Assembly (NCBI RefSeq): GCF_002929845.1
Contig: NZ_PJJS01000049.1
Location: 62,001-126,000 of the forward strand
Origin: Cryobacterium sp. M96
GTDB lineage: Bacteria > Actinomycetota > Actinomycetes > Actinomycetales > Microbacteriaceae
Direction of reading: 5' to 3'
DNA: 64,000 nucleotides
Numbering within the stretch: the stretch's first letter is position 1; each line of letters opens with the position of its first letter. The translations under genes were made by a program, and so were the position numbers. This document shows positions 1-64,000 of the stretch, piece after piece. The notes under the pieces were generated by a model, which worked only from the letters and a program-made list of their open reading frames with translations, did no database searches and was not told the origin of the DNA.

Positions 1-468
1 GAACGCACCCAGCGCGAGGATCATTCCGAGGATGCCGGACGCGAAGTTGTCGACCAGCATCTCGAACCCGGGCTTGATCTTGCCGGCCCAGAGGCTGTCA
101 AGCTTCTTCAGGAGGTACGCCGATCCCGGGCCGACGATCATGGCGCCGATGAACATCGGGATCTCGCTGCCCACGATGACACCCATGGTCGCGATCGAGG
201 CGATGACCGCACCACGCGTTCCGTAGACCATCCGGCCACCGGTGTTGGCGATCAGGAGCGGCAGCAAGTACACGATCATCGGTCCGACGAGCGTTTCCAA
301 GGTCGCGTTCGGGGTCCAACCGGTCGGAATGAAGAATGCGGTGATCAATCCCCACGCGATGAATGCAGGGATGTTGGGCATGACCATTCCGCTGAGGAAG
401 GTTCCGAAGCGCTGAACGTGCACACGGGTTCCTCCGCTCTTGGTTTTGGTAGCTGACGTCGTCGTCAT
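1..468 (-). CDS. mtlA: Mannitol PTS permease, IIC domain (5' part, runs off left edge)
   Basis: First 156 codons of a PTS mannitol transporter EIIC, which imports and phosphorylates mannitol at the membrane. The ATG at 468 begins MTTTSATKTK and is preceded by AAAGGCAG. Hydrophobic segments follow, with MtlA-like stretches VGSEIPMFIGAM and MLVDNFASGILGM. The remaining IIC helices and any IIB domain lie outside the window. It is divergent from the MtlR-like regulator at 650, the usual arrangement for a mannitol locus. Family call is confident; substrate rests on similarity plus the regulator. Confidence 0.85.
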   Translation of the reverse strand, partial: MTTTSATKTKSGGTRVHVQRFGTFLSGMVMPNIPAFIAWGLITAFFIPTGWTPNATLETLVGPMIVYLLPLLIANTGGRMVYGTRGAVIASIATMGVIVGSEIPMFIGAMIVGPGSAYLLKKLDSLWAGKIKPGFEMLVDNFASGILGMILALGAF

Positions 469-649
469 TTCTCTGCCTTTCGTAGGGATGCGATGAGGAG
501 TTGCCCCGTCACGTTGCGACTTATTCAAGTCTGACCAAGGTGGTCGTGCGGGGCCACCAGAGACTTTTCCGCACCCCCGGAAATCTCGTGGCAGAGATCC
601 GGCCGGGAGCGGCGTGGGAGACTTGCGTTTTACTTGGGAGTTTCATGCA
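469..649. promoter_or_regulatory. Divergent mtlA / mtlR-like intergenic region
   Basis: 181 bp between two divergent starts, so it must hold promoters for both genes and probably the regulator's operator. I see a short inverted repeat, GGTGG and CCACC about ten bases apart (539-562), but no correctly spaced -35/-10 pair that I trust. The function is inferred from gene layout. Confidence 0.45.
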
Positions 650-2572
650 ATGAGCGACAAACAGACACGGATGCTGGATTTTCTGTCGCAGACACCGGCC
701 TGGGTTACCGCCGGCGAGCTTGCCGACCTCCTGGGCGTCACGCCCCGAACCGTGCGCAGCTACGTCACGAACCTGAAACTGGCAGCCGGGCCGCTCGAGA
801 TCATCGAGTCGGGGCCGGCCGGGTACCGGCTGGACCTCGAGGCGTTCGCCGTGTTCCGCGCCAGGGGGCGCATTCACTCGGACGAAGCCGAGACCCCGAC
901 GGATCGCCTTTACGCTTTGGTGCGCCGGCTCACGGAGTCCCACGAGGGGCTCGACGTCTACGCTCTGTCCGCCGAACTGTTCGTCAGTGACTCCACGATC
1001 GACTCCGACCTGACCAAGGTGCGACAGCTACTGCCCGCCACCGGGCTCACGCTCACCCGCCACGGCAGCGTGGTCACGCTCGCCGGCTCCGAGACCGACC
1101 GGCGGAGGCTGCTCAGCCGGCTGTTCCGCGAGGAGAGTTCGCGCGGTCTGCTCGAACTCGAGGCGATCCAGCGCGAGTTCGCCTCCGAGAGCCTCGGAGA
1201 GTTCAAGACGGATCTGATCGCGATGCTCGACTCGCAGGGGTATTTCGTCAACGAGTACGGCACCAACGACGTTCTACTCCATGTCGCCATCGCCATCGAC
1301 CGGGTCACGAGGCGCACCTCCCCCGTGGTGGCCGAGACCGCGGCATCCGTCGGCTCCCCCGACGCGATGACCCTCGCCCTCTCCGGGCTGATCGTGCGCC
1401 ACTTCCACGTCGAACTGGGTGTCGGTGACCTCGACTACATCGCACTCCTGCTCAAGACCCGGGTGATCACACCCGGGCAGGACCAGCCGGCGCAGGTTCT
1501 GATCGAGAGCTTCGTCCGCCCCGAAGATCTCGACGCCGTGCGCCGGATCGTCGGCCAGGCCGGGGACGAGTTCCTGCTGGACCTCGCGGAGGAGAACTTC
1601 ATCGTGAGGCTCACGCTGCACGTGCGCAACCTGATCAACCGGGCGACAGACCGCTCGTACTCGCACAACCCGCTCACCAGGTCGATCAAGACGTCCTACC
1701 CGATGATCTATGAGGTCGCCGTCTACATCGCCAGCCTGTTGCAGCGGCAGGAGCAGATCGTGATCAACGACGATGAGATCGCGTACATCGCGATGCACGT
1801 CGGTGCCCACCTTCAGCAGCAGTCCCGGCGCGAGGACCTGGTCACGTGCGCTCTGATCTGCCCGAACTATTACGACATGCACGTGCTGCTGCGCGAACGG
1901 ATCGAGCGGGTCCTCGGTGACGAGCTCGAAGTTGTGTCGGTGGTAACCCGCAGCGACGTCGACTGGAAGGCCCTGGATGCGAAACTCGTGCTCTCCACCA
2001 TCGAACCGCAGTCGCCGGCCGAGGCCGTCATCGTGATCCAGCCGTTCCTGACCGAGGCCGACATCGACCGCGTGCGGAAGGCCGCCAGCCGCATCCGCCG
2101 TCTTCGGCGTCGCGCCGCTCTCAAGGACGAGCTGCTGCAATTCTTCGACGAGTCCCTGTTCGCGCACAACTTCCACGCCGCTGACGAGACCGCGATGATC
2201 CGCGCTCTCGGCGAACGGATGATCGCACACGGCGATATCGACGAGAGCTACATCGACGGCGCGATCGAGCGCGAGCTCATGTCGTCGACGGCGTTCACGG
2301 ACAACGTGGCGGTGCCGCACTCGATGTCGATGACGGCAATCCGTACCTCGATCGCCGTCGTGATCAACGACACACCCATGGCGTGGGGCGAGAACCGCGT
2401 CAACGTGGTGGCGATGGTCGCTTTCAGCGCCGCCGGGCGCAAGAGCTTCCAGACCGTCTTCGACCAGTTCGTGGAGGTCTTCTCAGACCGGGCCGACGTG
2501 CAGCGGCTGGTCAAGCGGTCGGTGGACTTCGCATCCTTCATCGACGAGCTCGTGCACCTGATGGACCAGTAG
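650..2572 (+). CDS. mtlR: BglG/MtlR-family PTS-regulated transcriptional regulator
   Basis: Multidomain activator of PTS sugar genes whose activity is set by phosphorylation. In order: N-terminal helix-turn-helix (AGELADLLGVTPRTVRSYV, about residues 20-45), a second HTH-like stretch (DVYALSAELFVSDSTIDSDL), two PRD regions (about 180-390, with HLQQQSRR near the end of the second), an EIIB-like domain (ALICPNYYDMHVLL) and a C-terminal mannitol-type EIIA-like domain with the candidate phospho-site VPHSM. The ATG at 650 has TTGGGAG upstream; an in-frame GTG at 614 is less likely. Divergent to mtlA, so it most likely controls mannitol uptake. 640 aa fits full-length MtlR regulators. Confidence 0.85.
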   Translation: MSDKQTRMLDFLSQTPAWVTAGELADLLGVTPRTVRSYVTNLKLAAGPLEIIESGPAGYRLDLEAFAVFRARGRIHSDEAETPTDRLYALVRRLTESHEGLDVYALSAELFVSDSTIDSDLTKVRQLLPATGLTLTRHGSVVTLAGSETDRRRLLSRLFREESSRGLLELEAIQREFASESLGEFKTDLIAMLDSQGYFVNEYGTNDVLLHVAIAIDRVTRRTSPVVAETAASVGSPDAMTLALSGLIVRHFHVELGVGDLDYIALLLKTRVITPGQDQPAQVLIESFVRPEDLDAVRRIVGQAGDEFLLDLAEENFIVRLTLHVRNLINRATDRSYSHNPLTRSIKTSYPMIYEVAVYIASLLQRQEQIVINDDEIAYIAMHVGAHLQQQSRREDLVTCALICPNYYDMHVLLRERIERVLGDELEVVSVVTRSDVDWKALDAKLVLSTIEPQSPAEAVIVIQPFLTEADIDRVRKAASRIRRLRRRAALKDELLQFFDESLFAHNFHAADETAMIRALGERMIAHGDIDESYIDGAIERELMSSTAFTDNVAVPHSMSMTAIRTSIAVVINDTPMAWGENRVNVVAMVAFSAAGRKSFQTVFDQFVEVFSDRADVQRLVKRSVDFASFIDELVHLMDQ

Positions 2573-2585
2573 GCCACCGGTCGGG

Positions 2586-2915
2586 CTACTTCTTCGTTTC
2601 ACCCCAGTCACGCGTCTTGTACGCATAGATCGCGGCATCGAGCGCTTCGTCGCCGTTCTGCGAGGCGAAGACGGTCTCCTCCAGCAGGGCGATGCCGACC
2701 CCGGCGTGCACGGCCTGAAGGCGGATCTTCTCAAACCTGGGTGCCAGGTGGGGACCCACTAGAAGCACGTCGACCGGGCCGAGGGAGGCCGGCAGATCCG
2801 ATTCGCTCCCCGCGAAGACGTGGACATCCAGGCCGCGGGCCGCGGCGGTGTGCCGAACCCGATGTGCAACAAAGGCACTGGAGGCGCCAGCACCGCAGAC
2901 GATGAGAATCTTCAT
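2586..2915 (-). CDS. Orphan PTS EIIB subunit, lactose/cellobiose type
   Basis: 109-aa soluble phosphocarrier. The N-terminus MKILIVCGAGASSAFVA carries the phospho-Cys loop (Cys8) of the lactose/cellobiose IIB fold, then DVLLVGPHLAPRFEKI as in that family. The ATG at 2915 follows AGGGAAAGAG. It is convergent with the mtlR-like gene, only 13 bp apart, and no IIA or IIC gene lies beside it. It may serve a transporter elsewhere or phosphorylate a regulator. Substrate unknown. Confidence 0.8.
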   Translation of the reverse strand: MKILIVCGAGASSAFVAHRVRHTAAARGLDVHVFAGSESDLPASLGPVDVLLVGPHLAPRFEKIRLQAVHAGVGIALLEETVFASQNGDEALDAAIYAYKTRDWGETKK

Positions 2916-3012
2916 GGAATCGCTCTTTCCCTGAGCCGCGACGGACGGTTTGCCCTCTCCTCCATCCTCCCGCCTCCGGAGTCCCGGAGAGACCAGATCC
3001 CCGCCCCCGAGC

Positions 3013-3049
3013 GCGGCTGGTTCGGGCCGTGTGTGGCTCCGGGAGCGGG
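3013..3049 (+). repeat. Direct repeat copy 1 (partner of 3360-3396)
   Basis: Begins GCGGCTGGTTCGGGCCGTGT. Thirty-four of 36 positions match the copy at 3360, offset 347 bp. The partner includes the map stop codon, so this copy looks like a duplicated piece of the map 3' end. Confidence 0.75.
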
Positions 3050-3208
3050 TTCCGATTGCCGCGGGTGAGGGGCGATCGCGGGTGGCGGGTGAGTGGCGAT
3101 TGGTCCATTTCTCGGACAGGCGAGAAGTTGACCGCAGCGCGGGGTGGATGCGCGCTGCAACCGCCGTCTCGTACGAGCCCGGAGCCCGGGGTCGACTCAC
3201 CCCGAACG

Positions 3209-3285
3209 AATTCGACGGAGATTCTGCCCAAAACACCGCTTTCGGGCACGAAAACGGGTGTTTGACCCAAAATCTCCGTCGAATT
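3209..3285. repeat. 77-bp imperfect palindrome
   Basis: Arms 3209-3237 and 3257-3285 pair at 24 of 29 positions: AATTCGACGGAGATT...ACACC against its complement. A nested TTTCG/CGAAA pair sits in the loop. Neither strand has a T-run, so it is not a canonical terminator. It resembles a dispersed palindromic intergenic repeat; copies elsewhere in the genome cannot be seen from here. Confidence 0.75.
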
Positions 3286-3359
3286 GGTTTGGCATCGGGC
3301 ACGACGTTTCGCGTGCGGAACGGCGTCCACGCAGTGCGGTGAGATCCGACGTTCCGTGT

Positions 3360-3396
3360 GCGGCTGGTTCGGGCCGTGTGCGGCTACGGGAGCGGA
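3360..3396 (+). repeat. Direct repeat copy 2 (overlaps map 3' end)
   Basis: Second copy of the 36-bp repeat at 3013, with two mismatches. It spans the map stop codon (3384-3386), so the last four map codons lie inside the repeat. Confidence 0.75.
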
Positions 3397-4214
3397 ACGG
3401 GCGTGATGCCGAGCGGGGCCAGCCCCGCAGCGCCGCCGTCGGCGGCGGTGAGCACCCAGATGCCGTCCTTGTGCACGGCCACGCTGTGCTCCCAGTGCGC
3501 GGCGGCCAGGCCGTCGCTGGTGGCGACGGTCCAGTCGTCGTCGCGCACGAACGTCTCGATGGACCCCATGACGACCATGGGCTCGATCGCGATCACCAGA
3601 CCGGGCTTCACGTCCGGACCCTTCTGGCGAACGCGATAGTTGAACACGGGCGGGGCCTCGTGCATGGACCGGCCGATGCCGTGACCGACATAGTCGGTGA
3701 GGATTCCGTAGTCCCCCTGAGACTCGACGTAGTCCTCGATGGCATCGCCGACCTCGTTGAGGTGACGCGCCACCGCGAGCCGGGCGATCCCGTGCCACAG
3801 CGACTGCTCCGTGACGTGCGACAGTTTCTCGCGCTCGGCGACGACCTCGGGCCGGGCCGGGTCCGGAATCACGAAGGAGAAGGCCGCGTCGCCGTTCCAG
3901 CCGTCGATGATGGCACCGCTGTCGATCGACACGATGTCGCCGGCGGCGAGCACGCGAGCCCCCGGGATGCCGTGCACGACATCCTCGTTGACGGACGCGC
4001 AGACCGTGTGGTGGTAGCCCTGCTCCAGCTTGAAGTTCGGCAGGCCGCCTTGAGCCACGATGGCCGCCTCGGCGGCCGCGTCGAGCTCGAGGGTGGTCGC
4101 ACCGACCCGGATGGCCGCCCGGGCCGCATCCAGGGATGCGGCCGTGGCCAGTCCGGGCGCGATCATCAACCGCATCTGCGCCGGCGACTTGTAGATGGAT
4201 CGTCGAAGGCTCAT
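3384..4214 (-). CDS. map: Type I methionine aminopeptidase
   Basis: Removes the initiator methionine from nascent proteins. 276 aa with the five metal ligands of the family: Asp in VSIDSGAII and in GWNGDAAF, His in GHGIGRSMHEAP, Glu in AIEPMVV, plus a C-terminal Glu in AHWEHSVAV. The substrate His lies in GYHHTVCASVNE. I chose ATG 4214 (MSLRRSIYKSP); an in-frame GTG at 4262 has no ribosome site and would crowd adk. Last gene of the S10-spc run, 55 bp after adk. The stop codon lies inside a direct repeat. Confidence 0.95.
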   Translation of the reverse strand: MSLRRSIYKSPAQMRLMIAPGLATAASLDAARAAIRVGATTLELDAAAEAAIVAQGGLPNFKLEQGYHHTVCASVNEDVVHGIPGARVLAAGDIVSIDSGAIIDGWNGDAAFSFVIPDPARPEVVAEREKLSHVTEQSLWHGIARLAVARHLNEVGDAIEDYVESQGDYGILTDYVGHGIGRSMHEAPPVFNYRVRQKGPDVKPGLVIAIEPMVVMGSIETFVRDDDWTVATSDGLAAAHWEHSVAVHKDGIWVLTAADGGAAGLAPLGITPVPLP

Positions 4215-4269
4215 GGTGAAGATCTCTGCAAACTGCTGAGGACGCGCACGCTGGGCGTGCACGACCGGG

Positions 4270-4929
4270 TTAGGAGGCGCTGGCTGCGTCTCCGCTGGTG
4301 ACGGGCACGCTGGTGACGGGCACGCTGGTGACGGGCACGCTGGTGACGGGCACGGAGAGTCCGCGCCCGGTCAGAGCCGCGAGGATGCGCCCGGTCACTT
4401 CGTCGACGGCGCCGAGGCCGTCGACCGTGACCACGAGACCGCGGGAGGAGTAAACGTCGATCAGAGGAGATGTCTGCTCCTCGTAGACGGAAAGGCGGTG
4501 CCGGATGACGTCAGCGGTGTCGTCCGCACGCCCCTGCTCGGCGGCACGCTTGAGGAGTCGGGCGACGACCTCTTCGGTATCGGCGACGATCAGCACGACG
4601 GCGTCGAGTGCGTCACCGTCGGCCTCCAGCAACCGGTCCAGTTCCAGAACCTGCTCCTGCGTGCGCGGGTAGCCGTCCAGCAGGAATCCCCCGGTGGCGT
4701 CGGGCTGCTGCAACCGATCGGACACGATCGCGTTGGTGAGGGAATCGGGCACGTACGCGCCGGCATCCATGAACGCCTTGACTTGAAGACCCAGCTCGGT
4801 GTCGTTCTTCACGTTGAAGCGGAAGATGTCACCGGTGGAGATGGCCGGAACGTCGAAGGCCTCGGACAGGCGCTCGGCCTGAGTTCCCTTGCCCGCGCCG
4901 GGCGGGCCGATCAGCAGCAAACGGGTCAT
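4270..4929 (-). CDS. adk: Adenylate kinase with repetitive C-terminal tail
   Basis: Interconverts ATP + AMP and 2 ADP. 219 aa: P-loop [10 protein letters not shown] at residues 8-17, AMP-site STGDIFR, GYPRT, and a short LID without zinc cysteines ([17 protein letters not shown]). The core ends near residue 190 ([10 protein letters not shown]). The remaining ~28 residues are an extension made of four near-identical VPVTS units encoded by a perfect 15-bp tandem repeat, which is not part of the family. ATG 4929 overlaps the secY stop by 4 nt (ATGA), implying translational coupling. Confidence 0.95.
4294..4353 (+). repeat. 15-bp tandem repeat, four copies, inside adk
   Basis: Unit GCTGGTGACGGGCAC repeated four times without mismatch. 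It is in frame with adk (15 = 3 x 5), so copy-number change would lengthen or shorten the protein tail by five residues without a frameshift. Confidence 0.95.
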
Positions 4930-6248
4930 CGGAGAAGCCCTTCGTAGTGGCGCTGCTGGAGTTGCGCGTCGATCTGTTTGACCGTCTCGAGTCCGACACC
5001 GACCACGATCAGGATGCTGGCGCCACCGAACGGGAAGTTCTGGTCGGCTCCGATCGCGGAGAACGCGATCAGCGGCAGCAGGGCGATCAGGCCCAGGTAC
5101 AGGGCACCGGGCAGCGTCACCCGGGTGAGAACGAAGTCCAGGTACTCGGCGGTCGGACGACCGGCACGGATGCCCGGGATGAATCCGCCGTACTTCTTCA
5201 TGTTGTCGGCGACCTCTTCGGGGTTGAAGGTGATCGCGACATAGAAGTAGGTGAATCCGACGATGAGGAAGAAGTACAGCGCCATGTAGAGCGGATCGTT
5301 GCCCTGCGTGAGGTTGTTGGTGACCCAGGTGACCCACGCTGCCGGCGCCTGTCCGGCCGCCGGCTGGTTGAACTGCGCGATCAGGGCCGGAAGGTACAGC
5401 AGTGACGACGCGAAAATGACGGGCACGACGCCGGCCATGTTCACCTTGATCGGGATGTACGTGTTGTTCCCGCCGTAGGTGCGGCGTCCGACCATCCGTT
5501 TGGCGTACTGCACCGGGATGCGACGCTGGGACTGCTCGACGAAGACCACCGCGGCGACCACGACCAGACCGACCGCGATCACGATCATCAGGATGTCGAG
5601 GCCCTTCTGCTGCCCGATGGAGGCGAGCGATCCCGGAAAGAGGGCTGCGATCGAGGTGAAGATCAACAGTGACATGCCGTTGCCGATGCCGCGCTCGGTG
5701 ATGAGCTCACCCATCCACATGATCAGGCCAGTACCGGCGGTCATGGTGATGACCATGAGCATGATGGCGTACCAGGCGTCGTTGGTGAGCAGCTGCGAGC
5801 ACTCGGCGCTGGCGGACGTGCCGTAGAGCGCTCCGCTGCGGGCCACCGTGATCAGCGTCGTCGACTGAAGGATCGCGAGGGCGATGGTGAGGTACCGAGT
5901 GTACTGGGTGAGCGTGCCCTGTCCGGACGCGCCTTCCTTGTGCAGTGTCTCAAAATGTGGGATGACCACGCGCAGGAGCTGCACGATGATCGAGGCCGTG
6001 ATGTACGGCATGATGCCGAGCGCGAAGACCGACAGTTGCAGCAGCGCGCCGCCGCTGAAGAGGTTGACGAGCTCATAGAGGCCGCTGGCGTCCTGGTTCG
6101 CCGCCAGACACGATTGAACGTTTCCGAAGTCGACGAAGGGGGCAGGGATGAACGAGCCCAGTCGGAACAGGGCAACGATACCCAGGCTGAACCCGATTTT
6201 CCTGCGCAGGTCGGGTGTGCGGAATATCCGCGCGATGGCGCTGAACAC
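4926..6248 (-). CDS. secY: Preprotein translocase channel subunit SecY
   Basis: Central channel of the Sec translocon in the cytoplasmic membrane. 440 aa with ten predicted membrane segments; begins [17 protein letters not shown] and shows [11 protein letters not shown] (TM1), the GNGMSLLIF region and C-terminal [18 protein letters not shown] chose GTG 6248 because GGAGG lies six bases upstream; the longer frame from 6296 would start inside an intergenic hairpin. It couples to adk by ATGA overlap. The 98-bp gap after rplO carries a terminator-like hairpin, so its expression may be below that of the ribosomal genes. Confidence 0.95.
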
Positions 6249-6270
6249 AATGCCTCCAGTTAATAACGTG

Positions 6271-6330
6271 AAAAACGAGCTTGTCGAGACCAGCATCGAA
6301 AGATTTCGATTGGTGGCCTCGACAAGCTCG
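6271..6330 (-). terminator. REP-like hairpin with T-tract between rplO and secY
   Basis: Near-perfect ~55-nt hairpin: outer arms CGAGCTTGTCGAG (6276-6288) and its exact complement (6318-6330), with an inner ATCGAAA/TTTCGAT pairing. In the transcribed (minus) direction it is followed at once by TTTTT (6271-6275), like an intrinsic terminator. The arm sequence belongs to the dispersed TCGACA(A/G)GCTCG repeat family seen at 45341 and 56781. Read-through must occur unless secY has its own promoter. Confidence 0.7.
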
Positions 6331-6346
6331 CTCAGCGTCTACGGAC

Positions 6347-6904
6347 TTACTTGATTGAGCCACCCGCAGCGACGATCTTCTGCTCTGCTGAGCCGGAGAC
6401 CTTATCCACTGCAATGTTCAGCTTAACCGCAATGTCACCATTGCCGAGAACCTTGACCTTCTCGTTGTCGCGAACGGCACCCTTGGCGACCAGGTCGGCG
6501 ATGGTTACATCGCCGCCGTTCGGGTAAAGCTCGGCGAGCTTCTCGAGGTTGACGACCTGGTACTCGACGCGGAACGGGTTCTTGAACCCGCGCAGCTTCG
6601 GAGTACGCATGTGCAGCGGCATCTGGCCACCCTCAAACCCGATGCGCACGTTGTAGCGCGCCTTCGTACCCTTGGTTCCACGGCCGGCGGTCTTACCCTT
6701 GGATCCTTCACCACGACCGACACGCATGCGCGACTTCTTGGCTCCGGGGGCGGGGCGAAGGTGGTGAACCTTCAGAACCTGCTCGCGCTTCTCGGTCGGA
6801 GCAGCCTTCACTGCGACCTTGGCGGAGGCAGCCTTTTTGGGGGCTGCCTTCTGTGCAGTGGCGGGCTTGGCGGCTGCCGTGGCAGCTTCCTTCTCGTCAG
6901 CCAT
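6347..6904 (-). CDS. rplO: 50S ribosomal protein uL15 with N-terminal extension
   Basis: Large-subunit assembly protein. The canonical L15 begins near residue 46 ([22 protein letters not shown]) and shows the Gly-rich [14 protein letters not shown] and a C-terminal [10 protein letters not shown]. The first ~45 residues are an Ala/Lys-rich low-complexity extension, making 185 aa against ~150 usual. ATG 6904 overlaps the rpmD stop (TAATG). Last ribosomal gene before the secY hairpin. Confidence 0.95.
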
Positions 6905-7086
6905 TAGTCAATCTCCTCGACCTTTACGAGGTGAGCAACGGTGTTGACGTAGCCACGGTTCTGCGAGTTGTCCTCGCGAATCGTGACTGCGCCAATGCGC
7001 TTGAGACCCAGGCTGCGAAGCGTGTCGCGCTGGTTCTGCTTCTCACTAATTTTGGACTTGATCTGTGTCACTTTGAGGCGAGCCAT
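6904..7086 (-). CDS. rpmD: 50S ribosomal protein uL30
   Basis: 60 aa, the full length of bacterial L30: [27 protein letters not shown]. Small large-subunit surface protein. ATG 7086 overlaps the rpsE stop by one base (TGATG) and its own stop overlaps the rplO start, so the three genes are translationally coupled. Confidence 0.95.
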
Positions 7087-7796
7087 CAGGCACCTGCCTT
7101 TGCTGCCGCTGCAGCTGCTGCTGCGGCGGCGTCGGCACGCAGGAAGCGCGCCGGAGCGACGTCTTCGTACGCGAGGCCACGACGAGCCGCAACTGCACGC
7201 GGCTCTTCGAGCTGGTGCAGGGCCTCGACCGTGGCGTGAACGATGTTGATGGTGTTCGACGAACCGAGCGACTTGCTGAGGACATCGTGGATGCCCGCGC
7301 ACTCGAGAACGGCGCGCACCGGGCCACCGGCGATAACGCCGGTACCGGCGGCGGCGGGACGCAGCAGGACGACGCCGGCTGCGGCTTCACCCTGCACGGG
7401 GTGCGGGATCGTCAGACCGACGCGGGGAACGCGGAAGAAGTTCTTCTTCGCTTCTTCGACGCCCTTGGAAATGGCGGTCGGCACCTCGCGGGCCTTGCCG
7501 TATCCGACGCCGACGAGGCCGTTTCCGTCACCGACGACGACGAGAGCGGTGAAGCTGAAGCGACGACCACCCTTCACCACCTTGGAAACGCGGTTGATGG
7601 TGACGACGCGCTCCAGGAACTGGCTCTTGTCGGCATCGCGGCTTCCGCGGTCCTTGTTCGGGTTGCGCTCACGACCGCCACGACGAGCCTCACGAGGCTC
7701 GTTCTGGGCAGGTGCCGTTGAGGCAGCGGTTTCGACGGGTGCCTCTGCGGCCACCACGGTCTCCTTGGTTGCTGTGCTAGCGGTTTCAGTGCTCAC
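7086..7796 (-). CDS. rpsE: 30S ribosomal protein uS5 with extended termini
   Basis: Accuracy-related small-subunit protein. The core runs from about residue 58 ([21 protein letters not shown]) through [15 protein letters not shown] to [15 protein letters not shown]. An N-terminal extension of ~55 residues with acidic, Ala and Arg stretches, and a C-terminal poly-Ala tail (nine Ala), bring it to 236 aa against ~165 in E. coli. The start is GTG 7796, overlapping the rplR stop by 4 nt (GTGA). Confidence 0.95.
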
Positions 7797-8164
7797 AGGT
7801 TCAATCCACCCTCTCGAGCTCCATCGGCGATCGCAGCGACGCGTCCTGCGTACTTGCTTCCGCCACGGTCAAATACGACAGCGTCGATGCCGGCGGCCTT
7901 CGCACGCTCGGCGACGAGTTCGCCGACCTTGCGGGCCTTGGCGGTCTTGTCACCATCGAAGGTGCGCAGACCGTCTTCGAGCGTGGACGCCGAAGCAAGG
8001 GTGAAACCCTTGCTGTCATCGACGACCTGCACGAACACGTGGCGAGCCGAACGGGTCACGACGAGACGCGGACGAAGCGCGGTCCCCTCGATCTTTTTGC
8101 GAAGACGTGCATGCCTGCGTCCGCGGGCAGCGGCCTTGCTATTACCTCTAGTTCCGAGACCCAT
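7793..8164 (-). CDS. rplR: 50S ribosomal protein uL18
   Basis: 5S-rRNA-binding protein of the central protuberance. 123 aa with [30 protein letters not shown] and the C-terminal [21 protein letters not shown]. Two bases downstream of rplF; its stop overlaps the rpsE start. Confidence 0.95.
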
Positions 8165-8166
8165 GG

Positions 8167-8703
8167 TTATTTACCACTCTTTCCGGCCTTGCGGCGAACA
8201 ATCTCGCCGGCGTAACGCACACCCTTGCCCTTGTAGGGCTCCGGCTTGCGAATCTTACGGATGTTGGCGGCGACCTCGCCGACAGCCTGCTTGTCGATGC
8301 CACCGACCGTGAGGCGGTTGACGCTCTCCACGGTGAGGGTGATGCCGGCAGGTGCCTCGACGAGGACCGGGTGCGAGAAGCCGAGGGCGAACTCGATCGA
8401 GCTGCCCTTCTGGGCGACGCGGTAACCGGTACCGACGATCTCGAGAGACTTGGTGTAACCCACCGTCACCCCGATGATCTGGTTTGCGATCAGCGTGCGA
8501 GTCAGTCCGTGCAGCGAACGCGAGTTGCGCTCGTCGTTCGGGCGTGTGACGACGACGTGGCCGTCCTCGATCTTGACCTCGATGGGGTTCGCGACGGTGA
8601 GCGCGAGCTCCCCCTTCGGACCCTTGACGTTGACGCGCTGGCCTTCAGTGGCGACCGTGACATCCGCGGGAATCGGGATGGGAAGTCTTCCAATACGTGA
8701 CAT
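8167..8703 (-). CDS. rplF: 50S ribosomal protein uL6
   Basis: Protein near the factor-binding site. 178 aa: [23 protein letters not shown], and the C-terminal [15 protein letters not shown] signature. ATG 8703 lies 6 bp after rpsH. Standard length, no anomaly. Confidence 0.95.
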
Positions 8704-8709
8704 TGTCGG

Positions 8710-9108
8710 CTACCACACGTAGGCGAGAACTTCTCCGCCTACGCCCTTCTTCTCAGCCTGGCGGTCGGTGAGCAGACCGCTGGAGGTGGACAGGATGGCA
8801 ACGCCGAGACCACCGAGAACGGTGGGGATTTCGGTCGACTTCGCGTACACGCGCAGGCCGGGCTTGGAAACCCGCTTGATGCCGACGATGGAACGCTCGC
8901 GGTTCGGACCGAACTTGAGGTTGAGCGTGAGGGTCTTGCCGACCACTGCATCCTTGACATCCCACGCCGAGATGTAACCCTGGGCCTTGAGAATGTCTGC
9001 GATGTTCGCTTTGAGCTTGCTGTGCGGCATGGACACGGTGTCGTGGAACGCCGAGTTAGCGTTGCGCAGTCTGGTCAGCATGTCTGCGACCGGATCTGTC
9101 ATTGTCAT
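8710..9108 (-). CDS. rpsH: 30S ribosomal protein uS8
   Basis: 16S-rRNA-binding assembly protein. 132 aa: [33 protein letters not shown] and C-terminal [12 protein letters not shown] 9108 gives MTMTDP; a second ATG two codons on is possible. Preceded by an unusually long 118-bp gap after rplE where some bacteria carry rpsN. Confidence 0.95.
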
Positions 9109-9154
9109 TTGTGGTGCCTTTCTCGCCTGGTTTCGTTCATCCGTTACACGGGTG

Positions 9155-9195
9155 ACGACCTTGGTCGTGGTGGGGCTGGACGGTTGTCCAGCCCC
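9155..9195 (-). other. Two hairpins in the rplE-rpsH spacer
   Basis: Within the 118-bp gap: an inverted repeat ACGACC-TT-GGTCGT (9155-9168), then a perfect 10-bp stem GGGGCTGGAC with a 4-nt loop (9172-9195). No T-run follows in the transcribed direction, so a terminator is unlikely. An RNA-processing or protein-binding site is possible (inference). Confidence 0.6.
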
Positions 9196-9226
9196 GGATT
9201 TGTACTACAAGAGCCAAAGAGCCACT

Positions 9227-9829
9227 TTACTTGGTGTTTTCGGCCGTCTTGAACGGGAAGCCCAGCGCCTTGAGCAGCGCGCGGCCTTCTTCGTTGTTCT
9301 TGGCCGTCGTCACAACCGTGATATCCATACCGCGGATACGGTCGATCCGGTCCTGGTCGATCTCGTGGAACATGACCTGCTCGGTGAGACCGAAGGTGTA
9401 GTTACCGCTGCCATCGAACTGCTTGTCGCTCAGACCACGGAAGTCGCGGATGCGCGGAAGCGCCAGGCTCAGGAGCCGGTCGAGGAACTCCCACATGCGG
9501 TCGCCACGAAGTGTGACGTGCGTGCCGATGGGCTGTCCTTCACGCAGTTTGAACTGCGCGATCGACTTGCGGGCCTTGGTGACCTGCGGCTTCTGACCGG
9601 TGATCTTGGTGAGGTCGGAGACGGCGCCATCCATGATCTTGCCGTCGCGTGCTGCCTCGCCGACACCCATGTTCACAACGATCTTGACCAGGTTCGGAAT
9701 CTGGTGAACGTTGGTGAAGCCGAGGTCCTTGCTGAGCTGGGCCATGATCTCATCGCGGTACTTCTGCTTGAGACGCGGCAGGGCGGCCTCAACGGGCGCT
9801 TCTGCTGCTGCAACTGAAGTGTCGGTCAT
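9227..9829 (-). CDS. rplE: 50S ribosomal protein uL5
   Basis: Binds 5S rRNA and contacts the P-site tRNA. 200 aa: [41 protein letters not shown] and C-terminal [13 protein letters not shown] 9829 overlaps the rplX stop by one base. The following spacer is long and hairpin-rich. Confidence 0.95.
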
Positions 9830-10188
9830 CAGAGGTCCTTCCCTGACTTCTTGGCGTAACGGATGCGGACCGTCTTGGTGACGCCGTCCTTCGTTACTTC
9901 TTCGAGGCGGAATCCGACGCGAGTCGGCTTCTTGGTCTCCGGGTCGACGAGGGCCACGTTGGACACGTGAATCGGCGCCTCCATGGTCTCGATGCCGCCG
10001 GTCTTGGTGCCGCGCTGGGTCTGGCCCACGCGAACGTGCTTGGTGACGAAGTTGATGCCCTCAACGAGGACCCTGTTCTTCTCCACCAGGATGGCAATGA
10101 CCTTGCCCTGCTTGCCACGGTCTCCGCCGCGGGCCTGGGTGCGGCCGGTGATGATCTCTACGAGGTCACCCTTTTTGAGTCTGGCCAT
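9829..10188 (-). CDS. rplX: 50S ribosomal protein uL24
   Basis: Early assembly protein with a KOW motif ([23 protein letters not shown]). 119 aa, with IEAP-like [15 protein letters not shown]. Three bases after rplN. Confidence 0.95.
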
Positions 10189-10191
10189 GAT

Positions 10192-10560
10192 TTAGATAAC
10201 CTCCGGTGCCAGCGAGATGATCTTCATGAACTTCTTGTCGCGAAGCTCGCGACCGACCGGTCCGAAGATTCGGGTGCCGCGGGGGTCACCTTCGTTCTTC
10301 AAAATCACTGCGGCGTTCTCATCGAACTTGATGTACGAACCGTCTGAACGACGGGTCTGCTTTTTGACGCGAACGACGACGGCCTTGACGACGTCGCCCT
10401 TCTTGACGTTGCCGCCCGGGATCGCGTCCTTGACCGTGGCGACGATGGTGTCGCCGAGGCCTGCGTAGCGACGGCCGGAGCCGCCGAGCACGCGAATGGT
10501 CAACAGCTCCTTGGCACCCGTGTTGTCGGCAACCTTGAGTCGTGATTCTTGCTGAAGCAC
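10192..10560 (-). CDS. rplN: 50S ribosomal protein uL14
   Basis: Contacts 16S rRNA across the subunit interface. 122 aa, the invariant family length: [39 protein letters not shown]. Start is GTG 10560, matching the usual N-terminus of the family. Confidence 0.95.
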
Positions 10561-10593
10561 TTTTTATACCCTTCTATCAAGTAAGCGCGAGGC

Positions 10594-10893
10594 TTACTTG
10601 GCCTTCTCGAGGATCTCGACCAGGCGCCAGCGCTTGGAAGCGCTGAGCGGACGGGTCTCACTGATTAGGACCAGGTCGCCGACGCCGGCGATGTTCGCCT
10701 CGTCGTGAGCCTTCAGCTTGGACGTACGGCGGATGACCTTGCCGTACAGGGGGTGCTTCACGCGGTCTTCGACCTCGACAACGATGGTCTTGTCCATCTT
10801 GTCGCTGGTCACGTAACCACGCAGCGTCTTGCGGTAGCCGCGAACGAGAGCCTCAGCCTCGGCAGCGACGACCTTTTCGTCAGTCTTCGCCAT
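10594..10893 (-). CDS. rpsQ: 30S ribosomal protein uS17
   Basis: Primary 16S-rRNA-binding protein. 99 aa: [51 protein letters not shown] short Ala/Glu-rich leader precedes the core. ATG 10893 is two bases after rpmC. Confidence 0.95.
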
Positions 10894-10895
10894 GA

Positions 10896-11233
10896 CTAGG
10901 CCTCCTTCGTCTGGGCGGCGTCGGCCGCAGCGGAGTCGTCGACGGACTCCACTGCAGTCTTGGCCTTCTTGGTCTTCTTCTCAGCCTTGGCCGGAGCCTC
11001 GACTGGTGCGGGAGTCGGACGAATGCCCAACTCGCGCTCACGGAGAACCGTGTAGATGCGAGCGATGTCGCGCTTGACCGCGCGGAGGCGGCCGTGGCTC
11101 TCGAGCTGGCCGGTGGCCGACTGGAAGCGAAGGTTGAAGAGTTCTTCCTTCGCCTTCTTCAGCTCATCGAACAAACGCTCGTTTTCAAAAGTGTCGAGCT
11201 CGACTGAGGCGAGCTCCTTGGATCCGATCGCCA

Positions 11234-11234
<1 letters not shown>
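10896..11234 (-). CDS. rpmC: 50S ribosomal protein uL29 with long C-terminal tail
   Basis: Exit-tunnel-rim protein contacted by trigger factor and SRP. The L29 helical hairpin is residues ~1-72 ([46 protein letters not shown]). A further ~40 residues are a Pro/Ala/Lys-then-acidic low-complexity tail, giving 112 aa against ~65-80 usual. The tail would project near the tunnel exit. Confidence 0.95.
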
Positions 11235-11653
<419 letters not shown>

Positions 11654-11655
11654 GG

Positions 11656-12417
11656 TTATGCCTCAACTCCTGCTGCAACCGGTGCCGCTGCCTCTGCGCG
11701 GGGCGCACGACGCGGTCGGTCGTCACGACGCTCGGGGCGGGTCGACTTAGCGTTGGCCTGCTCGCGAGCGAGTTCCTTGTTGGTGATGTCGCCCTTGTAG
11801 ATCCAGACCTTCACGCCGATGCGGCCGAAGGTGGTCTTGGCTTCGTAGAACCCGTAGTCGATGTTCGCGCGCAGAGTGTGCAGGGGCACACGGCCTTCGC
11901 GGTAGAACTCCGAACGGCTCATCTCGGCGCCACCCAGGCGACCGGAGACCTGGATGCGAACACCCTTGGCACCGGCGCGCTGGGCACCCTGCAGGCCCTT
12001 ACGCATCGCGCGGCGGAATGCCACGCGAGCGGAGAGCTGCTCGGCGATGCCCTGAGCGACCAGCTGAGCGTCGACCTCGGGGTTCTTCACCTCGAGGATG
12101 TTCAGCTGGATCTGCTTGGCGGTGAGCTTCTCGAGGTCGGAGCGAATGCGCTCAGCCTCCGCGCCGCGGCGACCGATCACAATGCCCGGACGGGCGGTGT
12201 GGATGTCGACGCGAACGCGGTCACGAGTGCGCTCGATCTCGATGCGGGACACGCCGGCGCGGTCGAGACTGGTGCTCAACAGGCGGCGGATCTTGACGTC
12301 TTCAGCGACGAAGTCGCTGTAACGCTGGCCCGGCTTCGTGCTGTCAGAGAACCAACGCGACACGTGGTCGGTCGTGATTCCCAGACGGAAGCCATAGGGG
12401 TTTACTTTCTGACCCAT
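11656..12417 (-). CDS. rpsC: 30S ribosomal protein uS3
   Basis: mRNA-entry-channel protein. 253 aa: [18 protein letters not shown], a KH domain with [18 protein letters not shown], and the C-terminal [13 protein letters not shown]. An Arg/Ala-rich tail of ~35 residues follows, as in other actinobacteria. ATG 12417 overlaps the rplV stop by one base. Confidence 0.95.
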
Positions 12418-12782
12418 TACTTCGTACCCTCCTCAGGAGTGGCGAGCACAACCGTGATGTGGCTCGTGCGCTTCTTGATCTGGAATGCGCGACCCTGTGC
12501 ACGGGCCTGGAAACGCTTGAGGGTCGTACCCTCGTCTACGAACGCCTGGCTGACGAACAGGTCCTGCTCGTCGAGGAAGGTGTTGGCTGCATCAGCCTTG
12601 ACTCGCGCGTTGGCGATTGCCGAGGCAACCAGCTTGTACACCGGGTCGCTCGCGCCCTGCGGCGCAAACTTCAGAATTCCCAGGGCCTCGAAGGCCTGCT
12701 TGCCGCGGATCAGGTTGACAACGCGACGAGCCTTCTGGGGGGTAACGCGGATGTGACGCACGCGTGCGATCGACTCCACCAT
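12417..12782 (-). CDS. rplV: 50S ribosomal protein uL22
   Basis: Its beta-hairpin lines the exit tunnel and is a macrolide-resistance site. 121 aa: [53 protein letters not shown]. No insertion is visible in the hairpin region. Confidence 0.95.
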
Positions 12783-12808
12783 TTCTTATCCTCCTTCACG
12801 TCCCCGCG

Positions 12809-13090
12809 TTAGCGGCGACGGCCCTTCTTGTCGTCCTTCACGTGTCCACGGAAGGTGCGGGTGGGCGCAAACTCGCCGAGCTTATGCCCGACCATGCTCT
12901 CGGTGACGAACACCGGGATGTGCTTGCGTCCGTCGTGCACGGCGATGGTGTGCCCGAGCATGCCGGGGATGATCATCGAACGGCGCGACCAGGTCTTGAT
13001 TACGTTCTTGCTGCTGGCTTCGTTCGCCTTGACAACCTTGCGAAGCAGGTGGTCGTCAACGAACGGGCCTTTCTTGAGACTGCGTGGCAT
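12809..13090 (-). CDS. rpsS: 30S ribosomal protein uS19
   Basis: Small-subunit head protein at the intersubunit bridge. 93 aa: [52 protein letters not shown]. Nine bases after rplB. Confidence 0.95.
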
Positions 13091-13099
13091 CGTCTACTC

Positions 13100-13939
13100 C
13101 TACTTACGCTTCTTGCCGACGGTACGGCGACGAACGATGAGCTTGTCGCTTTCCTTGTTCGGGTGGCGGGTACGCCCTTCTTTCTGGCCCCAAGGGCTGA
13201 CGGGGTGACGTCCACCGGACGTCTTACCCTCACCACCACCGTGCGGGTGGTCAACCGGGTTCATGGCGACACCACGAACGGTCGGGCGAACGCCTTTCCA
13301 GCGCATCCGGCCGGCCTTACCCCAGTTGATGTTCGACTGCTCGGCGTTGCCGACCTCGCCGATCGTGGCGCGGCAGCGGGCGTCGACGTTGCGGATTTCT
13401 CCGGACGGCAGGCGCAGCTGGGCGTAGATGCCATCCTTCGCAACGAGGCGAACGGATGATCCGGCGGAGCGGGCCATCTTGGCGCCACCGCCCGGACGCA
13501 GTTCGACCGCGTGGATGATGGTACCGGTCGGGATGTTCTTCAGCGGCAGGTTGTTACCGGGCTTGATGTCAGCACCGGCGCCCGACTCTACGATGTCGCC
13601 CTGGTTCAGCTTGTTCGGGGCGATGATGTAGCGCTTGGAGCCGTCCATGAAGTGCAGGAGCGCGATGCGCGCCGTGCGGTTGGGGTCGTACTCGATGTGA
13701 GCAACCTTGGCGTTGACGCCGTCCTTGTCGTTACGACGGAAGTCGATCAGACGGTATTGGCGCTTGTGTCCACCACCGATGTGACGGGTGGTGATGCGAC
13801 CCTGGTTGTTACGGCCACCGGTCTTGGACAGGGGGCGAAGCAGGGACTTCTCCGGCGTGGAGCGGGTGATCTCTGCGAAGTCTGCAACAGATGAACCGCG
13901 ACGACCGGGAGTCGTGGGCTTGAACTTACGAATAGCCAT
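13100..13939 (-). CDS. rplB: 50S ribosomal protein uL2
   Basis: Peptidyl-transferase-centre protein. 279 aa: [35 protein letters not shown], and the conserved [19 protein letters not shown] loop with the catalytic-centre His. Standard length. Confidence 0.95.
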
Positions 13940-13964
13940 TTCTTATTCCTCTAGTCCGCGCCGC

Positions 13965-14267
13965 TTAGCCGACGGCCGTGAAGATGTCAATGGAACCGGA
14001 CTTGAGCGTGACGATGGCACGCTTGGTGTCCTTGCGCTTGCCCTGACCGAACTTCGTGCGACGCGTCTTGCCGATGCGGTTCATGGTGTTGATCGAAGCG
14101 ACCTCCACCTTGAAGATCTTTTCGATCGCGAGCTTGATTTCGGTCTTGTTCGAGCGCGGGTCCACGATGAAGGTGTACTTGCCTTCGTCGATCAGGCCAT
14201 AGCTCTTCTCAGAGACGACCGGAGCGATGATGACGTCGCGGGGATCCTTGTTGATCGGGGTAGCCAT
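13965..14267 (-). CDS. rplW: 50S ribosomal protein uL23
   Basis: Tunnel-exit docking site for trigger factor and SRP. 100 aa: [45 protein letters not shown] 14267 overlaps the rplD stop by one base. Confidence 0.95.
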
Positions 14268-14917
14268 TATGCGGACACCTCTTCCTTCTTGGTCTTGCTC
14301 GCCACGAACGCGTCGAACGCGCCCTTGGTGAAGACGATGTCGTCGCTGACGAGAACGTCATAGGCATTCAGCTGGTCCCACGGCAGAACGTGCACCGTCG
14401 GCAGGTTGCGGATGCTGCGCAGCGTCAGTTCGTCGGTGCGCTCCAGGACGACCAGCACGTGCTTGCTGCTGGCGATCTGGCTGAGCAGCTCGATGGCGCC
14501 CTTGGTGCTGGGCGTCTCGGCGCTGAAGAGTGCGGTCACGACGTGCAGGCGGTCGCCACGGGCGCGGTCGGAAAGGGATCCACGCAGTGCTGCCGCGATC
14601 ATCTTCTTGGGGGTGCGCTGTTCGTAGTTACGCGGGGTCGGTCCGTGAACGATTCCACCACCGGTCATCTGAGGGGCGCGGATCGAGCCCTGACGAGCGC
14701 GACCGGTTCCCTTCTGCTTGAACGGCTTGCGGCCGGAACCGGAAACCTCGCCACGACGCTTGGTCTTGTGAGTTCCCTGACGTGCGGCAGCGAGCTGCGC
14801 GACGACGACCTGGTGGATCAACGGGACGTTGGTCTGAACGTCAAAGATTTCGGCGGGCAACTCAACGGAGCCGGCCTTCTTACCCTTGGCGTCGATGAGA
14901 TCGAGTGAGGTAGTCAT
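14267..14917 (-). CDS. rplD: 50S ribosomal protein uL4
   Basis: Its long loop reaches the exit tunnel. 216 aa: the loop holds [33 protein letters not shown], and [13 protein letters not shown]. Four bases after rplC. In E. coli L4 represses this operon, but I see no E. coli-type leader here. Confidence 0.95.
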
Positions 14918-14921
14918 ACGA

Positions 14922-15581
14922 CTAGGCTCCCTTCACTGCATTGCGGACGAATACGAGGCGGCCCTTGGCGCCGGGAACGGCACCCTTGACCAGCAGGAGG
15001 CCCTTCTCGGCATCCACGGCGTGAACCTTGAGGTTCAGCACGGTGACGCGCTCGCCACCCATACGACCGGCCATGCGCATGCCCTTGAAGACACGGCTCG
15101 GGGTCGAGGAAGCACCGATGGAACCGGGCTTGCGGTGGTTGCGGTGCGAACCGTGAGAGGAGGAAACACCCTTGAAGTTGTGACGCTTCATAACACCGGC
15201 GAAACCCTTGCCCTTGCTGGTGCCCATGACGTCGACCTTGGTACCGGCAGCGAACACACCGTCAACGGTGAGCTCCTGACCCAGGGTGTAGTCAGCGGCA
15301 TCCGCAGTGCGGAGCTCGGTGAGGTGGCGGCGAGGCGTGACGCCTGCCTTTTCGAAGTGTCCGGCGGAAGGCTTGTTGACCTTGCGCGGATCGATGGCCC
15401 CGGCAGCGATCTGGACGCCGGCGTAACCGTCGATGTCCTTGCTGCGGATCTGGGTGACAACGTTAGGCGAGATTTCGATGACGGTGACGGGAACGAGCTT
15501 GTTGTTCTCATCCCACACCTGCGTCATGCCGAGCTTCTTGCCGAGGAGACCCTTGGTGGTCTTGGTATCTGAGTAAGACAT
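14922..15581 (-). CDS. rplC: 50S ribosomal protein uL3
   Basis: Early assembly protein near the peptidyl-transferase centre. 219 aa: [55 protein letters not shown]. Eight bases after rpsJ. Confidence 0.95.
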
Positions 15582-15589
15582 CGCGGGCC

Positions 15590-15898
15590 CTAGAGCTTGA
15601 TCTCGATGTTGACGTCGGCCGGCAGGTCGAGACGCATGAGCGAGTCGACAGCCTTCGGGGTCGGGTCAATGATGTCGATCAGACGCTTGTGGGTGCGCAT
15701 TTCAAAGTGCTCCCGGCTGTCCTTGTACTTGTGAGGGGAACGGATGACACACACCACGTTCTTCTCGGTCGGAAGCGGCACGGGGCCGACGACAGTCGCA
15801 CCCGCGCGGGTCACTGTGTCGACGATCTTGCGCGCCGAAATGTCGATGACCTCGTGGTCATACGACTTAAGTCGAATGCGGATTTTCTGTCCCGCCAT
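15590..15898 (-). CDS. rpsJ: 30S ribosomal protein uS10 (first gene of S10 operon)
   Basis: Small-subunit head protein, also the NusE antitermination factor. 102 aa: [48 protein letters not shown] 15898 with AAGAAAGCGAG upstream. It opens the ~12.5-kb run of 23 genes down to map. Confidence 0.95.
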
Positions 15899-16432
15899 GT
15901 CGAACTCGCTTTCTTGTCAAGGCTTCGTACATCCCGAGGGGCTGCATTGGACGCCGTAGTAGCACTGCTGCTGTCGCACCACTGTTCATCTGTCAATTTC
16001 GGCAGGGCCGCGGAGCGGTCATGCCGAGCCAACCCGCTTCTCCACACTCGCGCGTGGGGGAAGGCATGGATTTACCCAGCTGTCCCGGCTGTTGGTTTGA
16101 GCTATGTTCTGCTACCCGCGGCCTAACTGTGCACCTGGCGCCTTTTACGGCGAACGGCACAAGCTATGCACTGCCTGGCAGTGATCCCGACACCGCGTGC
16201 AGCGCGGCAGTCGAAAGTGTTGAACTAGAAGAGTCTGCCACAGGGTTGGGTCATTGTGCAACCCGGGCGTGTCGCGGGCGGCGTGTCGCCACATCCGCGT
16301 CGTTCCGCGGCTCGGCCGGCTCTCGCCCCGGGCGCGTCGCCGCCGCCATTCACGCCTCGCGCGAGTGCTGCGCCGCTCCGCGCGGGGCACGCCACCAGCG
16401 CAGCGGCGCAACACCCGCGCACCACCGGCACC
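15899..16432 (-). promoter_or_regulatory. S10 operon upstream region (no gene seen)
   Basis: 534 bp between rpsJ and the gene ending at 16433. It must contain the main ribosomal-protein promoter. A TTGACA box on the minus strand sits at 15991-15996, but no matching -10 lies 16-18 bases downstream, so I do not assign a promoter. 16260-16430 is very GC-rich and has no convincing coding frame. Confidence 0.45.
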
Positions 16433-17233
16433 TCACCGAAACTGGAGTCGCGGGCGCCCGAACGGCAGCCCCAACTGCAGCAGCCGAGTGCGCAGCCGAC
16501 TCTGACTCATCCCGACCGGGAAGTCCCACCGGGTGAACGCGTGCACCTGGTGCCGCACGCCATCCTCACGGCGTTTCTCGTCGTAGAACACCTCGGCGGT
16601 GGTGCGATCGCCTCGCAACACGGGGTCGAAGTATTTGCCCTTGCCGTCGGCCTCCCCCACCGAGTTCTCGTCGATCCAGTAGAAGTCCGTGAAGACGGTC
16701 TTGCCTTCGACGACGAACGGATGCTGCAGCACCGGCTCCGGAAATCCGTTCAGCGCCACGTTGACGCGGCTTCCGGACTCGTTGGGGGAACCGGACAGCG
16801 TCGAAGAGAAGTCGATCACGGCCCGCGCCCGCACGGACCCGCGGAAGGGAAGCAACCCTTCCCAGGTCTCAAGCAGCCTGGCTCTGGTGGTCAGAGGCAG
16901 AATGCGCCCCCTGCGATCCACCGCAATGGAGCGGTCGGCCATGGCGACCGCGGACTTCAGATCCAGAGTGGCGGCGAGGTCGACGACCGTGCGTTCGACG
17001 CTGGTGACCAGGAGTCCGTTCACCACGGCGATATCCCGCGTGTCGAGTCCCAATGCATGCTTGCGGATACCCGGCGTCGAGCGTCCGCCGCGGGTGCGTT
17101 CGGTGAGGGAGTGGACCTCGGGCGGCCAGCCGGCAAGAGTGGGGAGTCCCCACAGGACAGCCGCGGACCCGTTCGCAGGTGGCATGCCACGCGCGAACCG
17201 GCGCACGACCCGCGCCACGGTGCGCTCGGTCAC
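16433..17233 (-). pseudogene. DUF559/AbiEi-type protein lacking its N-terminal domain
   Basis: Family proteins normally have an N-terminal winged helix, a middle region and a C-terminal PD-(D/E)xK-like fold. Middle and C-terminal parts are present: SAAVLWGLPTLAGWP, LLVTSVERTVVDLA, and the nuclease-like TDFYWIDENSVGEADGKGKY with Asp, Glu-x-Asp-Gly-Lys. The first start is GTG 17233, preceded in frame by a TAA eight codons upstream, so the ~60-residue DNA-binding domain is missing. It is either a 5'-truncated pseudogene or a shortened protein. It follows the antitoxin-like gene by 21 bp. No AbiEii toxin gene is adjacent. Confidence 0.55.
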
Positions 17234-17254
17234 CGAAGTGAGCTCGACCAGCGG

Positions 17255-17485
17255 TTACCTGCCGTCGGGGCCAGTGCCTCGAGCGTCGCGGTCGGTCGGA
17301 CCGTCCCCGCGACCGAGGTGTTTGTCCGCCGCCGCTCGGGCATCCTTGATCTTGTCGGCGTGCTTGTTGCCGGTGACCTTGTTCGCGGCGGCGGCGCCCC
17401 CGTCGAGGATCTTGTCGGCGATCTTCTCGCCCTTCTCTGTTTTGAGGAACTCCTGCGCTTTGCGGCTGATGTCGTTGAAATTCAC
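17255..17485 (-). CDS. MT0933-like antitoxin family protein
   Basis: 76 aa, small and charged: KAQEFLKTEKGEKIADKILD then AAANKVTGNKHADKIKDARAAADKHLG, closely resembling the MT0933/Rv0909 antitoxin family, followed by a disordered Gly/Asp/Arg tail. I prefer GTG 17485, which has CGGAG upstream; an in-frame ATG at 17518 is an alternative. In Mycobacterium such genes pair with a polyketide-cyclase-like toxin (Rv0910). No such partner is next to this one, so a toxin-antitoxin role is unproven. Confidence 0.6.
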   Translation of the reverse strand: MNFNDISRKAQEFLKTEKGEKIADKILDGGAAAANKVTGNKHADKIKDARAAADKHLGRGDGPTDRDARGTGPDGR

Positions 17486-17573
17486 GGGGTGCTCCGATCT
17501 GGGGCTGTTGAGGTTCATGTCAAGGCTAGTTCCTGGGCGATTCGGGATCAACTGGCCCCGCAAGTCGGGCACG

Positions 17574-17604
17574 AAAAAAGGGCCGGCCCCGAAGGACCGA
17601 CCCC
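17574..17604 (-). terminator. Intrinsic terminator of tuf
   Basis: On the minus strand: GGGTCGGTCC, TTCG tetraloop, GGGCCGGCCC, then six T. Ten base pairs including two G-T wobbles. Sixteen bases after the tuf stop codon, it ends the str operon. Confidence 0.92.
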
Positions 17605-17619
17605 ATTTTCTGAAGGGAA

Positions 17620-18813
17620 CTACTTGACGATCTTGGTCACCGTTCCGGCGCCGACGGTGCGGCCACCTTCACGAATGGCGAAGCCGAGGCCCTCTTCCAT
17701 GGCGATCGGCTGGATCAGCGCGACGTTCATGTCGGTGGTGTCGCCGGGCATGACCATCTCGGTGCCCTCAGGCAGCGTGATGACGCCGGTGACGTCCGTG
17801 GTGCGGAAGTAGAACTGCGGGCGGTAGTTCGCGTAGAACGGGTTGTGACGCCCACCCTCATCCTTGGACAGGATGTACGCGGTGCCCTCGAAGTCGGTGT
17901 GCGGAGTGACCGAACCCGGCTTGACGACAACCTGGCCGCGCTCGACGTCTTCGCGCTTGGTGCCACGAAGAAGAAGGCCACAGTTCTCGCCGGCCCATGC
18001 CTCGTCGAGCTGCTTGTGGAACATCTCGATACCCGTGACCGTGGTCTTGATGGTCGGGCGGATGCCGACAACCTCGACCTCGGAGTTGATCTTGAGGGTT
18101 CCACGCTCGGCGCGGCCGGTGACGACGGTTCCACGACCGGTGATCGTGAAGACGTCCTCGATCGGCATCAGGAAGGGCTTGTCCTTGTCGCGGACGGGCT
18201 CCGGGAAGTAGTCGTCGACAGCCTTCATGAGCTCAAGGATGTTGCCGACCCACTTCTCGTCGCCTTCAAGCGCCTTGAGTGCGGAAACGCGCACGACGGG
18301 AGCGTTGTCGCCGTCGAAGCCCTGGGCGGAGAGGAGTTCGCGAACCTCGAGCTCAACGAGCTCGAGGATCTCTTCGTCGTCAACCATGTCGGACTTGTTC
18401 AGTGCCACGAGCAGGGACGGCACGCCGACCTGCTTCGCGAGCAGGACGTGCTCACGGGTCTGAGCCATCGGGCCGTCAGTAGCGGCAACCACAAGGATCG
18501 CCCCGTCCATCTGAGCAGCACCGGTGATCATGTTCTTGATGTAGTCAGCGTGGCCCGGTGCGTCTACGTGCGCATAGTGACGCTTTTCGGTCTCGTACTC
18601 AACGTGCGAGATGTTGATCGTGATACCGCGCTGGCGTTCTTCCGGAGCAGAGTCGATCGACGCAAAGTCGCGCTGAACGTTCGTCTTGGACGGGTACGTG
18701 TCGGCAAGGACCTTGGAGATCGCTGCAGTCAGCGTGGTCTTTCCGTGGTCAACGTGACCGATCGTTCCGATGTTTACGTGCGGCTTGGTCCGCTCGAACT
18801 TGGCCTTGGCCAC
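17620..18813 (-). CDS. tuf: Elongation factor Tu
   Basis: GTPase that delivers aminoacyl-tRNA to the A site. 397 aa: G1 GHVDHGKTT, switch-[14 protein letters not shown]3 DAPGHADY, G4 NKSDM (Ser variant common in actinobacteria), C-terminal [15 protein letters not shown]. Start GTG 18813 with GAGGAGG upstream. 143 bp after fusA; that gap contains a GGGCC-TTCG-GGCCC hairpin and may hold a tuf promoter. Confidence 0.97.
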
Positions 18814-18956
18814 TGTGGGTCCTCCTCAGGACTCATGGCTCCATCGACCGCTGGTTTGCGGCCGGTGAAACTGCTGGATTTGTGTACTTATGCTACTCGG
18901 GCCGGGAGGCCGAAGCGATTTGGGCCCGAAGGCCCGGAGAGACCGGAAGCCTCAGG

Positions 18957-21071
18957 CTATTCGCCCTTGTTCTTCTGGATGATCTCTTCGGCCACGGCCC
19001 GGGGGACCTCCGCGTAACTCTCGAAGGTCATCGAGTACACCGCGCGGCCCGAGGTCTTCGACCTCAGGTCACCGATATATCCGAACATCTCCGACAGCGG
19101 CACGTTGGCGCGAATTACCTTCACGCCCTGAGCGTCCTCCATGGTCTGGATCTGTCCACGACGCGAGTTGAGGTCGCCGATGACGTCGCCCATGTACTCC
19201 TCGGGCGTACGAACCTCGACGGCCATCAGCGGCTCGAGCAGAACAGGGTCAGCCTTACGAACGGCTTCCTTGAAGCCCATCGAACCGGCAATCTTGAACG
19301 CCATCTCCGAGGAGTCGACATCGTGCGCGGCGCCGTCAAGCAGGCTTGCCTTGACGCCCACCATCGGATAACCGGCCAGGACGCCAACGTGCAGCGCATC
19401 CTGGATTCCTGCGTCCACCGAGGGGATGTACTCCCGGGGGATGCGGCCACCCGTGACCTTGTTGACGAACTCGTAGCTCTTCTCGGCAGTGATCTCGAGC
19501 GGCTCGATCGCGATCTGAATCTTCGCGAACTGCCCGGATCCACCGGTCTGCTTCTTGTGCGTGTAGTCGTGACGCTCGACCGCCCTGCGGATGGTCTCGC
19601 GGTAGGCGACCTGAGGCTTGCCGACGTTGGCTTCGACGTTGAATTCACGTCGCATCCGGTCGACCAGGATGTCCAGGTGAAGTTCACCCATTCCCTTGAT
19701 GACCGTCTGACCAGTTTCCTGGTTCTGCTCGGTGCGGAAGGTCGGGTCTTCTTCGGCCAATTTCTGGATCGCAAGACCCAGCTTCTCCTGGTCCTGCTTC
19801 GTCTTCGGCTCGATCGCAACCTCGATGACCGGGTCAGGGAACGTCATCGACTCGAGCACGACCTGCGCGTTCGGGTCGCACAGGGTATCGCCTGTCGTGG
19901 TGTCCTTGAGGCCGATGACCGCGTAGATGTGACCGGCGGTCACGAAGGCCACCGGGTTCTCCTTGTTGGCGTGCATCTGGAAGATCTTGCCGATGCGCTC
20001 CTTCTTGCCCTTGGTCGAGTTGACGACCTGGGCGCCGGAGTCAAGGTGACCGGAGTACACGCGAACGTAGGTCAGACGACCGAAGAACGGGTGAACGGCG
20101 ACCTTGAACGCGAGGGCCGTGAACGGCTCCGTCGCGTCGGGGTGACGCATGATGACCTTTTCCTCGTCGCGCGCGTCGTGGGCCTCGATGGCCGGCACGT
20201 CGAGCGGGGTGGGGAGGTAGTCGACGACTGCGTCAAGCATCGGCTGAACGCCGCGGTTCTTGAACGCGGAACCGCAGAGGACCGGATAGATTTCGCTGGA
20301 GACCGTGAGCCCCCGAATCGCGTGCTTGATCTCGGAGACCGTGAGCTCTTCGCCGGAGAAGTACTTCTCCATGAGGTCGTCGTCGGTCTCGGCGACGGTT
20401 TCAAGGAGCAGCTTGCGGTATTCCGCGGCCTGCTCGGCAAGGTCGGCCGGGATCTCTTCGATGGCGTACTTGGAGCCCATCTCGACGTCACCCTTGGAGT
20501 CGCCGCGCCAGGTCAGTGCACGCATTTCGACGAGGTCGACAACACCTTCGAAGGTGTTCTCGGCGCCGATGGGCAGCTGGATGACGAGCGGCTTCGCGCC
20601 GAGGCGCTTGACAATGGTGTCGACCGTGTAGAAGAAGTCGGCGCCGAGCTTGTCCATCTTGTTGACGAAGCAAATGCGGGGCACGTCGTACTTGTCGGCC
20701 TGACGCCAGACGGTCTCCGACTGGGGCTCAACGCCCTCCTTGCCGTCGAACACTGCGACGGCGCCGTCGAGGACGCGGAGCGAACGCTCCACCTCGACGG
20801 TGAAGTCGACGTGGCCGGGGGTGTCGATGATGTTGATCTGGTTTGAGGCCCAGAAACAGGTAGTCGCGGCAGACGTGATGGTGATGCCACGTTCCTGCTC
20901 CTGCGCCATCCAGTCCATGGTCGAGGCGCCGTCGTGCGTCTCGCCGATCTTGTGATTGACACCCGTGTAGTACAGGATGCGCTCAGTGACGGTGGTCTTG
21001 CCAGCATCAATGTGAGCCATGATGCCGATGTTGCGGACCTTACTCAGGTCGGTGAGCACGTCAAGTGCCAC
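18957..21071 (-). CDS. fusA: Elongation factor G
   Basis: Translocation GTPase. 704 aa: [41 protein letters not shown], and C-terminal [19 protein letters not shown] chose GTG 21071 ([13 protein letters not shown]) because GGAGG stands directly upstream; the open frame reaches 21137 but that extension is not family sequence. 105 bp after rpsG. Confidence 0.97.
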
Positions 21072-21176
21072 GGGGGTCCTCCGGAAGTTTGCTTGTGGAT
21101 CTTGGGGCGAAACAGGGCATCCGGTCGCCGGGCCCATCGAGATCTGCTCTCGACAAGCCCGGATTCCGGAGCGCGA

Positions 21177-21647
21177 CTACCAGCGGTAGTGAGCGAAGGC
21201 CTTGTTCGCCTCGGCCATCTTGTGCGTGTCCTCGCGGCGCTTCACAGCGGCGCCGAGGCCGTTGGACGCGTCGAGGATTTCGTTGGTGAGACGCTCGGTC
21301 ATCGTCTTCTCGCGACGAGCCTTGGCGTAGCTGGTCAACCAGCGCAGAGCCAGGGTGTTGGCGCGGTGCGGCTTGACTTCGACCGGCACCTGGTAGGTGG
21401 AACCACCGACGCGGCGCGAACGCACCTCAAGGGTCGGGCGCACGTTGTCGAGTGCCTTCTTCAAGGTGACGACGGCATCCGCACCGTTCTTGGCAACGAC
21501 GCCTTCGAGTGCATCGTAAACGATGCGCTCGGCCAGGCCCTTTTTGCCGTCGAGGAGGATCTTGTTGACGAGCTGGGAGACGATGGGGGCGCCGTATACC
21601 GGGTCAGCGATAACGGGACGCTTGGGCGCTGGGCCTTTACGAGGCAT
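21177..21647 (-). CDS. rpsG: 30S ribosomal protein uS7
   Basis: Head assembly protein at the E-site. 156 aa, full length: [29 protein letters not shown]-like [44 protein letters not shown] 21647 overlaps the rpsL stop by one base. Confidence 0.97.
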
Positions 21648-22021
21648 TACTTCTTCTCCATCTTGGCGCCGTAGCGGCTACGAGCCTGCTTGCGGTTCTT
21701 GACGGCCTGGGTGTCCAGTGCGCCGCGAACGATCTTGTATCGAACACCGGGGAGGTCCTTCACACGACCACCGCGGACGAGCACCATCGAGTGCTCCTGC
21801 AGGTTGTGACCCTCGCCGGGAATGTAGGCGGTGACCTCGGTACCGTTCGACAGCTTGACGCGGGCGACCTTGCGGAGGGCCGAGTTCGGCTTCTTCGGCG
21901 TGGTCGTGTAAACACGGGTGCACACGCCGCGCTGCTGGGGGTTGGACTTCAGGGCGGGCGCCTTGGTCTTGGTGACCTTGGGGCTGCGGCCCTTTCGTAC
22001 CAACTGCTGAATGGTGGGCAC
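21647..22021 (-). CDS. rpsL: 30S ribosomal protein uS12
   Basis: Decoding-centre protein. 124 aa: [49 protein letters not shown]. The Lys residues in TPKKPNS and GRVKDLP that mutate to streptomycin resistance are wild type. Start GTG 22021 with AAGGAG seven bases upstream. First gene of the str operon. Confidence 0.97.
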
Positions 22022-22344
22022 TAATTACTCCTTGTTTGTGCTGCACGGTGACAGCTCATTGATGGTTAGCATTCGAATCGCTCCGTTTCCGGCCCGATCG
22101 AGTTCATCTGGACCCACCGAAACACGCGGAATGAGTTTCGCGGGCCGTAGTGGGTATGCCGTGGGGGCTGCTCGGAGAGCACACCCTGTGTGAGTGCCAC
22201 ATCAAGGCGCCTAAGGTGCGGCACGACAAGATCGCGGTGGCATGACTCAAGCGCACGACAAAGCGCACACCTCGAAAGGATATCCCGGGGGTGACCGCTG
22301 GGTCAAATGGATCACGCGGCCCCGGGGGTTCGTTCAGGTGTTGT
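22022..22344 (-). promoter_or_regulatory. str operon upstream region (no gene seen)
   Basis: 323 bp upstream of rpsL carrying its AAGGAG ribosome site and presumably the operon promoter. An extended -10-like TGCTAACCAT sits on the minus strand near 22069-22078 without a clear -35. No convincing reading frame. Confidence 0.4.
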
Positions 22345-23001
22345 TCACGGGCCGCGCGGCCAGAGCGGGGAATCGAGCGCGGTGTCGAGGTCGGCGAGGA
22401 GAGCGAGCACCCAGGGTTCGACGAATTCGGTGACGGCGCTGCGCATCCGTTCACGGTGCCGGGACAGTTCGGCGCAGACCCGACCGCCGACCAGTGCCGC
22501 GTGTTCGTCGGCGCGTGTGACCTCGGCGCGGATGGCCGCCTTCTCCTCGACGGTCAAGGGAGGCGGGTCAACGGGCAGGGCCACGGATGCCTCGGGCCGG
22601 GCGAGTTCGGCGAAGGTGAAGAGGTAGGGGGCGTCGGGCATGGCCGGCGGGTCGAGGTCGAGGCCGGTGTAGGCCGGGTCCAGACCCTCAGCGGGGCGGT
22701 AGGTCAACGCGGCCTGCTTGCGCTCCTCGTTCAGGCGGATCTCCCGGAGCAGCAGGGGGAGGTGCGTCTCGGTGAACTCGTCGACCTCGGCGTCGATCAG
22801 GTGCTTCAGGCGCATGGCGAGGGCGTGCTGCACGGCGTGCGGGACATCCGTGGCGAGGCCGGCGGTGGCGATGACCGGCGACCCGAAGCAAGTGCGGCAC
22901 AGGCGTGAACGGCCGCGATGCGTGCCCGGGCGCCAGCGCGGCAGCCAGTTGAGCCAGTCGTCAACCTGTTGGCTGACCCGCAACTCGATGGAACCGCCCA
23001 T
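22345..23001 (-). CDS. Hypothetical protein with Cys motif
   Basis: 218 aa, predicted soluble, not recognised. Begins MGGSIELRVSQQVDDWLNWLPRWRPG, then RLCRTCFGSPVI (Cys-x-x-Cys), a charged helical stretch (LIDAEVDEFTETHLPLLLREIRLNEERKQ) and another long helical C-terminus. I prefer ATG 23001 over TTG 23010. Codon use is like its neighbours, so it is probably real. Function unknown. Confidence 0.65.
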   Translation of the reverse strand: MGGSIELRVSQQVDDWLNWLPRWRPGTHRGRSRLCRTCFGSPVIATAGLATDVPHAVQHALAMRLKHLIDAEVDEFTETHLPLLLREIRLNEERKQAALTYRPAEGLDPAYTGLDLDPPAMPDAPYLFTFAELARPEASVALPVDPPPLTVEEKAAIRAEVTRADEHAALVGGRVCAELSRHRERMRSAVTEFVEPWVLALLADLDTALDSPLWPRGP

Positions 23002-23062
23002 GAAAGACAAGGGTACCCGATCGGAGTGCTCCGCAGTCAGCGACTTTCAGGCCGGCGGTGTT

Positions 23063-23572
23063 TCAGTCTTCGCCTTGCTCCCACGGCCATTTCGGGGGGC
23101 CGCGTTCGGGCATCCGTGAGGCGAGGACCAGCGAGTAGAGCAGGGTGACGATGAAGGAGAGGATGCCGGTGGTCACCGCGAACGGGCCCAGCAGCACGGA
23201 GGCTGCGAACCCGACGCTGTCGCCCGGGAGCCCGGCGGTGTCGGTCGGCACCCCGGTGCCGAGCGCGTAGAGCACCCCGCCCACCAGAACGAAGACGACA
23301 AGCGCGGCGACCCCGGTGCCGAGGGAGTACCCGACGGCGATCCGCTGGTTCTCCGGTCTGGTGCGCAGCCCGAGCAGCAGCATCAGGGTGAACACCAGCA
23401 CCAAGGCGGCGGCGGTCATGAACGGGCCGACGAGAGGTCCGGCGTTGGGGTCACTGATGACATCCGTGTCGGTCAGCAGGCTGATCATTCCGAAGGCGGC
23501 GACGAGGAGCGCGGCAAGGAGCACTGCCGCGAAGACGGCGACGACCGTCGCGTACTTCTGGTAATTTCGCAT
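23063..23572 (-). CDS. Small integral membrane protein, four helices
   Basis: 169 aa with four predicted membrane segments: VVAVFAAVLLAALLVAAFGM, LVGPFMTAAALVLVFTLMLLL, GVAALVVFVLVGGVLYALG and AVTTGILSFIVTLLYSLVLA. Cytoplasmic tail RMPERGPPKWPWEQGED. ATG 23572 has GGGGGAG upstream. Looks like an uncharacterised Microbacteriaceae membrane family. 61 bp after the next upstream gene, likely cotranscribed. Confidence 0.7.
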   Translation of the reverse strand: MRNYQKYATVVAVFAAVLLAALLVAAFGMISLLTDTDVISDPNAGPLVGPFMTAAALVLVFTLMLLLGLRTRPENQRIAVGYSLGTGVAALVVFVLVGGVLYALGTGVPTDTAGLPGDSVGFAASVLLGPFAVTTGILSFIVTLLYSLVLASRMPERGPPKWPWEQGED

Positions 23573-23633
23573 CGCTCCCCCTTGATGGCGTACCTGCTGG
23601 GGCCCGGCACGCTGAGCGCCGGGCGTCGACCGA

Positions 23634-24602
23634 CTAGTTGCTGCGGATGTCCTGCGGTCCGGCGGCGAGGACGCGGTCGTATTCGGCCTTCGCTGCAGCG
23701 TTGCGTTCGGTGACGGCACGGCCGTTGCGGGCGATCCAGGCGCCGGCCCAGATCGGCACCTCGCGGGCGACGACCGCAGCGGCGATGGCCCCCGGGTTCA
23801 GCCACTGCTGGCTGATGAAGCGCGCCGCCTGGTCGGGCGTGAAGTTCCAGGCCTGCACGCTCAACAGCGCCGCCCCGATGTAGGAGAAGTAGACGACCAC
23901 GGCCACCAGGAAGCCGAAGAGCACGTAGGCCCACCAGCCGCCGCGGTTCACGATCAGCACCAGCAGGGCGAACGCGACGAAGAAGAAGATGACCGGCACG
24001 TAGAAGATGGGCAGCACGATGAAGTCGGTGAACTTCGAGGCCGTCTCGGTGATCGAGAGGCTGCCGATGCCGGACAAGACAAAGGCGACGATGGCATAGA
24101 TCACGGCGAAGATGACGGTGGAGAGCAGGGCGATCAGCACGCCGGGGCCGCGGTTGCTCTTGTAGCGGGGCGCGGTCGGCGCCTGGATGTAGACGGGGGG
24201 CTGCGCCGTGGTGTTCGTGGGGGCATAGGCCTCGGCGGGTGGGGCCTCTGATGGGGTCGCAGCCGGGTTCTCGCCGGGCTCGATGCGCCGGGTCTCGGCG
24301 GTGGTGTTCACCGGGGCGATGTTCACGGAGGCGGCGGGCACGTAGGTGGGCGTCGCGGGCTCGCGGGAGGTCGCGGGGGTGTCATAGGAGATCGGCTCGC
24401 CGACGGGGGTGGCCGGGTAGTGCGCCGGTGTCTCAGCGGCAGCATCGGTCGCGTCGCCGGACTCGGCCGGAGCGGAGTGGGAGCCGGTGCCGGTGTAGTC
24501 GGGGGCATCCGTGCGCTCTTCATGGCCGGCGTAGTCGACCGGTTCAAGATTCGAGTCGTTGTTACGGTTGCGGTTGCCCTCAGGGGACGTTGTGTCGCTC
24601 AT
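23634..24602 (-). CDS. Membrane protein with long disordered N-terminus
   Basis: 322 aa. The first ~155 residues are polar and low in complexity, rich in Asn, Thr, Pro, Ala and Glu. They are followed by three or four membrane helices (GVLIALLSTVIFAVIYAIVA, FYVPVIFFFVAFALLVLIV, WAYVLFGFLVAVVVYFSY) and a charged C-terminal tail. ATG 24602 with AAGGAG upstream. Function not recognised; the layout is common among actinobacterial envelope proteins. Confidence 0.7.
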   Translation of the reverse strand: MSDTTSPEGNRNRNNDSNLEPVDYAGHEERTDAPDYTGTGSHSAPAESGDATDAAAETPAHYPATPVGEPISYDTPATSREPATPTYVPAASVNIAPVNTTAETRRIEPGENPAATPSEAPPAEAYAPTNTTAQPPVYIQAPTAPRYKSNRGPGVLIALLSTVIFAVIYAIVAFVLSGIGSLSITETASKFTDFIVLPIFYVPVIFFFVAFALLVLIVNRGGWWAYVLFGFLVAVVVYFSYIGAALLSVQAWNFTPDQAARFISQQWLNPGAIAAAVVAREVPIWAGAWIARNGRAVTERNAAAKAEYDRVLAAGPQDIRSN

Positions 24603-24705
24603 GGTGCGCTCCTTGTGGTTGGCCGGGACGATCAGCATCAATCTTAGCAATGCGACTCCCCCGGTCGAGGGAGGCGTGACCGGACGCGGCGCTGGTCAAG
24701 TCGGG

Positions 24706-25482
24706 CTAGCCTGCGGGGGTTGTTGCGGCGGCCGTATTGGGATCGAGAAGAACGTAGATGAGCGCCGAGATCGTGGTAGTCACCTGATCCGAACCCCCGA
24801 GGGTGTCGATGGCGGTCTTGTCGGTGGCCGCTGGCGCTGCAATGGGGGGAGACTCAACCATGGATGTTGCAAAGGTCGTCACCATGACCAACCGGGTGCC
24901 CTTCTGAAGACCCTCGATAAAGTCGAGCACGTTCCCATAGCTGCCGGAAACGGTGAGGGAGACGGGCACGGACACGAAGTTCGAGGCAGTGATGAGCTCA
25001 TTGGGCACGGGAGCGAGGGCTGCGGCCTCCTCAGCCGCCGTCGGTGCCGTGGTTGGGGTGGGAGTGGGTGTTGGTGACGCAGCACCCTCTGTCGGCGCCG
25101 CCTCAGCTGCCAGTGCGGGGGGAGCGACAACGAGGGGTGCGTACGCCTGGGCGTCGTTCACCGAAATGTCGGTCAGCGTCACTTGATGCTGCTGCGCGAT
25201 GGAGTCCAGCTGAGTGAGGAATGCGGGGATCTCAGCCGCATCTGGGACAGCCGATCTGAGCGCCGACAATTCGCCCTTGAGTTCTCCAATGCTGGCGAAT
25301 TTCTCCTTTAGGGCAGCGACTTTGAGCTCAGATGCTGAATTTTGGGTCTCGACCACGACACGATCTGCGTCGGCGAGACTCGCTTCACTGAGTTTCGGGG
25401 AAATCCCGAGGACCCAGCCGAGGAGGGCGGTGGCCGCGATCAACACAACGGTGCCAAAAACCCAGAGCCTGTTCAGGTCCAT
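24706..25482 (-). CDS. pilO: Type IV pilus assembly protein PilO-like
   Basis: 258 aa. One N-terminal membrane helix (LWVFGTVVLIAATALLGWVLG), a coiled coil (residues ~30-75), then an alpha/beta PilO-like domain. The middle is interrupted by a Pro/Thr/Ala linker (about 150-175). The C-terminal half has SVPVSLTVSGSYGNVLDFIEGLQ, a PilO hallmark. ATG 25482, two bases after pilN. It forms the inner-membrane alignment complex with PilM and PilN. Last gene of the pilus operon. Confidence 0.85.
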   Translation of the reverse strand: MDLNRLWVFGTVVLIAATALLGWVLGISPKLSEASLADADRVVVETQNSASELKVAALKEKFASIGELKGELSALRSAVPDAAEIPAFLTQLDSIAQQHQVTLTDISVNDAQAYAPLVVAPPALAAEAAPTEGAASPTPTPTPTTAPTAAEEAAALAPVPNELITASNFVSVPVSLTVSGSYGNVLDFIEGLQKGTRLVMVTTFATSMVESPPIAAPAATDKTAIDTLGGSDQVTTTISALIYVLLDPNTAAATTPAG

Positions 25483-25484
25483 GC

Positions 25485-26150
25485 TTACTTTCCTTCCGGG
25501 TCGGCAAAGCGATTCGAATACGCTCCACCGTTGATGTGCATGACCAGGTTGACGGTATACGCGCCCGTCTCGGATCGTTTGATCGACCCGGGGGTGGCAT
25601 CCGCGTAGCCAGGCAGCCCCTTGATTGCGTCGAGCCACTGCGGTACGGACGGCAGGTTCGGACTGGTCACGGTGAGCGTGAGAGTCGCAACACGCGCAGC
25701 TTGCAGGGGTGCCGTGGGTTGGATGTATACGCCGAGTGGCGACGCGGCATCTACGCCGACCGTATCGATGGAAACGTCTGCTGGCAGCGCGGCCCTAACC
25801 TGAGACAGGTAGGCCTTCCAGTCGACTTCGGTGGACGCACCGAATTGCCGTGCTGCAAGGGTGATGTCGACTTCATTTTGGACCTGATTTACTTCGGCAT
25901 ACTTTGCCTGACTGGCGAGCAACTCTGCCGTGCGCGCCTGGGCGGAGGCAAGCTCATCCCGGCTCTGCTGCGCATGCCATGTGGCTGCGCCGACGCCAGT
26001 GATCATCAGCAGTACCACGGCGACGAGAGTAGCCCCAAGACGCCGACGCGTTGCGTTAGCCTTCTTGCCTGCCTTGACCTCCGGCGGCAACAAGTCAACG
26101 CGCGGCTCTCCACCAAAGACAAGCTCCTCGCCGACCTTGGAGCGGCTCAT
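25485..26150 (-). CDS. pilN: Type IV pilus assembly protein PilN-like
   Basis: 221 aa. A short cytoplasmic start with VDLLPPEV, the PilM-binding motif (family consensus INLLP), at residues ~19-25. Then a membrane helix (LVAVVLLMITGVGAATW), coiled coil, and a ferredoxin-like domain (ALPADVSIDTVGVD, LTLTVTSPNLPSVPQWLDAIKGLPG). ATG 26150 overlaps the pilM stop by 4 nt. Confidence 0.87.
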   Translation of the reverse strand: MSRSKVGEELVFGGEPRVDLLPPEVKAGKKANATRRRLGATLVAVVLLMITGVGAATWHAQQSRDELASAQARTAELLASQAKYAEVNQVQNEVDITLAARQFGASTEVDWKAYLSQVRAALPADVSIDTVGVDAASPLGVYIQPTAPLQAARVATLTLTVTSPNLPSVPQWLDAIKGLPGYADATPGSIKRSETGAYTVNLVMHINGGAYSNRFADPEGK

Positions 26151-27187
26151 GCGTGGCTCCCAAGGGCGAGTCCCAGTGCGACGGTAAACGCACCACGAGT
26201 GTTCTGCAGCGCATCGACGTTGACGCCACGCGCAAGCAATACTGAAGCAGCGGGATCGGCCTCAAAAACTGGAAGTCGTGTCAACTCGCCTAGCGCGGCA
26301 GCGAAGCCACGCAAGTGAGCTCCACCGCCAGTAAGGACAATCCGCGTTACTGGAATGTGGTTTCTCGTGTTCACGAAATAGTTGACTGTGTTCCTCAGAC
26401 TGTTGAGCAGTTCGGTCGTCACCTCGTGGATGATCGAAGTCGCCTGCGGATGCTCCGTCGCTGGGTCCAGACCGATCTTACGTTTAAGTAGCTCAGCCTC
26501 CTCGACGGTCAAACCCAGACGGAGGACCATCGCTTGGGTGAGGTCTCCACCTCCCGCGGGGATGAGCCGCACGAATTGAGGGACACCCTGCAGTGTGACA
26601 ACAACAGTGGTGGTTGCCAAACCGACGTCGATCTGCACCACCCCGCCATCCGATTTCACACCTCTGTGGATTACCCGAGTCAGTGCGAACGGGATCAGAT
26701 CTACTTCAACGGGCGTGAGTCCAGCCAACTGAACCGCCTTGACATTTCCCTGAACCGCATCCTTGACGGCTGCAATCAGTAGCCCGTTTACCTCTGGCCC
26801 GGATTCTCCTTCGCTCTCGGAAATAGGATAAAAGTCGAGCAGGGCGTCGGCCACCGGGACCGCGAGCAGATCCTGCACTTGGAAGGGAAGAGACTCCCGG
26901 ATGCGTTTGATGGGCATTTTGGGCACCGTGAGATCGCGCGCAAGTACGCGATGGTTGCCCATACCCAGCACTACCTTCTTGCTCTTGAAACCGCCTGATG
27001 ACCACAAGGTCTTGATCGCGGCCGCGACAGTGTTGGGCTCAACAACCTCACCACGGTTGACCGCACCTTCAGGCAATTCCACCGAGTGGTAGCGAAGTAA
27101 GGTCGGCTTCCCCTTGTCTGCGTCACTCACCTCAGCGGCACGCACACCGGACGTTCCGATGTCGATTCCTACGACACTTGTCGTCAT
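26147..27187 (-). CDS. pilM: Type IV pilus assembly ATPase-like PilM
   Basis: 346 aa actin-fold cytoplasmic protein that binds the PilN N-terminus. Phosphate-1 VVGIDIGTSGVRAAEV, VVQIDVGLATTTVVV (phosphate-2), adenosine-site VLTGGGAHLRGFAAAL. ATG 27187 has GAGGGAGA upstream; the frame extends to 27226 without a ribosome site. 25 bp after pilD. Confidence 0.9.
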   Translation of the reverse strand: MTTSVVGIDIGTSGVRAAEVSDADKGKPTLLRYHSVELPEGAVNRGEVVEPNTVAAAIKTLWSSGGFKSKKVVLGMGNHRVLARDLTVPKMPIKRIRESLPFQVQDLLAVPVADALLDFYPISESEGESGPEVNGLLIAAVKDAVQGNVKAVQLAGLTPVEVDLIPFALTRVIHRGVKSDGGVVQIDVGLATTTVVVTLQGVPQFVRLIPAGGGDLTQAMVLRLGLTVEEAELLKRKIGLDPATEHPQATSIIHEVTTELLNSLRNTVNYFVNTRNHIPVTRIVLTGGGAHLRGFAAALGELTRLPVFEADPAASVLLARGVNVDALQNTRGAFTVALGLALGSHA

Positions 27188-27212
27188 TGCTTCTCCCTCG
27201 CGACTGCTGCGG

Positions 27213-28028
27213 TCATGCCAAACCAAAAAGCGACAGATAACCAGTGGCTATCTGTTCACCATAGAAGATGCCTAGCCATGCTCCAGCCAACATCCAAGGG
27301 CCAAACGGGATGCCGCTCTTGCGGTTGGCACGACGGGTGATGAGGAGCAAGAGCGCGAACAGGCCACCCAGTAGAAACGCACTGAACGCCCCGACAGCGA
27401 GCTGCCCCCAGCCGAACCATCCCAAGTAGAGGCCGAGCAGCCCAGCGAGCTTGACGTCGCCCAACCCCATGCCGGCCGGATAGGCCAACGCCATCAATAA
27501 ATACAGTGCAAAAAGCCCGCAAACTCCGATGAGAGCGCCCAACAACCGACCGGGTTCACCGGTCAGCAAGGCGGCAACGGCCAGCAATGCAGCCCCGGCC
27601 GGGTAGGCCGGGAGCACGAGTCGGTCAGGGAGCGTGTGCGTGTCCAGATCGATCGCTGCCAGCGCGACGCTCACTGACACAAGATAGAGCAGAGCGAGAA
27701 GGATGAATGCGGTTCCGAGACTCACCCTTGTGGGGCCGATGGCGGGGCTCCATGAAAGCAACCATGTGGCCACGACTCCGAAGAGCACAGCAGTGCCCAG
27801 CTCAACGATCGGGTATCTCGAAGAGATCCTCACATTGCAGTCTCTGCAACGGCCACGCAAGTACAACCACGACAGAACAGGAACGTTGTCCCAAGGGCGA
27901 ATTCTGCTGCCGCAAGCGCCGCAGGCGCTCGGCGGAGACACGACGGACATCTTGAGTGGGAGCCGGTAGATGACGACGTTGAGGAACGATCCTATAAAAG
28001 ATCCGAAAACCCCGAGAAGAACCGCCAC
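27213..28028 (-). CDS. pilD: Prepilin peptidase / N-methyltransferase
   Basis: Cleaves prepilin leaders after Gly and methylates the new N-terminus. 271 aa with about eight membrane helices. N-terminal LLGVFGSFIGSFLNVVIYRLP, two Cys pairs (CGACG, CRDCN) of the methylase domain, and both catalytic Asp motifs: AIDLDTHTLPD and GMGLGDVKLAG. I chose GTG 28028, one base after the upstream stop, giving the usual short N-terminus; the frame opens at 28094. Confidence 0.92.
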   Translation of the reverse strand: MAVLLGVFGSFIGSFLNVVIYRLPLKMSVVSPPSACGACGSRIRPWDNVPVLSWLYLRGRCRDCNVRISSRYPIVELGTAVLFGVVATWLLSWSPAIGPTRVSLGTAFILLALLYLVSVSVALAAIDLDTHTLPDRLVLPAYPAGAALLAVAALLTGEPGRLLGALIGVCGLFALYLLMALAYPAGMGLGDVKLAGLLGLYLGWFGWGQLAVGAFSAFLLGGLFALLLLITRRANRKSGIPFGPWMLAGAWLGIFYGEQIATGYLSLFGLA

Positions 28029-28029
28029 G

Positions 28030-29676
28030 CTAGGACACGTTAATGTTGCGAATCGCGGTACGGGCGCCGAGGACACCTGTTCCTGGGAGGCCACCGCCGG
28101 GCGTCGTAGTGCCTTCGCTCAGGTTGACACCGGGAATCCCGATAGGAACGTAATTCAAGGTGAACGCATTAGCTGTCTTGGTTCCGGCCGCATAGATCTG
28201 CCCTTGCCAGACGTCGGCAGAGTTGGTGATCGTGCACGGCGAGTAGATCAGGGCGTTCACACGGCTGCTAACAGTGACATGATTGGCCATCTTGAAGGCT
28301 CCGCCCGCTGGGCAGTCCGGCAGCTGGTTGGCCACGAGGTTGCCAGCGACGCCGCGATCGGGACTGATCAGCCACATGTTCTTCTGGGCCGAGTTGGACG
28401 AGACGAAGTCGTTACCACCAAGGTTGAACGAGGTAGCGATGATGGCCACGTTGCTCGTCAACGTCTGTGTGGGGCTGAGTTTGGTGAAATCCAGACCTCC
28501 GGGTCCACAGGCAAGCCCATTGAGCACCTTCGGAGTGGAAGACGCAAGCACTGTGCTCATGGCGCTGACGAAACCTGCGTCGCTGCAGTCCGCCATGAGG
28601 AACTCGGTGAAGCCCCCAGGCGTCCAATCGCCCAAGGCGTAGGGGTAGTCCACCCATCCAGGTACGAATGGAATGACGGGTGCGACGATGCCCGTCTTAT
28701 TCTTGGTGATGGTTCCTAGGACGCTTCCGGTGTTGTTTACAGTGCCCGCTACGACGACCGAACCCGCCACGGAGCCCGTAATCTTAGTCACCCCAGCGGC
28801 GGGTCCAGCGATGACGTTCCCACCACCTGCACCCTGCACCAGAACCGCACCACCCGCAGAGATGTTTCCCTGAACGGTCGCGGCGTTTGACAGAGACACC
28901 GAAGGATAGGTTCCGCTGTCGGCACTCACATTGCCGGTGACCTTTGCATTCTGCAGATCCACACTTCCCGACGCATAGAGGTCACCGTCGATAAGGCAAT
29001 TGCTGGCCAAAGATGCCCCACCCTGGCCAAGAATCACGCTGCCGTGGATCGTGGAACCGGACGTGCAGCTCGCGCTTCCCGATAGGTACTGAATCGTGGC
29101 GGGTGTGCCGCCGGTGGAGTTAATATCTAGATTGTTGATGGTGCTATCGGTCTGCGAGAAGGAGTAGATCGCGGCACCCGAAGCCGTTATCCAAGTCGGC
29201 GGCGTCGGAATGTAGGGATAAATGGCTTCAATTTTCCGCTTGTTTCCAGAGGCGTTTCCGACCAGGCCGGGAGTTTTCGCCGATCCGGTGGATATGAGTT
29301 TGACCCTCTTGAAGGAGGCCGAGGTGGGGCAACCAGACACCCACGAAGTGTCAACGTCACCGGTTGCAGAGGCCGTCAGGAGTGAAGACCATACCGAGAC
29401 GGTGAAGAAGGGTTCCGAGACCGCCGGAACGGCCGGATACGCAGCCAGACAGGCTGAAGTTGCCAATCGAGCGGCAGCGTAGTCGATCCCTGCCCCGGCA
29501 GCGGCCTGCGCCTGCACGCCGGATCGCGTCGCTGTTGTGTACCCCACCGCGTAGAGCGAGCTCGAGGTGATCGTGATCGCTATGATCGCCGCCACTGCTG
29601 TCATGCCGATCGCCACCAGCATGGCGCTGCCACGTTCTGGACACAAGCGGTCTGAGATTCTCTTACTTAGAAGCAC
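28030..29676 (-). CDS. PilX-like pilus protein with bactofilin-like repeat region
   Basis: 548 aa. N-terminus CPERGSAMLVAIGMTAVAAIIAITI is a PilX-type membrane anchor with RGSAMLV at the mature junction. Residues ~70-165 are a Cys-containing region. Residues ~175-340 are short repeats of the form x-G-s-V-x-L/V-x-x-a (IHGSVILGQ, IDGDLYASGSV, VTGNVSAD, VQGNISAGG, ITGSVAGSVVV), suggestive of a right-handed beta-helix like bactofilins. A Cys-bearing C-terminal region follows. GTG 29676 overlaps pilW by 10 nt. Position among the minor pilins suggests a pilus-tip or surface component; the fold is my inference. Confidence 0.7.
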   Translation of the reverse strand: MLLSKRISDRLCPERGSAMLVAIGMTAVAAIIAITITSSSLYAVGYTTATRSGVQAQAAAGAGIDYAAARLATSACLAAYPAVPAVSEPFFTVSVWSSLLTASATGDVDTSWVSGCPTSASFKRVKLISTGSAKTPGLVGNASGNKRKIEAIYPYIPTPPTWITASGAAIYSFSQTDSTINNLDINSTGGTPATIQYLSGSASCTSGSTIHGSVILGQGGASLASNCLIDGDLYASGSVDLQNAKVTGNVSADSGTYPSVSLSNAATVQGNISAGGAVLVQGAGGGNVIAGPAAGVTKITGSVAGSVVVAGTVNNTGSVLGTITKNKTGIVAPVIPFVPGWVDYPYALGDWTPGGFTEFLMADCSDAGFVSAMSTVLASSTPKVLNGLACGPGGLDFTKLSPTQTLTSNVAIIATSFNLGGNDFVSSNSAQKNMWLISPDRGVAGNLVANQLPDCPAGGAFKMANHVTVSSRVNALIYSPCTITNSADVWQGQIYAAGTKTANAFTLNYVPIGIPGVNLSEGTTTPGGGLPGTGVLGARTAIRNINVS

Positions 29677-30266
29677 GGGGAGCTCACCATCGAAACTTGT
29701 GGGGTGTAGGTCGTTGTGTTGATCAAGACATATGGGTGCGATCCGGCCGCGACATTGAACTTCAGGTCCACGCGAGAACCGCTTGGAGCGTTGAAGACTC
29801 GCGCGGTAACGGGGTCTGCGGGACTTATCCCGGTACCGAGAAGAGACCAGACGCCCTGGGGGCCAGCGGCCGGCACCGTAATCACGGACGCCGGAGAGGA
29901 TGTCCGCTTCGTGTAGACAGCACCACCGTTCAGCGGCGTGTAGTACCAGGCCTGACAGGAGGCCGCCGTCGAAGACGGCTCGGTTCCGATGGTCCGGACT
30001 ATCAGCAGTTGCGTACCGGCTGCGGCATCGCTGACTACCGTGACCGCGGAGGCGTTGCGCACTCCAGCCTGGACGGAACGCGCAATCTGCTGAGCGGTGG
30101 TCGCGGCGCCCGTGACGACCCGAGTTGTCTCCTGTGTTCGCAAGCCGTTGATCAACAGCCCACCTGCGACGAACAAGACGAGAACGAGAAGACCCATGTA
30201 GATCAAGAGTTCAGCAAGGGAAAACCCCCCTTCGCGACATTTTTGAGTCGGTGCCTGTTCTGACAT
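29667..30266 (-). CDS. pilW: PilW-like minor pilin
   Basis: 199 aa. Prepilin junction CREGG/FSLAELLIYMGLLVLVLF with Glu at mature position 5. The C-terminal domain is beta-rich with AASCQAWYYTPLNGG and terminal SSPCF, which could form one disulfide. ATG 30266, two bases after pilV. Likely primes pilus assembly. Confidence 0.8.
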   Translation of the reverse strand: MSEQAPTQKCREGGFSLAELLIYMGLLVLVLFVAGGLLINGLRTQETTRVVTGAATTAQQIARSVQAGVRNASAVTVVSDAAAGTQLLIVRTIGTEPSSTAASCQAWYYTPLNGGAVYTKRTSSPASVITVPAAGPQGVWSLLGTGISPADPVTARVFNAPSGSRVDLKFNVAAGSHPYVLINTTTYTPQVSMVSSPCF

Positions 30267-30268
30267 GG

Positions 30269-30724
30269 CTAGTATCCGCCCGAGGCGACGAAGACGAACG
30301 TGGTGGCGGAGGCCGTCGGACTCGCATAACCGACTTGGGCTACCGACACAGTCACCCGAATATACCCCGGCACCACGCTGGGTGTGCACGGGGCGAAGGT
30401 GTCCCATGCAGGCTGCAGGTTCACTCCGCGAGGATCGACCACAGGCGCCAGAGTTACGGCCAAAAACAAGCTGATGTCATTGCAGCTCGGCGCAGTAGCT
30501 GTGGCGGAGCGGACGGCACGAGCCGCCTCGATTTGCTGATTGACAATCTGAGTTGCGGTGGCAATCGTCGTATTCCTCGCCGTGAACTGCAAGTTACTGA
30601 TGAGAACAGGAGCGAAGGAGATGATCAGCAAGCCAAGCAGGAACATGGAGACGACGATCTCGATAATCCCAAAACCGCTTTCCTCGATACTCACTGCACG
30701 AGAATCAACGCGGATCTCATTCAT
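30269..30724 (-). CDS. pilV: PilV-like minor pilin
   Basis: 151 aa. Junction EESG/FGIIEIVVSMFLLGLLIISFAPV, with Glu at mature position 5. The C-terminal domain has two Cys (APSCNDIS, FAPCTPS). ATG 30724 with AGCGAGGTAAGG directly upstream. Separated from the pilin gene by 95 bp holding a perfect 14-bp palindrome (30784-30797). Confidence 0.8.
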   Translation of the reverse strand: MNEIRVDSRAVSIEESGFGIIEIVVSMFLLGLLIISFAPVLISNLQFTARNTTIATATQIVNQQIEAARAVRSATATAPSCNDISLFLAVTLAPVVDPRGVNLQPAWDTFAPCTPSVVPGYIRVTVSVAQVGYASPTASATTFVFVASGGY

Positions 30725-30819
30725 CCTTACCTCGCTTAACTGGTGTGGTTGTGTCGAAGCGACCATGGCCCGTAGTCGAACCGGCGCACGCGTGCGCTAC
30801 CACGTGACTTGATGACCTG

Positions 30820-31302
30820 CTATTGAGTGAGCACCCCAGCAGCTGAATACGCGGTCGAAGCGCTGGTAGCCACTCCGAAGATATTGCTAGCGCGGACTTC
30901 CGAATCGGTAACAGAGACTGCGTAGATGCAGGAGCCAGTTGACGGAGACGTGCCCTTGCTAAGCACGGGGCTAGCGCCGCTCGGCGGAGCATAGTTTCCA
31001 GCAGAGGTCGACGCAATATACCCGTACTTGGATGCTAAATTCGCGGAAGTCAGGTCAGCGGGAAGCATCCCATTCTCGTCCGTCGCATAAGCGACAACAG
31101 CGCTCTTAGCGTTTACGACGTCCGACTTTACGGGGCTATCGTGGGCTTCCTTCTGGACGCCCAGGTTAAGGGGGAAAGAGATTGCGGCAAGAACACCGAT
31201 GATAATTACCACGACGAGGAGTTCAATCAACGTGAATCCCTTTTCCTCCGCCTGAAGCACTGTCTGCTGAGAAGGCAGCACAAGGGAAGTGTGAGAAGTC
31301 AT
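30820..31302 (-). CDS. Type IV pilin, second tandem copy
   Basis: 160 aa. 22-residue leader, then EEKG/FTLIELLVVVIIIGVLAAISFPLNLG, a textbook class III signal with Glu5. The globular part parallels the upstream pilin (SDVVNAKSAVVAYATDENGMLPADL, KYGYI, VLSKGTSPSTGSCIYAVSVT, GVLTQ end) but has only one Cys where the upstream copy has two. ATG 31302. A hairpin separates it from the upstream copy, so it is probably less expressed. Confidence 0.88.
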   Translation of the reverse strand: MTSHTSLVLPSQQTVLQAEEKGFTLIELLVVVIIIGVLAAISFPLNLGVQKEAHDSPVKSDVVNAKSAVVAYATDENGMLPADLTSANLASKYGYIASTSAGNYAPPSGASPVLSKGTSPSTGSCIYAVSVTDSEVRASNIFGVATSASTAYSAAGVLTQ

Positions 31303-31347
31303 CAACCCTGTCCGTTCGATACTGCATGACAATGTTTCGAGAGGAAA

Positions 31348-31388
31348 CAATCTGGGGGCGGCCGCGCACAAAACCCACCCCCAGATTG
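31348..31388 (-). terminator. Attenuating hairpin between the two pilin genes
   Basis: Perfect 11-bp inverted repeat CAATCTGGGGG (31378-31388 and 31348-31358 on the minus strand) around a 19-nt loop, followed by TTTCC. It sits just past the stop of the first pilin. A partial terminator here would favour the first pilin over downstream genes, a usual design for major pilins. Confidence 0.65.
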
Positions 31389-31400
31389 AATCCGCAATTG

Positions 31401-31886
31401 CTACTGCGTGAGCACTCCGACGCTTGAACATGCAGTCGTTGCGCTGGAGGCGACACCGGAAATGTCGCTAGCGCCGACCTTGGTGCCAGTGACGGCTACT
31501 GCGTAAACGCAGAATGCAGTCGAAGGGGACGTTCCTTTCGTGAGGACCGGAATCGCGCCAGGCGAGGCGTAGTTTCCTGCAACCGTCGGCGGCACGTATC
31601 CGTATTTCGCGGGCAACGTAGCGAGGTCGGCAGGCAGTGCGCCATTGTTGTCCGTGGCGTAGGCCACGACTGCCGTTTTGGCGTTGGAGACGTCCGACTT
31701 CACGGCACTGTCCTTCGCGTTGTTCTGGATACCGAGGTACACCGGAATGGCGATGGCGGCGAGGATGCCGATGATGATGACGACGACGAGGAGCTCGATC
31801 AGGGTGAAGCCCTTTTCGCTCTTCTGCAGTGAATTACGGCGGCTGTTGAGCCCGCCCATGATGCGAGAAATCATGAGGATGTCCAT
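31401..31886 (-). CDS. pilA: Type IV pilin, probable major subunit
   Basis: 161 aa. Leader of 26 residues, junction SEKG/FTLIELLVVVIIIGILAAIAIPVYLG with Glu5, then NNAKDSAVKSDVSNAKTAVVAYATDNN and a C-terminal region with two Cys (AFCVYAV, TTACSSVG). ATG 31886 is used; ATG at 31874 or 31859 would shorten the leader, and none has a good ribosome site. It has its own promoter candidate upstream and a hairpin downstream, fitting a highly expressed major pilin. Confidence 0.9.
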   Translation of the reverse strand: MDILMISRIMGGLNSRRNSLQKSEKGFTLIELLVVVIIIGILAAIAIPVYLGIQNNAKDSAVKSDVSNAKTAVVAYATDNNGALPADLATLPAKYGYVPPTVAGNYASPGAIPVLTKGTSPSTAFCVYAVAVTGTKVGASDISGVASSATTACSSVGVLTQ

Positions 31887-31943
31887 TCAATCTAGTGCTG
31901 CTGTGGGCGGGAAGTCTGGATCATTTGACCCAACACGTATTGA

Positions 31944-31971
31944 TGATATTGGGATAAATTCCCCAGTAAAA
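31944..31971 (-). promoter_or_regulatory. Candidate pilin promoter
   Basis: Minus strand: -35 TTTACT (31966-31971), 16-bp spacer, -10 TATCAT (31944-31949), in an unusually AT-rich patch of the 163-bp gap between pilC and pilA. The spacer contains part of a GGGAT/ATCCC inverted repeat. Would give a leader of about 50 nt before ATG 31886. No experimental support. Confidence 0.5.
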
Positions 31972-32049
31972 TCCCACTTATGGGGGGGTCATGTAATGGT
32001 TCCGCCAGGAAGTAGGGATGGGTTGATCAACATGCCCCCAGTTCGGGGA

Positions 32050-33279
32050 CTACTCGATCAGTGTCGAGATGTTAAAAATCGGGAGGTAGAGGGCGACGAT
32101 CATGCCACCAACCACGACACCAAGAAAGGCAACCATCAGCGGTTCGATCATGGCGGTCAGCTGCTCGGTGGCCGACTCGACCTCCTGATCGTAAAAGTCC
32201 GCGATCTTGTTGAGCATCTGCTCGAGGGAACCAGAGTCCTCGCCAACGGAGATCATCTGGGTCACCATGTTCGGAAACACCGGTTCGTTCGCAAGAGGGG
32301 CGCCAATCGAGTGTCCTTGGCGCACTGAGTCGGCTACTTTGATGAGCGCCTGCTCGACCACCCAGTTGCCCGAAGTCTCACCTACGATGTGGAGGGCCTG
32401 CAGGATCGGCACGCCAGCCCCGATCATGTTGGCAAAATTCCGGCTAAATCTGGCTACAGCGATCTTCTTGAGCAACGGCCCAAAGACAGGCAGCTTCAAC
32501 TTGAACGGGTCAAGGAGCTTGCGCACACCTTCGGTGTTCTTGTTGCGCGGCCACCAAATTGCAAACGCGATCCCAACCACGGCGAGAATCGGCACGACAT
32601 AAACCATTGACCGGGACAGATACACGAGCAGCATGGTCGGCAACGGAAGCTGGCCTCCCAGGTTCGTGAACATGTTCTCAAACACTGGAACGATGAAGAC
32701 CAACATTGCGATAACAGCCACGAGAGACATGATCAAAACGATCACGGGGTATGTCATTGCAGACTTGATCGTGCCGCGCAGTTTCACTTCTTTCTCGAAG
32801 TTCTCTGCAATCGATTCGAGCGCGCCTTCAAGGAAACCTCCGGTCTCCCCAGCCCGAACCATGTTGACCATCAGCGGGGGAAACGCCTCGGCATGTTGAG
32901 CCATCGAGTCAGAGATCGATACGCCAGTCTCGACGTCGTCCCTTACAGCGATCAGAACTTTCGTGAGTGGCTTGCTCTCAGTTTGCTCCGCAAGGATATT
33001 TAGCGTTCGCAGGAGCGACAGGCCGGCGCCGATCATGGTGGCCATCTGACGACTCATGATCGCCAAGTCCTTCAGACCCACTCCCTTTGTGAAACCGGGG
33101 ATGTTGATCTCCATGTTGAGGCCAGCGCCCTGCGGGACCTCAACCATCGAGATTGGAGACAATCCCATCGTGCGCAGGCGCGTCATGGCGGCACTTTCGG
33201 AGGCGGCATCCAACCGACCTTTAACTGCCTTGCCGGCTGCATCACGAGCCTTGTACGCATAAGCCACTGTCGCGACCAT
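32050..33279 (-). CDS. pilC: Type IV pilus inner-membrane platform protein PilC
   Basis: 409 aa. Two T2SSF cytoplasmic domains each followed by membrane helices: YAYKARDAAGKAVKGRL start, LRTLNILAEQ, AEAFPPLMVNMVRAGETGGFLEGAL in the first; RFSRNFANMIGAGVPILQALHIV and FPNMVTQMISVGEDSGSLEQMLNKIADFYD in the second. Docks the motor ATPases. ATG 33279 abuts the pilT stop. Confidence 0.93.
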   Translation of the reverse strand: MVATVAYAYKARDAAGKAVKGRLDAASESAAMTRLRTMGLSPISMVEVPQGAGLNMEINIPGFTKGVGLKDLAIMSRQMATMIGAGLSLLRTLNILAEQTESKPLTKVLIAVRDDVETGVSISDSMAQHAEAFPPLMVNMVRAGETGGFLEGALESIAENFEKEVKLRGTIKSAMTYPVIVLIMSLVAVIAMLVFIVPVFENMFTNLGGQLPLPTMLLVYLSRSMVYVVPILAVVGIAFAIWWPRNKNTEGVRKLLDPFKLKLPVFGPLLKKIAVARFSRNFANMIGAGVPILQALHIVGETSGNWVVEQALIKVADSVRQGHSIGAPLANEPVFPNMVTQMISVGEDSGSLEQMLNKIADFYDQEVESATEQLTAMIEPLMVAFLGVVVGGMIVALYLPIFNISTLIE

Positions 33280-34677
33280 CTACCGCCCCCGTGGGGAGAA
33301 AGAGTCGCCGAAGTCGATTCCGCCGGACATTGAGTTCACCGATGTCTCGGTCGGGTCAACGCGTCGGATCAGTTGCGCAAGGCCCTCCTGGTCCTGCGCC
33401 TTCTCCTCAGCCGACGCTCGGGTGATCAGACCGGCATCCACGAGTTCGGCAAGGTGCTGATCCATGGTGTGCATGCCGAGGGCTCGGCCGGCCTGCATTG
33501 AGGACGCGATCTGGTACGTCTTGCCCTCGCGAATCAAGTTAGCTACCGCTGGTGTGGTCACCATGACCTCGGTCGCGACCACGCGGCCGCCACCGATCTT
33601 CTTGACCAGGGTCTGGCAGACCACACCCTGCAGGGTGGCGGCAAGTTGTGCACGCACCTGGCCCTGCTGGTGCGGCGAGAACACGTCGATCACGCGGTCG
33701 ATGGTCTGGGCCGCGGATTGGGTGTGCAGGGTGGCGAAGACGAGGTGGCCGGTCTCTGCCGCGGTCAGGGCCACCGAAATGGTCTCCAGGTCGCGCAGCT
33801 CGCCGATCAGAATCACGTCAGGGTCCTGACGCAGCACGTGCTTGAGCGCGGAGGCGAAGCTTTTCGTGTCGTGGCCGACCTCGCGCTGGTTGACCAGCGA
33901 CTTCTGGTGCTTGTGCAGAAACTCGATCGGGTCTTCGACCGTGACGATGTGGTCGGCACGGGTGCGGTTGACCAAGTCGATCAGGGCCGCCAGGGTGGTG
34001 GACTTGCCCGAACCGGTGGGCCCGGTCACCAGAACCAGGCCGCGGGGAAGCTTGGCGAACTGACCGACCGTCTCGGGGATACCGAGGTCTTTCAACGGCT
34101 TGATCTCGCGCGGGATCAGGCGGAACGCCCCGCCGATCGAGTTGCGCTGGTAATAGTAGTTGACGCGAAAGCGCGCGCCGCCGGCCGTATACGCGAAGTC
34201 GAGCTCGAGCTCCTCCTCGAACTGCGCGCGCTGCTTCGCCGAGAGGATGCTGTAGAGCGCAGAGGTGACCTTGTCACCCATCCACTTGCTCGCGCCCTCA
34301 ATCGGCCGCAGGCCGCCATCGACACGAATGCTCGGCGGCGCTCCGACGGTGATGTGCAGGTCGGAGGCGTTCAGGTCGAGAACCTCGGCCAGGGCGTTCA
34401 GCAGGTCAAGGTCGGAGACCTCGTTGTCGCCGGTGCGGTTGGCACGGGCGCGGCGCCCGGTCGTCTCGACCGCGCCGGTGTCCACCGGGAGGACCGTTGT
34501 CGCCGGCTGCGCGGCATCCGTCACATCGACGAACTCGAACTCCACCGAGTCAGGAGCGGCCGGCGCGGCATCGTGCTCCGTCGGTTCGGCACCACGACGC
34601 TCGGGATCGCCGAGGCTCCAGCTGCCCCCGGCGGCCCCAGGAGACGTGACCGGAATTTCATAGATGGGCTGGCTCAT
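33280..34677 (-). CDS. pilT: Pilus retraction ATPase PilT, with N-terminal extension
   Basis: 465 aa hexameric AAA-type motor. Walker A GPTGSGKSTT, Asp box VTVEDPIEFLH, Walker B DVILIGELRDLETI, His box TGHLVFATLHTQSAAQTI. The family core starts near residue 88 (LLNALAEVLDLNASDLHIT). The preceding ~85 residues are an acidic, Pro/Ala-rich disordered extension not usual for PilT (~350 aa). Presence implies retractile pili and twitching ability. Confidence 0.93.
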   Translation of the reverse strand: MSQPIYEIPVTSPGAAGGSWSLGDPERRGAEPTEHDAAPAAPDSVEFEFVDVTDAAQPATTVLPVDTGAVETTGRRARANRTGDNEVSDLDLLNALAEVLDLNASDLHITVGAPPSIRVDGGLRPIEGASKWMGDKVTSALYSILSAKQRAQFEEELELDFAYTAGGARFRVNYYYQRNSIGGAFRLIPREIKPLKDLGIPETVGQFAKLPRGLVLVTGPTGSGKSTTLAALIDLVNRTRADHIVTVEDPIEFLHKHQKSLVNQREVGHDTKSFASALKHVLRQDPDVILIGELRDLETISVALTAAETGHLVFATLHTQSAAQTIDRVIDVFSPHQQGQVRAQLAATLQGVVCQTLVKKIGGGRVVATEVMVTTPAVANLIREGKTYQIASSMQAGRALGMHTMDQHLAELVDAGLITRASAEEKAQDQEGLAQLIRRVDPTETSVNSMSGGIDFGDSFSPRGR

Positions 34678-34696
34678 GCAGATATCCCCTTTTGCA

Positions 34697-36367
34697 CTAT
34701 GCGACCACTCGCAAGATTTCTTCGATCGATGTCAAACCCATTTGGGCCTTGGCCCAGCCATCCTCGCGGAGGGTGATCATGCCCTGTTCGCGCGCCACCC
34801 GGCCGATTTCGGCGCTCGATGCTCGGGCCACGGCGAGCCGCTCGATCTCCTCGGTCACGGTCATCACCTCGTGCACGGCGATGCGCCCCCGGTAACCGGT
34901 CTTCGAACACTGCGTGCAGCCGACCGCCTCGAAGATCGTGGGCAGCGGGCGCTCCGGGTCGAACGCGAAGCGGAGGCGCGTCAGGTAGTCGACGGTCAGC
35001 ACGGATGGCGTCTTGCACTTGTCGCAGAGGCGCCGCGCCAGGCGCTGGGCGACCACGCAGTCCAGGGCGGAACCCACCAGGAAGGGCTCGATACCCATTT
35101 CCGTCAGCCGGGTGATGGCGCTCGGCGCGTCGTTGGTGTGCAAAGTGGAGAGCACGAGGTGGCCGGTCAGCGAGGCCTCGATGGCGATCTGCGCGGTCTC
35201 GTGGTCGCGGATCTCACCCAGCAGAACGACATCCGGGTCGCTTCGCAGGATGGAACGCAGCGCACTCGCGAAGGTGAGGCCCGCCTTCGGGTTCACCTGC
35301 ACCTGGTTGATGCCGGCCATGCGGTATTCGACCGGGTCTTCGACCGTGATCACGTTGATCTCGGGGCGGGCGACCGCACCCAGGGTCGTGTAGAGCGTGG
35401 TGGACTTGCCCGAACCGGTCGGACCGGTGATCAGGATCATGCCGTAAGGCTTGGAATAGGAGGTCTTGTAGGCCTCGAAGTTGTGCTCGAGCAGGGCCAG
35501 CGCGCGCACGTCGAGGGTCGTGTTCGAGTTATCGAGAATTCGCATGACGACCTTCTCGCCCCACACTGTGGGGAGAGTCGCAACGCGCAGGTCGATCTGA
35601 CGGCCGGCATGGCGCACGGTCATGCGGCCGTCCTGGGGTTTGCGCCGCTCGGCGATGTCGATATCGCTCATGATTTTGAGCCTGGAGATAACACCGTTCT
35701 GGATGCTCTTGGGTGCGGTCTGCATCTCGTGCAGCACGCCGTCGATGCGGTAGCGCACCCGCAGGCTGTGCTCGCCGGGTTCGATGTGGATGTCCGAGGC
35801 CAGGTCCTGGATGGCCTGGCTGACCAACAGGTTCACGAACCGCACGATCGGGGCATCGTCGTCGATGGAGTCCGAGACTCCGAAAGAGGAGCTCTCGGTG
35901 GCGGCGTTCTCTTCCTCGAGTGTGGAGGTGAGGTCGCTGAGCTCGTCGTCGGCGCGGTGGTAGCGGGTGATGGCGGCGAGTAGATCGCTGCGCTCGGCGA
36001 CAACCTGGGTGACGCGCATCCGTGATGCTTCGCGCACGTCGTCGACGGCGAAGACGTTGCCAGGGTCGACCATGGCGAGGATGAGGCGGCCGTTGTCGAC
36101 GGCGATCGGGAGCACTTCGTGGCGTTTGCAGACGGCCACCGGAACGAGAGCCACGGCGAGGCGATCGACCGGGTAGTCGATCAGCTCGACGAAGGGCAGG
36201 TTGGCCTGCTGGGCCCGAGCCTTGGCGAACTGAACCTCGGTGATGACGCCCTTGGCGACGAGGGCGCGGACGGCGCTCTCATCGGCGGGGTCGCCGGCCA
36301 TGAGGTGGTCGAGCTCCTCGATCGGCAGCAGACCGTGCAGGATCAAGATTTCGGTGAGGCTGGCCAC
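34697..36367 (-). CDS. pilB: Pilus extension ATPase PilB
   Basis: 556 aa. N-terminal MshEN/GspE_N-type domain (residues ~1-140, LTEILILHGLLPIEELDHLM), then the motor: Walker A GPTGSGKSTTLYTTL, VTVEDPVEYR, Walker B DVVLLGEIRDHETA, STLHTNDAPSAI, and a tetracysteine zinc motif (CDKCK...CTQCSKTGYRGR). GTG 36367 with GAGAGGAT upstream. First gene of the pilus operon. MshEN domains can bind c-di-GMP, but the Arg-Leu-Gly residues of the motif are not clearly kept. Confidence 0.93.
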   Translation of the reverse strand: MASLTEILILHGLLPIEELDHLMAGDPADESAVRALVAKGVITEVQFAKARAQQANLPFVELIDYPVDRLAVALVPVAVCKRHEVLPIAVDNGRLILAMVDPGNVFAVDDVREASRMRVTQVVAERSDLLAAITRYHRADDELSDLTSTLEEENAATESSSFGVSDSIDDDAPIVRFVNLLVSQAIQDLASDIHIEPGEHSLRVRYRIDGVLHEMQTAPKSIQNGVISRLKIMSDIDIAERRKPQDGRMTVRHAGRQIDLRVATLPTVWGEKVVMRILDNSNTTLDVRALALLEHNFEAYKTSYSKPYGMILITGPTGSGKSTTLYTTLGAVARPEINVITVEDPVEYRMAGINQVQVNPKAGLTFASALRSILRSDPDVVLLGEIRDHETAQIAIEASLTGHLVLSTLHTNDAPSAITRLTEMGIEPFLVGSALDCVVAQRLARRLCDKCKTPSVLTVDYLTRLRFAFDPERPLPTIFEAVGCTQCSKTGYRGRIAVHEVMTVTEEIERLAVARASSAEIGRVAREQGMITLREDGWAKAQMGLTSIEEILRVVA

Positions 36368-36647
36368 GCGATCCTCTCGAACAGGCTCGGTAAGTAAGTA
36401 ACAAATAACGCTATCTCGGGGGCAGGGAATCCGGCCAGACCCACAATGAGGGGGACACGGTTAGAAAAAATGCCTGTGTTCAGCGATCCTAACGGGGCGG
36501 GGCATCGACTCGACATCGACACGGCCTCGACCCGGCCTCGACCCGGTTGCGGCCCGGCATCGACACGGATGCTGCCCGCGGAGCGGCAGGCGGAATGCGG
36601 CCGCTGCTGGGCGATGCCCGGGCCGGTCTCGGCCTGCTCGAAACGGT
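36368..36647 (-). promoter_or_regulatory. Upstream region of the pilus operon
   Basis: 280 bp that should contain the pilB promoter. On the minus strand an AT-rich stretch (GATAGCGTTATTTGTTACTT) lies 25-45 bases before the start. 36505-36580 holds degenerate short repeats of CATCGACACGG / CCTCGACCCGG. No gene seen. Confidence 0.4.
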
Positions 36648-37289
36648 CTAGACACCCATCCAAAGGTTTTCGATGATGTTCTGTGTGTAGCCCAGCGGGC
36701 CGGCATTCGTGTACTTCGTGGCGAGCCGGATGCCGCCCCTCAGAAAGTGGGACTCACCGAAAGCGCCGTCTGCCGTGTTCGTCTGGATGACGCAGCGGCG
36801 GCCCTCCGACTGGGTGAAGCACTCCAGTCCGTTTGCGACGAGCCGGGCCTCCACCGCGGCGCTCTGTTCCGGGGTCACCCAGACCACGGTGGTGATAATC
36901 CCGGTGTCGGATCCCCCGTACGGGCTCGCCCAGACGCAGGTCAGGTGGTCGAGAGCGTCGATCTGGACGCGCAGCTCGGCATTGTCGGTGCCGTGGGACA
37001 CGCCGGCATCCGGGTCCTGGCTCCAGACGGGGTTCAGGGTCAGGTCGCCGAGCGCCTCGACCATGGCCGGGCTGTAGAGCTGCGTGCACGCGGTTGGACG
37101 TGGATCGCCCGGCGCCGCGGTCTGCCCGGGTGCGGATTGCGTCGGCTTGAGGGTTGCCGGGGGCGTGGTGGTGGTCGGAGAACCTGTAGCGGTGAGTGAA
37201 TTGGTCGGGGCGGGCATCCCGGTGGCGGTTCCGGTGGTCTCGCCTGCGCCCGGGAAACCCTCACCGCTCCGGGGTCTCCATTGAGGCAA
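36648..37289 (-). CDS. Four-cysteine secreted-type protein, paralogue 1 (no membrane anchor)
   Basis: 213 aa, paralogue of the gene at 44617. Pro/Thr-rich linker (residues ~15-62), then a domain with four Cys shared with the paralogue: CTQLYSPA, LTCVWASPYGG, ECFTQ, RRCVIQT, plus VWVTPEQSA and GESHFLRGGIRLATKYTNAGPLGYTQNI. The paralogue has an N-terminal membrane helix; here the only start is TTG 37289 and no helix precedes the linker, so this copy may be 5'-truncated. Family not recognised. Confidence 0.6.
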   Translation of the reverse strand: MPQWRPRSGEGFPGAGETTGTATGMPAPTNSLTATGSPTTTTPPATLKPTQSAPGQTAAPGDPRPTACTQLYSPAMVEALGDLTLNPVWSQDPDAGVSHGTDNAELRVQIDALDHLTCVWASPYGGSDTGIITTVVWVTPEQSAAVEARLVANGLECFTQSEGRRCVIQTNTADGAFGESHFLRGGIRLATKYTNAGPLGYTQNIIENLWMGV

Positions 37290-37406
37290 CCGGCGGCCTT
37301 GGACGGCTTCGGAGCGGCCGGAGTTGCTCAGAGATAAATTCGATTATTCTCTCAAATTATGTGAGTAACTCTCGACACTGGGTGCGAGTTGAGGTATTCT
37401 CTTAAC

Positions 37407-38861
37407 ATGACCAACCTCGCGGAAGACCTCAGGCAGGCGGCCGATGCCGTGGCCCTGCTGGGCTCGTCATGCGCTGACTTCTCGGCCCTTCCTGATGCCG
37501 AGGTGTTGGCCGGTCAGAAGCGAATCGCTTCGATCCGCCGTCTCGTCGATACCTATGCTGCCTGGATGGCGGCGACCATCGCCAAGCGTTCCCGACCGGA
37601 GCTCGGGCACTCGGGTTTGGCGGCGCAGCAGGGGTATCTCTCGCCGGTGGCCCTGATTCAGAACTCGACCGGCTCGTCGAAGGGCGACGCCTACAAGCTG
37701 GTCGCAGTCGGCACCATGATGGCCGATGCCGAGGCGGCCGACAGGCTCGTCGAGGCGGCGCTCTCGACGCCCGACGCGGATGCCGCCGAGGTCGCCGAGG
37801 TCGCCGAGGTCGAGGCGAAGGTGCCGTGGCAGGCGCCGATCGCCCGGGCCGTCACCGCCGGCACGCTCTCGGTTGACGCGGCCGAGGCGATCCGGGCCGG
37901 GCTCGGCCAGATCGATGCGGCAGTTACCGCGGAGAAGCTCCGGGTGGCCCTGGCGGCGCTGCTCACCGAGGCGTCGTCACTGAATGCCGATCAGGTGTTC
38001 AAACAGGCGAGACGGATGCGCGACCGGCTCGACGAGGCCGGCATCGCCGCCCGCGAGAAGCAGGCCTACGACGACCGCTACCTGCGGGTCTACCGGCTGG
38101 GCAACGGCACCGTACGACTCAGCGGGCTGTTTGCCCCCGAAGACGGCGAGTTCGTGCTCTCCACCTTCGACTCGATCACGGGCCCCCGCCGCGGCGGGGT
38201 GCGATTCGTGGATGCAGAGCGGGCAGCCTGGGCAAAGAAGATGCAAGACGACCTCCGCACGACCGAACAGATCGCCGCCGACTCACTGGTGCAGCTGCTC
38301 AAGATCGCCGGCGAGGCTGACCCGGGCCGGGTCTTCGGCGGACGCCGACCCTCGGTGCGCGTGATCGTGACCGAAAAGGCGCTGAAGCCGGAAGCAGCCG
38401 CGCAGGAAGCAGAGGCGCGGCAGCCGGCCGCTCACGGGCAGATCGAGGGCAACCCGGTCCCGATCTCGCAGGAGACCATCGACCGACTCCTCTGCGACAC
38501 CGGAACCCGCGGCATCAAATTCGACGCGAACGGCCAAATCATCAACGTCGGCCGCGACGAACGGCTCTTCACTGAGAAACAGCGCGCCGCGATGGCAGTA
38601 CGCGACGGCGGATGCCTCTGGATCGACTGTGACAGGCCACCGGCGTGGACTGAGGCCCATCACGTCAACGAATGGTTGAAGGAAAACGGGTACACCGATC
38701 TGGCCGACGGAGTGCTGCTGTGCCATCCGCACCATTTGCTACTGCACAACCAGAACTGGACGTTCATTCGCACCGGAACGCAGTACTGGCTTAGGCCACC
38801 GGTCGAGGTAGACCCCAAGCAGACGCTGGTGGCGTTGCCGAGTAAGAGGTCGGGGCTGTAG
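37407..38861 (+). CDS. DUF222 / HNH endonuclease (13E12 repeat family)
   Basis: 484 aa. N-terminal DUF222 region (about 25-300; STGSSKGDAYKLVAVGTMMADA, RMRDRLDEAGIAAREKQAYDDRYLRV) and C-terminal HNH motif (GGCLWIDCDRPPAWTEAHHVNEW ... LLCHPHHLLLHNQNW) with the zinc Cys pair and His-His. These proteins occur in many copies in Micrococcales and Mycobacterium; function is unproven, with mobility suspected. ATG 37407 follows an AT-rich patch with a repeated TATTCTCT(C/T)AA element (37345, 37395). Confidence 0.85.
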   Translation: MTNLAEDLRQAADAVALLGSSCADFSALPDAEVLAGQKRIASIRRLVDTYAAWMAATIAKRSRPELGHSGLAAQQGYLSPVALIQNSTGSSKGDAYKLVAVGTMMADAEAADRLVEAALSTPDADAAEVAEVAEVEAKVPWQAPIARAVTAGTLSVDAAEAIRAGLGQIDAAVTAEKLRVALAALLTEASSLNADQVFKQARRMRDRLDEAGIAAREKQAYDDRYLRVYRLGNGTVRLSGLFAPEDGEFVLSTFDSITGPRRGGVRFVDAERAAWAKKMQDDLRTTEQIAADSLVQLLKIAGEADPGRVFGGRRPSVRVIVTEKALKPEAAAQEAEARQPAAHGQIEGNPVPISQETIDRLLCDTGTRGIKFDANGQIINVGRDERLFTEKQRAAMAVRDGGCLWIDCDRPPAWTEAHHVNEWLKENGYTDLADGVLLCHPHHLLLHNQNWTFIRTGTQYWLRPPVEVDPKQTLVALPSKRSGL

Positions 38862-38871
38862 TCCAGTCACA

Positions 38872-39060
38872 CTTCTCGACGACGGACAATGCGTCAACAT
38901 CGGCCTCGCGCAGCGTCTCTTCACCGAGAAGCAACGCGCGGGAATCGTGGCCCGCTACGTCGGATGCCGCTGGCCCGGCTACGAACGCCCACCCGCCTGG
39001 ACCGAAGCCCACCACCTCGACCGATGGCTCGCAGACGCCGGCGGCCCTGCCCGGCAAGAA
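38872..39060 (+). pseudogene. Remnant of a second DUF222-HNH gene
   Basis: In-frame fragment reading VNIGLAQRLFTEKQRAGIVA then RPPAWTEAHHLDRWLADAGG, clearly matching the HNH part of the upstream protein (RLFTEKQRAAM, RPPAWTEAHHVNEW). DUF222 and the last HNH helix are missing and there is no start. Identity to the intact copy is only moderate, so it is an old relative, not a fresh duplication. Confidence 0.85.
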
Positions 39061-39165
39061 CGCCCTCCTGCAATCACCAAAACCCCCGGGAAACCGAAAA
39101 TTCTGACGCTCACCGAATCTGAACCAGCACTGCTAGGTTTTCCCTAGGAACGACCAGGGGGCTGC

Positions 39166-41565
39166 ATGATGATTGAAAATTGGTACTGGATGCTTGTCTA
39201 TCCGGCCTTGATACTGGTCGTGATGGAAACGCTTTGGATCGGTTCACGCCGGCGCCCCGGCTTCGGGCACAAGAGTGCCATCGTGATCACCATTGTCGTG
39301 CGAATCATCTACCTCACGTGGCGCGTGTTGTTCACCATCCCGTCCGACGCCTGGTGGAACACTGCGACCGGCATTCTGCTGTTGACGGTCGAAGTACTCG
39401 GATTCGCACAATCGCTGGCGGTGTATGTCACCCTCTGGACCCCATACGCCGGGCGCACTGTGCCGTTGCCGCCAGCAGACGAGCTCCCGCGGGTCGACGT
39501 GTTCATTGCCACCTACAACGAGCCCGTGTCAATGCTCCGGATGACCATCGCCGGCGCCGTGGGCATGCGCTATCCGACCGACGGCGTTCGCGTTTTCGTC
39601 TGCGATGACGGCGCGCGTGAGGAAGTGCGCCAACTTGCCGAAGAGTACGGGGCCATCCATCTCACCCGGCCTGACCACGCTCACGCCAAAGCCGGCAACC
39701 TCAACAATGCGCTTGGGCGGAGCGACGGGGACCTGATCGTGACCCTGGACGCGGACATGGTTCCCCGGCCGGACTTCCTGGAGCGCACCGTCGGTCGTTT
39801 TCAGGACCCCGAGCTGGGCTTCGTCCAGGCGCCCCAGGCGTTCTACAACGAGGACCCGTTCCAGTACAACCTGTTCTCCGGTCAGGCTTTGCCGAACGAG
39901 CAGGACTTCTTCATGCGTACCCTGCAGGCCGGCAAATCACGCTTCAATGCGGTGATGTACGTGGGGAGCAACACGATGTTCCGCCGCTCGGCTTTGGAAA
40001 GCGTGGGCGGATTTGCAGTGGGTGTGATCACGGAGGATCTCGCCACGGGCCTCCTGATCCAGGGGGCCAAGTACCGGACCGAATTCGTGCCGGACATCAT
40101 TGCGGCCGGGCTGGCCCCGGAGAACCTGGCCGACATGCTCAAGCAGCGTGACCGCTGGTGCCGCGGCAACATCCAGACGGCCCGCAAGTGGAACCCACTG
40201 ACCCTGCCCGGACTCACACTCATGCAGAGGTGGCTCTATTCCGATGCGGTCGTCTACTGGTACTTCGGGGTTTTCAAGCTGATCTACATCATTACACCGC
40301 TGCTCTTCCTCCTCTTCGGGGTGGTCGCCCTGGACACGAGCGTGGAGGCCCTGCTTATCTTCTGGCTGCCCACCTATCTCTGCGTGATGCTGTGTTTCGC
40401 CATCATCGTCGGACGTCGCCGGAGCCATTCCTGGAGCAACATCTACGAATTGGCTCTGACCCCCGCCATCGCGCTCTCCGCGGCAGCTGAGACGCTGGGC
40501 CTGCGAGTCAAAGCCTTCAACGTCACCCCCAAGGGCGTTGGCCTGAAAGAACAGGTCTTCCACTGGCGAATCGCGCTCCCCCACCTGGTGCTTCTGACCC
40601 TGGCGGCCGTCGGCCTGGTGCGAGGAATCTTCCTCAGCCCGGAACTCGCCAACACGAGCGCGCTGTACATCAACGTCTTCTGGTGCCTGTACTTCGTGGT
40701 CGGCCTGGTGCTGGCCGTCACTCTGTGCGTTGAGCGTCCACGCCTCCGGTCAGCCGAGCGCACGCCGATGAGTACACCGGTGACCGCAGCCTTCCAGAAT
40801 TTTGGCGCTCACCCGGGTGAACTCGTCGACCTGAGCCTGATGGGGGCACGCATATCCATTCCCTGGTCGGAGCGGCTCGACCCGAAGGGCTTCGCCTCCA
40901 AGGCATCGTCGGTCACCGCTCTTCAGATCCCTGAGGTCGGCGAACTGCCCGGAATAGGCAGCTGGATCGTGAACTCCTCGGACGGTGTGACGATCGGCTT
41001 CCGTTTCGATCCGCTCACCCCAGAGCAGACCGTGGACCTGGTACAGGTGATCACCGAATCACCGAGCTGGGTCCGGGGAGACGAGGAGGAGAAGGCCTAC
41101 CTCGCCACTGCCGGCTGGCGTGCAGTACGTGGGGCCACAACGCCCACGCTTCCCTGGCGGCGCGCCCAGGTTCGGATGGCTACCAGCTCGTCGGCTGTTT
41201 TGCATCCCGTCACCCTCTTCGAGCGCGGCCCAGCTCTCGAACTCGCCCGGGAACGTGAGGCCGCGTTCGCCGTCGACCGCGTGCCCACCGCCGCGGCGGG
41301 AGGGCTGGCACTCGACGTCGTCGATCATCCGGAAGCGGAATCCCTGGATCGGGATCCCGGGGCGCTCACGGCAGCGGTCGAGGACATCGGCTTCGGCGGG
41401 TGCCGCCTATCGCTCCGCCACCGTCTGGAACCGGGAGCGCTCGTCATCGTCGAGATCCCCGGAAGCCTGGCACAACCGGAGGTGGCCGAGGTGCGGTGGG
41501 TGAAACGACGCTGGGTGGGCTACGAGGCCGGCCTTCAATTCGACCGGGCGAACCCGACGGGATAA
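39166..41565 (+). CDS. BcsA-like membrane glycosyltransferase with PilZ-type C-terminus
   Basis: 799 aa family-2 processive glycosyltransferase, probably making a beta-glucan or cellulose-like surface polymer. About three N-terminal helices, then the GT-A domain: FIATYNEP, FVCDDG, TLDADMVPRP, ITEDLATG and the processivity motif QRDRWCRG; further helices at ~370-545. Two PilZ-like regions follow (~550-640, SAERTPMSTPVTAAFQ...VDLSLMGARIS; ~705-795, VEDIGFGGCRLSLRHRLEPG, YEAGLQF). No bcsB, bcsC or bcsZ nearby. ATG 39166 after AGGGGG. Confidence 0.82.
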   Translation: MMIENWYWMLVYPALILVVMETLWIGSRRRPGFGHKSAIVITIVVRIIYLTWRVLFTIPSDAWWNTATGILLLTVEVLGFAQSLAVYVTLWTPYAGRTVPLPPADELPRVDVFIATYNEPVSMLRMTIAGAVGMRYPTDGVRVFVCDDGAREEVRQLAEEYGAIHLTRPDHAHAKAGNLNNALGRSDGDLIVTLDADMVPRPDFLERTVGRFQDPELGFVQAPQAFYNEDPFQYNLFSGQALPNEQDFFMRTLQAGKSRFNAVMYVGSNTMFRRSALESVGGFAVGVITEDLATGLLIQGAKYRTEFVPDIIAAGLAPENLADMLKQRDRWCRGNIQTARKWNPLTLPGLTLMQRWLYSDAVVYWYFGVFKLIYIITPLLFLLFGVVALDTSVEALLIFWLPTYLCVMLCFAIIVGRRRSHSWSNIYELALTPAIALSAAAETLGLRVKAFNVTPKGVGLKEQVFHWRIALPHLVLLTLAAVGLVRGIFLSPELANTSALYINVFWCLYFVVGLVLAVTLCVERPRLRSAERTPMSTPVTAAFQNFGAHPGELVDLSLMGARISIPWSERLDPKGFASKASSVTALQIPEVGELPGIGSWIVNSSDGVTIGFRFDPLTPEQTVDLVQVITESPSWVRGDEEEKAYLATAGWRAVRGATTPTLPWRRAQVRMATSSSAVLHPVTLFERGPALELAREREAAFAVDRVPTAAAGGLALDVVDHPEAESLDRDPGALTAAVEDIGFGGCRLSLRHRLEPGALVIVEIPGSLAQPEVAEVRWVKRRWVGYEAGLQFDRANPTG

Positions 41566-41637
41566 GGCCGAGCAGTGGCACTCTCATAGGGCGGCTGCGA
41601 CATCACCCTCCGCCCCGGGCACCGCAGAGCGCCAGGG

Positions 41638-44532
41638 CTAGTGGGCGAACTGCACTTCGGGATGCACGGACGGCGTGGGCTTGGAGAAAAGATAGCCCTG
41701 GCCGAAGCGGCAGCCCATGGATCTCAGCAGGTCCCGCTGGCTCGTCGTCTCGATGCCCTCGGCGACGACATCCAGGTTCAGGGAATCGGCCAGACGCAGG
41801 ATTCCCTCCACGATCGCGCGATCGTGATCGGAGCTCTCGACGTCGCGAATGAACGTCAGGTCGATCTTGAGCAGGTCAACCGTGAACGCGCGCAGGTGCG
41901 TGAAAGATGAATACCCCGTGCCGAAGTCGTCGATGGCCAGCCGCACGCCCAGGCTCCGCAGCTCCTGGAAGGTCCGGGCCGCGGAATCGATGGCGTCGAG
42001 CACCGCGCTCTCGGTCAGCTCCAGCCAGAGCTGTTCCGGCGGCAGACCCGACTCGGCGAGGGCCCGCTTGACGACGTCACCGAAGTCATCCTGCACGAAT
42101 TGCCGCGCGGACACGTTGACGCTGACCGCCACTCCCTGAGCCAGCCCCCTGGCCGCCCGGCACGCCTGGCCGAGCACCGTCGATCCGATTCCCTTGATCA
42201 GACCCACTTCCTCGGCGAGAGCAATGAAGTCACCCGGCATCACGAGCCCGCGCTCGGGCCTTCGCCAGCGTGCCAAAGCCTCGGTCGCCACCACCTTGTG
42301 GTCCTGCAGATCCACGATCGGCTGATACCAGGATTCGATCTGGCCCAGTTCCACCGCGTCGCGCAGGGCCAACTCGCTGTCGAGCCGCTGATGGATGCGG
42401 TACCGCAGGTCGTCGTCGAAGACCTCGTAGCGGGCGCGCCCGCGGTCCTTCGCCAGGTACATGGCCTGATCCGCATTGCGCAGGAGCAGTTCGGCATCGT
42501 CGTGCCCGAGGCCGAAAGCAATCCCGATGCTGGCGTCGACGGATGCCGACTGGTCGCCGATCGTGATCGGCCGCGCGATGGCCGCCTGGATCGAATCGGC
42601 GATCCGGTGCACATCCTCGCTGCCACCGACATCCGGGCAGATCACGACGAACTCGTCGCCTCCGATTCGGGACACCGTGTCGCCGGCCCGGATGCTTTGC
42701 CGGAGGCGGATGGCAACCTCGTTCAGCACTGTGTCACCGGCGTGGTGCCCAAGGCTGTCATTGACGAACTTGAACCGGTCGAGGTCGATGAATAGCACCG
42801 CAACGCCGCGACCCTGGCGCGACGCCTGCAGAAGCGCCTGCTTCAACCGGTCGAGCAGGAGCAGACGGTTGGGCAGGTTCGTCAGCGGGTCGTGGAATGC
42901 CAGGTGCTCAACCCGCGCCTCGGCCAGGCGTCGGGCGGTGATGTCCTCCAGCTGGTACAGCAGTCCCCCGGCCTGGTCGCCCTCGAAGATCTCGGCGATG
43001 CTGACCTTGACCCAGGTTTCCTGATTGCCTTCGTGGCGCATCCGCCGGTCGATGCGTTGTCGGGTCGACGGACCTTCCAGGCCAGCGCTCTCCATCTCCT
43101 CATCGTCAGCGTCCTCAGCCGGCATGAAGATCGTCTCGATATGGGCGCTGACAAGCGGGTTCTGGTGACCCGCCAGTTCCAGGAGCCGCCTGTTGGCGGC
43201 CACTACCTGTCCGTCGAGCGTCACGATGGCCGTTCCCAACGGCGAGGAAGCGAAGGCAGCCTCGAACCGGGCCGCGGCGGCCGTGGCCGCGTTCTCGGCC
43301 TCACGCTGCGCGGTGACATCGGTGACGCTGGCCAGGTGCCCGATGATGCCCTTCTCATCACGCATCGGAGCGGTGTTCACCTGCACCCAGTTGATGTGGC
43401 CCTCAGGGGTGCGGAACCGCAGGGTGGTTTCGAAGGGCTCGCCGGCTGCGGCGCTCGCTTCCCAACCGAGGAGCACCCGTTCCGCGTCATCCGGATGGAG
43501 CGCGGTGGCCCAGCCGTCGCGGCGCGACTGACTCTTCGTGAGGCCGCTGAGTGCCAGCCACTGGTCGTTGGCGGACACGAGCCCGCCCGCGGCATCCATC
43601 TGCACGATTCCAACGGGTGCGATCTTGATGAGGGTGTGCAGCGTGTCGGCCGTCTCCGCGAGCTGGCGGGTTCGGTTCTCGACCGTCGCCTCCAACGTGT
43701 GGTTGGCCTCAGCGAGAGCCTGCATCGCGCCATCACGCTGACGATCGAGGTCACGCAGCCGGCGGGCAGCGACCCACGCCAGCACGCAGCTGAGCACTGT
43801 CATGCCGAGAATCAGGATGGCGACGCCGAAGGCCGTGTCGTACCAGCCCTGGCGCTGTCCCCACAGCCGCAGCCAACCGAGGATGAACGGTCCCAGAACT
43901 AGGAATGGAATGACCTGGCGGAGGAGCCGACCCGCACTGCCACCGTCTCGGAAGAGGCCGATCAGACCGGCATCGGGGCGCTGAATCAACAGGGCCGTGG
44001 CGAGGATTCCGACGCCCAAGGCCGTCTGCCAGGCCATACTCGTGTAGCCGCCCAGCGAATACAGCGAGGAGACGCCATAGGCATAACCCAGGATCGCGAC
44101 CAGGCTGACGCCCAGAGCCGCGAATGCGAAGCCGAGCATCACGGCGGATCGAGCGGCCCGGCTGGCGATGACGGACGCACCGAGCAGGACCAGCGCCACC
44201 GACGTGGACGGCGCCATCCGCTCCGACCGCCCGCCGAAGTCGATTCCCGGCAGGAGCACATCGATGCCGAGTGATCGGCCGACGACGAACTCCGCGATCG
44301 TGAGGGCGCCGATCATCAGTGCCAGCAGACCCAGGATCACGGTCAGCCTGCGACGATCGACGGCCAGCACGGCAACCGCCACCAGCACGAGCCCCAGGGC
44401 TGCCATCGGCTTCATCGCCAGCAGGTCGCGGAGCACGGGCGGCAGGGCGTCGACTCCGACGTACCAACTGACCAGCACCAGGAGACCCATGGCACCGACT
44501 AGCGCTCCACCGAGCTGCCCGACCAACCGCAT
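41638..44532 (-). CDS. Membrane PAS-GGDEF-EAL cyclic-di-GMP enzyme
   Basis: 964 aa. About eight N-terminal membrane helices (1-260), coiled coil (~262-300), two PAS domains (~300-415, ~425-545), GGDEF (~555-710) and EAL (~720-955). The cyclase site is intact (SRIGGDEF) with an inhibitory RxxD five residues upstream (RAGD). The EAL site is also intact (ATEALARW, LTESAVLD, AIDDFGTGYSS, VAEGIE), so it could make and degrade c-di-GMP. It converges on the PilZ-bearing glycosyltransferase (72-bp gap) and is the obvious signal source for it. Confidence 0.92.
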   Translation of the reverse strand: MRLVGQLGGALVGAMGLLVLVSWYVGVDALPPVLRDLLAMKPMAALGLVLVAVAVLAVDRRRLTVILGLLALMIGALTIAEFVVGRSLGIDVLLPGIDFGGRSERMAPSTSVALVLLGASVIASRAARSAVMLGFAFAALGVSLVAILGYAYGVSSLYSLGGYTSMAWQTALGVGILATALLIQRPDAGLIGLFRDGGSAGRLLRQVIPFLVLGPFILGWLRLWGQRQGWYDTAFGVAILILGMTVLSCVLAWVAARRLRDLDRQRDGAMQALAEANHTLEATVENRTRQLAETADTLHTLIKIAPVGIVQMDAAGGLVSANDQWLALSGLTKSQSRRDGWATALHPDDAERVLLGWEASAAAGEPFETTLRFRTPEGHINWVQVNTAPMRDEKGIIGHLASVTDVTAQREAENAATAAAARFEAAFASSPLGTAIVTLDGQVVAANRRLLELAGHQNPLVSAHIETIFMPAEDADDEEMESAGLEGPSTRQRIDRRMRHEGNQETWVKVSIAEIFEGDQAGGLLYQLEDITARRLAEARVEHLAFHDPLTNLPNRLLLLDRLKQALLQASRQGRGVAVLFIDLDRFKFVNDSLGHHAGDTVLNEVAIRLRQSIRAGDTVSRIGGDEFVVICPDVGGSEDVHRIADSIQAAIARPITIGDQSASVDASIGIAFGLGHDDAELLLRNADQAMYLAKDRGRARYEVFDDDLRYRIHQRLDSELALRDAVELGQIESWYQPIVDLQDHKVVATEALARWRRPERGLVMPGDFIALAEEVGLIKGIGSTVLGQACRAARGLAQGVAVSVNVSARQFVQDDFGDVVKRALAESGLPPEQLWLELTESAVLDAIDSAARTFQELRSLGVRLAIDDFGTGYSSFTHLRAFTVDLLKIDLTFIRDVESSDHDRAIVEGILRLADSLNLDVVAEGIETTSQRDLLRSMGCRFGQGYLFSKPTPSVHPEVQFAH

Positions 44533-44616
44533 ACTGTTCCTCTGCTCCCGAAAAGCAGGTCTGCCGGTCGTTGCTTCTACCCTACTTTGTGCGCGGATTG
44601 CGGATCTCCCGGGCGA

Positions 44617-45303
44617 CTACTCGTCGGCCCACACGTTGGCGATGATGTCGTGCGTGTAGCCGTCCGGTCCGGTATTGACATATCTGGTGGCCAGCCAGAT
44701 GTCGTCGCGAAGAAAGTGCGACTCACCGACGAGTTCACCATCCTCGGTTGTCTCGATGAGGCAACGCATTCCGCCGAGTTCCTCGTAGCAGTTCATACCT
44801 GCGGCGGTCAGCCGGCTTTGAATCTTGGTCGACTGTTCCGGGGTCACCCACACCAACTCCGTGGTCAGTCCCAGGCCGGACCCGCCGTTGGCGTTCGCCC
44901 ACACGCAGGTGAGGCGCTCCCCGGTAGCGTCGATCAGGGCGATCAACTCCGGGTCCCCGGACCCGCGGTTGACGTCCGAGTTCTCCTCAGCGACCCAGGC
45001 CGGGTTGAGCACCAGGTCATCGAAAGCGGCCACGATCGCCGGGCTGTAGAGCTCATCACAGGTCGACGGATGCGGCCCATCCGTCGTGGCCGTCGGAGCA
45101 GGCACACTGGCGAGGGCCAGGGGCGCAGGGGACGAGTGCGGCTGCGGCCGCCCGACCGCCTCTCCCTCCGGCGCGCCCGCGCCGCCCCGCCAGACAATGA
45201 GCAGGACAATGAGGGCGATGACCAGCATGGAGCCGACGGCGCCGAGGAGCACCCACATCCGTCGACGCGTCATTGCCGAAGCGGACACCGGACCTGCACC
45301 CAT
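44617..45303 (-). CDS. Membrane-anchored four-cysteine protein, paralogue 2
   Basis: 228 aa. N-terminal membrane anchor (MWVLLGAVGSMLVIALIVLLIVW), Pro/Ala linker (~45-75), then the domain shared with the protein at 36648: TCDELYSPAIV, LTCVWANANGG, VWVTPEQST, NCYEELGGMRCLIET, GESHFLRDDIWLATRYVNTGPDGYTHDI. Four conserved Cys suggest two disulfides outside the membrane. ATG 45303. Family unknown. Confidence 0.75.
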   Translation of the reverse strand: MGAGPVSASAMTRRRMWVLLGAVGSMLVIALIVLLIVWRGGAGAPEGEAVGRPQPHSSPAPLALASVPAPTATTDGPHPSTCDELYSPAIVAAFDDLVLNPAWVAEENSDVNRGSGDPELIALIDATGERLTCVWANANGGSGLGLTTELVWVTPEQSTKIQSRLTAAGMNCYEELGGMRCLIETTEDGELVGESHFLRDDIWLATRYVNTGPDGYTHDIIANVWADE

Positions 45304-45340
45304 GCGATACCCCCAGAAAGATTCTGGACCAGCCTATCGC

Positions 45341-45384
45341 GGGTCTCGACAGGCTCGGGTTTCGACAGGCTCGACCAGCGGGGG
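45341..45384. repeat. Dispersed TCGACAGGCTCG repeat, two tandem units
   Basis: GGTCTCGACAGGCTCG followed by GGTTTCGACAGGCTCGACCAGCG, between paralogue 2 and the rpoC terminator. Same family as the hairpin at 6276-6330 and the copy at 56781. Confidence 0.75.
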
Positions 45385-45397
45385 CGAACGGGCTTAA

Positions 45398-45437
45398 CCA
45401 CGGACGGCCCCCTGCCGAGGCAGGAGGCCGTCCGTGG
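45398..45437 (-). terminator. Terminator of rpoBC
   Basis: Long hairpin CCACGGACGGCC / GGCCGTCCGTGG extended by CCTGCC/GGCAGG, 40 nt in all, directly after the rpoC stop, followed by TTAAGC. Very stable, though the T-tract is short. Confidence 0.85.
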
Positions 45438-45453
45438 AACCTATCGCTAGTGA

Positions 45454-49365
<3,912 letters not shown>

Positions 49366-49410
49366 TTTCTCTCCTTGGAAAGTATTCGAAGTGTTCGTCA
49401 TCGGCCGGGC

Positions 49411-52400
49411 CTAGATGTCGTCGATCGAAGACGACTCAAACCGGGTGGAAATGTTGATGCCGAGTTCTTCCGCAGCGCGGAACACCTCGTCATCCGTGTC
49501 GCGCAGGCTGACGGCGGTACCGTCGCTCGACAGCACCTCGACGTTCAGGCACAGCGACTGCATTTCCTTGATCAGAACCTTGAAGCTCTCGGGGATACCC
49601 GGCTCCTGAATGTTCTCGCCCTTGACGATGGCCTCGTAGACCTTCACCCGGCCGAGGATGTCATCGCTCTTGATGGTCAGGAGTTCCTGCAGGGCATAAG
49701 CGGCTCCGTATGCTTCGAGCGCCCACACCTCCATCTCACCGAAACGCTGTCCGCCGAACTGCGCCTTACCACCCAGCGGCTGCTGCGTGATCATGGAGTA
49801 GGGGCCGGTGGAACGGGCGTGGATCTTGTCATCGACAAGGTGGTGCAGCTTCAGGATGTACATGTAGCCCACGGAAACCGGGTTGGGGAACGGTTCGCCG
49901 GAGCGGCCGTCGAACAACTGGGTCTTACCGGTGCGGTCGATCAGGCGGTCGCCGTCACGAGTCGGGGTCGTCGAGTCGAGAAGACCCTCGATCTCGACCT
50001 CGAGCGCGCCGTCGAATACCGGGGTCGCGACCTTGGTGTTCGGAGCTGCGCTGTGCGCGGCCTCGGGCAGACGGCCGGCCCACTTGGGCTTGCCTTCCAC
50101 CTGCCAGCCCTGCTTGGCGATCCAGCCCAGGTGGGTTTCCAGAACCTGACCGAAGTTCATTCGGCCCGGGATGCCCAGCGGGTTGAGGATGATGTCGACC
50201 GGGGTTCCGTCGGCGAGGAACGGCATGTCCTCGATCGGCAGGATGCGGGAGATGACACCCTTGTTGCCGTGACGGCCGGCGAGCTTGTCACCCTCGGTGA
50301 TCTTGCGCTTCTGCGCGATGAAGACCGCGACGCGCTGGTTGACGCCCGAGCCGAGCTCGTCGTCGCCGTCCTGCGAGTCGAAGACTTTGACACCGATGAT
50401 GGTGCCGCGCTCACCGTGGGGAACCTTGAGGCTCGTGTCGCGAACTTCGCGGCTCTTCTCGTTGAAGATGGCACGCAGCAGGCGCTCCTCGGCGGACAGC
50501 TCGGTCTCGCCCTTGGGCGTGACCTTGCCGACGAGGATGTCGCCGGGGCGAACCTCGGCACCGATCCGGATGATGCCGCGTTCGTCGAGGTCGGCGAGCA
50601 GATCAGGCGACACGTTGGGCAGGTCGCGGGTGATCTCTTCCTTGCCCAGCTTGGTGTCGCGAGCGTCAACCTCGTATTCCTCGATGTGAATCGACGAGAG
50701 GGTGTCGTCCTTGACCAGGTTCTGGCTCAGGATGATCGCGTCCTCGAAGTTGTAGCCTTCCCATGGCATGAACGCGACGAGCAGGTTCTTGCCGAGAGCG
50801 AGTTCTCCGTTTTCGGTGGCGGGGCCATCGGCGATGACTTCGCCGACTTCGATCCGCTCGCCGGCCTGCACGATGACACGGTGGTTGTAGCTCGTGCCCT
50901 GGTTGGAGCGCGCGAACTTGCGCAGGTAGTACTCCTGCGTGCCGCCCTCGTCGAGCTGAATGGTGACGACGTCGGCCGAAACCTCCATCACCACGCCGGC
51001 CTTGTCGGCGGTGAGCACGTCACCGGCGTCGATGGCCGCAAAGACCTCCATGCCGGTACCGACGAGCGGGCTCTCGCTCATCAGGAGCGGGACGGCCTGA
51101 CGCTGCATGTTGGCACCCATGAGGGCGCGGTTCGCATCGTCGTGCTCGAGGAACGGGATGAGCGAGGTGGCGACGGACACCATCTGGCGAGGCGAAACAT
51201 CCATGTAGCCAATGTCTTCCGCGGGGAAAAGGTCGACCTCTCCACCCTTTTTGCGGGCGAGAACACGGGCGTCGGCGAAGTGCCAGTCCTTGGTGAGCGG
51301 GGCGTTCGCCTGGGCGACGATGAACTCGTCTTCTTCGCTGGCGGTGAGGTAGTCGATCTGGTCGTTCATGACCTTGCCATCGACGACGCGGCGGTACGGG
51401 GTCTCAATGAAACCGAAGGCGTTGATCCGCGCGAACGAGGCGAGCGAACCGATCAGGCCGATGTTCGGGCCTTCCGGGGTTTCGATGGGGCACATGCGGC
51501 CGTAGTGCGAGGGGTGAACGTCTCGCACCTCGACGCCGGCACGGTCACGGGACAGACCACCCGGACCCAGCGCGGACAGGCGACGCTTGTGCGTCAGTCC
51601 GGCGAGCGGGTTGTTCTGGTCCATGAACTGCGACAGCTGGCTGGTACCGAAGAACTCCTTGATCGCGGCGACGACGGGGCGCACGTTGATCAGGGTCTGC
51701 GGGGTGATCGCTTCGATGTCCTGCGTGGTCATGCGCTCGCGAACGACGCGCTCCATGCGGGACAGGCCGGTGCGCACCTGGTTCTGGATGAGCTCGCCGA
51801 CGGCACGGATGCGACGGTTGCCGAAGTGGTCGATGTCGTCGATGTCGATGCGGATGTCGGTCTGCTTGCCGTCGCGGACGCCGGCGATCGTGGTCTGGTT
51901 GTCGTGCAGCGCAACCAGGTACTTGATCGTGGCCAGGATGTCCTTGAGTGTCAGCACGGAGTCGCTGAGCGGCGCTTCGAGTCCGAGCTTGCGGTTGATC
52001 TTGTAACGACCGACCTTGGCCAGGTCGTAGCGCTTGGAGTTGAAGAAGAAGTTGTCGAGGAGCGCACGCGCGGCCTCGGCGGCAACCTGCTCGCCCGGAC
52101 GCAGCTTGCGGTAGATGTCCTTGAGGGCTTCTTCCTTGGTGAGGATGTTGTCCTTCTCCAGGGTGAGTTCGATCGACGCGAAGCCCTTGAACTCCTCGAG
52201 GATCTCTTCGCTCGTGAGGCCGAGGGCCTTGAGGAAGACGGTGACGGACTGCTTGCGCTTGCGGTCGATGCGAACGCCGACCTGGTCGCGCTTGTCAATC
52301 TCGAATTCGAGCCAGGCACCGCGGCTCGGGATGACGCGAGCGGAGTAGATGTCCTTGTCGGACGTCTTCTCCTGCTGGCGGTCGAAGTAGACGCCCGGGG

Positions 52401-52905
52401 AGCGGACCAGCTGTGAGACAACGACGCGCTCGGTGCCGTTGATCACGAAGGTGCCCTTGGGGGTCATCAGCGGGAAGTCACCCATGAACACGGTCTGGGT
52501 CTTGATCTCACCGGTGAGGTGGTTCATGAACTCAGCGTTCACATAGAGAGGTGCGGAGTAGGTCTTACCCTTTTCCTTGCACTCGTCAATGGTGTACTTC
52601 TCCGGCTCGAGTTCCGGGTTTGTGAACGACAGCTGCATCGTTTCGCCGAGGTCCTCGATGGGTGAGATCTCTTCGAAGATCTCGTCGAGCCCGGTGCGAG
52701 TCGGCAGGTCCTGTCGACCGGCCGCCTGGCCTTCTGCGACACGCTGTTTCCAGTTGTCGTTACCGACGAGCCAATCGAAGCTCTCGGTCTGCAAAGCAAG
52801 CAGATCCGGAACAGTCAGATTGTCGGTGATCTTCGCGAACGAAAGACGGCCAGCGGCGCGTCCGTTCTTGGGTGAGTTGGTGGTTGCGTTGCGCGCAGCA
52901 GCCAA
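49411..52905 (-). CDS. rpoB: DNA-directed RNA polymerase beta subunit
   Basis: 1164 aa. Rifampicin region [19 protein letters not shown] and [17 protein letters not shown] carries wild-type Asp, His and Ser at the main resistance sites, predicting rifampicin sensitivity. C-terminal [22 protein letters not shown] typical. Start is TTG 52905, with ACGGAGG eight bases upstream. 45 bp before rpoC. The rplJ-rplL genes often upstream are not adjacent; a divergent gene starts at 53216. Confidence 0.97.
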
Positions 52906-53215
52906 GGAAATAACCTCCGTGGACCCCGTCAGGTCTAGTCACTGTTAGTAAGGAATACCGAGTACGAACTCCTCAGACCCTCGCGTTCTGAAATTCCGGT
53001 GTTCTGAAATCCTGGAACGAGGTATGCGTCAAGGTGGCTTGAGCACGCAAAGCCGACCGCAATATGAAGGCAGAGTTTAGTCTGGGAGCGCAAAGAACAA
53101 CTATATGCCGGTTAGTTCACCATGTCCACTCAATTCTTGACGTGCCATAAATTCTCAGGTATAACCCGGTTTCGGGCCGCCCCGGTGCAGACTGCGGAGG
53201 GCGCAGACTTGAGGG
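52906..53215 (-). promoter_or_regulatory. rpoB upstream region with 10-bp direct repeat
   Basis: 310 bp divergent spacer. GTTCTGAAAT occurs exactly twice, at 52985-52994 and 53001-53010 (16-bp period), about 80-105 bp before rpoB. A TTGACG -35-like box lies on the minus strand near 53026-53031, with a poor -10. The far end is AT-rich. No gene seen. Confidence 0.45.
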
Positions 53216-54085
53216 ATGAGCAGGCCTGTAGCGCAACATCCGTCGATCACCTTGAAATTGAGCGGCCACCACGCCGTCATCGAGCCCGACCGATTCACCC
53301 CGGGCAGCTTCAACCTGATCGTGGACGGCACGCCGCAGTCGAACGTGAACCTGGACGATCCGGGCGAGCTGTTCTTCGAATACGTGCAGCGGATCGGTCA
53401 CGTGATCGACCTGATCGGCGAGGTGGGCGAGCCGATCACCGCCGTGCACCTCGGCGCCGGCGCGCTGACCCTCCCCCGATACGTGGAGGCGACCCGGCCG
53501 GGCTCCCGCCAGCAGGTCGTGGAGTTGGAGAGCGACCTGATCGATTTCGTTCGCGGCGAGCTGCCCTGGGACAAGCGGGCGCAGCTGCGCGTGCGGCACG
53601 GTGATGCCCGCGAGGTTCTGGCCAAGCTGCCGGCCGGGCTGCACGGCGCGGTGGACCTCGTCGTCGTCGACATCTTCTCCGGGGCCCGCACCCCGGCCCA
53701 CGTGACCAGCCGCGAGTTCTACGACTTGGCCGCTCCCCTTCTGTCGCCGCGCGGGGTGCTCGTCGTGAACGTCGCCGACGGGCCCGGTCTGCCGTTCGCC
53801 CGCTCACAGGCCGCGACGCTGTCAGCCGTCTTCGGACACGTGCTCGCCCTCGCGGAGACCCAGGTGCTCAAGGGGCGCCGGTTCGGCAATATCGTCTTCG
53901 TCGCCGCGCACACCCCCATCGACACGAGCTGGGTGTCGCGGCTGCTGGCGGGCGGGCCGCATCCGTCGAAAGTGGTCGAGGGTGCTGAGCTCACGCACTT
54001 CATGGCGACCGCGATGGTGACGACGGATGTGACGGCCACCCCGTCCCCGCTGCCCGGCCGCACGGTGTTCCAACTCGGCAGCTGA
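53216..54085 (+). CDS. Spermidine synthase-like protein
   Basis: 289 aa Rossmann-fold member of the spermidine synthase / methyltransferase superfamily. Gly-rich nucleotide motif AVHLGAGALTLPRYV, acidic loop VELESDLIDFV, DAREVL, and VDLVVVDIFSGARTP with the expected Asp. Such actinobacterial proteins are often annotated as fused polyamine synthases; without an adjacent decarboxylase, polyamine synthesis is not certain. ATG 53216, with GAGGG close upstream. Confidence 0.75.
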   Translation: MSRPVAQHPSITLKLSGHHAVIEPDRFTPGSFNLIVDGTPQSNVNLDDPGELFFEYVQRIGHVIDLIGEVGEPITAVHLGAGALTLPRYVEATRPGSRQQVVELESDLIDFVRGELPWDKRAQLRVRHGDAREVLAKLPAGLHGAVDLVVVDIFSGARTPAHVTSREFYDLAAPLLSPRGVLVVNVADGPGLPFARSQAATLSAVFGHVLALAETQVLKGRRFGNIVFVAAHTPIDTSWVSRLLAGGPHPSKVVEGAELTHFMATAMVTTDVTATPSPLPGRTVFQLGS

Positions 54086-54095
54086 GCCGCGGTTA

Positions 54096-54160
54096 CGCCG
54101 GGGGTCACGGGTTGGGCGTCGCGCGCCGGGGGTCACGGGTTGGGCGTCGCGCGCCGGGTG
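54096..54160 (+). repeat. 28-bp tandem repeat, 2.3 copies
   Basis: Unit begins CGCCGGGGGTCACGGGTTGG at 54096 and 54124, with a partial third copy at 54152. It lies just after the spermidine-synthase-like gene and abuts the inverted-repeat element at 54165. Confidence 0.9.
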
Positions 54161-54164
54161 ATGT

Positions 54165-54260
54165 GTGGCCAACTCAGGAGATCCGGGGCCAAGGTGCTGC
54201 GGGCATCCGTGTTCATGCGGCTTTATGTGCTCACGCGCTGGGATCTCCTGAGTTAGCCAC
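54165..54260. mobile_element. Short inverted-repeat element, copy A
   Basis: 96 bp with 20-bp terminal inverted repeats, one mismatch: GTGGCCAACTCAGGAGATCC at 54165 and its complement ending 54260. Non-coding. The interior resembles that of copy B (62722) in the opposite orientation (ACGGATGC and GGCCCC blocks). MITE- or REP-like; no transposase in the window. Confidence 0.7.
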
Positions 54261-54377
54261 GTGTGCGGCTCGCGGCGGGGGGACGAGGGCGACGGATGCC
54301 GGTGGATCAGGCCGGATCGGGGACCAGCCCGGCCCGGCCCGGCTACGCTGGTTGGGACCACGTTTACTCCGCGGCAT

Positions 54378-54941
54378 GTGCCGCCTTCGCCTCAGGACCA
54401 CACCCTGCCCATCATCATTGGCTATGACGCCGTCACCCTGCGTGAGAAAGTCGACCTCTCTGCTGCTGAGCTGCGCCTCGAAGAACTCGGCGAGCTTCGC
54501 AGCCTGTCCGCCCTCAACGAGAAGGTCGTGCTATTGCGGCTGACCGGCCGGATCGACGAGGCCTGGGACATGGCGAACACTGCGCTGCGCCAGTCCCGGT
54601 TCACCGGGTCGCGGGAAGAACTCGCGTTCAGTCGCATCCGTCGCGCCCAGGTACAGCAGTACCGAGGCAAGCTCGACGAGGCGGTGACCGAGCTGACCCA
54701 TTGTGTGCTCGAGTCCGAGACGCACGAGTGGGGCGCCGTCGCGGCGTTCGCCCGGGAAAGCCGCGGCAAGGTTCACTTCGAACAGGGCGACCTCGACGCC
54801 GCCCTGGCAGACTTCACGGCCTCGGTGACGCTGCGGGAGCAGGCCGGCGCCACACCCGCCCTCCTCGAGAGTGCGCTCGTCGCCGTTGCGGTGGTCGAGT
54901 CATTCATTGCCGAGCGGCGACAGTCCCGCTTACAGCAGTAG
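54378..54941 (+). CDS. TPR-repeat protein
   Basis: Up to 187 aa from GTG 54378; the true start may lie a little further in, just before IIIGYDAVTLREKVDL. Three to four tetratricopeptide-like helix pairs: LNEKVVLLRLTGRIDEAWDMANTAL, SRIRRAQVQQYRGKLDEAVTELTHCV, ARESRGKVHFEQGDLDAALADFTASV. Cytoplasmic protein-interaction protein of unknown partner. A 9-bp GC hairpin (54961-54985) follows. Confidence 0.75.
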   Translation: MPPSPQDHTLPIIIGYDAVTLREKVDLSAAELRLEELGELRSLSALNEKVVLLRLTGRIDEAWDMANTALRQSRFTGSREELAFSRIRRAQVQQYRGKLDEAVTELTHCVLESETHEWGAVAAFARESRGKVHFEQGDLDAALADFTASVTLREQAGATPALLESALVAVAVVESFIAERRQSRLQQ

Positions 54942-54960
54942 CGCGTCGGCACCGCGGGGC

Positions 54961-54985
54961 GCCGGCCGGCGATTGACCGGCCGGC
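54961..54985 (+). terminator. GC-rich hairpin after the TPR gene
   Basis: GCCGGCCGG, 7-nt loop, CCGGCCGGC: a perfect 9-bp stem 19 bases past the stop. No T-run, so only a possible terminator. The rest of the gap to 55105 holds nothing I recognise. Confidence 0.45.
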
Positions 54986-55104
54986 TGCATCCGGACATCG
55001 ATTTGCAGGAGCTACGCACGGAACGGGCCACTCACCACGAAGCAGAAATTCGGGGCATGCTGGACACAGCGCCGGCGAGCGTGCCGGTGCGAAGGAGGTG
55101 GAAG

Positions 55105-56274
55105 ATGAGCGGGCGGATGCCACCACGCAGCGGCGCGGCCGGGGTGCTGGCCCTGGGCGCGCTCCTGCTGCTCAGCGCGTGCACGGCGACCGCGCCCGGG
55201 CCCGCGGCAGAAACCTCGACCCCCGCCCGGCCGGTTCCGTCCGACACCGTTGCACCCGGGCCGACCGGCACCGCCGGGCCATCGGTGCGGCCGGTCGACG
55301 CCCCGGTCGTGATCGCATCCGGGCTGGATGCCCCCTGGTCGGTCCTGCGACTGCCGAACGACGGCACCCTGATCAGCGAACGCGACACGACCCTCATGCG
55401 CGAACTCCTGCCCGACGGCAGCCTGCGCGACGCCGGCCGGGTCGCCGAGGCGAGCCCGGGCGGTGAAGGCGGGCTGCTCGGCCTCGCTGCACTGGCCGAC
55501 CCGGTCGCACCGGGCGGAACCGGGTGGGTCTACGCCTACTTCACGTCCGCCGACGACAACAGGATCGTACGGATGCCGCTGCTCGGCACGGTCGGAAGCC
55601 ACACCCTCGGCGCATCCGAACCGGTGCAGGGCGGCATCCCGAAGGCCGGTAACCACAACGGCGGTCGGCTCGGTTTCGGCCCGGACGGCCTGCTCTACGC
55701 CACGGTCGGCGACGCCGGGAACCCCGAGAACGCCCAGGACCTGGGTTCCCTCGGCGGCAAGATCCTGCGGATGACGCCGACCGGCGCCGTGCCGGACGAC
55801 AACCCGTTCGGCACGCTCGTCTACTCCTACGGCCACCGCAACCCGCAGGGGATCGCCTGGGACTCCAGCGGCCGACTCTGGGCCAGCGAGTTCGGACAGA
55901 ACACCTGGGACGAGCTCAACCTCATCACCCCGGGCGGCAACTATGGCTGGCCGATCGTCGAGGGCCGGGGACAGAGCGCAGACTCCGGCTACCTCGACCC
56001 GGAGCAGCAGTGGCCCACCAGTGAGGCCAGCCCGAGCGGGCTCGCCATCGTGAACGACACCATCTTCATGGCAACCCTGCGCGGCGAGCGGCTGTGGCGC
56101 ATCGATCCCTCCACAGGCGAGGTCGATGACTGGTTCGGGAACAGCTTCGGGCGGCTGCGCGATGTAGTGTCTGGGCCCGATGGCACACTGTGGTTCGTGA
56201 GCAATAATACGGATGGCCGCGGCACCCCTTCCGCTGGCGACGACCGGCTTTACCAGGTGGCGGTCGCACCCTGA
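55105..56274 (+). CDS. PQQ-type sugar (glucose/sorbosone) dehydrogenase lipoprotein
   Basis: 389 aa. Lipoprotein signal ALGALLLLSAC (Cys ~residue 27), Thr/Pro linker, then the six-bladed GSDH propeller: GLDAPWSVLRLPNDG, GGEGGLLGLAALAD, KAGNHNGGRLGFGPDGLLYATVGDAG, YGHRNPQGIAWD, EFGQNTWDELNLITPGGNYGWP. These match Aldose-sugar-dehydrogenase family motifs. Would oxidise sugars at the outer membrane face using PQQ, but substrate and cofactor are inferred. ATG 55105 with GAAGGAGG upstream. Confidence 0.85.
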   Translation: MSGRMPPRSGAAGVLALGALLLLSACTATAPGPAAETSTPARPVPSDTVAPGPTGTAGPSVRPVDAPVVIASGLDAPWSVLRLPNDGTLISERDTTLMRELLPDGSLRDAGRVAEASPGGEGGLLGLAALADPVAPGGTGWVYAYFTSADDNRIVRMPLLGTVGSHTLGASEPVQGGIPKAGNHNGGRLGFGPDGLLYATVGDAGNPENAQDLGSLGGKILRMTPTGAVPDDNPFGTLVYSYGHRNPQGIAWDSSGRLWASEFGQNTWDELNLITPGGNYGWPIVEGRGQSADSGYLDPEQQWPTSEASPSGLAIVNDTIFMATLRGERLWRIDPSTGEVDDWFGNSFGRLRDVVSGPDGTLWFVSNNTDGRGTPSAGDDRLYQVAVAP

Positions 56275-56768
56275 TGGCCGACCTCGACCGGGTTCGGCAC
56301 TGGGCGGAAGCGTTGATCACGCTGCACCTCGATCCCAGCTGGACCTTCGCCTTCGACAACGCGAAGAAGCGAGCGGGGCTTTGCAACTTCACCGTGCGGC
56401 GCATCACCGTGTCCCGCTACCTGGCGGCGCGCTACGAAGACGATGACGTGCACCAGATCCTGCTGCACGAGGTCGCGCACGCTCTGGCCGGACCGCGCGC
56501 CGGCCACGGGCCGAAGTGGAAGGTGATCGCGCGGAACCTCGGCTATGACGGCAAGAGCACGCACGACGGGGACATCGCCGACGAGCTCGCGCCGTGGGTC
56601 GGCACCTGCCCGGCCGGCCACGCGCACTACCGTTACCGACAACCCACCCGGGCGTTCGCCTGCGGGTTGTGCGTGCGCGGATTCGACAAGCGGTTCCTGA
56701 TCCGGTGGACACGGCGCGAGATCACGGCCGCCGCCCGGCGACAGGCTGCGGGGGCGGCGAAGCCCTAG
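56274..56768 (+). CDS. SprT-like zinc metalloprotease domain protein
   Basis: 164 aa. HExxH motif in ILLHEVAHALAGPRAGHGPKWKVIARNLG, with the downstream His-x-x-x-Trp typical of SprT. C-terminal CPAGH...CGLC may be a zinc ribbon. Related domains occur in the DNA-protein-crosslink protease Spartan, but bacterial roles are poorly known. ATG 56274 shares its A with the preceding TGA. Confidence 0.85.
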   Translation: MADLDRVRHWAEALITLHLDPSWTFAFDNAKKRAGLCNFTVRRITVSRYLAARYEDDDVHQILLHEVAHALAGPRAGHGPKWKVIARNLGYDGKSTHDGDIADELAPWVGTCPAGHAHYRYRQPTRAFACGLCVRGFDKRFLIRWTRREITAAARRQAAGAAKP

Positions 56769-56780
56769 CGCTGCCCTGTG

Positions 56781-56803
56781 GTCTCGACAGGCTCGACCAC
56801 CGA
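56781..56803. repeat. Dispersed TCGACAGGCTCG repeat, single unit
   Basis: GGTCTCGACAGGCTCGACCA in the 67-bp convergent gap between the SprT-like and DUF427 genes. Same family as 6276 and 45341. Confidence 0.75.
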
Positions 56804-56835
56804 TTACCCGGGCCGTCCGTCCGGCCAGGAGCGGT

Positions 56836-57138
56836 CTACTCGGAGACCTGGACCTCTTTCCAGAAGGCGACGTAGTTGCTGTAGTCCTGGCCGACCCGGT
56901 CGAAGGAGGCCGAGGGCGGAGTCGGGTAACTGAAGGCGCGATCCTGCAGCAGAGTCTCACCGTCCTTGACGCTGAAGTACTGGCACGCGCCCTTCCAGGA
57001 GCAGGTGTACTGCGTGGGGCTCTCGACGAGGAACTCGGAGTTCACGCTCGCCGGTGGGAAGTACCAGTTGCCCTCGATCTTGAGAAGATCTGCCTGCGGT
57101 GCTTCGGCGATGACGGTGCCGTTGAGTACTGCCTTCAT
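56836..57138 (-). CDS. DUF427 domain protein
   Basis: 100 aa, full length for DUF427: MKAVLNGTVIAEAPQADLLKIEGNWYFPP, CSWKGACQYFSV, AFSYPTPPS, NYVAFWKEVQV. Small beta-rich cytoplasmic protein of unknown function. ATG 57138 with AAGGAGC eight bases upstream. Confidence 0.88.
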   Translation of the reverse strand: MKAVLNGTVIAEAPQADLLKIEGNWYFPPASVNSEFLVESPTQYTCSWKGACQYFSVKDGETLLQDRAFSYPTPPSASFDRVGQDYSNYVAFWKEVQVSE

Positions 57139-57217
57139 GGGAGTTGCTCCTTCAGTGAGATTCAAACGGTGAGGGTGAAACGAGGGGTTCGGCTCAGAGA
57201 CCGCTTTAGGAACAACC

Positions 57218-57772
57218 TCAGCCCGGAAAGGCGAATTCCCGCAATCGGGAGATTCCCGGGGAGCGCGCCGGGGCATCCGTCGCCTGCACCTCGGCCGACC
57301 GCCCCTCGGCGACGAGCGCCTGGGCGGTTTCGGACGCGGTGACCAGGTGCCGCACGGCCCGCGCGAGACCCGCGAATCCCGCGGCGGCCGCGGCCGCCTC
57401 CGGCGAGCAGTGGTCGATGCCGCGGGCGGCGAGGGCGTCGATCACGGCGCCGGCGGCGAGGAAGTCCTCCACCGCGAACCGGGGGGTGCCGCCCTGGCGT
57501 TGCTCGCCCACGGCGATCACGGCCACGGAGAACCGGTCTCCCTTCTCCGCCTGGCGGGCGAGCACCCAATCAGCCACGCTCTCGCGATTGGCGAGGTTCG
57601 CGGCGATGACCTGGTGCTCGTGCAGGGCAGTCGGGAGAACGATCTCGGAGCCGGGCGACGGCAAGGCGTCGGCCAGGATGACCACGTCGGCCTCGGCGGC
57701 CAGAGCCTGGAACCCGGCCAGGCCGACATCGAAACGGACCTGGTACTTCTGTTGGGGCGCGTCTTTGTTCAC
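57218..57772 (-). CDS. ComB-like (2-phosphosulfolactate phosphatase family) protein
   Basis: 184 aa. VRFDVGLAGFQALAAEADVVILADAL, ANLANRESVADWVL, VAVIAVGEQ, FAVEDFLAAGAVIDAL resemble the ComB family. It is shorter than archaeal ComB (~240 aa) and this organism is unlikely to make coenzyme M, so the real substrate is unknown. Start GTG 57772. Confidence 0.7.
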   Translation of the reverse strand: MNKDAPQQKYQVRFDVGLAGFQALAAEADVVILADALPSPGSEIVLPTALHEHQVIAANLANRESVADWVLARQAEKGDRFSVAVIAVGEQRQGGTPRFAVEDFLAAGAVIDALAARGIDHCSPEAAAAAAGFAGLARAVRHLVTASETAQALVAEGRSAEVQATDAPARSPGISRLREFAFPG

Positions 57773-57793
57773 TCCCCAAGGGTAGCGGCGGCG

Positions 57794-59059
57794 CTACCGG
57801 TCGTCGAAGCGGGCGAGCGCGTCGGCATCCGTGGCATGGGTCATCGCGCTGCGCGCGGTGTCCAGTGCGGACACCGGGTCGGCCTCCGAAGCCGCCAGGC
57901 TCAGCTTGCGTTCGGCCTCCGCGAGGCGGGTGCGCGCCACAGCGCCCACGCGGCCGGAATGCGCGGTGATGAAGTCGCGGGTCACGGTGATCTGGCTGCG
58001 CGCGGCCAACAGAGCGCCGGTCAGCGCGCCGCGGGCGTTGTCGAGCCGCAACTGGCGGTTGCGGGCCTCGGAACGGATCAGGTCGAGACCGTCCATTGCC
58101 GTGCGCAGTCGGGACTGGTCAGCGGCAGGGTCGCTCAAGCGCGACGGCTGCCGCAGCTCGCCGACCACCCGGTCGGCCTCCGCAATAACGCGGTTCAGTT
58201 CGCCGCGGGCCGTGGTCTCCTCGTGGGTGTCGCGCAGCGCGCGCACCTCGGCCAGCTCGGCGTCCGCCGCGTCGAGCGCTCGAGCCAGGGAGGCGAATCC
58301 GACGTGCAACTGGTCTTCGCCCTGTTCGATCGCGTCGAGCAAGGTGCCGGCGCGGTGCAGGGCCTGCTCGGCCGCGAGCAACTGGTCACCCACGGGGTCG
58401 GTGGCTTCGCGGGAGAGACGGGCGGCCGCGGCATCCGCTGCCCGGCGGGCGTCATCGACGGCCTCTTCGGCGCGGGCGACGTTGCCGCTGATCGGGGCCA
58501 GGGCGTGCGCGGCATACGTGCGGCTGAGCCGGGAGAGGCTGGCGGTGCCGGCCGCGACGCGGTCGGCGACCCGGTCGAGGCGACGACGCAACTTCTCAAG
58601 CAGCAGCGGGGCATCCCGTTCGACGCCGCGCCGGGAGTCGAAAGTGCGGGTCTGCGCGCCGAGGCGCTTGACGGCCTCGTCGGCGAGCACGATGATCTCC
58701 TCGGTCCAGCGGCGACGCTCACCCTCGGAGTCGGGCACGCTGTCGTCGAGCTTCTGCTGCAGCAGGAACGCGTCACGCACCTGCCGCCGGGAGGCGTCGA
58801 GCGCGCCGGCGAAGTCGCTGGTGGCGTTCTCCCCGAACTGGGCGACCGCGAAACCGAGCTCGTCGGTGGCGACCTCGATCAGGTCATCCGCACGCACGAG
58901 GGCGATTGCGGCGGCTCGGGTGCGCTCCGCGGCCAGAGCGAGGTCGACGCGCGCGCGCGCCCGGACCCGGCGCCGCATGATCATCACGATCACCACGACG
59001 ACCGCTGCCGCCCCACCGAAAACGACGGCCGAGGGCACCCACCAGAACTCGCCAGTCAT
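57794..59059 (-). CDS. Membrane-anchored coiled-coil protein (TPM-protein C-terminal region)
   Basis: 421 aa: one N-terminal helix (VPSAVVFGGAAAVVVVIVMIM), then almost wholly helical and charged. The segment ALVRADDLIEVATDELGFAVAQFGENA resembles the part following the TPM domain in longer actinobacterial TPM proteins, but no TPM domain is present. Coiled coils span ~60-400. Cytoplasmic scaffold is a guess. ATG 59059. Confidence 0.65.
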   Translation of the reverse strand: MTGEFWWVPSAVVFGGAAAVVVVIVMIMRRRVRARARVDLALAAERTRAAAIALVRADDLIEVATDELGFAVAQFGENATSDFAGALDASRRQVRDAFLLQQKLDDSVPDSEGERRRWTEEIIVLADEAVKRLGAQTRTFDSRRGVERDAPLLLEKLRRRLDRVADRVAAGTASLSRLSRTYAAHALAPISGNVARAEEAVDDARRAADAAAARLSREATDPVGDQLLAAEQALHRAGTLLDAIEQGEDQLHVGFASLARALDAADAELAEVRALRDTHEETTARGELNRVIAEADRVVGELRQPSRLSDPAADQSRLRTAMDGLDLIRSEARNRQLRLDNARGALTGALLAARSQITVTRDFITAHSGRVGAVARTRLAEAERKLSLAASEADPVSALDTARSAMTHATDADALARFDDR

Positions 59060-59199
59060 GCCTTCAGTGTACCGAAAGGATGCGCCTCACCCCGGCGCCG
59101 CACCCGGTGGCACGTCCTCGAAAATCGCCGATCCCACCCACAATCGCCGCGGAAACGGGTCGCCTCGGCAGCATCTACGAAGAACGGCTGGTACCAGCG

Positions 59200-59628
59200 C
59201 TACTCCCGGCGCATCTGCCGCCGGATCACCTCGAAGTCGTGCCGGGAGATCTCGAGCAGCCCCCGGCGCAGCTGGTAGCCCCAGTCGGGGTTGCTGCGGG
59301 TGAACTCGAGCACTGATAGGAGCGGGCGAATGGAGGCGGCCACGACATCCGTTTCGTAATCGATGTGACGTCGCCACGGGCGGTACGAGCTCGGGGCGGC
59401 GGACTCGCCTTGATGCACGATTCCGGGGGCGATGCGACCGATCGCGGTGAACTCGCGCAGCGTGTCGCCGTCGATGTTCGTCTTCGGGGAATAGTAGACC
59501 ACCCCGTCGGACTCGCCCATCTGCTCGAGCGCCACCCGGGCCCCGTGGCTGGCCTGCACAAGCCCCACCGCGACGGCGCGCAGCACGTGTTCGCGTGAGG
59601 CAACGCCCAGCCAGTATCGAATTGCCAC
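59200..59628 (-). CDS. EVE-domain protein (UPF0310-like)
   Basis: 142 aa PUA-like EVE fold: AIRYWLGVASREHVLRAV, GVVYYSPKTNIDGDTLREFTAIGRIA, ending YQLRRGLLEISRHDFEVIRRQM. EVE domains bind modified bases in DNA or RNA; no methylase or restriction gene lies next to it. I chose GTG 59628, which restores the family N-terminus; the open frame runs on to 60867 antisense to two real genes. Confidence 0.85.
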   Translation of the reverse strand: MAIRYWLGVASREHVLRAVAVGLVQASHGARVALEQMGESDGVVYYSPKTNIDGDTLREFTAIGRIAPGIVHQGESAAPSSYRPWRRHIDYETDVVAASIRPLLSVLEFTRSNPDWGYQLRRGLLEISRHDFEVIRRQMRRE

Positions 59629-59671
59629 CCTCTTAGTTGTACTGCATGCCCCAGCACCACAGACTGGGATC

Positions 59672-60184
59672 ATGCGTGTTCTTCTGAAAGAGATCCTCGA
59701 CTGCTCCCCCGATGCCGCCTGGCGCGCCCTGCGGAGTCCTGCCGTGTTCCGCGAGGTAAGTTCGCCCGTGGTGAGCGTCGAATCGCTTGAGATGGATGGG
59801 TTCCCCACCATCTGGGAGCCGGGTGAGCATCCGGTCAGCTTGACTGCGCTCGGCCTGGTGCCGATGGGCGACCAAGTGATTCGCCTGACCATGGCGACCA
59901 CCCGGAAGGATGGCGTGCGCATCCTGCGTGACACCGGCCGCGGGGTATCGGGGCCGCTCGCCTCGGTCACCCTCTGGGACCACCGGATGGCCGTGTCTCC
60001 CGACCCGGCCGGCACCGGCAAGACGCTTTTTCGAGACCAGCTGATCTTCCGCACCGGCGCGCTCACCCTGGCCAGCTGGCCCGTTTTCTGGGCGCTCTGG
60101 CAGTGGCGGCTGCACCAGCTCAAGCGCCTCGCGCCGAACTGGAGCCTCGACCTCGGCGTCGATGAGTCCGGCGCGAGCTCGTGA
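59672..60184 (+). CDS. SRPBCC-like hypothetical protein
   Basis: 170 aa. MRVLLKEILDCSPDAAWRALRSPAVFREVSSPV resembles the first helix-strand of START/SRPBCC ligand-binding folds; C-terminal FWALWQWRLHQLKRLAPNW is the long helix. Ligand unknown. Its stop overlaps the next GTG by 4 nt (GTGA), so the two are coupled. Confidence 0.7.
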   Translation: MRVLLKEILDCSPDAAWRALRSPAVFREVSSPVVSVESLEMDGFPTIWEPGEHPVSLTALGLVPMGDQVIRLTMATTRKDGVRILRDTGRGVSGPLASVTLWDHRMAVSPDPAGTGKTLFRDQLIFRTGALTLASWPVFWALWQWRLHQLKRLAPNWSLDLGVDESGASS

Positions 60185-60861
60185 GCACCACCCTCGGCGC
60201 CCTGCAGGTGGCCGACTGGCGTCGGCGCGTGTTCGGGCTGTACGGCAGCGTGCGCCAGCTCAGCGCGCACGACCCGGCCGCCGGCCACGAACTGTGGCGG
60301 AGCGGCAGGGACGACCTCTTCGGCGGGCATTCGGCGTCGCCGTTGATGCCCGACGACCGGGCCGGCTTCACCGGGCTGCCGGTCGCCGCCTACGACCCCG
60401 ACTGGCGGTTCGAGGCCGAGGTGCACCGCGCGGAACATCCGATGCGCATCTCGGTTGACACCGGCACCGACGGGAAGGTGCAGTTCGACCTCGTCGGCAC
60501 CGTGCGTTTGCCCTACCTGGGACCAATCGACCTGTGGCGGCTCTCCAACTACGGCGGCGGGCTCTTTCTGCCTGTGCGCGACGGTCTGGCCGGCAAGCCC
60601 GGCGGAACCTACGGCGGCGGTCGCTACCTGCTCGACACGATCAAGGGCGCCGACCTGGGCGCCGGGGCCGACGACGACAGCATCATCCTCGACTTCAACT
60701 TCGCCTACAACCCGTCCTGCGCGTACGACCCGATGTGGGCCTGTCCGCTGCCCCAGGCCGGCAATACCGTGGCCGCGGAGGTGCCCGTCGGCGAGCTGAC
60801 CCCCGGTGCGGAGCGCCATCCCACGGCTCCCGTCGGGCGGGCGTTCGACCCTAGGGCTTGA
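60181..60861 (+). CDS. DUF1684 domain protein
   Basis: 226 aa. Signature ILDFNFAYNPSCAYDPMWACPLPQAGN near the C-terminus and GGGRYLLDTIKGAD are DUF1684 hallmarks; N-terminal WRRRVFGLYGSVR and RDDLFGGHSASPL also fit. Cytoplasmic, function unknown. GTG 60181 coupled to the gene before. Confidence 0.88.
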   Translation: MSTTLGALQVADWRRRVFGLYGSVRQLSAHDPAAGHELWRSGRDDLFGGHSASPLMPDDRAGFTGLPVAAYDPDWRFEAEVHRAEHPMRISVDTGTDGKVQFDLVGTVRLPYLGPIDLWRLSNYGGGLFLPVRDGLAGKPGGTYGGGRYLLDTIKGADLGAGADDDSIILDFNFAYNPSCAYDPMWACPLPQAGNTVAAEVPVGELTPGAERHPTAPVGRAFDPRA

Positions 60862-61093
60862 CAGCATCCGCTACGATGGAAGCTTGCGGGTGCGTAGTTG
60901 CGCCCGCTGCGTCGTAGAACGCCTCTTCTTATTGCGGCAGCCCACCAGGGCCGGCCCGATTTTTCGAATTAAACCTTCTTACGGCGAACGGATGTGCCCA
61001 TCGGCACCTTCGCCATGTGAAACCTCTGAGGCTCCGAGTTGCCGCCCGTGCGGAACGGATGCCCGAGGAATCTGATGCCCGAAAGGCACCATT
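60862..61093 (+). promoter_or_regulatory. Structured leader of the DEAD-box helicase gene
   Basis: 232 bp. A TTGACA at 60858-60863 overlaps the preceding stop; TACGAT at 60872 is too close to be its -10. Hairpins: GCGGGTGCG/TGCGCCCGC (about 60885-60906, with wobbles), a GGGCCGGCCC palindrome followed by GATTTTT (about 60948-60964), and a strong stem at 60983-61014 (GGCGAA/TTCGCC outside, GTGCC/GGCAC inside). Resembles long regulatory leaders of cold-shock helicases; inference. Confidence 0.5.
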
Positions 61094-62647
61094 TTGTCTG
61101 AAACTTCCTTTAGTGCGCTTGGCGTGCCGGCCCCTCTCGTTGCCATCCTGACCGAGCAGGGCATCGACAGCCCGTTCCCGATCCAGGTGGACACGCTGCC
61201 CGACACCCTCAACGGCCGCGACGTGCTCGGCCGCGGCAAGACCGGCTCCGGCAAGACCCTCGCGTTCGCACTGCCCATGGTGTCGCGCCTCGGCGGCAAG
61301 CTCGCCGGCGGCCGACGTCGTCCGGGCCGCCCGCTCGGCCTCATCCTCGCCCCGACCCGCGAGCTGGCCACGCAGATCACCAACGCGCTCACGCCGCTGG
61401 CCGAGGCGTACGGCCTCAACACAACCACGATCTTCGGTGGCGTCTCGCAGGGCCGCCAAGTCTCCGCACTCAAGGCCGGCGTCGACATCGTCGTGGCCTG
61501 CCCGGGTCGCCTCGAGGACCTCATGAAGCAGGGCTTCATCAGCCTGGACGCCGTCGAGATCACCGTACTCGACGAGGCCGACCACATGGCGGACCTGGGC
61601 TTCCTGCCCGTCGTCACTCGCATCATGGACAAGACGCCCAGCAGCGGCCAGCGCCTGCTGTTCTCGGCCACGCTCGACAACGGGGTGGACAAGATCGTGC
61701 GCCGTTTCCTGCACAACGAGGTCATGCACTCGGTCGACGAGGCCAACAGCCACGTCTCCGCGATGACGCACCACGTCTTCGAGATCGACGGCGTCGAATC
61801 GAAGAAGGCGCTCGTCGAGAAGCTCGCGAGCGGTTCCGGCCGCCGCATCCTCTTCATGCGCACCAAGCACCAGGCCAAGAAGCTCGCCAAGTCGCTCACC
61901 GACGCCGGGATCCCCTCCGTCGACCTGCACGGCAACCTTTCACAGGTGGCCCGTGACCGCAACCTCGCCGCGTTCAGCGCCGGCGACGTGAAGGTTCTCG
62001 TCGCCACGGATGTCGCCGCCCGCGGCGTGCACGTCGACGACATCGAACTCGTCATCCACGTCGACCCGCCGGCCGAGCACAAGGCGTACCTGCACCGCTC
62101 GGGCCGGACCGCCCGCGCCGGCAGCGCCGGCGACGTCGTGACTCTGGTTCTCCCCGAACAGCGCCGCGACACCGACGCGCTGCTGCGCAAGGCAGCCATC
62201 AAGGTGACCCCGCAGCGCGTGACCGCGTCCTCCCCCGCCGTGGACGCCCTCGTCGGCGACGTCGCAGCGTACGTCAAACCTCTCCCCCGCGTGGAGCAGC
62301 CGCACGGCCAGTCCCAGGGCGGCCGCTCGCAGGGCGCCAACGCCCAGCGCAAGCGCGTCAACCGCGATGAGCGCGACTCCGGCGCCCGCGACTCCGGCGC
62401 CCGCGCCGGTGGAGCACGTGGCAACCGCGGACACCGCGGCAGCGACGCAGTGGCACCCACCGGCGGAGCGCGCCAGGAGCGCTCGGGCCGCCCCGCGGCA
62501 TCCGGTCGCAGCCAGGGATCGGGCAACGCCCAGAGCCGTCCGGCCCAGGGTGGTCGCTCCGGCGGCCTCCAGGTCGGAGGCCTCGTGCGCGGCGCCGGCG
62601 CCACCGGCGGCGCTCGTCGCTCGGCCCCGCGCCGCGCGCAGGGCTAG
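61094..62647 (+). CDS. DEAD-box RNA helicase
   Basis: 517 aa. Q-motif FPIQVDTLP, motif I GKTGSGKTLAF, Ia APTRELATQ, II VLDEADHMAD, III FSATLD, V ATDVAARGVHV, VI HRSGRTARAG. After the core (~375) comes a ~140-residue basic Arg/Gly/Ser/Gln-rich tail that should bind RNA. Start is TTG 61094 (SETSFSALGVPAPL) with GAAAGG upstream. Probably a cold-shock or ribosome-assembly helicase. Followed by a large GC hairpin. Confidence 0.93.
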   Translation: MSETSFSALGVPAPLVAILTEQGIDSPFPIQVDTLPDTLNGRDVLGRGKTGSGKTLAFALPMVSRLGGKLAGGRRRPGRPLGLILAPTRELATQITNALTPLAEAYGLNTTTIFGGVSQGRQVSALKAGVDIVVACPGRLEDLMKQGFISLDAVEITVLDEADHMADLGFLPVVTRIMDKTPSSGQRLLFSATLDNGVDKIVRRFLHNEVMHSVDEANSHVSAMTHHVFEIDGVESKKALVEKLASGSGRRILFMRTKHQAKKLAKSLTDAGIPSVDLHGNLSQVARDRNLAAFSAGDVKVLVATDVAARGVHVDDIELVIHVDPPAEHKAYLHRSGRTARAGSAGDVVTLVLPEQRRDTDALLRKAAIKVTPQRVTASSPAVDALVGDVAAYVKPLPRVEQPHGQSQGGRSQGANAQRKRVNRDERDSGARDSGARAGGARGNRGHRGSDAVAPTGGARQERSGRPAASGRSQGSGNAQSRPAQGGRSGGLQVGGLVRGAGATGGARRSAPRRAQG

Positions 62648-62681
62648 TCGCTCGGCAGCATCTGCACGTTAGTTCCACTGT

Positions 62682-62715
62682 GAACGGGCCGGCCTCTCCC
62701 GAGGCTGGCCCGTTC
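62682..62715 (+). terminator. Hairpin terminator after the helicase gene
   Basis: GAACGGGCC / GGCCCGTTC stem extended by GCCTC/GAGGC, 34 nt in all, 35 bases past the stop. Followed by TGCGTT, so only weakly T-rich. Confidence 0.7.
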
Positions 62716-62721
62716 TGCGTT

Positions 62722-62818
62722 GTGGCCAACTCAGGAGAAACATGCCCGTGACGGATGCTCGGCCCCGGAATCACGTGGCGCCGCACCATGGCGCCACCGG
62801 ATCTCAGGAGTTAGCCAC
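62722..62818. mobile_element. Short inverted-repeat element, copy B
   Basis: 97 bp. GTGGCCAACTCAGGAG at 62722 and CTCAGGAGTTAGCCAC ending 62818. Outer 11 bp are inverted (one mismatch), but the inner CTCAGGAG is in direct orientation, unlike copy A (54165), as if one arm core had flipped. 62819-62958 holds nothing else I recognise. Confidence 0.7.
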
Positions 62819-62958
62819 TTGTTATCCGACTCATCGGCGGGGTCTGGAGCCGCCGTAGACCGGGAAGTCGCGGGTCGGACGGGAGCCGTCGGCGCAGTGA
62901 CCACGGGCAGAACCCGGCAGCGTCAATCGGGTGCCTGCGGCTGAGCTAGTCTCGGGTC

Positions 62959-63492
62959 ATGGCCACCACAGCAGTACTTCGTCCCGTCGCAGAAGCAGAT
63001 GCCGACAGCCTCGGCCGCGTGCATGCCACCTGCTGGCACGAAACCTACGACCAGTTGCTCAGCGAGGCCGCCCTTGAGCAGCTGCAGCCCGCACGCCTGG
63101 CCGCCATGTGGCGCCGGTTCAGCGCCCAGGGACCGAACCACCGCCAGGTTGCGGCCCTCGTCGACGGCGAGATCGTCGGATTCGCCGGTAGCGGGCCGTC
63201 CCGCGACGCCGACAAACCGGCCCCGATGGAGCTCTACTTCATCTACCTGCTCGACGCCTACCACGGCACCGGCATCGGCCAGCAGCTCTTCGACGCCGTC
63301 GTCGACGAGGGCCCGTCCTACCTGTGGGTCGCCGAAAACAACCCCCGCGCGCACTCGTTCTACAAGCGCAACGGCTACGCCCCCGACGGCCACGAGCAGG
63401 ATCAGGAAGTGCTCGGCGAACAGCTCCACGAAGTGCGCCTGGTGCGACCGCGCTCGCTCGCGCGTCGTCTGTCACTCGTCACGACCGAGTAG
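62959..63492 (+). CDS. GNAT-family N-acetyltransferase
   Basis: 177 aa. Acetyl-CoA loop LLDAYHGTGIGQQLFDAV (motif A), strand ELYFIYL before it, and motif B region WVAENNPRAHSFYKRNGYAPDG. N-terminal VLRPVAEADADSLGRVHATCWHETY is typical. Substrate unknown. ATG 62959. Confidence 0.9.
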   Translation: MATTAVLRPVAEADADSLGRVHATCWHETYDQLLSEAALEQLQPARLAAMWRRFSAQGPNHRQVAALVDGEIVGFAGSGPSRDADKPAPMELYFIYLLDAYHGTGIGQQLFDAVVDEGPSYLWVAENNPRAHSFYKRNGYAPDGHEQDQEVLGEQLHEVRLVRPRSLARRLSLVTTE

Positions 63493-63534
63493 CTCGCAGC
63501 GGCGGCCCGCAGGATCGGGCCGCCATCAGGCGGC

Positions 63535-64000
63535 TTAGCGCAGCTCGCCGACCGAGGCGAGCGCCATGCGCAGCAGCGCCCCGCGCCCGCCCTCCATCTC
63601 GGCTGCCACCGCGTCGGAGGCAGCCTCCTTGGGGGTCATCCAGGTCAGTTCGAGGGCGTCCTGGCGCGGGTCGCAGGTGCCGGTGACGGGAACGACGTAG
63701 GCCATCGAAACGGCGTGCTGGCGGTCATCCGTGAACGCGGTGATGCCCGGCATCGGGAAGTATTCGGCCACCGTGAACGGCACCGGGCTCATCGGCAGCT
63801 GCGGGAAGGCCATCGGGCCGAGATCCTTCTCGAGATGCCGGAAGAGGGCGTCGCGCAGGGTCTCGCCGTAGAGCACGCGGCCGGACACGAGCATCCGGGT
63901 CATCTCGCCGGTCGACCGGGCGCGCAGGAGCACGCCGACCTCCACGACCTGGCCGAGGCCGTCGACTCGCACGGGCACCGCCTCGATGTAAAGGATCGGA
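63535..64000 (-). CDS. NUDIX hydrolase-like protein (DUF4916 type), partial
   Basis: C-terminal ~154 residues; the start lies beyond the right edge. Reads in from PILYIEAVPVRVDGLGQVVEVGVLL, then SGRVLYGETLRDALFRHLEKDLG in the position of the NUDIX box but without the full GX5EX7REUXEEXGU set, which is typical of the actinobacterial DUF4916 group. VSMAYVVPVTG and ALELTWMTPKEAA follow. Catalytic status uncertain. Confidence 0.8.
   Translation of the reverse strand, partial: PILYIEAVPVRVDGLGQVVEVGVLLRARSTGEMTRMLVSGRVLYGETLRDALFRHLEKDLGPMAFPQLPMSPVPFTVAEYFPMPGITAFTDDRQHAVSMAYVVPVTGTCDPRQDALELTWMTPKEAASDAVAAEMEGGRGALLRMALASVGELR

What the first reader, a model, noticed from the sequence alone, without database searches (positions are those of the whole stretch)
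28030..29676. Pilus protein combining a PilX-type anchor with a bactofilin-like repeat region
Residues ~175-340 repeat a short hydrophobic/Gly pattern (xGsVxL, xGNIsA, ITGSVAGSVVV) like polymer-forming beta-helix proteins, placed after a pilin-like N-terminus and among minor pilin genes. I know no described pilin of this architecture. It could be a tip adhesin or a filament-capping element.
Basis: inference. Interest (0 to 1): 0.6.

Follow-up and report, generated by a model that had tools for sequence, protein, structure and literature searches.

The report
Pilus-tip protein with beta-solenoid head
This gene most likely makes the tip piece of a retractable bacterial pilus, carrying a rod-like beta-solenoid head that probably grips something outside the cell; similar pilus proteins are already known, but this actinobacterial family of them looks undescribed.

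Summary
ORF 28030-29676(-), 548 aa, has a prepilin leader and pilin helix followed by a confidently predicted beta-solenoid. It is the last minor pilin of a type IVa pilus cluster (pilB, T, C, A, A, V, W, this, pilD, M, N, O). The solenoid is probably not a bactofilin: this protein scores below Pfam's cut-off (one homologue passes it), 8 cysteines are conserved, and the nearest solved folds are tapirins (attachment proteins), the Thermus tip pilin ComZ and ice-binding proteins. The N-terminal part alone resembles pilins and pseudopilins. In 49 of 49 fetched loci pilD or pilM follows the gene directly. Solenoid length varies strongly between steadier flanks. Relatives with the same anchor carry other heads, three of them ricin-type lectins. 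The tip protein is much less conserved than the pilus machinery. Best reading: a GspK/PilX-type modular tip pilin presenting an exchangeable ligand-binding head. The kind is known (ComZ; modular pilins of Streptococcus sanguinis; a bactofilin-motif pilin noted in Shewanella). I found no description of this family in the papers I could search.

The parts
28030..29676 (-). gene of the modular tip pilin (548 aa)
29629..29676 (-). prepilin leader, residues 1-16, ending in the invariant glycine before the presumed cleavage site; no Glu at +5
   Evidence: G16 52 of 52, no Glu at residue 21 in 52; cleavage inferred
29458..29628 (-). N-terminal pilin helix, residues 17-73
29197..29451 (-). pilin-like beta-strands, residues 76-160
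   Evidence: best VIA-align matches are pilins and pseudopilins
28687..29184 (-). beta-solenoid head, residues 165-330
   Evidence: VIA-align matches to tapirin, ComZ, ice-binding proteins
28807..29010 (-). stretch that matches Bactofilin PF04519 below cut-off, residues 223-290
28141..28644 (-). helices and further strands of the head, residues 345-512, with four of the eight conserved cysteines
28033..28140 (-). C-terminal segment, residues 513-548, proposed to return to the pilin sheet as in ComZ
   Evidence: whole-length alignment to ComZ, model 49-548; inference
29667..30407 (-). PilW-like minor pilin; its stop overlaps the start of the tip pilin
   Evidence: N_methyl below cut-off; the name is by position
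30269..30766 (-). PilV-like minor pilin
   Evidence: TIGR02523 E 3.8e-5, below cut-off
30820..31431 (-). prepilin, PilA-like (second copy)
31401..31886 (-). prepilin, PilA-like (first copy)
32050..33279 (-). pilC, platform protein
   Evidence: named from its sequence by recall, no family search run; ORF, synteny
33280..34677 (-). pilT, retraction ATPase
   Evidence: T2SSE; the name pilT is recalled
34697..36367 (-). pilB, extension ATPase
   Evidence: T2SSE; the name pilB is recalled
27213..28094 (-). pilD, prepilin peptidase (true start probably further in)
   Evidence: A24_N_bact E 6.2e-34, Peptidase_A24
26147..27226 (-). pilM
   Evidence: PilM_2 E 1.1e-41
25485..26150 (-). pilN by position
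   Evidence: position only; no PilN match
24706..25638 (-). pilO
   Evidence: PilO E 3.1e-8

Best explanation
The gene encodes a GspK/PilX-type modular minor pilin. PilD cuts the leader after G16 (inferred). The helix packs into the pilus as the first, terminal subunit on top of the PilV/PilW-like pilins (inferred from the lack of Glu at +5, gene order and head size). The domain that begins at about residue 165 is a beta-solenoid of the tapirin/ComZ/ice-binding-protein fold class (predicted structure), probably braced by disulfides, too large for the shaft, so it is displayed at the tip. There it acts as an adhesin: PilB extends the pilus, the head binds a surface ligand, and PilT pulls the cell towards it (inferred). 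The ligand is unknown. I rank a polysaccharide first, then another surface such as a cell, then DNA. The number of solenoid rungs and the kind of head change between strains.
For: Helix and pilin strands. The six best VIA-align matches of the N-terminal fragment are all type IV pilins or pseudopilins (6qvf Z 7.9; S. sanguinis PilA 7.2; ComZ 6.4; Xcp pseudopilins 5.8, 5.5, 5.3). Head: tapirins Z 16.7-18.0, ComZ Z 15.2 over model 49-548, ice-binding proteins about 13; ComZ is also Foldseek's first hit (E 3.7e-3). Secreted chemistry: eight Cys kept in 49-52 of 52. Pilus linkage: pilM matches in 49 of 49 loci and pilD in 47 of 49; pilD starts within 400 nt of the tip gene in 45 of 49 and pilM does so in the other four; 28 of 29 genomes with the protein have pilM. 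In 11 of 13 examined genomes with pilM but no hit, a protein with the same anchor lies directly before pilD. Other heads: ricin-type lectin on the same anchor in L090, L112, L128 (E 1.5e-15, 4.4e-17, 2.4e-10), all within pilus clusters; L091 matches the ice-binding-like adhesive domain PF20597 just over cut-off. Low conservation: median identity 27% in the solenoid against 55% PilM, 72% PilT, 68% PilC over 46 loci. Length varies between C227 and C364 (50-245 residues) but little in the flanks. Rung-like motifs carry aromatics in excess, 64 against a shuffle mean of 10. PMC9934059 (passages) describes a bulky K subunit capping the tip complex.
Against: I found no measured function for any member. 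The Foldseek E-values are weak (no hit at E<=0.001 for either model) and the pilin-part Z-scores are under 8. The ComZ superposition has rmsd 9.8, so its domain orientation is not matched. The return of the C-terminus to the pilin sheet is inferred. Tip location is not shown. One homologue, L016, passes Pfam's Bactofilin cut-off (30.5 against 27.9 bits). The aromatic excess uses a motif chosen afterwards on related sequences. Identities of the tip protein are taken over alignment columns, those of the machinery over the best local segment, which favours the machinery somewhat.
Confidence: 0.75

Rival explanations
1. ComZ-like DNA receptor: the head (alone or with its neighbour pilins) binds extracellular DNA for natural transformation.
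For: ComZ is Foldseek's first hit and aligns over model 49-548; its tip DNA-receptor role is published (PMC6561018, abstract, passages and one section). A comEC-type gene is in the own genome; 59 of the 60 genomes searched, own included, have one.
Against: comEC is as common where pilM is missing, so it does not discriminate. The PDB search with the family profile did not list ComZ. In Micrococcus luteus, another actinobacterium, transformation uses Flp/Tad pili (PMC4322843 search listing; PMC6916266 passages), and the own genome has further secretion-type ATPases outside this cluster. Com pili of other monoderms capture DNA through a ComGD-ComGF interface, not a large head (PMC12153270, passages). 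Lectin heads on the same anchor point to other ligands.
Confidence: 0.15
2. Structural priming or capping pilin: the protein starts pilus assembly like GspK/PilX, and the solenoid is a passive cap or stalk with no ligand of its own.
For: Slot and anchor are conserved while heads differ; tip complexes prime assembly (PMC9934059, passages).
Against: A passive cap would not be expected to be so much less conserved than the machinery, to change length widely or to be replaced by lectins. Priming and adhesion can also coexist.
Confidence: 0.1
3. True bactofilin domain: the region polymerises into cytoskeletal filaments or links the pilus to a bactofilin scaffold.
For: PF04519 match 20.1 bits; 12 of 23 homologues match at E<=0.05 and one, L016, is over the cut-off with 30.5 bits; the profile finds BacA 2n3d at E 0.0056 and another bactofilin, 6ria, at 0.11 as the first two PDB hits.
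Against: Below the curated cut-off in the window protein, in 9 of the 10 homologues that match it, and in all 7 of those that match it. The model's best folds are tapirin and ComZ. Eight conserved cysteines and the prepilin leader place it outside the cytoplasm (inference).
Confidence: 0.04
4. Ice-binding pilus: the head binds ice or ice-structured water, in keeping with cold-living Cryobacterium.
For: DUF3494-type ice-binding proteins match at Z about 13; one of 23 members touches PF11999 at E 0.04 (L027); a PilX_N with PF11999 architecture is listed in an Arctic metagenome table (PMC9957290, passages).
Against: The family is also in genera not known as cold specialists, such as Leifsonia and Microbacterium (habitat recalled). 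The window protein does not match PF11999 at E<=1. ComZ's solenoid is closest to an ice-binding protein yet binds DNA (PMC6561018), so the fold shows no function.
Confidence: 0.05

Closest known systems
ComZ of Thermus thermophilus (PDB 6qvi)
   Same: Pilin domain closest to GspK, large beta-solenoid within the pilin fold, Gly instead of Glu at +5, encoded among pilin genes, argued to sit at the tip (PMC6561018, abstract, passages, one section). Aligned to the model at Z 15.2.
   Different: ComZ not listed in the profile search of PDB sequences; ComZ's solenoid is about 380 residues; domain orientation differs in the superposition (rmsd 9.8); conserved cysteines and a monoderm host here; no DNA-binding evidence here.
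Tapirins of Caldicellulosiruptor (4wa0, 6n2b, 6n2c)
   Same: Best fold match to the head, Z 16.7-18.0 over about 165-525; attach cells to lignocellulosic material (PMC9933333, passages).
   Different: Solved as C-terminal domains; the match covers no pilin part; ligand here untested. I could not read the primary papers.
Modular pilins PilB and PilC of Streptococcus sanguinis
   Same: Pilin module plus grafted adhesive module, proposed tip location, monoderm host (PMC8179133, PMC9934059, passages).
   Different: Modules are vWA and lectin, not solenoid. The 264 architectures of that survey were found through the motif IPR012902 (equated by recall with Pfam N_methyl), and N_methyl does not match the window protein.
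GspK / PilX minor pilins
   Same: Weak GspK match of residues 14-73, no Glu at +5, last minor pilin of the set.
   Different: GspK's insert is alpha-helical (PMC6561018); PilX_N does not match this protein.
Shewanella SO_0850 (PilBac5)
   Different: Named there in passing; I did not compare its sequence.
Bactofilins (PF04519)
   Same: Short hydrophobic/Gly rung pattern, beta-helix (the latter recalled); one homologue over the Pfam cut-off.
   Different: Window protein below cut-off; conserved cysteines, prepilin anchor, pilus locus.

Membership tests
Type IV pilin / pseudopilin | prepilin leader with Gly at -1 followed by a long helix | tested here: met
   G16 in 52 of 52; helix 17-73, 15-73 in the fragment; cleavage itself not shown
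Type IV pilin / pseudopilin | helix followed by pilin beta-sheet | tested here: met
   predicted; six best fold matches are pilins or pseudopilins, Z 5.3-7.9, none at Z 8 or more; Foldseek alone gives no hit at E<=0.001; the fragment lacks the last strand
Type IV pilin / pseudopilin | encoded with a pilus assembly system | tested here: met
GspK/PilX slot | no Glu at +5 | tested here: met
   0 of 52 have Glu
GspK/PilX slot | profile match over curated cut-off | tested here: not met
   GspK 21.9 bits against 130; PilX_N no match; 8 of 23 members match PilX_N at E<=0.05, best 0.0039
GspK/PilX slot | terminal position in the tip complex | not testable with these tools
   -
ComZ-type solenoid pilin | pilin domain plus beta-solenoid in one chain | tested here: met
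   (predicted)
ComZ-type solenoid pilin | solenoid inserted before the last pilin strand | tested here: inconclusive
   C-terminal strands 533-536 and 541-544 predicted and model aligned to ComZ to its end, contacts not examined
ComZ-type solenoid pilin | DNA binding | not testable with these tools
   -
Bactofilin | PF04519 over cut-off | tested here: not met
   20.1 and 22.6 bits against 27.9 for the window protein; one homologue, L016, is over it with 30.5
Bactofilin | cytoplasmic, membrane-attached polymer | not tested
   prepilin leader and conserved cysteines speak against a cytoplasmic site; polymerisation not testable
Tapirin | tapirin fold | tested here: met
   Z 18.0 to 4wa0, 249 residues, rmsd 3.4 (predicted model)
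Tapirin | cellulose binding | not testable with these tools
   -
Ice-binding protein DUF3494 | PF11999 match | tested here: not met
   no match in the window protein at E<=1; one of 23 members at E 0.04, 14.0 bits against 28.7

The most novel reading that the evidence does not exclude
Actinobacterial type IVa pili carry one fixed 'head slot': a GspK-like anchor gene, usually directly before pilD, whose displayed domain is exchanged between strains by recombination. Heads are solenoids of tunable rung number, ricin-type lectins and others, so this slot sets what the pilus binds. The window's protein is the solenoid class of this system.
Probability: 0.35. Interest if true: 0.6.

Novelty: new member of a known kind. 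Interest (0 to 1): 0.42.

Why it matters
The PilY1 tip adhesin of diderms is absent in monoderms, and how their pili stick is only partly understood (PMC9934059, PMC6916266, passages). A syntenic tip gene whose head varies in length and kind across Actinomycetes would give a direct place to look: swap or delete the head and measure what the pilus binds. It also suggests that surveys keyed on the N_methyl motif miss modular pilins with GspK/PilX-type anchors (inference).

Tried and rejected
Bactofilin membership: rejected for the window protein as above, although one homologue passes the Pfam cut-off and bactofilins are the first two PDB hits of the profile; on rechecking this I raised that rival from 0.03 to 0.04. 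ComEC as a marker for a DNA-uptake role: useless, in 59 of 60 genomes. PilY1 search in the own genome found nothing, but the controls rang nowhere, so absence is not shown. Single-sequence periodicity: not significant. PDB sequence search with the single protein: no hit at E 10. Inside the own coding sequence only short repeats turned up. First ORF-extraction scripts failed because of orientation and over-strict patterns; replaced. Literature: the DUF7305/PilX_N search listed three papers on pili of other bacteria (listing only); 'tapirin + type IV pil + cellulose' none; 'Actinobacteria + type IV pil + minor pilin + Microbacteriaceae' one, on Saccharimonadia (listing only). The statement that I found no description of this family rests in an open-access library only.

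Rows left out before the 52-member count: L066 and L069 (the match is split over two frames) and proteins with profile E of 1e-40 or more (anchor-only relatives). Of 16 genomes with pilM and no hit I examined 13 (G050, G051, G052 not). Of 25 anchor-only loci of the class search (L104-L128) I scanned 20 for domains; the five whose frame runs off the locus were left out. Of the 11 anchor proteins found beside pilD, L082, L085, L087 and L093 were not scanned for domains. In one search I scanned 10 of the 49 scan loci. Of the 23 rows of A1, bits for Bactofilin were seen for 21, not for L019 and L030.

Full report
WHAT IS THERE. The ORF at 28030-29676 on the minus strand encodes 548 aa from a GTG. 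Most homologues have a start codon at about the same distance before the helix, so the start is credible. It is the last minor-pilin gene of a type IVa pilus cluster, read on the minus strand: pilB, pilT, pilC, two PilA-like prepilins, a PilV-like and a PilW-like pilin, this gene, pilD, pilM, pilN (by position), pilO (the names pilB, pilT and pilC are recalled, the first two supported by T2SSE matches). The genome belongs to a genus that includes Cryobacterium: contig G013:C10 has the length of Cryobacterium sp. PH31-O1 NODE_2 and G035:C11 that of PH31-L1 NODE_1 (inference).

N-TERMINUS. Residues 1-16 look like a prepilin leader with Gly16 kept in 52 of 52 aligned family members; the +5 residue is never Glu (36 Ala, 5 Gly, 4 Ser, 3 Val, 2 Met, 2 Thr). 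A helix runs over 17-73 and three strands follow. The N-terminal 165 residues folded alone (mean pLDDT 82.9) give, in VIA-align's second look, six leading matches that are all pilins or pseudopilins: T. thermophilus TT_C0855 Z 7.9 (89 residues, rmsd 5.0), S. sanguinis PilA 7.2, ComZ 6.4, and Xcp pseudopilins 5.8, 5.5, 5.3; the seventh is an autotransporter domain at 5.0. These Z-scores are modest, and Foldseek itself gave no hit at E<=0.001, with a pseudopilus chain ranked first at E 1.0. By sequence the closest curated model is GspK (E 1e-4, far below its cut-off); PilX_N does not match this protein but touches 8 of 23 members of the alignment.

HEAD. AlphaFold2 on 23 sequences (mean pLDDT 81, pTM 0.66) builds a beta-solenoid from about 165 to 330, helices between 348 and 393 and further strands to about 510. 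Foldseek ranks ComZ of Thermus first (E 3.7e-3). VIA-align gives tapirins of Caldicellulosiruptor Z 18.0, 16.8, 16.7 (249-253 residues, rmsd 3.4-3.5), ComZ Z 15.2 over model 49-548 (318 residues, rmsd 9.8, so the two domains are oriented differently), and DUF3494-type ice-binding proteins about 13. Bactofilin is a sub-threshold sequence match in the window protein and in most homologues seen, but L016 passes the cut-off (30.5 bits), and bactofilins lead the profile's weak PDB hits (E 0.0056 and 0.11). The family-wide motif spacing peaks at 18 residues (33 cases), a plausible rung.

FAMILY. A genome-contig scan with the alignment gave 49 loci, mostly of genera that I recall as Microbacteriaceae. 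tblastn with the window's pilus proteins found pilM in 49 of 49, pilD in 47, pilW in 46, and pilB, pilT and pilC in 45 each, although several contigs are short and the two ATPases can match each other. In 45 of 49 a pilD match starts within 400 nt of the tip gene's end; in the other four (L037, L038, L040, L042) a pilM match does. The scan used one peptide pattern in the anchor, so a solenoid on another anchor would not have been seen. Among 60 genomes including the own one, 29 have the protein and 44 have pilM; 28 of the 29 have both, and in the exception (G027) it lies on a 6.2-kb contig that also matches pilus ATPase. A class-wide search at E 1e-5 found matches in 59 of 296 genomes; in 54 of the 59 the best match ends by model position 190 of 516, and only the own genome, G013, G037, G170 and G242 match over nearly the whole length: the anchor is widely shared, the head is not.

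OTHER HEADS. In 11 of 13 examined genomes with pilM but no hit, a protein with this anchor lies directly before pilD, mostly with a different head; one of the 11, L091, matches over most of the model. In the other two, L084 and L092, no such protein was found. L090 carries ricin-type lectin repeats (E 1.5e-15) directly before pilD. L112 and L128 carry them too (4.4e-17, 2.4e-10); L128 lies directly before pilD, L112 inside a pilus cluster in another order. L091 matches the ice-binding-like adhesive family PF20597 at 24.0 bits against 23.8. Among the other anchor-only proteins that I scanned, Pfam names no head apart from weak DUF4900 matches.

VARIATION. Over 52 members the eight cysteines (76, 116, 204, 227, 364, 390, 455, 481) are kept in 49-52, the stretch between C227 and C364 ranges from 50 to 245 residues, while the flanking parts range over 150-197 and 161-196. 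Identity to the window protein over 46 loci has medians of 43% (anchor), 33%, 27% (solenoid), 30%, against 55% for PilM, 72% PilT, 68% PilC, 60% PilD and 50% for the first PilA. The tip values are over alignment columns and the others over the best local segment, so the gap is somewhat overstated. The five loci with PilM over 65% identical have solenoids at 26-32%, while the three with the most similar solenoids (46-66%: L032, L033, L034) have PilM at only 44-60%. This discordance suggests that tip genes are exchanged apart from the machinery; no tree test was done. Rung-like motifs hold W, Y, F or H at the presumed outward position 64 times against a shuffle mean of 9.9 (maximum 19 of 300), which would suit sugar binding. 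In the window protein only one of its four motifs shows it, GDLYA, and the motif was chosen after seeing the data on related sequences.

MECHANISM. PilD processes the leader; the subunit without Glu5 caps the PilV/PilW-like complex, as the K subunit does in other type 4 filaments (PMC9934059, passages); the solenoid projects from the tip; the head binds; PilT retracts. Shown: genes, synteny, conservation. Predicted: folds. Inferred: cleavage, tip position, binding. Ligand: unknown, a polysaccharide most likely given the tapirin-like fold and lectin heads on the same anchor.

KNOWN OR NEW. ComZ already joins a GspK-like pilin to a beta-solenoid and is argued to be a tip DNA receptor (PMC6561018: abstract, passages and one section read). 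Modular pilins are a recognised class with 264 architectures (PMC8179133, passages). A bactofilin-motif pilin was noted in Shewanella in 2015 (PMC4376143, passages). In 2019 the actinobacterial pili studied were of the Tfpc/Flp kind (PMC6916266, passages). So the kind is known; the family, its synteny, its variable solenoid and its lectin alternatives I did not find described in the searched library (searches listed under Tried and rejected).

Noticed in passing
30820-31431 and 31401-31886, minus strand: Two tandem PilA-like prepilins, both over the IV_pilin_GFxxxE cut-off; the second ORF has a long stretch before its cleavage site and may start further in.
   Followed up: no
relatives G003, G013, G014, G020, G031, G034, G035 and others: Several genomes of the genus carry two or more pilM copies, hence several pilus clusters; two loci of 21 kb hold two tip genes each (L038, L043).
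   Followed up: partly
own genome, contigs C50, C51, C20: Three further secretion-type ATPases over the T2SSE cut-off outside the window cluster, perhaps Tad/Flp pili.
   Followed up: no
23634-24650, minus strand: Membrane protein gene beyond pilO with a match in 31 of 49 loci; no Pfam family over cut-off.
   Followed up: no
L090, L112, L128: Pilus anchor proteins with ricin-type lectin heads.
   Followed up: partly
relatives G007, G012, G013, G014, G021, G024: One pilM match each with a single stop inside: decay, sequencing error, or a match running past the gene's end.
   Followed up: no
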